A stretch of DNA of 27,233 nucleotides from a virus, in IMG/VR virus record IMGVR_UViG_3300030380_000554, positions 1 to 27,233 of that record, one strand, 5' to 3'. Below, one piece after another: positions 1 through 27,233 of this stretch. The translations under genes were made by a program, and so were the position numbers. Under the pieces are notes generated by a model, which was given only the letters and a program-made list of their open reading frames with translations, made no database searches and was not told the origin of the DNA. Numbering within the stretch: position 1 is the stretch's first letter; each line of letters opens with the position of its first letter.

Positions 1-624
1 CTGTGCTGACTTAAACGTGCCAACAACAAACATGAATAAATCTACAAGTGGAGCAGGGCCAGAGGCTCTACCACCAAACGTCTTGAGCTTTGCACCTGCA
101 GGACGTACCAATGACATATCCCACTTAGGTATCTCACCTGCCCATAGAAGTGCAAGCAGTTGACGTAGTGCCTTTGCCCATCCTTCTTTACTATCCTTTA
201 CCACAATCGTTGTATCACTATCAAATAGTGGTGGTATCTCAGGTAGCTTGGAAATAAATTGTCTCTCTACACTAAAGCCTACACCTGTGCCACACAGTAA
301 TACAAACATAGCTTCATCAAAACTCTTTGGATCGTCCACAGGTAGATAACTACAGTTATATCCTGCTGTGTTATCACGATCAAGTGCAGGGCCAGCAGTC
401 ATCAATGCTCTCATAGAAGGCATAACAGAAAGACTAGCAATAGCATCATACAATTCTTCACGTGTATCTGTATCTAACTCATAGCCTATCTTGTCAGAGA
501 TGTAATCAACATATCTGCCAACAGTTTCTCCCCAGTTCTCTCGTCTTTTTTCTTTATCTAACCATCGTGCGTAACGAGATGTGTGTATAAACGCTTGATA
601 GTCTGTTGGTAAATAGTTGTTCAT
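1..624 (-). CDS. nrdJ: Class II (B12-dependent) ribonucleoside-triphosphate reductase, N-terminal 208 residues, cut by window edge
   Basis: Reduces ribonucleotides to deoxyribonucleotides with adenosylcobalamin, without oxygen or a second subunit, supplying dNTPs for phage replication. The 208 visible residues align by eye with the monomeric Lactobacillus leichmannii enzyme: RYARWLDKEKRRENWGETVG (residues 17-36), NCS at 90-92 matching the first redox cysteine (C91 here, C119 there), GTGVGFSV at 112-119 and FGGRASGPAPL at 183-193. The C-terminal half, with the radical-bearing cysteine and the B12 site, lies beyond position 1. The ATG follows a GGAG inside the end of the upstream 52-residue gene. 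It is the last visible gene of the leftward operon. The family call is secure; dependence on host B12 is inferred. Confidence 0.93.
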   Translation of the reverse strand, partial: MNNYLPTDYQAFIHTSRYARWLDKEKRRENWGETVGRYVDYISDKIGYELDTDTREELYDAIASLSVMPSMRALMTAGPALDRDNTAGYNCSYLPVDDPKSFDEAMFVLLCGTGVGFSVERQFISKLPEIPPLFDSDTTIVVKDSKEGWAKALRQLLALLWAGEIPKWDMSLVRPAGAKLKTFGGRASGPAPLVDLFMFVVGTFKSAQ

Positions 625-627
625 ATG

Positions 628-786
628 CTACTCCGTTATTATTCTAATTGTTTCTATATGCATGCCATCTATATCATATATAAATTCATGCAGTGCTTCT
701 CTAATCTCTTCATCCACAAACCCATCAACAGGTACAGGATACTCCTCTTCATCTAGATCTATACTTAAAAATACTTTTACTTTCAT
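628..786 (-). CDS. Small acidic hypothetical protein, 52 aa
   Basis: The product begins MKVKVFLSIDLDEEEYPVP and ends IETIRIITE. It is acidic, with alternating hydrophobic residues near both ends that suggest a small alpha/beta fold. The ATG has AGGAG 5-6 nt upstream, and the stop lies 3 nt before the ribonucleotide reductase start, so the two are probably translationally coupled. I recognise no family. Confidence 0.7.
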   Translation of the reverse strand: MKVKVFLSIDLDEEEYPVPVDGFVDEEIREALHEFIYDIDGMHIETIRIITE

Positions 787-794
787 GTTGACTC

Positions 795-1127
795 CTAATG
801 AAACTTTACATTAATAACATTGTCGTTTCTGGATTCAACTGTAGCTTTCTCTTCAAGCTTATGTTTTGTTTCTTTCATGGCCTCATTTGTATAGTTATAA
901 AGTATGTCTCTAAAATCTTGTCGTTCTTCCATCAAAGGTATACATGCACTCACAAGTGTTGATACAAACATCAAGTGATCGTAGTCATTTATATCTAAGT
1001 TGTTTTCTTCTGTCGTAATTGTTCCTATCTTTAACTCACCTGTCCAAAGACCATCTTCATTTAGTAATGGTGACAAACGAATAATAAAATCATTAGGTTC
1101 AAAGTCTATAAATATCTTTTCTTTCAT
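795..1127 (-). CDS. Hypothetical protein, 110 aa
   Basis: Unrecognised. The N-terminal half (IFIDFEPNDFIIRLSPLL, then WTGELKIGTI) looks like paired beta strands; the C-terminal half is helical with a charged tail (ETKHKLEEKATVE). A GGAG lies 7-8 nt before the ATG. It sits between the resolvase and the 52-residue gene in the nucleotide-metabolism end of the replication operon. No catalytic motif is visible. Confidence 0.75.
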   Translation of the reverse strand: MKEKIFIDFEPNDFIIRLSPLLNEDGLWTGELKIGTITTEENNLDINDYDHLMFVSTLVSACIPLMEERQDFRDILYNYTNEAMKETKHKLEEKATVESRNDNVINVKFH

Positions 1128-1128
1128 G

Positions 1129-1629
1129 TTATGCTCTCCTTATTTTTTTTAATGGGAAAGGTATAACACTTTTATCTGCCAGTAGCCATAGTGATAGAGA
1201 CTCTTTCTTCTTTTCCTTCAACCATGACTCAGGAATAATCCTATCATAGTATAAGAAGTTATGTTTCTCGCACCAACTGGCATACGTACCCTTTGAACCC
1301 TTACTTAACTTACGTTTACTGCTCTCAAACACAAAACGTATGTCAAGATTCTTATGTTGCTTTTGTATAGCAAGATGTTTGCGCCTATCTGCAGCCACAA
1401 AACGACCTTTAGTTTCTATTATAATACCATTAGGCAGCAGGAAGTCTGGCGTATATGTTCTATACATCAGATCTTCCCACTCTATCTTAAAGCATTCGTA
1501 TCTAAAGTCTTGTTTTAATTCCTTCAAATGATCAGAGACTTTAATCTCTAGACCACTACGATAACCGTACTTTAAGGCAGCCTTAAACTGCTTTACGTTA
1601 CGCAATACCTGTCCTAAAAAGACTTGCAT
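1129..1629 (-). CDS. T7 endonuclease I-like Holliday junction resolvase
   Basis: Cuts four-way and branched DNA; in T7 the homologous gp3 resolves replication and recombination intermediates and helps degrade host DNA. The metal-binding catalytic set of the family is present: E28 in SGLEIKV, D62 in YTPDFLLPNG, and E72 and K74 in ETKG, matching T7 E20, D55, E65 and K67. Downstream LDIRFVFESS and CEKHNFLYYDRIIPESWL also track T7 gp3. Length 166 compares with 149 in T7. The ATG at 1629 overlaps the upstream gene by 32 nt and has a poor ribosome site. A TTG at 1605 has AGGA 6 nt upstream and would give 158 residues with an 8-nt overlap, so the start is uncertain. Confidence 0.92.
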   Translation of the reverse strand: MQVFLGQVLRNVKQFKAALKYGYRSGLEIKVSDHLKELKQDFRYECFKIEWEDLMYRTYTPDFLLPNGIIIETKGRFVAADRRKHLAIQKQHKNLDIRFVFESSKRKLSKGSKGTYASWCEKHNFLYYDRIIPESWLKEKKKESLSLWLLADKSVIPFPLKKIRRA

Positions 1630-1816
1630 ACGGGCTTCTATAACTATACCCTAGAGATTTTAGCTCGTCCTGTACAAGTTTGTCTGCTTCGTTGCGTTGC
1701 TCTATAGCAGAACGAAGAGCAGCAGTCTTCTGTTCTCTATACTCCTTACGCATTTCTTTTATTTCAGCTTCTTTTGCTTTTATCTCTTCTGCAAGAGTGT
1801 CTAAATTATCCAACAT
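1598..1816 (-). CDS. Small coiled-coil hypothetical protein, 72 aa
   Basis: Residues 1-45 are a charged heptad-like helix (EEIKAKEAEIKEMRKEYREQ), probably a coiled coil, followed by a short tail ending YASLFRTGIA. I start it at 1816 rather than at the in-frame ATG at 1834: GGAG lies 8 nt before the 1816 ATG, and the 1834 ATG falls inside the end of the exonuclease gene and precedes that ribosome site. The exonuclease stop TAG is 1 nt upstream. It sits between two DNA nucleases, so an accessory role is possible, but no function is shown. Confidence 0.75.
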   Translation of the reverse strand: MLDNLDTLAEEIKAKEAEIKEMRKEYREQKTAALRSAIEQRNEADKLVQDELKSLGYSYRSPYASLFRTGIA

Positions 1817-1817
1817 A

Positions 1818-2597
1818 CTATTTTCTCCTTTCATCTATAACAGTAGTTTCAGATGGATCATAGTTCTTAAACAGTTTCCAGTATGTTAACAGACTGTTAA
1901 ACATCTGTAGGTGTTTAGAGTGTGTACTCTTATCCCATCTGTGTGGAACTATTAATCCTGTATCCTTTCTGTCTACGAAAATGGATACTCGTTCTGGATC
2001 ATCAAAGCCACAGCCTTCAGCGTAAGCTGATAACTGCATACCATGCTCATTAAACACAAGCTTAGATCCTTCTTTACCATCTAGGTTGTCTTTTGTTTTA
2101 AAGTCAACAAAGATTCCTGATTCAGAATACAAGTCTATCTTACCACCATAACCTGCGTCAGCACAGAACGAACTCTCTGCTACCCATTCCTCGTTAGGAA
2201 ATATTTTATCCAAGTATTCTTTTATAATTAAGTAGGGCTTGGTTTCCTTACCACCTGCAAAGCCCTGCTCTATCATAGCATGGATGGTTGTACCCATCTC
2301 TGCTGCTTGCTTACCTATACTCTTTGAATGCTCCTTACATCTATAAAAGAATTGATTTGCACTCTCATCATCACGCCTTTTAAGTGTAAGGGCAGAGTTC
2401 AGAGCCTGATTTATTTTCCAGTTCTCTAAAGATGGCTTGGCTGCAACACCAAGGATAGTAGTAACAGATGGTACATACCCATGCTTTCTAGCATCCTTCA
2501 GATTGGTGTTGCGTTCCTTACCATTGGAGCCTACGATTGTATACGCAGCTTCTCCTTTCTTATCGTACCAGTGTTCAGACCCTGACTCTTTATCCAT
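1818..2597 (-). CDS. PD-(D/E)XK superfamily exonuclease (RecB/Cas4-like nuclease fold)
   Basis: Probable phage DNA exonuclease, filling the place of T7 gp6. The core reads GYGGKIDLYSESGIFVDFKT, with the metal-binding D in KID, the D-x-K pair in DFK, and the downstream helix motif QLSAYAEG that marks the RecB-like branch. An upstream helix GTTIHAMIEQG is also typical of this group. At 259 residues it is a lone nuclease domain without a helicase. Its start overlaps the preceding stop by one base (TAATG), indicating coupling with the ssDNA-binding candidate upstream. Polarity and substrate cannot be read from the sequence. Confidence 0.85.
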   Translation of the reverse strand: MDKESGSEHWYDKKGEAAYTIVGSNGKERNTNLKDARKHGYVPSVTTILGVAAKPSLENWKINQALNSALTLKRRDDESANQFFYRCKEHSKSIGKQAAEMGTTIHAMIEQGFAGGKETKPYLIIKEYLDKIFPNEEWVAESSFCADAGYGGKIDLYSESGIFVDFKTKDNLDGKEGSKLVFNEHGMQLSAYAEGCGFDDPERVSIFVDRKDTGLIVPHRWDKSTHSKHLQMFNSLLTYWKLFKNYDPSETTVIDERRK

Positions 2598-3496
2598 TAT
2601 GCAAAGTCCTCTGCGTTAATGTCGATGAACTCTTCTACAGTCTCCTTATCTACTGCTTCATTCTTGTGCATGTTTTCATCCCACGAGTTGGTAATATACC
2701 CATTGTAGTTTGCAATCCATGCTAAGAAGTTAGCAAAGGTTTCTTGTGCTAGATCGTCCATATCAAGAGTGTTTGACAAGTCGAGTGCAACAGTTGGTAG
2801 ATAGAAGCAGTTACCATTAGGTAGCTTTCGTTCCTCTGTAGCAAGTTTAACAGTATGCTGTATGGGTAGACGCTTCATCTTACCTAGCTTGTTAAACACA
2901 TTCGTACCAAAAGTTTTGAATGCATCTCTGTTCTCTACTTCCCAGATGAATGGTGTAGCTCCTACAGAAACTGATGCACCTGTCTCATCAACAGGGTTCT
3001 CTAGTTCTATAGTACCAAACAGTACACGTACACGCTTGATTTGTTTTAGTAACTCCTGCATCTTCTCAGGCAGTGACTTGAAATCCTGTATGTATCCTGC
3101 AGGTTTACCACAGTTGAACCCACCATCATTATCTTTTAGATCAACATTCAAGTTGTCAGCCATGATAGTTTTAACATACCTGTTAGGTGTGTCTGCTGTC
3201 TTCATAATAAAACGCTTATGCATAAACCTCTGCATGTAAGGTCTTATTGTGGCTGTGTTAGCGTAGTACGTTGGTCCATCTGGTATGTCCAACTTATATG
3301 TACCACCACTTACAACTTCTACGTTGACCATTTTACCATTAACTTCTGACCTACCCATGATAGGTGAGTGGTTAATACGCACACGTGCCAGTGCGTCTGC
3401 CTTCTCCTTGTTGGAGCCTGTGTCCATTGCCATACCCATAGCTTTCGCCATTGCTGTATAGTCACTGGTATCTACTTTCATTACTTGATTATCCAT
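2597..3496 (-). CDS. Probable single-stranded-DNA-binding protein (T7 gp2.5 analogue), 299 aa
   Basis: No motif names this family outright. It lies between DNA polymerase and exonuclease, where many T7-like phages encode their ssDNA-binding protein. It ends in an acidic tail, VEEFIDINAEDFA, with a near-terminal aromatic, the feature used by gp2.5 and other SSBs to touch polymerase and helicase. The body is mixed beta (RVRVLFGTIEL, TPFIWEVENRD) with basic patches (FMHKRFIMK, KLGKMKRLP). AAGGAG lies 8 nt before the ATG. SSB is an inference from position and tail; another recombination-mediator role is possible. Confidence 0.55.
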   Translation of the reverse strand: MDNQVMKVDTSDYTAMAKAMGMAMDTGSNKEKADALARVRINHSPIMGRSEVNGKMVNVEVVSGGTYKLDIPDGPTYYANTATIRPYMQRFMHKRFIMKTADTPNRYVKTIMADNLNVDLKDNDGGFNCGKPAGYIQDFKSLPEKMQELLKQIKRVRVLFGTIELENPVDETGASVSVGATPFIWEVENRDAFKTFGTNVFNKLGKMKRLPIQHTVKLATEERKLPNGNCFYLPTVALDLSNTLDMDDLAQETFANFLAWIANYNGYITNSWDENMHKNEAVDKETVEEFIDINAEDFA

Positions 3497-3538
3497 GTAT
3501 TAATCTCCTTTGTTTTATACGTTAAGGTTCTAGTTATA

Positions 3539-5599
3539 TCACGCAACATCTTTTGTGTCAAGCCAGTTTGGTCCAATCTTTGCTTCTAATAATAATGGTA
3601 CATTAAAGTCTATGTTCCATCGCTTATTAAAGATGTTAACGAGGTTGTCGTTAGTTAGTTTTATTATCCTTATTACTCTATCCGTTTCGTCTGGATGCAC
3701 ATCAATTACTATACTGTCATGCACTGTATTTACTACACAACTTTGCATAGAGTTTTTCTGCAATACTTGATCTATGTATAGCAGAGATATGGGTACGATG
3801 TCAGCAGTTGCAAAGGATTGAACAGGATAATTCTTTATCTGTGTGAAAAATGTCACACTCCCATTACGCCTACGCTGTACATCAGGGAATGCAAACTCCC
3901 TACCAGATGGTATCTTTATCTTTCCTGTAGTCAGTACCTCTGTGGCTAACTTCTTGTGCCAACTTGCAATTCCTGAATACTTCTGATTAAACTGCACGTA
4001 GTATGCAGCCTCTGCTTTTGTTCTGCCAAACCCACTCGCACCATACAAAGGTGCAAACGTATGTGCCTTGGCCTCTTGTCTAGACATAGGCTGACCTGCA
4101 TCACTAATAACTTTAGCTGTATAACTATGTACATCAAAGCCTGTGGATACTTCTTCTATGGCTACCTTGTCCTGACTAAGGAACGCAGCTACACGAAACT
4201 CTAGCTGTGCAAAGTCTGCTTCCATTATCTGTCCACCTTCCCATCGTGATACAAATACTTTCTTCACTGGGAATGTACCACCACGAGGCATGTTCTGCAT
4301 GTTAGGTTCTGTACTTGATAGCCTACCTGTAGCTGTTGTACTCTGACGTAACTTTACGTGTAGCATACCATCAGCTTTTGTGTAGGTAGATATACCCTCG
4401 ACAAAACTTGAGAGATAAGTATCTAATGCAGACAGTCTACGTACTCTTTGTAGAAACAATACAGCATCATTCAATCCTTTCTCTCGTGCTACTGTCTCTA
4501 GTCTTACGAGGTTGTCCTTACCTGTACGAAATCCATTTGCACTAATCCAATCAGAGTTAGGTGCAGTAAACTTTAGACCTGCTATCTTACCTGTATCAGT
4601 AAACATGTACCCTGTTGCACTACACTCTAGACACTTGTTTGTTTTAACAAATGGTGTACCATTCTTTCGTGTCTTACGTACCTGCCCTGTGCCTTTACAT
4701 TTAGTACACTGCTTTGCTTTCTGTTTATACAAGACAGATGAGTTCTTCTTTATTGTAGAACGAAACTCCTGATCATCTGCACGTGGATCAAACGCATTAG
4801 CCCACATAGGTTTGTCATGTGGCTGACGACTAAAGATAACCCACGATAATTGTTCTGGGCTATTCAGATTAATAGGTCTGTCACCCATCAAGTCACTTAC
4901 CTGTACATCAAGTAGGGATAGTAACTCATTCTTCTCAGTTTCAAACTCTTTGCGTACTTCTTCTAGTGCATTCAAGTCTACCTTAAACCCACGTTGATAT
5001 ATACGTGTGAGACTATCAGCTATTCTGTTAGTAAGCTTCACTGTATCTACGAGTCCTGTATCTTCCCCACTCAACTTACAATCTATCTTCTTGAATAGAT
5101 CCATCGTTGCATGTAAGTCAGCAGACAGGTACTCAGACAACTCATCGTGTGGTATTTCTCTGGTTGTATACCCTTTGTTGAAGTAGTCCTTTAATGTACC
5201 CATCTTCTGTGTTTCACAGTTGTATCTCTCAGCCAAGTAGTCAAGGCTAAGAGGTTCCTTCTGTCCACGTTGTAGTATGTAAGCACCAAGCATAGTATCA
5301 AACACCTCACCAGTATAGGTGAAACCTGACTCCCACAACCATATAAGATCATGGGCTGCATTATGCATCACCAAGAGGTGTGTATCATCCAGAATGTTCT
5401 GGACAATACGACCACCCTCAGTAGTAGGTTGCTGCTCACTATGGTCAAAGGTAACTATTTTTTGCTCAGAACCTGATGGCCCTTGGCATAACATACCCAC
5501 CATAGTAAGAGAGTTCTCTGCCTCAAATGGATCAAGCATAAGCTTACCATTACGTTTCAGAGTTGTGTTCTCTACGTCTAGTACTGTTACATGTTTCAT
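3539..5599 (-). CDS. polA: Family A DNA polymerase with 3'-5' exonuclease and DnaJ-type zinc-finger insert
   Basis: Replicative phage DNA polymerase, 686 aa. The exonuclease domain shows Exo I D8/E10 (LDVENT), Exo II N80/D84 (HNAAHD) and Exo III Y157/D161 (YLSAD). The polymerase domain has motif A D462 (ADFAQLEFR), motif B R507, K511, F515, Y519 and G520, and motif C VHDS with D628, so both activities look intact. Between the domains, residues 298-326 carry CTKCKGTG and CLECSATG, two CxxCxGxG-like knuckles as in the DnaJ central domain; this insert is the hallmark reported for HMO-2011-type phages. The residue equivalent to E. coli 762 is Phe. The ATG overlaps the upstream stop as ATGA. Confidence 0.97.
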   Translation of the reverse strand: MKHVTVLDVENTTLKRNGKLMLDPFEAENSLTMVGMLCQGPSGSEQKIVTFDHSEQQPTTEGGRIVQNILDDTHLLVMHNAAHDLIWLWESGFTYTGEVFDTMLGAYILQRGQKEPLSLDYLAERYNCETQKMGTLKDYFNKGYTTREIPHDELSEYLSADLHATMDLFKKIDCKLSGEDTGLVDTVKLTNRIADSLTRIYQRGFKVDLNALEEVRKEFETEKNELLSLLDVQVSDLMGDRPINLNSPEQLSWVIFSRQPHDKPMWANAFDPRADDQEFRSTIKKNSSVLYKQKAKQCTKCKGTGQVRKTRKNGTPFVKTNKCLECSATGYMFTDTGKIAGLKFTAPNSDWISANGFRTGKDNLVRLETVAREKGLNDAVLFLQRVRRLSALDTYLSSFVEGISTYTKADGMLHVKLRQSTTATGRLSSTEPNMQNMPRGGTFPVKKVFVSRWEGGQIMEADFAQLEFRVAAFLSQDKVAIEEVSTGFDVHSYTAKVISDAGQPMSRQEAKAHTFAPLYGASGFGRTKAEAAYYVQFNQKYSGIASWHKKLATEVLTTGKIKIPSGREFAFPDVQRRRNGSVTFFTQIKNYPVQSFATADIVPISLLYIDQVLQKNSMQSCVVNTVHDSIVIDVHPDETDRVIRIIKLTNDNLVNIFNKRWNIDFNVPLLLEAKIGPNWLDTKDVA

Positions 5600-5748
5600 T
5601 TCATTTCCTCTATCTTTACTACAATATAGCTATCAAGTATTTCTCGCACCATTTGTGGGCCATGAGCAAACAAAGTTATACTTTCTGTGTCATGCTCTGC
5701 ATTGATCTCATACTCCACGTAGTACTTAATTCTTGGTGCTTTTAACAT
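5596..5748 (-). CDS. Small hypothetical protein upstream of DNA polymerase, 50 aa
   Basis: Begins MLKAPRIKYYVEYEINAEH and ends SYIVVKIEEMK; it looks like a small alpha/beta protein. A second in-frame ATG directly before it (5751) would add one Met. The stop overlaps the polymerase ATG in an ATGA arrangement, and the N-terminal coding part overlaps the end of the GIY-YIG gene, so it is wedged between them and likely coupled to polymerase translation. No family recognised. Confidence 0.65.
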   Translation of the reverse strand: MLKAPRIKYYVEYEINAEHDTESITLFAHGPQMVREILDSYIVVKIEEMK

Positions 5749-6235
5749 CATCGTCTGATATACCTTCTATCATATTTATTGCATCCTGTACAGACATATT
5801 AAACCACTCACCTGATTGAATAAAAGATTTACCAGCCAACACATGTGCTTTACTCTCAGCTTTTCTTCTATCATTAAAGTTTCTGCTAAACTCTAGCTTG
5901 TAGCTTCTATGAGGGTCACCAGTTTGGTATCCCTTTAGTCTATCTTCAGAATCAACAGCCATACCTATCTTAACCCAGTCAGGAAACGCAGGGTTTGTAA
6001 TTACATACACTTCCCCTTGTGTACTATTTTCATAGTTTACTAAGGATGAGAACGCAGCATCACCAAAACTTTTATATCTCCCTTCTTTATATAGTGGGTG
6101 ATGTCTTGATATGTATTTACCATCCACCCACATTTGGGCATCATTACGTTTTTTATTGGCTTCTGGATTGTCTTTGTAATAAAAAGGCTTTCCTGTTTTA
6201 GGGTTTATTAAACCTAGTTTTGTATTGTAAGTCAT
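5726..6235 (-). CDS. T5orf172/MUG113-type GIY-YIG superfamily protein
   Basis: The C-terminal half, residues about 74-155, matches the T5orf172 domain, a GIY-YIG relative: GEVYVITNPAFPDWVKIGMA, then RLKGYQTGDPHRSYKL, a central ESKAH with the metal-binding Glu, and GEWFNMS. The N-terminal 60 residues (NPKTGKPFYYKDNP, HHPLYKEGRYKSFG) resemble the short DNA-binding modules seen beside homing endonucleases. AAGGAG lies 6 nt before the ATG. Lying between helicase and polymerase, it may be a free-standing homing-type endonuclease or a restriction-like enzyme. The nuclease activity is inferred. Confidence 0.8.
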   Translation of the reverse strand: MTYNTKLGLINPKTGKPFYYKDNPEANKKRNDAQMWVDGKYISRHHPLYKEGRYKSFGDAAFSSLVNYENSTQGEVYVITNPAFPDWVKIGMAVDSEDRLKGYQTGDPHRSYKLEFSRNFNDRRKAESKAHVLAGKSFIQSGEWFNMSVQDAINMIEGISDDDVKSTKN

Positions 6236-6268
6236 AAATTACTCCTTATATTAATTAAAATTAAACTA

Positions 6269-7492
6269 CTAGACTTCATATCGTGCTGTCTTATAGTTGA
6301 GTTCACAATGAACTATACCGTGCCACCCTGATAGTTTATTCTTTACTACGTTTAGGTGACGCTGAGTATCCTCTTCATCCTGCCCTTCGACAGGTGGATT
6401 CTTAGCTATGAGTAACATGAGATCAGCTTCAGCAGCTTTACCTGTACGTGACCCTTCCATCATAGCCTGATTCAATACAACTTTATTCTCTGCATCAGCA
6501 GATAGCTGTGACATATAAAAGATAGCACAACTATGTTGCTTGGCTATCTGTCGTGCATGTATTGCATTTGCCTTGAGTGCTTCATCTGCTCTGGCAAACC
6601 CTTGTGTCCTAGCAAACTTATCACCCATGTCTAGTATAACTACATCAGGCTTGTAAGATTTACATACACTCTCAACCCATGCCATGTCTCTACTGGTAGA
6701 GTCCTTGATCTTTATGTTACTACTGATCGTAGAGTATATGTCACGTGCCTTGCTTGGATTAGTTTTAATCTCTTGCATGGTCATACCTGTAGCTGCTGTT
6801 AAATATCTAGCACCCACACGATGTGAACCTTCTTCATTACACAACACAATACACTTGGCTCCTTGCTGTGCAAAACCATTTGGCCCTGCCACTAAGCTTG
6901 CATGGAACGATGTCTTACCTGTGTTAGGTCTAGCACCTATCTCAATCAAGTGTCCTTCATTCACACCTTCTATCTTACGTGTGAGTGTAGGTATGTTGAA
7001 CACCCATCGTGCTTCCAGATCATTCTTGGCAAGCAGTGTCTCAATGTCCATGTCATCCCACTCAATGTTTAAGTCAGGTGTAAAGTCATCACCATACTGC
7101 TCAAGTATATTACGTATAGGCTCAAGCGTAGCCTTTGTACCATTGACATAATCAAAGCCAATATTTGCTATCTCTTCTCCTATCACCTGTTGGAATAACT
7201 TAGACAACACTTCCTGTGCTACGTCATTACCCATAGGTGCTTCTTTCTTTATCTGATTAAACAAAGATGAGTATGCTTGTTTCTGTGCTGTCGTTAGCTG
7301 TGCATTACTGGACATAAACAATGCCTCAATCTCAGCAGGTGTAACAGTACGCTCGTATCTTTCCATCGCTAGGTCTATTGATGCCTTGATCTTGCGTACA
7401 TCTTTGCTGAACAAACGATCTGGGCAACGTGCGCCACGATGATCGTCATAGAAACCTCTGTCCATAAGGCTACGTATTAATGATAGTTCCAT
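6269..7492 (-). CDS. Replicative DNA helicase, DnaB/T7 gp4B-like
   Basis: Unwinds the phage fork as a RecA-fold hexamer. Walker A is GARPNTGKTS (186-195) and Walker B is DVVILDMGDK with D288. The downstream motif YMSQLSADAENK with GSRTGKAAEADLML (347-360) is the DnaB-family sensor and finger region. Residues 1-150 are an N-terminal helical part without a primase zinc site, so priming is supplied by the separate gene just upstream. AGGAG lies 8 nt before the ATG and inside the end of the primase gene, which indicates coupling. Length is normal for a helicase-only protein. Confidence 0.94.
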   Translation of the reverse strand: MELSLIRSLMDRGFYDDHRGARCPDRLFSKDVRKIKASIDLAMERYERTVTPAEIEALFMSSNAQLTTAQKQAYSSLFNQIKKEAPMGNDVAQEVLSKLFQQVIGEEIANIGFDYVNGTKATLEPIRNILEQYGDDFTPDLNIEWDDMDIETLLAKNDLEARWVFNIPTLTRKIEGVNEGHLIEIGARPNTGKTSFHASLVAGPNGFAQQGAKCIVLCNEEGSHRVGARYLTAATGMTMQEIKTNPSKARDIYSTISSNIKIKDSTSRDMAWVESVCKSYKPDVVILDMGDKFARTQGFARADEALKANAIHARQIAKQHSCAIFYMSQLSADAENKVVLNQAMMEGSRTGKAAEADLMLLIAKNPPVEGQDEEDTQRHLNVVKNKLSGWHGIVHCELNYKTARYEV

Positions 7493-7495
7493 GTT

Positions 7496-8257
7496 TTATT
7501 CTCCTAATGCTGTAAGGTTTTGAATGTCGTTAGGATTACGGTATTTCAAATCATCTGTTAATTTTAAGGCACGAACTGTTGGTACATGCCCTCTTAGTTC
7601 TTTCGTAAACTGTAGCGTCTTGGGTAGTGCGTCAGGGTCTAGTGCTACAATGGCTGTTGAGAACTGCGATAAGAACCTCTTGTGTGCTTCTGATAGTGAC
7701 GTACCCAACACAGCGACCCCAACATATACATCACTACCTACAATCGCAGCACTTATGCAGTCCTCAACAACTACAGCGACACTACCACACCCATATGAGT
7801 AGGGCAAGTCGCTCTTACCATATCGTTTCCATTTTGGTAGTCTATGTGTGATACTTCTGCCACTAGCATCTACCATCACACCTGATTTAACCACAGGAAA
7901 TACGACACGGCTCTCCTTTACATCATACAACAGGCCCAGTCTATCAGGATCTAAATCCCATTGGTTACAGAACGTACCTATTGCTGTGTTATCTCTTACT
8001 AACCACTCAGGTTTACTGAATGGAATCTCTTTTGTTTCTTCAGCTACATGTCCAAGAGACTTACGTATATCATCACTTGTTAAGTGTACACGTGTACCCC
8101 CTGAGTACTTGCAACTTGCCTTATAACAATTCCACATGATTGATCCCATGTTATTAGTGATAGTAAAAGTTTTGTACCCATTACAAGCAGGGCAAGTCAT
8201 TCTTCTTGTCTCACCATTTACAAGTGATAGATCATTTATAATATTATTTATATTCAT
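7496..8257 (-). CDS. DNA primase, T7 gp4A-like zinc-binding and Toprim domains
   Basis: Makes RNA primers for lagging-strand synthesis. Numbering from the GTG at 8266, a zinc-binding set C25, C28, C47 and C52 (CPAC, CYKASC) is followed by a Toprim fold with the catalytic Glu E168 in VVVEDC and the metal pair D210/D212 in ALDPDAL. No helicase domain follows; the helicase is the next gene, 3 nt downstream. I start at the ATG at 8257 (253 aa); the GTG at 8266 would add three residues. The start overlaps the integrase stop by 14 nt. Confidence 0.92.
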   Translation of the reverse strand: MNINNIINDLSLVNGETRRMTCPACNGYKTFTITNNMGSIMWNCYKASCKYSGGTRVHLTSDDIRKSLGHVAEETKEIPFSKPEWLVRDNTAIGTFCNQWDLDPDRLGLLYDVKESRVVFPVVKSGVMVDASGRSITHRLPKWKRYGKSDLPYSYGCGSVAVVVEDCISAAIVGSDVYVGVAVLGTSLSEAHKRFLSQFSTAIVALDPDALPKTLQFTKELRGHVPTVRALKLTDDLKYRNPNDIQNLTALGE

Positions 8258-9365
8258 ATGTATCACTTTCTTTGTTACAACTTGTTGTTGATTGTAAGCT
8301 ATCTGATCTTTGTGTCAATGCAGAATTTGCACTGGCATATGTATGTTTCATGTAGGGTTGCACAGAAGACACATGTGTATGCCCAGTCACTGACATAACT
8401 TGTGGCAATGGTACTCCTGCGTCCACCATTTGTGTAACTCCTGTCCTTCTCAAGTCCATTAGACGTAGGTTCTCAGACAGCGTAGCCTCACGCATGATAG
8501 CCCTTCCATTTTTAGATAGTCGCTGCAAGGTATAAGGTTCAAACCCACCTTGTATGGGCTTGGGATGAGGTGCTACGTACCTTTGAAAGCCAAAGTCTTT
8601 GTGCTGATCCTGTAACATGTCCATTAAGTCCTCTGATATGGGCAGAAATACCTCTGCTCTACGCTTACTTTGTTCAAGGTGTAACCTCTGTGTATCGAAG
8701 TTAATATCCGTCCATTCAAGGGTACGCATGTCACCCAATCTTTGACACCACTCGTATGCCATTTGTATAATCAGTCCTATGTTTCGTGTCTCAAAGTTAG
8801 CATAGGCTACATCAAGAAACTTAACGACATCTTCTGCTGTCCATACAACTGTTCTCTTCTTAGATGCCTTACGTTTTATATTACTAAATGGATTTAAGAT
8901 AGCGTGTTCCATCTCAATCGCATAGTTAAACACACGTGATGAGCAGGTTGCAATGTGATTAGCAAAGCTTACACCACGCTTGACCCAGTCTTCATACACA
9001 CCCTTGGCAACCTTTGGTGTTATCTTTTTATATTTAACTGTGCCAATTTTGTCACACACTATACTCAAGAAGTATTTATAATCCACCTTAGTTGTATCAC
9101 GTAACATATTGAAATCATTAGACATATAATAATACTCAACCAGATCGTTGAATGTACTACCATTTGTGATCACTAACACCTGTGACTGTATGTCACGCCA
9201 GTTATCAATGGCTTCATTGTCTTTGCGAACAAGTCTACGCACCTGTTGCAGGTCAGTGCCAAAAGTTTTTCTGATCACTACACCTGCGTCAACTAGGTTT
9301 TGTGGTGGATTAAATCTGTACTCACCAGTGTCTCGTTTCTGCACATATCTAGGCAGCTTTAACAT
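8244..9365 (-). CDS. int: Tyrosine recombinase/integrase
   Basis: Site-specific recombinase of the lambda-integrase family. A SAM-like core-binding domain spans about residues 72-160 (FNDLVEYYYMSNDF). The catalytic domain has R209 in CQRLGDMRTLEW, a likely K234 in the beta hairpin, R306 in LMDLRRTG, H329 in GHTH and the nucleophile Y338 in QPYMKHT, with the usual H-x8-Y spacing. The position normally held by His two residues before L-R is Met303. The gene is embedded in the replication operon between HNH and primase, not beside an obvious attachment site or repressor. No attP core could be assigned. Confidence 0.92.
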   Translation of the reverse strand: MLKLPRYVQKRDTGEYRFNPPQNLVDAGVVIRKTFGTDLQQVRRLVRKDNEAIDNWRDIQSQVLVITNGSTFNDLVEYYYMSNDFNMLRDTTKVDYKYFLSIVCDKIGTVKYKKITPKVAKGVYEDWVKRGVSFANHIATCSSRVFNYAIEMEHAILNPFSNIKRKASKKRTVVWTAEDVVKFLDVAYANFETRNIGLIIQMAYEWCQRLGDMRTLEWTDINFDTQRLHLEQSKRRAEVFLPISEDLMDMLQDQHKDFGFQRYVAPHPKPIQGGFEPYTLQRLSKNGRAIMREATLSENLRLMDLRRTGVTQMVDAGVPLPQVMSVTGHTHVSSVQPYMKHTYASANSALTQRSDSLQSTTSCNKESDTYEYK

Positions 9366-9948
9366 GTAACGCCCTCGCTTCCTTTAAGTTAAGTTTTATT
9401 TGTTTCTTTAGTTTAGGACAAGAGTATGCACCCTTTTCTAAGTTTTGTTCCTTCGTTAGTATCTGCAGATTACCTGACCAGTGTGGTCCACCATCTGACA
9501 GAGGAACCATGTGATCCACGTGTCGTTCAATCCCATCTGCCTTGGCTAACAAACGACTGAGTAGATAGACTGTATAAACTCTTCTCTTCTCAACAGGACA
9601 TTTCCTTAACCAAGCAGGTATGGCACGTATCTTTCTAGCCCTACGAGTTGCCATATGTTGTAGTACTAAAGCAGAATTATTTTTTCTCCACTCTGTTTTA
9701 ATCTTTTGTATTTTTTCTTTATTCTTTTTCCAGTACTGTTTCTTTCTTTCTTTAATTTTTTCAATATTCTTTTGGTAATACTCTTTTTCATACGCTTGCA
9801 TTTTTTCTTTATTCTTTTGGCGATACTTTTTCTTTTTTTCTGTATTTTTGTAATACCACTCTTTGTTACACTCAAGAATTTTTTCTTTATTCTTGAGGTA
9901 GTACGCACGATGATACGCACGTACCTGCTCTGGGTCATTCCAATCCAT
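9349..9948 (-). CDS. HNH endonuclease with Lys-rich repeated N-terminus
   Basis: The HNH nuclease core is at residues about 142-172: HVDHMVPLSDGGPHWSGNLQ followed by EQNLEKG, with the DH pair and the downstream Asn. Residues 10-92 contain about six KN-(K/T/I)-EK units, mostly 15 residues apart, forming a highly basic helix likely to contact DNA. The repeats are also visible as three identical 16-bp DNA copies. The start overlaps the DUF932 stop (TAATG) and the end overlaps the integrase start by 17 nt. Such free-standing HNH proteins are often homing or packaging-associated; this position, far from terminase, favours a homing type. Confidence 0.88.
   Translation of the reverse strand: MDWNDPEQVRAYHRAYYLKNKEKILECNKEWYYKNTEKKKKYRQKNKEKMQAYEKEYYQKNIEKIKERKKQYWKKNKEKIQKIKTEWRKNNSALVLQHMATRRARKIRAIPAWLRKCPVEKRRVYTVYLLSRLLAKADGIERHVDHMVPLSDGGPHWSGNLQILTKEQNLEKGAYSCPKLKKQIKLNLKEARALHVKAA
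9711..9894. repeat. Three identical 16-bp direct repeats inside the HNH gene
   Basis: TTTTTTCTTTATTCTT occurs on the + strand at 9711-9726, 9801-9816 and 9879-9894, spaced 90 and 78 bp. On the coding strand these are AAGAATAAAGAAAAAA and encode Lys-Asn-Lys-Glu-Lys. They underlie the protein repeats and mark past tandem duplication with one shortened unit. Confidence 0.85.
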
Positions 9949-10808
9949 TAAGCATACTCTCTTAGGTTCTCTACGTTATCCCATAGAGGTGTACTAATCC
10001 ACTTGGATACCTCTTGCTCACGAGAGAACATACTCACAGCCTGTGTATCATTACCTGTATTACGTAGGCTGAATCCATTACGCTCATCAGCATAGGAAGC
10101 ATAGTTAGTGAAGGCACTATACAATGCAAACTTATTGTGACCACGTACACTTGCCTCTTGCATGTACAACTCATACATCTTCTTAGCTTTACGCTCTGAC
10201 TTGGTGATGTCCTCAAGCAATTTGTGTACACTTACATAAGTAAAGTCTGTGTCTGCCCATGTCTGTAGTCTCTTACCCTGTAGGTTAAAGTCTGTCTTAG
10301 CTTTAGACAACTCATGCTGAAAGCCTGACAGTGTGAAGCCTGATGTATTCTTCTTACGTACCTTGTCGTAATCACCAGTGATCATACCATTAGTACAGAA
10401 GAAATCTATAGCACCAAACCATGTAGCAGGTGAAGCAGTACCATCTATACCATGCACAGCTATTAGTCTCTGTGCTATTTCAGTAGTATGTTTAGTTGTA
10501 TGAATAGTTGTCTTGATCTTAGGTAATGTAACATCAAGCATAGTCCATCCATTGTTACGTGCTGACTTAAAGTTTACACTCGCATCCTCTAGGTCAGAGG
10601 CAGGTAGGTCATTGGACATTACATCCCATACACTACGATAGAAATCACCATGACTTCTAGCTGTAGCACCTTCACCTATGATTGCAATAGGCTCACCTGT
10701 CTGCATGTTGATGACATACTTCTTATCTGCAACTCTGGTAGGTTCAAACTCTACATCAAAGTCTAGGTCATATGGTACGTCTAGTTCTTTTGTTAAATCA
10801 AATGGCAT
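9948..10808 (-). CDS. DUF932 phage/plasmid protein
   Basis: The layout matches DUF932 (TIGR03299-like): an N-terminal INMQTGEPIAIIGEGATARS segment, a central VHGIDGTASPATWFGAIDFF then CTNGMITGDY, and a helical C-terminus. The TWFG...CTNGM block is the part I rely on most. The molecular role is unknown; homologues are common in phages, plasmids and next to anti-restriction genes. AAGGAG lies 8 nt before the ATG. It is the first large gene of the replication block and overlaps the HNH start by one base. Confidence 0.82.
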   Translation of the reverse strand: MPFDLTKELDVPYDLDFDVEFEPTRVADKKYVINMQTGEPIAIIGEGATARSHGDFYRSVWDVMSNDLPASDLEDASVNFKSARNNGWTMLDVTLPKIKTTIHTTKHTTEIAQRLIAVHGIDGTASPATWFGAIDFFCTNGMITGDYDKVRKKNTSGFTLSGFQHELSKAKTDFNLQGKRLQTWADTDFTYVSVHKLLEDITKSERKAKKMYELYMQEASVRGHNKFALYSAFTNYASYADERNGFSLRNTGNDTQAVSMFSREQEVSKWISTPLWDNVENLREYA

Positions 10809-10826
10809 TATATATTCTCCTTTATA

Positions 10827-11060
10827 TTAATATTCTGTTTTAACTGTAAGACTCACATTAATTTTATTATATGGGTCTCGTTCGGTGGCAAACTTCATTA
10901 GTTCATACAATTCACCTAGATCATAAACACTTACCTCAGATATGTGTACTTTCTCAGTCACTACAGGTGTCTTTAACTTTTTATGCTTACCTGTTTTCTG
11001 GTTGTACTCTGAGTCTTTAGTGTGAACTGTCCACATTTTTACATCATTATAACATATCAT
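10827..11060 (-). CDS. Hypothetical protein, 77 aa
   Basis: Unrecognised. A basic loop (YNQKTGKHKKLKTP) is followed by EKVHISEVSVYDLGELYELM, which looks like strand-helix. AAGGAG lies 9-10 nt before the ATG at 11060, supporting this start over the internal Met 9. A 100-nt gap with repeated Shine-Dalgarno-like boxes lies upstream. Confidence 0.7.
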   Translation of the reverse strand: MICYNDVKMWTVHTKDSEYNQKTGKHKKLKTPVVTEKVHISEVSVYDLGELYELMKFATERDPYNKINVSLTVKTEY

Positions 11061-11072
11061 TTTATCTATTCT

Positions 11073-11147
11073 CCTTTGTTATGGCAACTGTGCCTTTGTT
11101 ATATCACTACTTTATAATACAAGATAGCAATAAATTTCTTTTGTTAT
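11073..11147. repeat. Three near-identical 10-bp boxes before the 77-aa gene
   Basis: CCTTTGTTAT occurs on the + strand at 11073-11082 and 11093-11102, with CTTTTGTTAT at 11138-11147. On the transcribed strand they read ATAACAAAGG, and the first supplies the ribosome site of the 77-aa gene. The rest of the 11061-11160 gap is AT-rich, and I see no convincing promoter or terminator in it. Confidence 0.6.
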
Positions 11148-11160
11148 ATCTGTGTTGTTA

Positions 11161-11664
11161 CTATGCAACAGCTTGCAACCACTCAGGCATAGCTCTGTTC
11201 TTGTTCCATCTAGCGAAGCCCATCTTATCACGTTTGTAGAATGCACGATAGGCTTCAACAGGATAGTTCTCCTCTGTCTTACAGTCATCATGCCCACTGA
11301 AACACTGAGGGTGTGGTGTCAATGCACCTTCAGGTATATACTTTGTACCTTTGAACAAAGCAAGGGCGTGTTTACCTGCACCATGATTCTTACCATACCT
11401 GTGGGTATATTCATTCAACATACTTTGGTAGGTCAGCCAAGCAAAAGCATAGTTAGCTCGTGTTTCCATTGCCCATAGTGTACATGGGTGCTTCTGATGT
11501 ACTGGTTTGTACAACTCATTCTCCTCTGCATACTCTGGTGCATGATGCCACAGGCTAGTGCATAACATCTGTGCTTCTTCTAGTGGCATCTTCACTACGT
11601 GTTGGTCACACAACGCTTTAGCTATAGCGTCAGGGTGGTAGTCTATTATAAATCTATTCATCAT
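11161..11664 (-). CDS. Conserved phage protein, pyrimidine-dimer-glycosylase-like
   Basis: This family recurs in marine T4-like and T7-like phages and is often labelled pyrimidine dimer DNA glycosylase. The visible pattern is ALCDQHVVKMPLEEAQMLC (18-36), then YKPVHQKHPCTLWAMETRAN (52-71), NEYTHRYGKNH (84-94) and WNKNRAMPEWL near the end. The DQH...LPR-type start resembles T4 endonuclease V (LADQHLMAEYRELPR), but similarity fades afterwards. If the label is right it would excise UV photoproducts from DNA. Paired Met codons follow GAGGAGG. It overlaps the upstream small gene by 11 nt. Confidence 0.6.
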   Translation of the reverse strand: MMNRFIIDYHPDAIAKALCDQHVVKMPLEEAQMLCTSLWHHAPEYAEENELYKPVHQKHPCTLWAMETRANYAFAWLTYQSMLNEYTHRYGKNHGAGKHALALFKGTKYIPEGALTPHPQCFSGHDDCKTEENYPVEAYRAFYKRDKMGFARWNKNRAMPEWLQAVA

Positions 11665-11833
11665 CGTCCTCCTCTATTTCTACTATTTCAATAATGTCTT
11701 CGTCATATCCCCCTTCATAGGTTTTCCAATAACCTTGTTCTTGAGCTTCATAATATGCTTCATCATAATTCTTTGCATTAACTTTAGCTACCTCAGTAGC
11801 CATATAACTTCTTGTCACTTCGTATCTAGGCAT
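11654..11833 (-). CDS. Small acidic hypothetical protein, 59 aa
   Basis: Begins MPRYEVTRSYMATEVAKVNA and ends in an acidic run (VEIEEDDDE). The YEV...V-AKNYDEAYYEA pattern is a small beta-alpha module often seen in phage accessory proteins. I chose the ATG at 11833 because GGAG lies 7 nt upstream; in-frame Met codons further upstream fall before that site and within the preceding gene. No function assigned. Confidence 0.72.
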   Translation of the reverse strand: MPRYEVTRSYMATEVAKVNAKNYDEAYYEAQEQGYWKTYEGGYDEDIIEIVEIEEDDDE

Positions 11834-12065
11834 CTTCATACTCCTTTGTTGGCATACCAATTTTTCTTTTTAGTTCCATTTCCCATTCATTGTTATCCTC
11901 TTTCCAAACTCTAACTATAACTTCATTCCTGTTGTTCTTTAAGAATTGAAAGTTGACACCATTCAAGTCACTGCCTTCATCAGTTAGTAGTCCAACACAA
12001 CAATCATATAGCCATTGTCTATCAATCCCATCATCATAATCTTCAATTTGATAATTTATCAGCAT
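11826..12065 (-). CDS. Hypothetical protein, 79 aa
   Basis: Unrecognised acidic protein (QIEDYDDGIDRQWLYDCC at the start, then KNNRNEVIVRVWKEDNN). GGAGG lies 8-9 nt before the ATG. It overlaps the next gene by 8 nt and follows the 55-aa gene by 3 nt, so it belongs to the same leftward transcript. Confidence 0.72.
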   Translation of the reverse strand: MLINYQIEDYDDGIDRQWLYDCCVGLLTDEGSDLNGVNFQFLKNNRNEVIVRVWKEDNNEWEMELKRKIGMPTKEYEDA

Positions 12066-12068
12066 TTG

Positions 12069-12236
12069 TTATCCTCCTATTGTGCTTGTTACTTTTTCTG
12101 TTGCTTCTTCTGACAGGTTAGTAAAGGTAATTGTCATCTCGTCATCATCCCAGATATCCTCGTTTACTTTCCAGTAATCAACACCTGTGTCAAATGTGAG
12201 TCTGTACAAAGCACGTAGTAGTTCTGATCTAGTCAT
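12069..12236 (-). CDS. Hypothetical protein, 55 aa
   Basis: Begins MTRSELLRALYRLTFDTG and contains an acidic core (VNEDIWDDDEMTITFTNLSE). AAGGA lies about 10 nt before the ATG. Its start overlaps the stop of the 29-aa membrane peptide as ATGA, and its last codons carry the ribosome site of the 79-aa gene. Family unknown. Confidence 0.68.
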   Translation of the reverse strand: MTRSELLRALYRLTFDTGVDYWKVNEDIWDDDEMTITFTNLSEEATEKVTSTIGG

Positions 12237-12322
12237 CCTGTTAATTCCTTTACTAAAAAGTATAGTGTTACTAAAGCTGCTACTACTAGTATTGTCATTA
12301 GTTTTCTATATGTTAGTTTCAT
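12233..12322 (-). CDS. Tiny single-span membrane peptide, 29 aa
   Basis: MKLTYRKLM followed by the hydrophobic stretch TILVVAALVTLYFLV and a short KELTG tail: one transmembrane helix with a basic N-terminus, probably inside. A strong GAGGAG lies 7 nt before the ATG, and ATGA coupling to the next gene supports real translation. The role is unknown; small membrane peptides in early phage operons sometimes act in exclusion or host takeover. Confidence 0.65.
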   Translation of the reverse strand: MKLTYRKLMTILVVAALVTLYFLVKELTG

Positions 12323-12470
12323 TTTGATACTCCTCTCTTGGATAATATACGTCCACAATGCTGTTACATTTAGGACAGGACAGGTTAGTAACCATGATGT
12401 AGTTTTCTTCATCTTCTAAATCGTGGTCACCACCCCAGATTAATTCAGTTTGACAATGCCAACAGTTCAT
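12306..12470 (-). CDS. Small zinc-ribbon protein, 54 aa
   Basis: Two cysteine knuckles, CWHC (C3, C6) and CPKC (C32, C35), separated by an acidic loop with WGGDHDLEDEENY, form a four-Cys zinc ribbon. Similar short ribbons occur widely in marine phages. Without other domains, DNA-, RNA- or protein-binding cannot be told apart. The end overlaps the 29-aa membrane peptide by 17 nt in another frame and carries its ribosome site. Confidence 0.75.
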   Translation of the reverse strand: MNCWHCQTELIWGGDHDLEDEENYIMVTNLSCPKCNSIVDVYYPREEYQNETNI

Positions 12471-12474
12471 TCAT

Positions 12475-12702
12475 CTATCTCCTATAATTTTGTAACCACG
12501 TATTTAATAAGATATCTTTTGTTTCAAAGTCGTGATACTTAGCACCAAGGTAATCTTCTAAAATGGTTATCTGATCTTGGATATGCTCTATATCTTTTTG
12601 ATACTCCAATACTGTCCTGTCAGTGTCATCTAATAAACACGCAATAGATATACTTGCCTCACGCACTGCCTCTAATACTTCTTTGTCTACAGCCCTAGTC
12701 AT
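12475..12702 (-). CDS. Hypothetical helical protein, 75 aa
   Basis: Predominantly helical and acidic (KEVLEAVREASISIACLL, then DIEHIQDQITILEDYLGAKY), with a likely short coiled coil in the middle. GGAGGAG sits upstream, and the ATG overlaps the preceding stop as ATGA. No family recognised. Confidence 0.7.
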   Translation of the reverse strand: MTRAVDKEVLEAVREASISIACLLDDTDRTVLEYQKDIEHIQDQITILEDYLGAKYHDFETKDILLNTWLQNYRR

Positions 12703-12860
12703 CTTAGATACTCCTCCTCTAGTTGTTCAATTACATTTTCAATACAATCACCAATGGTAAACATACTACCATCGTTATCCTTTGGTTGGTTGTATAACTT
12801 AGTTTGTTTTACCTGACGTTGGATGTCGTACAGATCACACAAGATATCTTCTTTATTCAT
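12699..12860 (-). CDS. Hypothetical protein, 53 aa
   Basis: Begins MNKEDILCDLYDIQRQVKQT and ends NVIEQLEEEYLR; two helices with a polar linker (NQPKDNDGS). It is linked to both neighbours by short overlaps (8 nt upstream, 4 nt downstream). Its end resembles the end of the next upstream protein (LEQLKEEYQDE), hinting at a local duplication. Confidence 0.66.
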   Translation of the reverse strand: MNKEDILCDLYDIQRQVKQTKLYNQPKDNDGSMFTIGDCIENVIEQLEEEYLR

Positions 12861-13041
12861 CTTGATACTCCTCTTTGAGTTGTTCTAATACACGTATAGC
12901 TGTATGAATATGTCCTGTTCCACGATCTCGTATCTTCGTAGATAGCACAGAGATTATATTCTCAATAGCTGTTATGTCTTGTAAACGTATACGCTCAATC
13001 TGATCGTGTAAAGTGTTTGCATATTCCATATCTGTTTTCAT
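12853..13041 (-). CDS. Hypothetical protein, 62 aa
   Basis: Helical throughout (LHDQIERIRLQDITAIENII) with a polar turn RDRGTGHIHTA. AAGGA lies 6 nt before the ATG. The C-terminal EQLKEEY is similar to EQLEEEY in the following gene. No function assigned. Confidence 0.7.
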   Translation of the reverse strand: MKTDMEYANTLHDQIERIRLQDITAIENIISVLSTKIRDRGTGHIHTAIRVLEQLKEEYQDE

Positions 13042-13050
13042 ATCTTATCC

Positions 13051-13287
13051 TTACATTATTACTGGTGGTGTACTGTGTATGTAGTCATAGCCTTCGTACT
13101 CTTCTGACTCAAAGTCTTTAGAAAAGAGTAACTCTACCTTAGAGTGAGGGCTACCATGCTTGATCAGAAGCATAGCAAACTCTACTGCTGTCTTCCAATC
13201 ATGTACATCAGGGTATGTATCATCACACTCTATAAGTTTCTCTACTCCATCGACTAGTAAGCCTACTTCATATCTATGTACTGTCAT
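13051..13287 (-). CDS. Hypothetical protein, 78 aa
   Basis: Begins MTVHRYEVGLLVDGVEKLIE; strand-strand then helix (WKTAVEFAMLLIKHG) and an acidic end. AAGGAG lies 7 nt before the ATG and falls within the overlapping end of the ATA-start gene. Together with that gene and the 59-aa gene it seems to be one of several small beta-alpha proteins in this block. Function unknown. Confidence 0.7.
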   Translation of the reverse strand: MTVHRYEVGLLVDGVEKLIECDDTYPDVHDWKTAVEFAMLLIKHGSPHSKVELLFSKDFESEEYEGYDYIHSTPPVIM

Positions 13288-13450
13288 CTTTTATCTCCTT
13301 GATTGTTATGCACTTAGACAACGTGCCAAACTCTTTGTACTGCGATGCTGAATACGCAGACAAGTTCTCAACATATCTATATAACTCATAAGGTGAGCCA
13401 CTATCTACTAGCACACCTTCAGCTTTGAATGTTATATTATATTTAGGTAT
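13274..13450 (-). CDS. Small protein with apparent ATA start, 58 aa
   Basis: The frame encodes (I/M)PKYNITFKAEGVLVDSG, then SPYELYRYVENLSAYSA and a C-terminal KCITIKEIKDDST, a protein-like sequence resembling the MPRYEV start of the 59-aa gene at 11654-11833. GGAG (13461-13458) sits exactly 7 nt before an ATA codon at 13450-13448. An in-frame TAG lies just upstream of the ribosome site, and no ATG, GTG or TTG is suitably placed. Either ATA is used, or a former ATG was lost by one G-to-A change. The reading frame carries the ribosome site of the following gene. Confidence 0.6.
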   Translation of the reverse strand: MPKYNITFKAEGVLVDSGSPYELYRYVENLSAYSASQYKEFGTLSKCITIKEIKDDST

Positions 13451-13469
13451 TGTATTTCTCCACTACAAG

Positions 13470-13483
13470 GTCCAACGTTGGAC
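13470..13483. repeat. 14-bp palindrome copy 1 (GTCCAACGTTGGAC)
   Basis: A perfect palindrome and the only copy with G at position 8. It is intergenic, ending 8 nt upstream of the GGAG of the ATA-start gene on the transcribed strand. Five further copies lie between 14007 and 15652. Confidence 0.85.
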
Positions 13484-13490
13484 TATTAAA

Positions 13491-13583
13491 TTAACCTGAC
13501 AAACCATAAGTTATCAGCATGAATGAATATGCTATGGCACATAGCGCAAGCACACCCAAGAAATCTTTGAAGTTATGGCGCAC
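13491..13583 (-). CDS. Possible tiny membrane peptide with GTG start, 30 aa
   Basis: The frame reads (M)RHNFKDFLGVLALCAIAYSF then MLITYGLSG, a single hydrophobic helix. The only near start is a GTG overlapping the end of the upstream 32-aa peptide, with no good ribosome site, so it would depend on coupled translation. It fills an otherwise empty gap, but its reality is uncertain. Confidence 0.35.
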   Translation of the reverse strand: MRHNFKDFLGVLALCAIAYSFMLITYGLSG

Positions 13584-13671
13584 TGATAAACATACCAAAT
13601 TGTATGCCAAGTAAACAAGCAACAACAATAACTTCTATCACTATAATTGCATATAATATTTTAAGAAACAT
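13573..13671 (-). CDS. Tiny single-span membrane peptide, 32 aa
   Basis: MFLKILYAIIVIEVIVVACL then LGIQFGMFISAP: almost entirely hydrophobic, one transmembrane helix. GGAG lies exactly 7 nt before the ATG. It follows an inverted repeat at 13683-13718. The role is unknown. Confidence 0.62.
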   Translation of the reverse strand: MFLKILYAIIVIEVIVVACLLGIQFGMFISAP

Positions 13672-13682
13672 TTGTATTCTCC

Positions 13683-13718
13683 AGTGTGTATGCTATCCCC
13701 ACACTACATGAGGATAGC
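13683..13718. repeat. Two interleaved inverted repeats between small genes
   Basis: GCTATCC (13692-13698) pairs with GGATAGC (13712-13718), and AGTGTG (13683-13688) pairs with CACACT (13700-13705); the two stems exclude each other. They sit between the 62-aa and 32-aa genes on the transcript. No U-run follows, so this is not a standard terminator; RNA processing or a translation switch is possible. Confidence 0.55.
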
Positions 13719-13726
13719 TATTGAAA

Positions 13727-13915
13727 TTAACTTACAGCTCTGCTGATAAATCTACCATCAACATCACGTGAAACTGAGAAGTAACCATTGTTCTTACAGA
13801 ACCTGCCCTTCTGTCCATACCTGTTAGTGGTAGCTCTGAACAGTAGGTTTTTCCAACCAATAGGGTTACGTGTTACAGTTACTTTAGTTTCATTATGTAT
13901 AATAAGTTTTTTCAT
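13727..13915 (-). CDS. Small basic hypothetical protein, 62 aa
   Basis: Basic, with MKKLIIHNETKVTVTRNPIG then FRATTNRYGQKGRFC and FSVSRDVDGRF; probably all-beta. GAGGAG lies 6 nt before the ATG, supplied by the end of the preceding gene. No family recognised. Confidence 0.7.
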   Translation of the reverse strand: MKKLIIHNETKVTVTRNPIGWKNLLFRATTNRYGQKGRFCKNNGYFSVSRDVDGRFISRAVS

Positions 13916-13917
13916 GT

Positions 13918-14061
13918 TTAGCTCCTCGCTATTTGATTAAGTTTAAGTTTAGTCTTACGTGCTAATGCACGCTCTCTCTTCCAAGTGTCACGTTTAGGTT
14001 TTGGTTGTCCAACATTGGACACCTTCACGATCTTCTCAAAATTCTTCATTACGTATCGCAT
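13918..14061 (-). CDS. Small very basic hypothetical protein, 47 aa
   Basis: MRYVMKNFEKIVKVSNVGQP then KPKRDTWKRERALARKTKLK: rich in Lys and Arg, likely a nucleic-acid-binding helix. Two in-frame ATGs exist; 14061 has GAGGAG about 12 nt upstream, while 14049 would give 43 residues. Residues SNVG are encoded by palindrome copy 2, so the element lies inside the gene. Confidence 0.6.
   Translation of the reverse strand: MRYVMKNFEKIVKVSNVGQPKPKRDTWKRERALARKTKLKLNQIARS
14007..14020. repeat. 14-bp palindrome copy 2 (GTCCAACATTGGAC)
   Basis: Lies within the 47-aa gene, where on the coding strand it reads as Ser-Asn-Val-Gly. Flanking T and A extend it to TGTCCAACATTGGACA (14006-14021). Confidence 0.85.
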
Positions 14062-14194
14062 TTCTTTTACTCACTCCTCTGCTATACTTAGCACCCTTGC
14101 CACGCTTTGGTGCTACAACTTGTGGTGACTTCCTGTCCTGTAACATAGCCTTTGCCACAGGATTTACAAGCCCTTGTTTAATTTTCTTTTTCAT
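14036..14194 (-). CDS. ArfA-like alternative ribosome-rescue factor candidate, 52 aa
   Basis: MKKKIKQGLVNPVAKAMLQD then RKSPQVVAPKRGKGAKYSRG resembles E. coli ArfA (IKDNAIEALLHDPLFRQRV followed by KKGKGSYMRKG): a short Asn-x-x-A helix, a linker ending in Val, then the KRGKGAKYSR basic motif that in ArfA enters the mRNA channel. ArfA recruits release factor 2 to ribosomes stalled without a stop codon. AAAGGA lies 7 nt before the ATG. The match is short and based on memory, so another basic phage protein is possible. Confidence 0.5.
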   Translation of the reverse strand: MKKKIKQGLVNPVAKAMLQDRKSPQVVAPKRGKGAKYSRGVSKRNAIRNEEF

Positions 14195-14207
14195 AACTGT
14201 GTCCTTT

Positions 14208-14990
14208 CTACCACACTACGTTACCACCACCAATGTATTTACTATCAGTGTCTCCATCTATTACGAACCCACTAGTGTCCTTCTTTGCCCTTCCCTTGGC
14301 ATATAATGCACCTGCCATACCCTTTGGGTCAAGAAAACGTAGGTCGTCTTTGTCCATAGAGAATGTTCTGAAGCCATATCTACCTCGACCATTGGCATAT
14401 ATTCTCTCAAAGTAATCAGGAATATTCTCCTCATCACGAAATACCACAGCCATACTTGTACCTGTCTCGCATACAGCCTTCATTACATCATCAGCATACT
14501 GTGGGTTTGCTTCACTATATGACAACGTCAAGTGATAGTTCTTTGGTAATTTCTTGTATGCACGCTTGATGATCTTTGTGTAATCATAGAACTGTATGTC
14601 AGGAAACTCCTCAATAATCCCATAGTTCTCCCATTGTATATCACTTGTACCATTCAACCTAACACAAGGCTGTATCTCTTTATCAAAACATCTACGCTGA
14701 AACGTAGTCAAATCTTGACGTAGCATATCCAAAAACAACGGCTTGTCCTTCAACCAAACACGTGTCTTACGTAGTCTAGCAGACTGTACATTAGACATAA
14801 CACCACGACCAGCAGTATACAAACAGCCTTCGTGACAGGATGCCATCTTTGCCATAGGGCAAATGTTATGTGTCTTACCCTCAAAAATAGTCTTCCAAGG
14901 TGTAAGATATGTAATGGCTGTAAGATATTCTGAGCCATCACCTTTGACTGTCTTGGCGTTAGTGCCAACTCCTATTAGATTATATGACAT
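14208..14990 (-). CDS. Phage three-cysteine protein, possible Fe-S/TIM-barrel enzyme, 260 aa
   Basis: Belongs to a phage family without a known reaction, distantly like the Gp37/Gp68 (DUF5131-type) proteins. Three cysteines, C44, C52 and C56, occur in NICPMAKMASCHEGCLYTAG, a spacing able to hold a metal or Fe-S cluster. Successive strand-like blocks, CVRLNGTSDIQW, IQFYDYTKI, HLTLSYSEAN and SMAVVFRDE, resemble a (beta-alpha) barrel such as a radical SAM core. GGAG lies 8-9 nt before the ATG, with palindrome copy 3 just upstream. The barrel and cluster are inference. Confidence 0.6.
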   Translation of the reverse strand: MSYNLIGVGTNAKTVKGDGSEYLTAITYLTPWKTIFEGKTHNICPMAKMASCHEGCLYTAGRGVMSNVQSARLRKTRVWLKDKPLFLDMLRQDLTTFQRRCFDKEIQPCVRLNGTSDIQWENYGIIEEFPDIQFYDYTKIIKRAYKKLPKNYHLTLSYSEANPQYADDVMKAVCETGTSMAVVFRDEENIPDYFERIYANGRGRYGFRTFSMDKDDLRFLDPKGMAGALYAKGRAKKDTSGFVIDGDTDSKYIGGGNVVW

Positions 14991-15007
14991 ATGTAGTCTC
15001 CAAAAGT

Positions 15008-15021
15008 GTCCAACATTGGAC
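15008..15021. repeat. 14-bp palindrome copy 3 (GTCCAACATTGGAC)
   Basis: Intergenic. It begins 3 nt after the stop of the 62-aa gene and lies directly 5' of the GGAG site of the three-cysteine gene on the leftward transcript. Confidence 0.85.
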
Positions 15022-15024
15022 TGT

Positions 15025-15213
15025 TTAAAGTTGTTGTGTTTTTACAGTAATAGTAAAACCTTGTCTTTTCAATTCCCTCAGTAAGGCAGGTGGTAAAACA
15101 CTAGTACCATGTATCTTACAAAAGAATGTACTCCACTCACAATCAGGATAGTAATCCTGTCTACCAAAATTGTTTTGGGGTCTTACAAATAATTCTTCAT
15201 CTACAAATAACAT
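15025..15213 (-). CDS. Hypothetical protein, 62 aa
   Basis: MLFVDEELFVRPQNNFGRQD, then STFFCKIHGTSVLPPALLRE and a C-terminal strand GFTITVKTQQL. I start at 15213 because AAGGGA lies 7-8 nt upstream; the earlier ATG pair at 15231/15228 precedes that site and lies inside the upstream gene. Family unknown. Confidence 0.62.
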   Translation of the reverse strand: MLFVDEELFVRPQNNFGRQDYYPDCEWSTFFCKIHGTSVLPPALLRELKRQGFTITVKTQQL

Positions 15214-15214
15214 T

Positions 15215-15367
15215 TTATTTCCCTTCATCATGGTCCAACATTGGACCTTCTTCTAGCTCGTCTTCAAGCTCTGCTTGCTCTTGAAAATAGGCTATATCAG
15301 AATCTCTCTCTGCCTGATCATTTTTTCTAGCCCAAGCTCTTTCACCTTCGTCAAATTCTATAGTCAT
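15215..15367 (-). CDS. Small acidic hypothetical protein, 50 aa
   Basis: MTIEFDEGERAWARKNDQAE followed by a Glu-rich helix (QEQAELEDELEEG) and MLDHDEGK. AAAGGA lies 6 nt before the ATG. Palindrome copy 4 falls inside its end, encoding Pro-Met-Leu-Asp, and the next gene starts 1 nt after its stop. Acidic small proteins of this sort can act as DNA mimics, but nothing here proves it. Confidence 0.65.
   Translation of the reverse strand: MTIEFDEGERAWARKNDQAERDSDIAYFQEQAELEDELEEGPMLDHDEGK
15233..15246. repeat. 14-bp palindrome copy 4 (GTCCAACATTGGAC)
   Basis: Inside the 3' end of the 50-aa gene, in a different reading frame from the copies at 14007 and 15639 (Pro-Met-Leu-Asp rather than Ser-Asn-Val-Gly). 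It lies just before the ribosome site of the next gene. Confidence 0.85.
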
Positions 15368-15385
15368 TTTGTATCCTTTCAAATG

Positions 15386-15399
15386 GTCCAACATTGGAC
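15386..15399. repeat. 14-bp palindrome copy 5 (GTCCAACATTGGAC)
   Basis: Intergenic, in the leader of the 50-aa gene and 5 nt before its AAAGGA ribosome site. The surrounding 15400-15471 gap otherwise shows only AT-rich sequence. Confidence 0.85.
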
Positions 15400-15471
15400 T
15401 ATGTTAAGTTATATAAACACTTTTACTAAAGTTTCAAGTGTTTATAATAACATAAAAGAAAGTGACTGCCG

Positions 15472-16050
15472 TTAAGCAGCCTTCCTTTCTTCGATAGTTT
15501 TGTTCATGGTGTCATTATGTTTAAGAAGATCAATCAACTCTGAGATCTCTATTTTATTGTTCTTACAAACAATTCCTAATGCTTTAGCTAAAGCAAACTT
15601 ATCAATTACCATGTCCTTTTTAATGGTAGGATTTGATGGTCCAACATTGGACTTTCCATCAGTCTCACTCTTTGTAGACTCTACATCTGTCTGAGGCGTA
15701 GTGTCATCAGACTTGTCAGCTTTTTTCATGGCAAACTGAAGAGCTGTAAGACTGGTAAAACCTTTCTTTGAGGTTTTTATGAAAGCTCTGCATTTGTCTT
15801 CATTAGTGACAAACCATAAAGCTTCAGCTCTTCGTCGTTCTCTGAGAAGATCAGAGGAAACTTTATTTGAGTTTGAACGAAGTCTCAGATTTTGCATCAG
15901 CTTTCCAAGCCGTGTGTCAAATCCATCAGACCTAGTGTCAGCTTTAAATTGCTTTTTGTCTTTGGCCTGTTTTTGATTCCAAAGATCACGAAGCTCTTTT
16001 CCTTCATTGATGTCTGAAGATGGTGCTGAAGTTTTTACTGAATTTTCCAT
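15472..16050 (-). CDS. Hypothetical protein, first gene of the leftward operon, 192 aa
   Basis: A charged protein. Residues 15-70 are basic and helical (ELRDLWNQKQAKDKKQFKAD), the middle has RERRRAEALWFVTNEDKCRA, and a polar Ser/Thr/Asp linker around 119-142 leads to a C-terminal helix pair (FALAKALGIVCKNNKIEISE). The C-terminal part could be a small helical binding domain. AAGGA lies 6 nt before the ATG at 16050; an open frame continues upstream to 16254 but without a better start. Palindrome copy 6 lies in the linker. As the promoter-proximal early gene it may be a regulator or host-takeover protein, by position only. Confidence 0.7.
   Translation of the reverse strand: MENSVKTSAPSSDINEGKELRDLWNQKQAKDKKQFKADTRSDGFDTRLGKLMQNLRLRSNSNKVSSDLLRERRRAEALWFVTNEDKCRAFIKTSKKGFTSLTALQFAMKKADKSDDTTPQTDVESTKSETDGKSNVGPSNPTIKKDMVIDKFALAKALGIVCKNNKIEISELIDLLKHNDTMNKTIEERKAA
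15639..15652. repeat. 14-bp palindrome copy 6 (GTCCAACATTGGAC)
   Basis: Inside the coding sequence of the 192-aa protein, in a low-complexity linker, encoding Ser-Asn-Val-Gly as in copy 2. It lies far from any gene start, so an operator role for this copy is less obvious. Confidence 0.85.
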
Positions 16051-16351
16051 TTGCTTTCCTTTATACTTAATTATCATTTTATAAGAGAATTTATATCTCT
16101 CACTAGAGTTCGAGATAAAATTATCGTTAAAATGTAAATAATTAAGATATAGTTTGCTGAAGCTGTCTCTCGTATGATCCTCTGTCCAAGCCGTTTCACG
16201 GGTGACTGCAAAAAATATTGACATATATTTTTGAAGTACATGCGCTAAACTCACGAGGCTTGGTGGTTTGGCTGTGGTATTTCAGCAACACTATCTATTA
16301 TGATCGAATAGGTCTTCGACATAGTGGGTAGGGTTAGCATCGACCCTTCAA

Positions 16352-16399
16352 CACACTCTTAGTGTGACAAATTGGCAACAACCTCACACTCTTAGTGTG
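16352..16399. promoter_or_regulatory. Two identical 15-bp dyads, CACACTCTTAGTGTG
   Basis: Copies at 16352-16366 and 16385-16399 are each a 6-bp inverted repeat around CTT. Start-to-start distance is 33 bp, about three helical turns, so two dimers would bind the same DNA face. Both are followed by a (G/A)CAA motif. This is the expected look of tandem operators. Confidence 0.65.
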
Positions 16400-16415
16400 G
16401 CAACTGACTGAGTAA

Positions 16416-16472
16416 CAGTTGTAAACAACTGGTAAGCCATTGTTTTCACTCAATCTTTCTCACCTTTGGTGA
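16416..16472. repeat. Two inverted repeats beside the tandem dyads
   Basis: CAGTTGT-AA-ACAACTG at 16416-16431 is a perfect 7-bp dyad. TCACC-TTT-GGTGA at 16460-16472 sits in a longer imperfect stem, CTTTC/GAAAG outside. Neither is followed by a clear T-run, so neither is a convincing terminator. Confidence 0.55.
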
Positions 16473-16699
16473 AAGTTAGCTGAGAAGAAGCTCCCACCAT
16501 TGCCATGACACGCAAGGTAAGGCGCAATTGCGTCAGTGGAGTGACCCCGTGCAGGGGGCAAAGGGGGGTATACGTTATATATATACATATAAACACACAG
16601 ATCAGGTATTTTCACTGTTAACCACTTTACGTACTCACAGAACCCCACACATTATGGAAGCTTATTTATCACTATTTGTATAATAATATATTTTTAGGG

Positions 16700-16727
16700 T
16701 TGACATGATATTCAATATGTGTAAAAC
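16700..16727 (+). promoter_or_regulatory. Candidate rightward promoter, TTGACA-16-TAAAAC
   Basis: A perfect -35 TTGACA at 16700-16705 with a 4/6 -10 TAAAAC at 16722-16727. It would give a leader of about 180 nt before the first late gene, passing through the CACTTAA boxes and the ATGATTAATCAT palindrome. Confidence 0.45.
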
Positions 16728-16748
16728 TAAGGATACTAACTAACTAAC

Positions 16749-16861
16749 CACTTAAAGTGATTCACTTAAAAAGATTATTAATTAAACTTTAATAACATTT
16801 AAATGATTAATCATTAAAAACGCCATACACTATTAATGTAACACTTAAATGTTACACTTAA
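16749..16861. repeat. Four CACTTAA heptamers and a 12-bp palindrome
   Basis: CACTTAA occurs at 16749-16755, 16763-16769, 16842-16848 and 16855-16861. The perfect palindrome ATGATTAATCAT lies at 16803-16814 between the pairs. The pair spacings (14 and 13 bp) are similar, suggesting repeated binding sites upstream of and within the proximal promoter. Confidence 0.5.
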
Positions 16862-16878
16862 CTGGTCTATGGTATAAA
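16838..16878 (+). promoter_or_regulatory. Candidate promoter with dyad over the -35, GTTACA-16-TATAAA
   Basis: The -35 GTTACA at 16851-16856 and -10 TATAAA at 16873-16878 are 16 bp apart, placing transcription start about 30 nt before the first late gene. The inverted repeat GTAACA-CTTAAA-TGTTAC (16838-16855) overlaps the -35, a classic place for repressor or activator control. Confidence 0.5.
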
Positions 16879-16913
16879 CCTATTTGTACAATTAATTTAA
16901 ATAAGTATTGACA

Positions 16914-17132
16914 ATGCCTAAAAAATCTGTAAAACTATACACAGATAATGTTTTAGAAGAGTTCTATAACCACACAGTACGTGGATCACTAGAGAATCTT
17001 CATATACCCCACAGTGATGTCTTCTATGTAAGAGAAGCCGTACAAAACCACTATGGTAGACCTTTCACTTTAAAGCACGTAGAAGAAGCTATGATTGCTG
17101 AGGGGTGGATTGATGGAAAGACCAAGGAGTAA
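16914..17132 (+). CDS. Hypothetical protein, first gene of rightward operon, 72 aa
   Basis: MPKKSVKLYTDNVLEEFYNH, then HIPHSDVFYVREAVQNHYGR and KHVEEAMIAEGWIDGKTKE. The second half looks like a small winged-helix or helix-turn-helix (FTLKHVEEAMIAEGW), so DNA binding is conceivable. The ATG has only a weak ribosome site; an in-frame TTG 6 nt upstream is an alternative. The gene lies about 30 nt after the predicted start of the dyad-controlled promoter, so autoregulation is possible but unproven. Confidence 0.7.
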   Translation: MPKKSVKLYTDNVLEEFYNHTVRGSLENLHIPHSDVFYVREAVQNHYGRPFTLKHVEEAMIAEGWIDGKTKE

Positions 17133-17136
17133 TTCA

Positions 17137-17232
17137 ATGAAATACATTTGGGATACAGTAAAAGAAAATAAATTACTAATCATTGCAGCTATTGTAATTG
17201 CAATATTAGCGTATAACTCAGTGTTTGGGTAA
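17137..17232 (+). CDS. Tiny single-span membrane protein, 31 aa
   Basis: MKYIWDTVKENKLLIIAAIV followed by IAILAYNSVFG: a short charged N-terminus and one transmembrane helix. AGGAG lies 7 nt before the ATG, and the next gene starts immediately after the stop. It heads the block of exported and membrane proteins. Confidence 0.7.
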   Translation: MKYIWDTVKENKLLIIAAIVIAILAYNSVFG

Positions 17233-17922
17233 ATGCCCCGTATACTGTCCTACATACTGGTAACACTACTTGTAACAGCTTGTAGTATGGCCTATGCAGC
17301 AGACAGTAACACTGTATCTAGCACTGTGGTGACAGATAAAGCCCCACCAACGGCCTCTGCACCCTCAGTGGTAGTAAATAACTCAGATATCTGTAAGTCA
17401 GGCGCAGCAGCCAGCGTACAAACGCAGGTGCTAGGGGTCGCTACAGGTATAACAATTACAGATGAGAACTGTGAGCGTATAAAGCTTGCACGTTCTCTCT
17501 ATGGTATGGGAATGAAGGTAGCTGCAGTGTCCACCCTCTGCAGAGACTACCGTGTCTTTGATGCAATGTGGATGTCTGGTACGCCCTGCCCCTTCATGGG
17601 TAAGATAGGGAACGAAGCCAAGACTGCATGGGAAAACAATTTAGATGTTATGCCTGAAGATTCAGAGATACGGTTAAAGGAAGAAGAAAAACAAGCAGCT
17701 TTAGTATTAGCACAGAAACATAAACGAGATAATGAGAAGCTTGCCTTAATAGAAAAAGAAAAACAAGACAGACAAGCTAAACTAGATCAAGCTAGAGCAG
17801 ATAGAAAGAAAGAAAAGGAAGCTAAGAAGAAAGCTAAGAAAGAAAAAAGGGCAAACAATGAAGATAAGAAATATCTGTGGTTTAAGCCTCTTGGCACTGT
17901 CCTTATGCTACTCCTTATCTAA
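17233..17922 (+). CDS. Exported/lipoprotein-like phage protein with Lys-rich coiled-coil tail, 229 aa
   Basis: The signal peptide is at residues 1-23. LVTAC (13-17) fits a lipobox with Cys17, and AYA-A at 20-23 is an alternative signal peptidase I site. The central block SVQTQVLGVATGITITDENC then KLARSLYGMGMKVAAVSTLC and MSGTPCPFMG, with four conserved-looking Cys, recurs in marine phage genomes without a function. Residues about 145-212 are a Lys/Glu coiled coil. The last 16 residues (YLWFKPLGTVLMLLLI) are hydrophobic and lie in the 65-nt overlap with the next gene. Probably anchored in or exported through the inner membrane. Confidence 0.78.
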   Translation: MPRILSYILVTLLVTACSMAYAADSNTVSSTVVTDKAPPTASAPSVVVNNSDICKSGAAASVQTQVLGVATGITITDENCERIKLARSLYGMGMKVAAVSTLCRDYRVFDAMWMSGTPCPFMGKIGNEAKTAWENNLDVMPEDSEIRLKEEEKQAALVLAQKHKRDNEKLALIEKEKQDRQAKLDQARADRKKEKEAKKKAKKEKRANNEDKKYLWFKPLGTVLMLLLI

Positions 17923-19525
17923 GGCAGAAGAGGTATGCCCATCAGGAACGGTGGGTCTTTGTGATCCTACAGTACTAGAAACAATAGTAGAGACTGTAGA
18001 TGTAACGACTCAAAACGATGGACAAGGAACTTTAACGACCACCGTAACAACAACTGTAACAACTACAGACACTGTAACAAACGAAGACTCAGGTAACCTT
18101 ATATCATCTGACTCTACTTATGTATCATCTAGCAAACAAGGTGATATGGATACAGATTGGGGTGGTCAAGGCCCAGCAAGTATGCCCAGCGGTAGTTCGT
18201 GTGGTAGTTTAGGCACAGATAAGTGTGCCATGATAACTGGGAGTGGTAACTCAACATCCACAATGGGTGTACCTAACATGGGTACTACTTTTAAACAAAC
18301 GATAAATATATCTAGTCTAAATATAACAAAAGGTGGAAAGACAACCTATACCATAAAAGTAGATAAGCAAGATGCTAGTGATAGTATCTACATGCATATT
18401 ACAGGTAAAAATGGAAACACCACTTCTTTTGCAGGAACAGACATACTATCAGCAGCAGGTACAGCAAGCGGATATGCAGAGTACTCTGGTGGTTTTGACT
18501 TTGCTGACTCTCTTACTTCTCTTATCGTTGAAATAGGGGGCAGAGATATCAACTTGGCTGTAGGGCCAATGTTTGACGATGTGACGATCAATGTGTTGTA
18601 TAACGTAGTCAGTCAGATTGTATTGCAGTCAATAACGACAGTTGAACAATACGTACTACAGAATGATGGTGCTAGTGAAACAGAGATAGAAATAGTAAAA
18701 GATATCTTTGATAATAACATACCAGTAGAACAACCAGATGGTAACTTAGACTTTGAGCCAATAGATGGGGGAGACACAAACGAAGATTCATATGAATCCG
18801 TAGAACTAGAACTAGAGCTAGAGTTTGAAATGGATTTTGAGATGGACTTAGAAATGCCAGATATGGATCTAGAGTTTGATATGCCAGACATGACAATGGA
18901 AGCTCCAGTAACTGCAGTAGATGTAGAAATGGAAATGGACATAGAAGTTGTAGAAGTAACAGAAGCACCAGTAGAAGAAATAGAAGTGGCAGCAGTAGAG
19001 CCTGAACCAGCAGAGAGTACTCCTGAACCAGAGCCACAAAAAGAAACAGTAGAAACAGAACCTGAGTCACAGCCAGAACCTGAAACGCAAGACGAACCAG
19101 AAGCAGAGACTCAGGAAGAAGAAGTAAAGGAAGAGCCTAAAAAAGAAGAGGCTAAACCTGAACCTAAGAAAGAAGAAACAAAAAAGCCTGTAACAAAAGT
19201 AGCAAAAAAGAAAGTTGCTAAACCTAAAACTAAAGCACAGAAAAAAGAAGCTAAAGAAAAAGCAGGTAGTAAGATCGTTAAGAAGATGGGTGACAAAGGC
19301 AGATATGATTCTGCTAATCAATTAAAGACACTCATTGTAATGCAGGTATTAGGAGACACCAAGGAGTTCTTTTCAGCACAAAAGATGTTGCCAGATATTC
19401 AAGGTTTCTTTACAAGTGGGGTCGTACCTGATGCAGAAATAAAAGATAATAACTTTGCGTCTTTTATGTTAACAGGAAAATCTCATGTAAATATGAATGC
19501 ATTAATTGATTTGCAATATAAATAA
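17858..19525 (+). CDS. Large exported protein with acidic then basic TonB-like tracts, 555 aa
   Basis: A clear signal peptide (MKIRNICGLSLLALSLCYSL, cleavage near SKA-E). Residues 45-90 are Thr-rich; 140-260 look like a beta domain (TYTIKVDKQDASDSIYMHIT). Residues 314-346 are a strict acidic/hydrophobic alternation (ELELELEFEMDFEMDLEM), 381-415 a Glu-Pro tract, 427-477 a Lys-Pro-Ala basic tract, and 478-555 a compact C-terminal domain. The EP-then-KP order resembles the periplasm-spanning part of TonB. AAGGG lies 6 nt before the ATG. Function unknown; a cell-envelope or virion role is inferred from export and position. Confidence 0.75.
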   Translation: MKIRNICGLSLLALSLCYSLSKAEEVCPSGTVGLCDPTVLETIVETVDVTTQNDGQGTLTTTVTTTVTTTDTVTNEDSGNLISSDSTYVSSSKQGDMDTDWGGQGPASMPSGSSCGSLGTDKCAMITGSGNSTSTMGVPNMGTTFKQTINISSLNITKGGKTTYTIKVDKQDASDSIYMHITGKNGNTTSFAGTDILSAAGTASGYAEYSGGFDFADSLTSLIVEIGGRDINLAVGPMFDDVTINVLYNVVSQIVLQSITTVEQYVLQNDGASETEIEIVKDIFDNNIPVEQPDGNLDFEPIDGGDTNEDSYESVELELELEFEMDFEMDLEMPDMDLEFDMPDMTMEAPVTAVDVEMEMDIEVVEVTEAPVEEIEVAAVEPEPAESTPEPEPQKETVETEPESQPEPETQDEPEAETQEEEVKEEPKKEEAKPEPKKEETKKPVTKVAKKKVAKPKTKAQKKEAKEKAGSKIVKKMGDKGRYDSANQLKTLIVMQVLGDTKEFFSAQKMLPDIQGFFTSGVVPDAEIKDNNFASFMLTGKSHVNMNALIDLQYK

Positions 19526-19541
19526 AAGGAAATAGATTAGC

Positions 19542-19724
19542 ATGGCTGTTAAAAAGAAATCAACGGTAAACAAGGCTGGTAATTATACAAAACCTACCAT
19601 GCGTAAAAGACTTTTTAATAGTGTAAAAGCCGGAAGTAAAGGTGGAAAGGCAGGTCAATGGTCTGCCCGTAAAGCCCAACTTCTTGCTAAAAAATATAAA
19701 GCTGCAGGTGGTGGGTACAAGTAG
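19542..19724 (+). CDS. Small basic conserved phage protein, 60 aa
   Basis: A Lys-rich protein with the diagnostic end KAGSKGGKAGQWSARKAQLL followed by KKYKAAGGGYK. I recognise this motif from many marine phages and from large eukaryotic viruses (DUF5872-type, from memory). The role is unknown; strong positive charge suggests nucleic-acid or capsid-interior binding. AAAGGA lies before the ATG, and the stop overlaps the next gene's GTG by one base. Confidence 0.75.
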   Translation: MAVKKKSTVNKAGNYTKPTMRKRLFNSVKAGSKGGKAGQWSARKAQLLAKKYKAAGGGYK

Positions 19725-19969
19725 TGGCCTTAAAACCGAGTCAGAAAAGTCTTAAATCGTGGACTAAACAAAAGTGGCGTACTAAAAGTGGTAAGCCATC
19801 AAGCAAGACAGGTGAACGCTACTTACCTACTAGTGCAATTAAATCTTTGTCTAGTAGTGAGTACGCTGCAACCACACGTAAGAAACGAGAAGATACTAAA
19901 AAAGGTAAACAGTTTAGCAGACAGCCACAGGGTGTAGCTAAAAAGACCAAACGGTATAGGAAAGTATAA
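19724..19969 (+). CDS. Small basic conserved phage protein, 81 aa, GTG start
   Basis: (M)ALKPSQKSLKSWTKQKWRTK then SGKPSSKTGERYLPTSAIKS and EYAATTRKKREDTKKGKQFS. The W-x-K-Q-K-W-R-T-x-S-G-K-P-S motif is a familiar marine phage family of unknown role. The GTG overlaps the previous TAG, so it is probably read by reinitiation. Very basic, like its neighbour. Confidence 0.75.
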   Translation: MALKPSQKSLKSWTKQKWRTKSGKPSSKTGERYLPTSAIKSLSSSEYAATTRKKREDTKKGKQFSRQPQGVAKKTKRYRKV

Positions 19970-19970
19970 T

Positions 19971-20294
19971 ATGTCTAAGAAATTAGAGAATGGCTCTAAA
20001 TACGCTATTGCTGACACAGATGGTGATGGCGTTATTACAGACGAAGAAATGGACCGCCATGAACGGTGGGTGCGTTTAGAAAACGAAGACAAACTTATGG
20101 ATACACAACGCATAATGGCGTGGTTAGCTATGGCTACAAGTATTCTTACTGTTGTACTACTATTGACACCAATCATAAATACTGCTAGAATGGAAAGTGC
20201 TTCAGGATTCTTAAATACTTTTCTTGTAGCTCAAATGGGGGTTGTCTTAGGTTTTATGGGAGCAACAGCTTTAAGTAAAACCAAGACACACTAG
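19971..20294 (+). CDS. Membrane protein with EF-hand-like calcium loop, 107 aa
   Basis: Residues 15-26, DTDGDGVITDEE, form a canonical EF-hand loop with the D-x-D-x-D-G pattern and terminal Glu. Two transmembrane helices follow, about 49-67 (WLAMATSILTVVLLLTPII) and 81-100 (LNTFLVAQMGVVLGFMGATA). This combination recurs in marine phages. Calcium binding by the cytoplasmic N-terminus and a role near lysis or virion assembly are inferences. Confidence 0.78.
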   Translation: MSKKLENGSKYAIADTDGDGVITDEEMDRHERWVRLENEDKLMDTQRIMAWLAMATSILTVVLLLTPIINTARMESASGFLNTFLVAQMGVVLGFMGATALSKTKTH

Positions 20295-20306
20295 TTAGGA
20301 TAATAC

Positions 20307-20948
20307 ATGGCAGAAGTAGAAATAGGTGGAGCTAAAATTACAGGTGGTAAACTGTTTTGGGCTTTACCGTTATTAGGAGCATTAGGCTCTGGTGCATGGG
20401 GTGGATTTACTTTGTACCAAGAATTTTTAGACTTACGTGAAGCTACAGAAAACTATGTATCGCCTGATTTGTCTCATATAGATAATCACATTACTATGGT
20501 AGAAGGTGAGTTAGGTATTATAGGTGCGGAGTTTAAAGCCCTCAAAGAAGTAGATGCTGCAACTGGAGCAGTTATACGAGAGCAGATCAACTCAGTTAAA
20601 GCTATATCTGCTCAACTACAAACAGATCTACATGATCTACGAATGGATCTTAACCAAGATACAGCAGAGACAAACAACGCTATTGAAGTTAAGTCAGACA
20701 AGATAAACGCTAATATAGATAAACAAGAAGCACGTTTAGAAAAACAAGACTCTCGTAATCGTCAGAACATAGAAGATGTACGAGGCGTTATTAATACATT
20801 TGAACTACGGTTTGAATCTACTATCAGTTCTTTTGAAGAACGTATGGATGCTAAGATGTCTAAGCTAGATCAAAAGCTTGATAACTTAGAATCAGCACTA
20901 GATAAAAAGATACAACGTGCAATAGATAACCCACTGGCAGGAAATTAA
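20307..20948 (+). CDS. Membrane-anchored coiled-coil protein, 213 aa
   Basis: A short N-terminus, one transmembrane helix at about 15-37 (LFWALPLLGALGSGAWGGFT), then a long coiled coil from about 60 to 205 (RFESTISSFEERMDAKMSKL) ending KKIQRAIDNPLAGN. The architecture suggests a membrane-tethered spacer, possibly a spanin-like or envelope-bridging protein, but no Rz-type signature or lipobox partner is visible. It follows the EF-hand gene by 12 nt and the next start is immediate. Confidence 0.7.
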   Translation: MAEVEIGGAKITGGKLFWALPLLGALGSGAWGGFTLYQEFLDLREATENYVSPDLSHIDNHITMVEGELGIIGAEFKALKEVDAATGAVIREQINSVKAISAQLQTDLHDLRMDLNQDTAETNNAIEVKSDKINANIDKQEARLEKQDSRNRQNIEDVRGVINTFELRFESTISSFEERMDAKMSKLDQKLDNLESALDKKIQRAIDNPLAGN

Positions 20949-21224
20949 ATGGTAGAGTATAGAGGTGAAAAATTTTCAGGGTACAACAAACCTAAACGTA
21001 CACCTAAACATTCAAGTAAATCCCATGTAGTACTAGCCAAAGAAGGTAGTACAATTAAAATGATACGCTTTGGTGAACAAGGCGCAAGCACAGCAGGTAA
21101 GCCTAAAGCAGGTGAGTCTGCCCGTATGAAGGCTAAACGTAAAAGTTTTAAAGCACGACACGGTAGGAATATAGCCAAGGGCAAGCTGAGTGCTGCGTAT
21201 TGGGCTAATAAAGTCAAATGGTAA
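20949..21224 (+). CDS. Small basic conserved phage protein, 91 aa
   Basis: YRGEKFSGYNKPKRTPKHSS, SHVVLAKEGSTIKMIRFGEQ, KAKRKSFKARHGRNIAKGKL then SAAYWANKVKW: a motif set I recall across T4-like and T7-like marine phages (DUF6321-type, from memory). The role is unknown. The KRKSFKARH block resembles a nucleic-acid-binding basic helix. It abuts the preceding stop. Confidence 0.78.
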   Translation: MVEYRGEKFSGYNKPKRTPKHSSKSHVVLAKEGSTIKMIRFGEQGASTAGKPKAGESARMKAKRKSFKARHGRNIAKGKLSAAYWANKVKW

Positions 21225-21237
21225 AGGATATCAAGCA

Positions 21238-21675
21238 ATGGCTCCAAAAAAAGATTTAATAGAAGCTGCAGCAAAACTTTTAAAAGGCGGTGGAAAAAAA
21301 GGTAGTAGAGGAATTTCAGGTCCATCTATGACCTCTAAACAATATGGACAAAAACAAAGAGAATTACAAAATGTAATAAATACATCAAAGTCAGCTAGTT
21401 TAGTAGCAGCAGCTAAAAAAACACTTGCGGCTTTAGATAGAAAGTTTTCAAGGGAAAAACTTAGTTCTGATGCAAAAAGATCAGGATCTAAAAAAGTAAC
21501 TTTAGGTAGTATGCGTAAAGGTAAAGCAGACAAAGACTTTAACAAAGGTGGTATGCCTAAAAAAGATCATGGTAAATCTGGATCATATGGTAAAGCATAT
21601 ATGAAAGGTGGAATGGCTACAGACATGCGTAAGACAGGAATGTTCAAGGGTGGATACTCCACTAAGAAAAAATAA
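21238..21675 (+). CDS. Basic protein with KGGM repeats, 145 aa
   Basis: An N-terminal helix MAPKKDLIEAAAKLLKGGGK, a middle coiled region (KTLAALDRKFSREKL), then repeated Lys-Gly-Gly-Met/Tyr units (FNKGGMPKKDHGKSG, YMKGGMATDMRKTG, MFKGGYSTKKK). I start at 21238, where AAAGGA lies 9 nt upstream; an open frame runs back to 21190 inside the previous gene. The repeat style is shared with the gene at 22383-22574. Possibly an internal virion or DNA-condensing protein, by composition only. Confidence 0.75.
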   Translation: MAPKKDLIEAAAKLLKGGGKKGSRGISGPSMTSKQYGQKQRELQNVINTSKSASLVAAAKKTLAALDRKFSREKLSSDAKRSGSKKVTLGSMRKGKADKDFNKGGMPKKDHGKSGSYGKAYMKGGMATDMRKTGMFKGGYSTKKK

Positions 21676-21881
21676 TGTGGACACCGTTAGTACTTATGTG
21701 TTCTATGTATGTAACCACAGATTGTGCAACATACGGTGGACCAATATTTAAAACGGAAGCTGCATGTTATCAAGGAATGGAAGATATAGGATTACCCTAT
21801 TTAAGACAAAAGTTTCCTAGTCATATTGCACGTGCTAAAAAGTGTGTGTACTGGGATGTGAAAGACAAAATAGATACTTAA
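21675..21881 (+). CDS. Small four-cysteine protein, 68 aa
   Basis: MWTPLVLMCSMYVTTDCATY then FKTEAACYQGMEDIGLPYLR and ARAKKCVYWDV. The N-terminus is mildly hydrophobic and could be a weak signal sequence; four Cys (9, 17, 31, 57) would suit disulfides outside the cytoplasm. The start overlaps the previous stop (TAATG). No family assigned. Confidence 0.68.
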   Translation: MWTPLVLMCSMYVTTDCATYGGPIFKTEAACYQGMEDIGLPYLRQKFPSHIARAKKCVYWDVKDKIDT

Positions 21882-21897
21882 TTAGAAAGGATAGACA

Positions 21898-22140
21898 ATG
21901 GATAAAATGAAATCGTCAATCGCAAGTATAACAGAAATGGGCATTGCTCTTATTACACTATCAATAGTAGCATCAGTACTTGTAGGACCAAGCAACTTAA
22001 TTTTTCTTGGTAATGCAGTAGGAAATATTATTGACCTAGTTGAAAATCTAGGAAGTTCAGGACTTGCTGGACTCATTGTTGCAGGGATTGTACTACACCT
22101 ATTTGGGTGGTGCGGTTTTTGTGATTGCAAAAAGAAGTAA
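21898..22140 (+). CDS. Two-helix membrane protein, 80 aa, holin-like in shape
   Basis: Two hydrophobic segments at about 14-37 (MGIALITLSIVASVLVGPSN) and 54-71 (SGLAGLIVAGIVLHLFGWCG), separated by an acidic loop, with a Cys-Lys tail (CGFCDCKKK). AAAGGA lies 6-7 nt before the ATG. It could be a second holin or antiholin, since a three-helix holin lies 400 bp downstream, but other small membrane roles fit as well. Confidence 0.68.
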   Translation: MDKMKSSIASITEMGIALITLSIVASVLVGPSNLIFLGNAVGNIIDLVENLGSSGLAGLIVAGIVLHLFGWCGFCDCKKK

Positions 22141-22154
22141 AATGCATAACGGAC

Positions 22155-22183
22155 TTGCAAACTTAGCTGTTTTATGTTATAAC
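22155..22183 (+). promoter_or_regulatory. Promoter for the DUF1127 gene, TTGCAA-17-TATAAC with TGn
   Basis: The -35 TTGCAA at 22155-22160, exactly 17 bp, then -10 TATAAC at 22178-22183 preceded by TGT, an extended -10. It is the best sigma70-type promoter seen in the window and lies in the widest gap of the right arm (22141-22248). Confidence 0.6.
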
Positions 22184-22208
22184 TAGATATGATATAACTC
22201 CTATTATA

Positions 22209-22229
22209 TAAGTCAGAACAATTGACTTA
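22209..22229. promoter_or_regulatory. Inverted repeat in the DUF1127 leader
   Basis: TAAGTCA (22209-22215), 7-nt spacer, TGACTTA (22223-22229). It lies between the predicted transcription start and the AAAGGAG ribosome site, so it could be an operator or an RNA stem limiting translation. Confidence 0.5.
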
Positions 22230-22248
22230 AACATAAAAGGAGAAAGAT

Positions 22249-22395
22249 ATGTTTAAAAGATTATGGAATAAAGCAGTTAAATTGCAAGAACGTAGAGCAA
22301 ACTATTGGAAACTAAAAAATATGACAGATAGAGAACTCAGAGATATTGGTGTTTCTCGCTACGATATTGAAAGGGGATTAATATGCCGGGAATGA
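22249..22395 (+). CDS. DUF1127 (YjiS-like) small protein, 48 aa
   Basis: MFKRLWNKAVKLQERRANYW then KLKNMTDRELRDIGVSRYDI matches the DUF1127 signature: a basic amphipathic helix followed by L-x-x-M-x-D-R-E-L-x-D-I-G-V-x-R-x-D-I. Members are abundant in Alphaproteobacteria, where one (CcaF1 of Rhodobacter) is reported to bind RNA and affect mRNA decay. AAAGGAG lies 6 nt before the ATG. The gene has its own promoter and operator-like repeat, and overlaps the next gene by 13 nt. A host-derived regulator acting on transcripts is the favoured inference. Confidence 0.82.
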   Translation: MFKRLWNKAVKLQERRANYWKLKNMTDRELRDIGVSRYDIERGLICRE

Positions 22396-22574
22396 AGAAA
22401 AAACCTGCTTCTAGTCAAAAAGGGCTTAAAAAGTTACCTACTGCTGTACGTAACAAGATGGGCTACATGAAAGCTGGGGGTATGGCTAAGAAAAAAATGA
22501 TGGGTGGCGGCATGGCTAAAAAGAAACCTACAACAAAAATGATGTATGGTGGAATGGCTAAGAAAAAGAAATAA
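22383..22574 (+). CDS. Basic GGMAKKK-repeat protein, 63 aa
   Basis: MPGMKKKPASSQKGLKKLPT then three GGMAKKK-type repeats (AGGMAKKK, GGGMAKKK, YGGMAKKKK). Extremely basic and Met/Gly-rich. It resembles the C-terminal repeats of the 145-aa protein at 21238. The start lies inside the end of the DUF1127 gene, and its stop overlaps the holin ATG. Role unknown; a structural or DNA-neutralising function is plausible. Confidence 0.75.
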   Translation: MPGMKKKPASSQKGLKKLPTAVRNKMGYMKAGGMAKKKMMGGGMAKKKPTTKMMYGGMAKKKK

Positions 22575-22972
22575 TGTTAGCTCAACTTATATCACCTGTC
22601 ACTGGTCTTCTCGACAAGTTTATTGAAGATAAAGACCAAAAGAATGCTCTCGCTCACGAGATAAGCACGATGGCTGAACGCCATGCTCAGGAACTAGCTA
22701 TGTCTCAGATTAAAGTTAATCAAGAAGAGGCAAAGTCTGGTTCCTTATTTATTGGTGGGTGGAGACCTTTTGTAGGTTGGATCTGTGGAATTGCGTTACT
22801 ATATCACTTTATCTTACAGCCTTGTATCTTATTCTTTGCTACAATGTTTGGAGCTACACTACCACCACTACCTGCATTTGATATGGGTAGTCTTATGACT
22901 GTTCTTATGGGTATGCTAGGATTGGGCGGTTTACGTAGCTATGAAAAGAGCAAAGGCATTGCTAAAAAATGA
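22574..22972 (+). CDS. Holin, three-TM gene-transfer-agent type
   Basis: Makes the inner-membrane lesions that release endolysin. A charged N-terminal helix (residues 1-53) precedes the family hallmark GSLFIGGWRPFVGWICGIAL (56-75), then a second hydrophobic segment LQPCILFFATMFG and a third MGSLMTVLMGMLGLGGLRSY with a basic tail. This matches the Holin_3TM family known from alphaproteobacterial gene transfer agents and marine phages. It overlaps the endolysin start by 4 nt, forming a lysis pair. Confidence 0.88.
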   Translation: MLAQLISPVTGLLDKFIEDKDQKNALAHEISTMAERHAQELAMSQIKVNQEEAKSGSLFIGGWRPFVGWICGIALLYHFILQPCILFFATMFGATLPPLPAFDMGSLMTVLMGMLGLGGLRSYEKSKGIAKK

Positions 22973-23487
22973 GTGAAGCAAACTTTTCTAAATGTTTAGA
23001 TATGCTCTTACATCACGAAGGTGGCTTTGTAAATCATCCTGACGATCCGGGTGGTATGACAAATTTAGGTGTTACAAAAGCTGTATATGAAAAGTACATC
23101 AAACGTAATGCTACTGAAGCTGAAATGAGAGCTTTAACAAAAACAGAAGTATCTCCAATATATAAAACTAACTATTGGGATAGAGGAAAATGTGATGATT
23201 TACCTAGTGGAGTGGATTGGTCTGTTTTTGATTGGGGCGTTAATAGTGGCATGGGCAGGGCAGCAAAAGCGTTGCAGTTTATTGTTGGCTCTACTGTTGA
23301 TGGTGGCATTGGCCCTAACACACTAAGAGATGTAGCTAAACATAAACCACATGACATTATAGTAGAGATGCATCAAGCACGACAAAAGTTTTACGAAGGA
23401 CTATCTACTTTTTCTACCTTTGGTAGAGGATGGTCACGTAGAAACAATGAGACATTAGAAACAGCATTAGAAATGGCAGGAGAATAA
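22969..23487 (+). CDS. Endolysin, glycoside hydrolase family 108 muramidase
   Basis: Cleaves peptidoglycan at lysis. The catalytic motif is HHEGGFVNHPDDPGGMTNLG (15-34) with Glu17, diagnostic for GH108 (ZliS-like). A helical core VFDWGVNSGMGRAAKALQFI and the C-terminal peptidoglycan-binding segment DGGIGPNTL then RQKFYEGLSTFSTFGRGWSR follow, as in complete members of about 170 residues. There is no N-terminal signal sequence, so release depends on the upstream holin. Confidence 0.93.
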   Translation: MSEANFSKCLDMLLHHEGGFVNHPDDPGGMTNLGVTKAVYEKYIKRNATEAEMRALTKTEVSPIYKTNYWDRGKCDDLPSGVDWSVFDWGVNSGMGRAAKALQFIVGSTVDGGIGPNTLRDVAKHKPHDIIVEMHQARQKFYEGLSTFSTFGRGWSRRNNETLETALEMAGE

Positions 23488-23488
23488 T

Positions 23489-23662
23489 ATGGCAAAAGGC
23501 GTACAACATTATTATAAGGACGGTAGGAAGTTTAATGGGAACACTCATAAAATGCCTAATGGATCTTTACACACAGGTAAGACACATACTAAAGGTTCTA
23601 AAGTTGTGGTTCATTTTAAAGATCTTTCAGCAACAGCAAAAAAACGAGCAAAAAGTACCTAG
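23489..23662 (+). CDS. Small basic conserved phage protein, 57 aa
   Basis: MAKGVQHYYKDGRKFNGNTH then KMPNGSLHTGKTHTKGSKVV and FKDLSATAKKRAKST: a His/Lys/Gly-rich repeat-like protein I recognise from many marine phages, without a known role. It begins 1 nt after the endolysin stop. Like the other basic small proteins of this arm it may be packaged or help condense DNA, by inference only. Confidence 0.72.
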   Translation: MAKGVQHYYKDGRKFNGNTHKMPNGSLHTGKTHTKGSKVVVHFKDLSATAKKRAKST

Positions 23663-23685
23663 ATATTTAGCAGGAAGAAAAAATA

Positions 23686-24057
23686 ATGGCACGTGAATTA
23701 ACAGAAAAACAACAAAAGTTTTTACATGTTTTGTTTGATGAGGCAGGTGGCGATGCAGCTATTGCAAAAAAACTTGCTGGCTATGCACCTACGTATAATA
23801 CAAGTGAATTAGTAAATAGTCTTAAAGAAGAAATACTAGAAGCAACACAATCTTATATGGCACGTAATGCTCCTAAAGCTGCAATGTCTATAGTAGGTGG
23901 TTTATACGAACCAACTGAACTAGGTATACGTGATAAGTTAAGTGCAGCAAAAGAACTGCTAGATCGTACAGGTTTAGTAAAAACTGAAAAAGTACAAGTA
24001 GAAGCTAAAGGTGGTGTTATGTTAATGCCACCTAAAGTTGTATCTCAAGATGACTGA
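23686..24057 (+). CDS. Putative terminase small subunit, 123 aa
   Basis: The N-terminus ARELTEKQQKFLHVLFDEAG then GDAAIAKKLAGYAPTYN is a helix-turn-helix of the small-terminase type (ELTEKQ-x-FL start). Residues 90-110 (DKLSAAKELLDRTGLVKTE) form the usual oligomerisation helix, followed by a short beta end (GGVMLMPPKVV). It would bind phage DNA at the packaging site and load the large subunit two genes downstream. It overlaps the next gene by 8 nt. Confidence 0.75.
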   Translation: MARELTEKQQKFLHVLFDEAGGDAAIAKKLAGYAPTYNTSELVNSLKEEILEATQSYMARNAPKAAMSIVGGLYEPTELGIRDKLSAAKELLDRTGLVKTEKVQVEAKGGVMLMPPKVVSQDD

Positions 24058-24460
24058 TAGATCTCTTGGCAAGTGGAAACTACCGCAGCCTATAGATATA
24101 CAAGAAAATAATGAATGGGTAAAGATACCTAGAATATCACGAACCATACCATTTGGGTATGAAGAAGACACAGAAGACAATGCCATATTAAATCCAATCC
24201 CTGACCAACTTGACAAACTTGAAATGGCAAAAAAGTATTTAAAACAATACTCATATCGTGAAGTATCAAACTGGTTGACTACAAATACTGGTAGATCTAT
24301 ATCTCACGTAGGTTTAAGGAAACGATTGGACAATGAGCAAAGACGAAATAACAAAGCTAGAAGCTTACGCCAGTGGGCAGAGTATGCAGAAAAGGCGATC
24401 TCCAAAGCGAAAGAAATTGAAGAAAGTCGCACAGGAGCAAAAGAAGCCGCAACAATCTAA
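24050..24460 (+). CDS. Conserved phage protein with helix-turn-helix, between terminase genes, 136 aa
   Basis: MTDRSLGKWKLPQPIDIQEN then NEWVKIPRISRTIPFGYEED and the segment YSYREVSNWLTTNTGRSISH, which reads as a recombinase-like helix-turn-helix, followed by a basic helix GLRKRLDNEQRRN. It is familiar from marine T7-like phages next to terminase. It may take part in packaging-site recognition. I use the ATG at 24050; an in-frame TTG lies 12 nt upstream. Its last 128 nt overlap the large terminase gene. Confidence 0.72.
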   Translation: MTDRSLGKWKLPQPIDIQENNEWVKIPRISRTIPFGYEEDTEDNAILNPIPDQLDKLEMAKKYLKQYSYREVSNWLTTNTGRSISHVGLRKRLDNEQRRNNKARSLRQWAEYAEKAISKAKEIEESRTGAKEAATI

Positions 24461-25910
24461 AGTTATTGAAACAACAAATATAGATTTTGTTAAAGTAAAA
24501 AAACTAGAAGAAGATCACAATATAATTTTTAAGCCAAACGATGGCCCACAAACAGATTTTCTAGCGGCAAGTGAACGAGAAGTATTATATGGTGGCAGTG
24601 CTGGTGGTGGTAAATCCTACGCAATGCTTGCAGACCCTCTGAGGTATATGGGGCATCCTGCGTTTAGTGGTCTACTACTACGACACACAACGGAAGAGTT
24701 ACGTGAACTTATATTCAAATCACAAGAGATGTACCCCAAGATATGGCCCGGAATCAAATGGTCTGAAAGAAAGATGCAGTGGACCGCGCCATCTGGCGCA
24801 AGGTTGTGGATGTCGTATCTTGATAGAGAAGACGATGTCTTGCGTTATCAGGGTCTGGCATTTAGCTGGATAGGCTTTGACGAATTAACTCAATGGGCCA
24901 CACCATATGCATGGGATTACATGCGGTCTCGTCTACGGTCTACTGCACCTGACCTACCTATCTTTATGAGGGCAACTACAAACCCCGGAGGTAGAGGACA
25001 CCACTGGGTTAAAAAAATGTTTATTGACCCTGCGATACCAAACAAGGCTTTTGAAGCTACAGACATAGAAACTGGAGAAGCATTAAAGTATCCAGCAGGA
25101 CACGAAAAAGCAGGTATATCTTTATTTAAACGTAGATTTATACCAGCACGACTAAAAGATAATCCATACTTAGCAGAAGCAGGTGACTATGAAGCAATGC
25201 TCTTGTCACTACCAGAACAGCAAAGACGACAGCTACTAGACGGTGATTGGGATATTAAAGAAGGCGCAGCCTTTACAGAGTTTAATAGAGACCTACATGT
25301 TATTGAACCGTTTGATATACCAAGTAACTGGGTAAGATTTAGAGCCTGTGACTATGGATATGGAAGTAAATCTGGAGTAGTATGGTTTGCTTGCGCCCCT
25401 AATGAACAGTTAATTGTTTACAGAGAACTGTATGTAGGTAAAGTACTAGCTACAGATTTAGCAGATAGAATACTGGAATTAGAAGCAGGTGATGGTACTA
25501 TTAGATATGGGGTTTTGGATAGTTCTCTTTGGCACAAAAGAGGGGATACTGGGCCTAGTCTTGCAGAGCAGATGGTAAGTAGAGGTTGTCGTTGGAGACC
25601 GTCAGATAGAAGTAAAGGATCAAGAGTAGCAGGTAAAAATGAAATACATAGACGGTTACAAGTAGATGAATTTACAGAAGAACCAAGGCTTGTATTTTTT
25701 AATAACTGTACAAATATAGTTTCTCAATTACCAGCTATACCATTGGATAAAAAAAATCCAGAAGACATTGATACAAATAGCGAAGACCACTTGTATGATG
25801 CATTAAGGTATGGTATTATGTCAAGACCAAGGTTTAGTATATTTGACTACGATCCACACGGACGACCCCAATCTAGTATGCCAATGGCAGACAAAACTTT
25901 TGGATATTAA
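24333..25910 (+). CDS. terL: Terminase large subunit (packaging ATPase and nuclease)
   Basis: Drives DNA into proheads and cuts concatemers. Walker A is GGSAGGGKS (87-95), Walker B WIGFDEL with D183/E184, the coupling motif TTNPGG (215-220), and the C-terminal RNase H-like nuclease begins with D340 in RACDYGYGS, continues with VLDSSLW and ends with DHLYDALRYG. The first 50 residues are Lys-rich and lie in the overlap with the previous gene. The ATG at 24333 has AAGGA 12 nt upstream; Met18 at 24384 is an alternative. Length 525 is normal. Confidence 0.95.
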   Translation: MSKDEITKLEAYASGQSMQKRRSPKRKKLKKVAQEQKKPQQSKVIETTNIDFVKVKKLEEDHNIIFKPNDGPQTDFLAASEREVLYGGSAGGGKSYAMLADPLRYMGHPAFSGLLLRHTTEELRELIFKSQEMYPKIWPGIKWSERKMQWTAPSGARLWMSYLDREDDVLRYQGLAFSWIGFDELTQWATPYAWDYMRSRLRSTAPDLPIFMRATTNPGGRGHHWVKKMFIDPAIPNKAFEATDIETGEALKYPAGHEKAGISLFKRRFIPARLKDNPYLAEAGDYEAMLLSLPEQQRRQLLDGDWDIKEGAAFTEFNRDLHVIEPFDIPSNWVRFRACDYGYGSKSGVVWFACAPNEQLIVYRELYVGKVLATDLADRILELEAGDGTIRYGVLDSSLWHKRGDTGPSLAEQMVSRGCRWRPSDRSKGSRVAGKNEIHRRLQVDEFTEEPRLVFFNNCTNIVSQLPAIPLDKKNPEDIDTNSEDHLYDALRYGIMSRPRFSIFDYDPHGRPQSSMPMADKTFGY

Positions 25911-25921
25911 AGGTATTATAA

Positions 25922-27233
25922 ATGGCAGAAGATCAAGAATTTACAGATGACGAACAAGTCGTATTAGAAGACTCTGAAGACTCAGGAGTTGATGATGCTA
26001 ATATTAGTGCTATTATTCCGTTTGTCATGGATAGATATAAACGTGCTGATGATTACAGACAACAAGATGAAGATAGATGGCTAAGATCGTACCGTAACTA
26101 TAGAGGTATCTATGGGTCTGATGTTCAGTTTACTGAAGCGGAAAAGTCTAGAGTATTTATTAAAGTCACAAAAACAAAAACACTTGCAGCCTACGGACAA
26201 ATTGTAGATGTATTATTTGCAAGTAATAAGTTTCCACTTACAGTTGAGCCTACAATATTACCTGAAGGTGTTGTAGGTGATGTACACTTTGATCCAAAAG
26301 AACCAGAGCAACTTAGAAACTCAGAGCTTGATGAGCCTGTAAGTCCTTATGGATACAAAGGTGATGGAAAAGAGATACCTGCAGGAGCTACAGCAAAAAC
26401 ATTATCAGAAAGTTTAGGACCACTAGGAGATAAACTAGATGACATTGAAGGTGTTAAAGCAGGTACAGGTAAAACTCCTACTGCAATAACCTTTAGTCCA
26501 GCTATGATTGCTGCAAAAGCAATGCAAAAGAAAATACAGGATCAACTAGAAGAGTCTAGTGCTAATAAACATTTACGTAGTACAGCATTTGAAATGGCAT
26601 TATTTGGCACAGGAATAATGAAAGGTCCATTTGCTGTAGATAAAGAGTATCCTAATTGGGATGAAGAAGGTGAATATTCGCCAAGAATTAAAACTGTACC
26701 ACAAGTATCCCATGTATCTGTTTGGAACTTTTATCCAGACCCAGATGCAAACAATATAGATGAAGCACAGTATGTAATTGAACGTCATAAGATGTCTCGT
26801 TCACAGTTAATTGCATTGAAAAAACGTCCTTACTTTAGAGCGTCAGTAATTGATGATGCAATCATGCAAGGCACAAACTATACAAAAGAGTCATGGGAAG
26901 ATGATTTATCTGACTATGCACCTGAATATGGAGTAGAACGCTATGAAGTCCTTGAGTATTGGGGTATGTGTGATTATGATATGTTGGTGGAGCAGGGTAT
27001 TGAAATCCCTGCAGAACTTGAGGGAGTTGACGAACTACAGGCAAATATATGGATTTGTAATGGTAAACTCTTGCGTATGGTACTTAATCCATTTAAACCT
27101 GCTACCATTCCTTACATGGCTGCGCCATATGAATTGAACCCTTACTCTTTCTTTGGTATAGGTATTGCAGAAAATATGGACGATACCCAAACACTTATGA
27201 ATGGGTTTATGCGTATGGCTGTAGATAATGCAG
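25922..27233 (+). CDS. Portal (head-tail connector) protein, N-terminal 437 residues, cut by window edge
   Basis: Forms the dodecameric ring at the capsid vertex through which terminase pumps DNA. Recognised by position right after terminase and by the podovirus-type portal pattern: an acidic N-terminus, IIPFVMDRYKRADDYRQQDE, RWLRSYRNYRGIYG, then a clip/stem region with VSHVSVWNFYPDPDANNIDE and the typical MAAPYELNPYSFFGIGIAEN with DDTQTLMNGFMRMAVDNA near the window end. The gene is open to base 27233 with no stop. Confidence 0.88.
   Translation, partial: MAEDQEFTDDEQVVLEDSEDSGVDDANISAIIPFVMDRYKRADDYRQQDEDRWLRSYRNYRGIYGSDVQFTEAEKSRVFIKVTKTKTLAAYGQIVDVLFASNKFPLTVEPTILPEGVVGDVHFDPKEPEQLRNSELDEPVSPYGYKGDGKEIPAGATAKTLSESLGPLGDKLDDIEGVKAGTGKTPTAITFSPAMIAAKAMQKKIQDQLEESSANKHLRSTAFEMALFGTGIMKGPFAVDKEYPNWDEEGEYSPRIKTVPQVSHVSVWNFYPDPDANNIDEAQYVIERHKMSRSQLIALKKRPYFRASVIDDAIMQGTNYTKESWEDDLSDYAPEYGVERYEVLEYWGMCDYDMLVEQGIEIPAELEGVDELQANIWICNGKLLRMVLNPFKPATIPYMAAPYELNPYSFFGIGIAENMDDTQTLMNGFMRMAVDNA

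Follow-up and report, generated by a model that had tools for sequence, protein, structure and literature searches.

The window, that is, the whole stretch of DNA analysed here, is a 27233-base virus record and represents a partial genome. Its TerL is 83.0% identical to that of HMO-2011, 82.1% identical to that of CRP-345, and 81.6% identical to that of CRP-1. The window also encodes a DnaB-like helicase, an endonuclease I, and an integrase. As judged from sequence, with HMO-2011 providing the closest TerL in the phage collection and with matching replication genes, the phage is of the HMO-2011 type. The sections of PMC6918029 and PMC9038755 on HMO-2011-type phages describe a terminase and a gene layout that the window has in common with them, although HMO-2011 itself is without the DUF1127 module described below.

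The locus consists of a small DUF1127 gene, a leader that contains two -10 sequences, an upstream element that we call E, and a predicted RNA stem (Table 1). The gene is followed by tightly packed genes, the first of which, a 63-aa ORF, overlaps the DUF1127 stop; the TerS-like assignment among them scored below the Pfam cutoff. Two small proteins rich in Lys, Met, and Gly are encoded on the plus strand at 22383-22574 and 21190-21675, the first with GGMAKKK-like repeats, and neither had a Pfam or PHROG match up to an E value of 1. The plus-strand ORF at 17858-19525 (555 aa) contains a long, acidic, repetitive stretch rich in Pro, Glu, and Lys.

Table 1. Features of the DUF1127 locus in the window
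Feature	Position	Strand	Details
Element E	22144..22159	+	GCATAACGGACTTGCA; consensus about GCATARCGG-GKWTKC
Promoter P1	22155..22183	+	TTGCAA (22155-22160), 17 nt, TATAAC (22178-22183); extended -10 TG (TGT before the -10); predicted start about 22190
Promoter P2	22190..22198	+	TGATATAAC; second -10 TATAAC at 22193-22198, extended -10 without recognisable -35; predicted start about 22205
5' arm of predicted SD-hiding stem	22198..22202	+	CTCCT; shares its first base with the end of the P2 -10
Inner hairpin	22209..22229	+	TAAGTCA-N7-TGACTTA; arms 22209-22215 and 22223-22229
Shine-Dalgarno (SD)	22237..22242	+	AAGGAG; 22238-22242 (AGGAG) is the 3' arm of the stem
DUF1127 ORF	22249..22395	+	48 aa; Pfam match and composition
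Tightly packed genes 3' of DUF1127	22383..25910	+	63-aa ORF, holin, GH108 endolysin, small ORF, TerS-like, TerL

The 48-aa product matched Pfam DUF1127 (PF06568) with 35 bits against a cutoff of 23.3 (E value, 1.2e-8). Residues 6 to 41 aligned with positions 2 to 37 of the 37-position profile, and the match was recovered in a search of the whole virus record. The HMM search, a check that the preliminary description had proposed, thus confirmed its family assignment. NCBIfam gave no match for this ORF. The protein contains 8 Arg, 5 Lys, and 7 Asp plus Glu residues, and D27, L30, D32, G34, R37, and I40 are invariant in an alignment of 25 phage DUF1127 sequences. The protein is helical in an AlphaFold2 model of moderate confidence (mean pLDDT 74, pTM 0.37), with helices at residues 2-23, 27-32, and 37-41. 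A profile search of solved structures returned weak matches alone (best E value, 0.019), and these were not used.

Small cellular DUF1127 proteins, such as the Agrobacterium SDPs, Rhodobacter CcaF1, and E. coli YjiS, have the same Pfam domain and are arginine-rich. Unlike them, the window gene is encoded by a marine phage and has its own leader. One plasmid-borne homologue of the phage protein was found. The Agrobacterium and E. coli work, in the sections of PMC12501420 that bear on it, reports that cellular DUF1127 proteins bind the sensor kinase PhoR and restrain phosphate uptake, and it includes cross-species complementation. CcaF1 binds RNA, according to the relevant part of PMC10253847. 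By analogy, the phage protein may bind PhoR or RNA. The action on host or phage transcripts suggested in the preliminary description would correspond to RNA binding, one of these two published activities. A full-text literature search, judged by titles and abstract openings, returned no paper on DUF1127 together with "roseophage" and none on a phage DUF1127 gene. The words "DUF" and "promoter" were absent from the main texts of the roseophage and HMO-2011 papers examined.

Element E and the two -10 sequences

We collected 344 DUF1127 places, which gave 334 leaders after removal of 5 cut by contig ends, 1 copy of the window, and 4 with shared starts. A strongly conserved block was seen within the 120 nt upstream of the homologues. 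This element E has the summary pattern GCATAACGG..TTGC and stands at a fixed distance before the -10 hexamer of P2. It is a loose dyad, which reads GCATA-N5-TATGC in some lineages. E with at most 3 mismatches, followed by a -10 at 37 to 41 nt, was present in 219 of 231 unique leaders (P2 lying 38 to 41 nt from the E reference base), many of these loci having been fetched by E itself. Among unique leaders fetched by protein similarity, 46 of 52 had E and the -10 at the fixed distance, and among shuffled leaders 2 of 2310 did. The remaining 6 of the 52 are three cobaviruses without E, two leaders with E at four mismatches, and one misassigned start. The 12 of 231 that failed the rule comprise 3 cobaviruses without E, 2 leaders with E at 4 mismatches and the -10 present, 4 with doubtful start-codon choices, 1 with TACAAC, and 2 with E but no TATAAY. 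That the gene has its own conserved promoter region in the 46 leaders supports the earlier proposal that it is controlled separately, and it may be expressed at a different time from its neighbours, as also suggested there.

In viral contigs, the 15-mer CATAACGGGGTTGCA occurs at no fewer than 120 loci, and 77 of the 80 matches listed have a DUF1127 ORF less than 400 nt downstream; the other three have no TATAAY in place. For two E variants, DUF1127 follows in 36 of 64 matches and in 89 of at least 120 (120 scored), and 57 of the 59 variant matches without DUF1127 are also without the -10. The discordant variant matches were L383, at a contig end; L326, a chance match; and L274 and L317, which have DUF1127 without TATAAY. 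Elsewhere in the window, further matches to E were at chance level. CRP-1 has one E copy in 48 of 54 kb (L214), and the whole CRP-1 has one further match at 2 mismatches. E was also considered as an RNA hairpin, judged by eye, and was dropped because leaders of the ATTCC class show no pairing between its half-sites. We infer that E may be bound by an activator or by another factor that selects P2.

The right half of E is the -35 of P1. P1 is present as the preliminary description had given it, including the extended -10, but clearer sites exist in the window. A hand count gives it 9 of 12 consensus positions, whereas the best sigma-70-like site by consensus in 16000-27233, at 20163-20191 on the plus strand and inside an ORF, matches 11 of 12 and has TG. 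That region contains 27 promoter-like sites, compared with a mean of 32.6 (sd 6.1) in shuffles, and P1 is missing from the scan because the scan demands a final T. The form of P1, the only form scanned in genome_contigs, had one match there, not before a DUF1127 gene, which was taken as chance. From this sequence alone, the promoter and the inverted repeat of the leader could both be chance; we take them as real because they are conserved in relatives. Features beyond those first described are the second -10, the conserved element around the -35, and the SD pairing of 22198-22202.

The P2 hexamer reads TATAAC in 165 of the 219 unique leaders, TAAAAC in 39, and TATAAT in 15. At P1, 100 of them have a TATAAY -10, 25 have TAnnnY, and 94 have neither. 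For the TATAAY group, the distance from P1 to P2 is 14 nt (45 leaders) or 15 nt (55 leaders). In an earlier set of 140 leaders, TG preceded P1 in 96 of 98 TATAAY cases and P2 in just 73 of 140, and P2 is without a clear -35. We defined 39 lineages by less than 75% leader identity; in 18 of them, E reads neither TTGC nor TTGT at the P1 -35. P1 is unconserved there, and E and P2 are kept. The 39 leaders with TAAAAC, a weaker -10, at P2 include 23 with a TATAAY P1, 2 with TAnnnY, and 14 with no P1 -10.

DUF1127 relatives are encoded in 186 of 199 pattern-matched stretches of viral contigs (the best 80 of the 186 were kept), and by these matches DUF1127 homologues are common in marine phages. At E values up to 1, 36 phage records matched DUF1127; 17 are named Roseobacter phages, and the others are mostly phages that infect other alphaproteobacteria. 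All 11 listed Roseobacter isolates of the HMO-2011 type have DUF1127, with E at three or fewer mismatches in 10 and at four in CRP-212. The whole genomes of HMO-2011, ctYwJ313, HTVC033P, HTVC115P, RHph_N3_19, and phiM6 gave no DUF1127 match (0 of 6; CRP controls, 4 of 4). Their closest matches to E are 6 places with 2 mismatches, the same number as for a reversed control pattern. An E-like place in ctYwJ313 with 4 mismatches and TATAAC at 40 was taken as chance. The comparison suggests that the DUF1127 module is tied to the host lineage.

Of 150 leaders followed by 3 kb or more of sequence, 146 have TerS and 143 have TerL downstream on the same strand; homologues of the holin (11) and endolysin (17) of the window are rarer. 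In the sequences compared, the DUF1127 gene, its leader, and E co-occur at a single genomic position, ahead of the packaging genes. In HMO-2011, an annotated methanesulfonate monooxygenase (L400 3456-4538) lies a few kb upstream of the terminase, in the region that holds DUF1127 in the Roseobacter relatives. The cobaviruses SIO1, CRP-5, and CRP-6 (L085, L092, L093) have DUF1127 without E or the -10 pair. Their gene immediately follows another one, which is MazG in CRP-5 and CRP-6; it is differently controlled and perhaps separately acquired. It also sits close upstream of ribonucleotide reductase.

At the lambda Q late promoter, transcription starts and pauses, and an antitermination factor is loaded. 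By the same scheme, P1 would be the start, the second -10-like sequence at about +3 would be a sigma-dependent pause, and an antitermination factor at E would join the polymerase for the downstream terminase and structural genes. The constant 14 to 15 bp between the two -10 sequences and the TerS and TerL genes downstream would suit this scheme. However, HMO-2011 has neither DUF1127 nor E above chance level genome-wide despite its closely related TerL, so the packaging genes can do without both. Moreover, Pfam recognised no Q-like gene in the 29 ORFs of the partial genome, and the scheme would leave unexplained the leaders without P1 and the covarying stem described below. We therefore consider it very unlikely.

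An RNA stem that pairs the Shine-Dalgarno sequence

In the minimum-free-energy (MFE) fold of 22190-22275 (-14.4 kcal/mol), the CTCCT arm pairs with AGGAG of the SD. This fold is better than most shuffles (z -2.89), with 3 of 200 as good. Nested in it is the inverted repeat TAAGTCA-N7-TGACTTA, which was found where the preliminary description had placed it. As for the repeat alone, the window contains 14 perfect 7-bp inverted repeats with loops of 3 to 12, against a mean of 23.9 in 20 shuffles. The inner region folds better than mononucleotide shuffles (z below -1.5, mean -2.9) in 21 of 21 lineages, namely those of the 39 whose representative has 20 nt or more from P2+12 to the SD. Rfam gave 0 matches up to an E value of 1 in the window.

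Because the MAFFT alignment A2 shifts the register of the stem between lineages, we used an arm-swap test in place of a pair count. Across the 39 lineages, the native arms paired with a mean of -11.39 kcal/mol, compared with -7.97 (sd 0.35) for permuted arms, and 0 of 20000 permutations reached the native value. The test was also done with 61 P2-anchored leaders, a set from which leaders longer than 75 nt and two whose arm precedes the -10 were excluded and in which the windows overlap in 3. The values were -11.53 and -7.81 (sd 0.31), again with 0 of 20000. The first run, on 32 lineages among which were still 3 cobaviruses and a leader with a wrong start, likewise gave weaker pairing in all 20000 permutations. 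The MFE fold of each of the 61 leaders contains 5 or more pairs between the arm and the SD, with 600 Watson-Crick and 36 G-U pairs. Read by eye, the arm pairs of different lineages include CTATCTCC/GGAGATAG, CTACTCCT/AGGAGTAG, CTATCCTC/GAGGATAG, and GGTATAACT../..AGTTATACC; the arms vary, and they contain no conserved motif beyond the SD complement. At the level of sequence comparison, these results show that a stem pairing the SD with an upstream arm is kept by covariation.

These results also bear on control at the DNA level, in which the repeats would be repressor or activator operators overlapping the promoter and the SD pairing would be a by-product. The repeat is indeed a perfect 7-bp dyad, and E is conserved, loosely dyad-symmetric, and at a fixed distance from the -10. 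However, the repeat arms change from lineage to lineage without losing their pairing, and some of the pairs are G-U. One of the arms is the SD region itself, and in every test all 20000 permutations gave weaker pairing once the arms had been swapped. We consider DNA-level control by the repeats very unlikely. The operator role first suggested for the repeat is disfavoured, which leaves E, not the repeats, as the candidate operator.

In 30 of the 39 lineages, the SD-pairing arm lies within P2-2 to P2+16, and in another 5 it comes ahead of the -10; in these 35 it precedes or overlaps the predicted P2 start. In the other 4, the MFE fold places the SD partner downstream of P2+16. Two of the five lineages with the arm before the -10, L042 and L185, look AT-rich and are doubtful. 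Because of this arrangement, readthrough RNA and P1 RNA should hide the SD, and P2 RNA should free it.

Predicted accessibilities are consistent with this. Across the 39 lineages, the SD is predicted to be unpaired at 0.24 in readthrough RNA, 0.29 in P1 RNA, and 0.67 in P2 RNA, and the gain from readthrough to P2 exceeds 0.2 in 33 lineages, with a loss in 0. For the 219 unique leaders, the values are 0.25, 0.27, and 0.71, with a gain in 184 and a loss in 1. SD accessibility steps up for 5' ends from P2+4 to P2+12, and the peak at P2+12 is the expected start. In the native leaders of 29 lineages, the SD goes from 0.18 to 0.68 unpaired (gain 0.49), compared with 0.45 to 0.55 in shuffled leaders (20 shuffles per lineage; gain 0.10, largest replicate 0.20). 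Opening the region from -13 to +4 takes a predicted 11.2 kcal/mol in readthrough RNA versus 3.9 in P2 RNA; it is more than 2 kcal/mol cheaper in P2 RNA in 35 of 39 lineages and costlier in 0.

Opening the DUF1127 start region of the window is predicted to take 10.2 kcal/mol, whereas 39 other, hand-chosen ORF starts average 4.7 (sd 2.2); it is the second most closed of the 40 tested. The sole ORF start above it, at 15231 on the minus strand (10.9 kcal/mol), has GGTCCAATGTTGGACC directly before the ATG. The start codon is mostly paired even in P2 RNA (unpaired 0.39 versus 0.21 in readthrough RNA, 39 lineages). Its accessibility falls by more than 0.2 in P2 RNA in 3 of 39 lineages and 23 of 219 leaders. 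In the predicted P2 RNA of the window, 22228-22235 pairs with 22248-22255, a segment that includes the AUG.

The same stem could serve as a translational operator on the P1 message. Here P1 would be the working promoter, the mRNA would normally begin with the stem, and the DUF1127 protein itself, another protein, or an sRNA would open or close the stem in trans. The second TATAAC would be kept as part of the stem and of the transcript start. Roughly half of the lineages have the better promoter form (TTGCA-17-TGnTATAAC) at P1, and the predicted P1 start falls just before the arm, given the 14- to 15-nt spacing. The 23 leaders with a TATAAY P1 and a TAAAAC P2 agree with it, because the obvious promoter there would make locked RNA, and CcaF1 is an RNA-binding DUF1127 protein in the relevant part of PMC10253847. 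However, the 94 leaders without a P1 -10 keep E, P2, and the lock as a group (SD unpaired 0.34 in readthrough RNA and 0.68 in P2 RNA). In CRP-235 and CRP-738, the arm lies before a TATAAT -10, so RNA from that promoter would be unable to form the stem. In addition, the arms vary, with nothing conserved beyond the SD complement. We regard an operator on the P1 message as possible but doubtful.

Proposed promoter choice and comparison with known systems

The best explanation, and one that we think is probably correct, is a promoter-embedded translation lock on the phage DUF1127 gene. RNA that reads in from upstream genes or begins at P1 would include the arm and be poorly translated. RNA started at P2 would be without the arm, its SD would be exposed, and the protein would be made. 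E would bind an activator or other factor that picks P2 at a certain stage. The DUF1127 protein would then be made only at that stage, though the gene stands among co-directional genes; this stage-specific form of the lock assumes earlier readthrough from upstream into DUF1127. Judging from its cellular relatives, the protein might tune host PhoR or host RNA.

The 23 leaders with TATAAY at P1 and TAAAAC at P2 fit the lock less well, and they leave room for opening of the P1 message by a factor acting in trans. A promoter-choice switch is a further, tentative proposal, which we regard as possible but doubtful. In it, the two overlapping promoters, 14 to 15 bp apart, would make nearly identical messages, locked from P1 and open from P2, and their ratio would be set by a factor, perhaps of the Roseobacter host, that recognises E.

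In the account of T4 genes e, soc, 49, and I-TevI given in part of PMC3014915, the SD and/or start codon lies in an RNA helix of long transcripts, and for gene e, transcripts from promoters in the 5'-strand region leave the SD free. Similarly, by prediction and covariation, the SD of the phage DUF1127 gene is sequestered in the long transcript. The arm is at or before the predicted P2 start (35 of 39 lineages), and the SD is predicted to be largely unpaired (0.67) in RNA from that start. A T4-type late promoter reads TATAAATA. In contrast, the DUF1127 leaders have no T4 late promoter: their P2 hexamer is TATAAC, TAAAAC, or TATAAT, and E stands upstream of it. The gene would thus work like gene e and yet be no T4 late gene. 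The promoters are sigma-70-like, often with a second one 14 to 15 bp upstream whose predicted RNA stays locked. The phage group also differs, and the locked gene is a host-like regulator.

In S. meliloti, a DUF1127 gene is governed through its 5' leader. For this chromosomal gene, duf1127-1, the portion of PMC12218461 on its leader describes a translated uORF and Rho-dependent attenuation. Unlike that leader, the phage leader has no recognised uORF, and its SD is predicted to be occluded.

These likenesses suggest that the trick of T4 gene e is used in a quite different phage group too. If the lock holds, the locked gene is a host-like regulator gene of marine Roseobacter phages. Given the restraint that its cellular relatives place on the Pho regulon, the phage DUF1127 gene would allow a direct test of phage control over host phosphate uptake.
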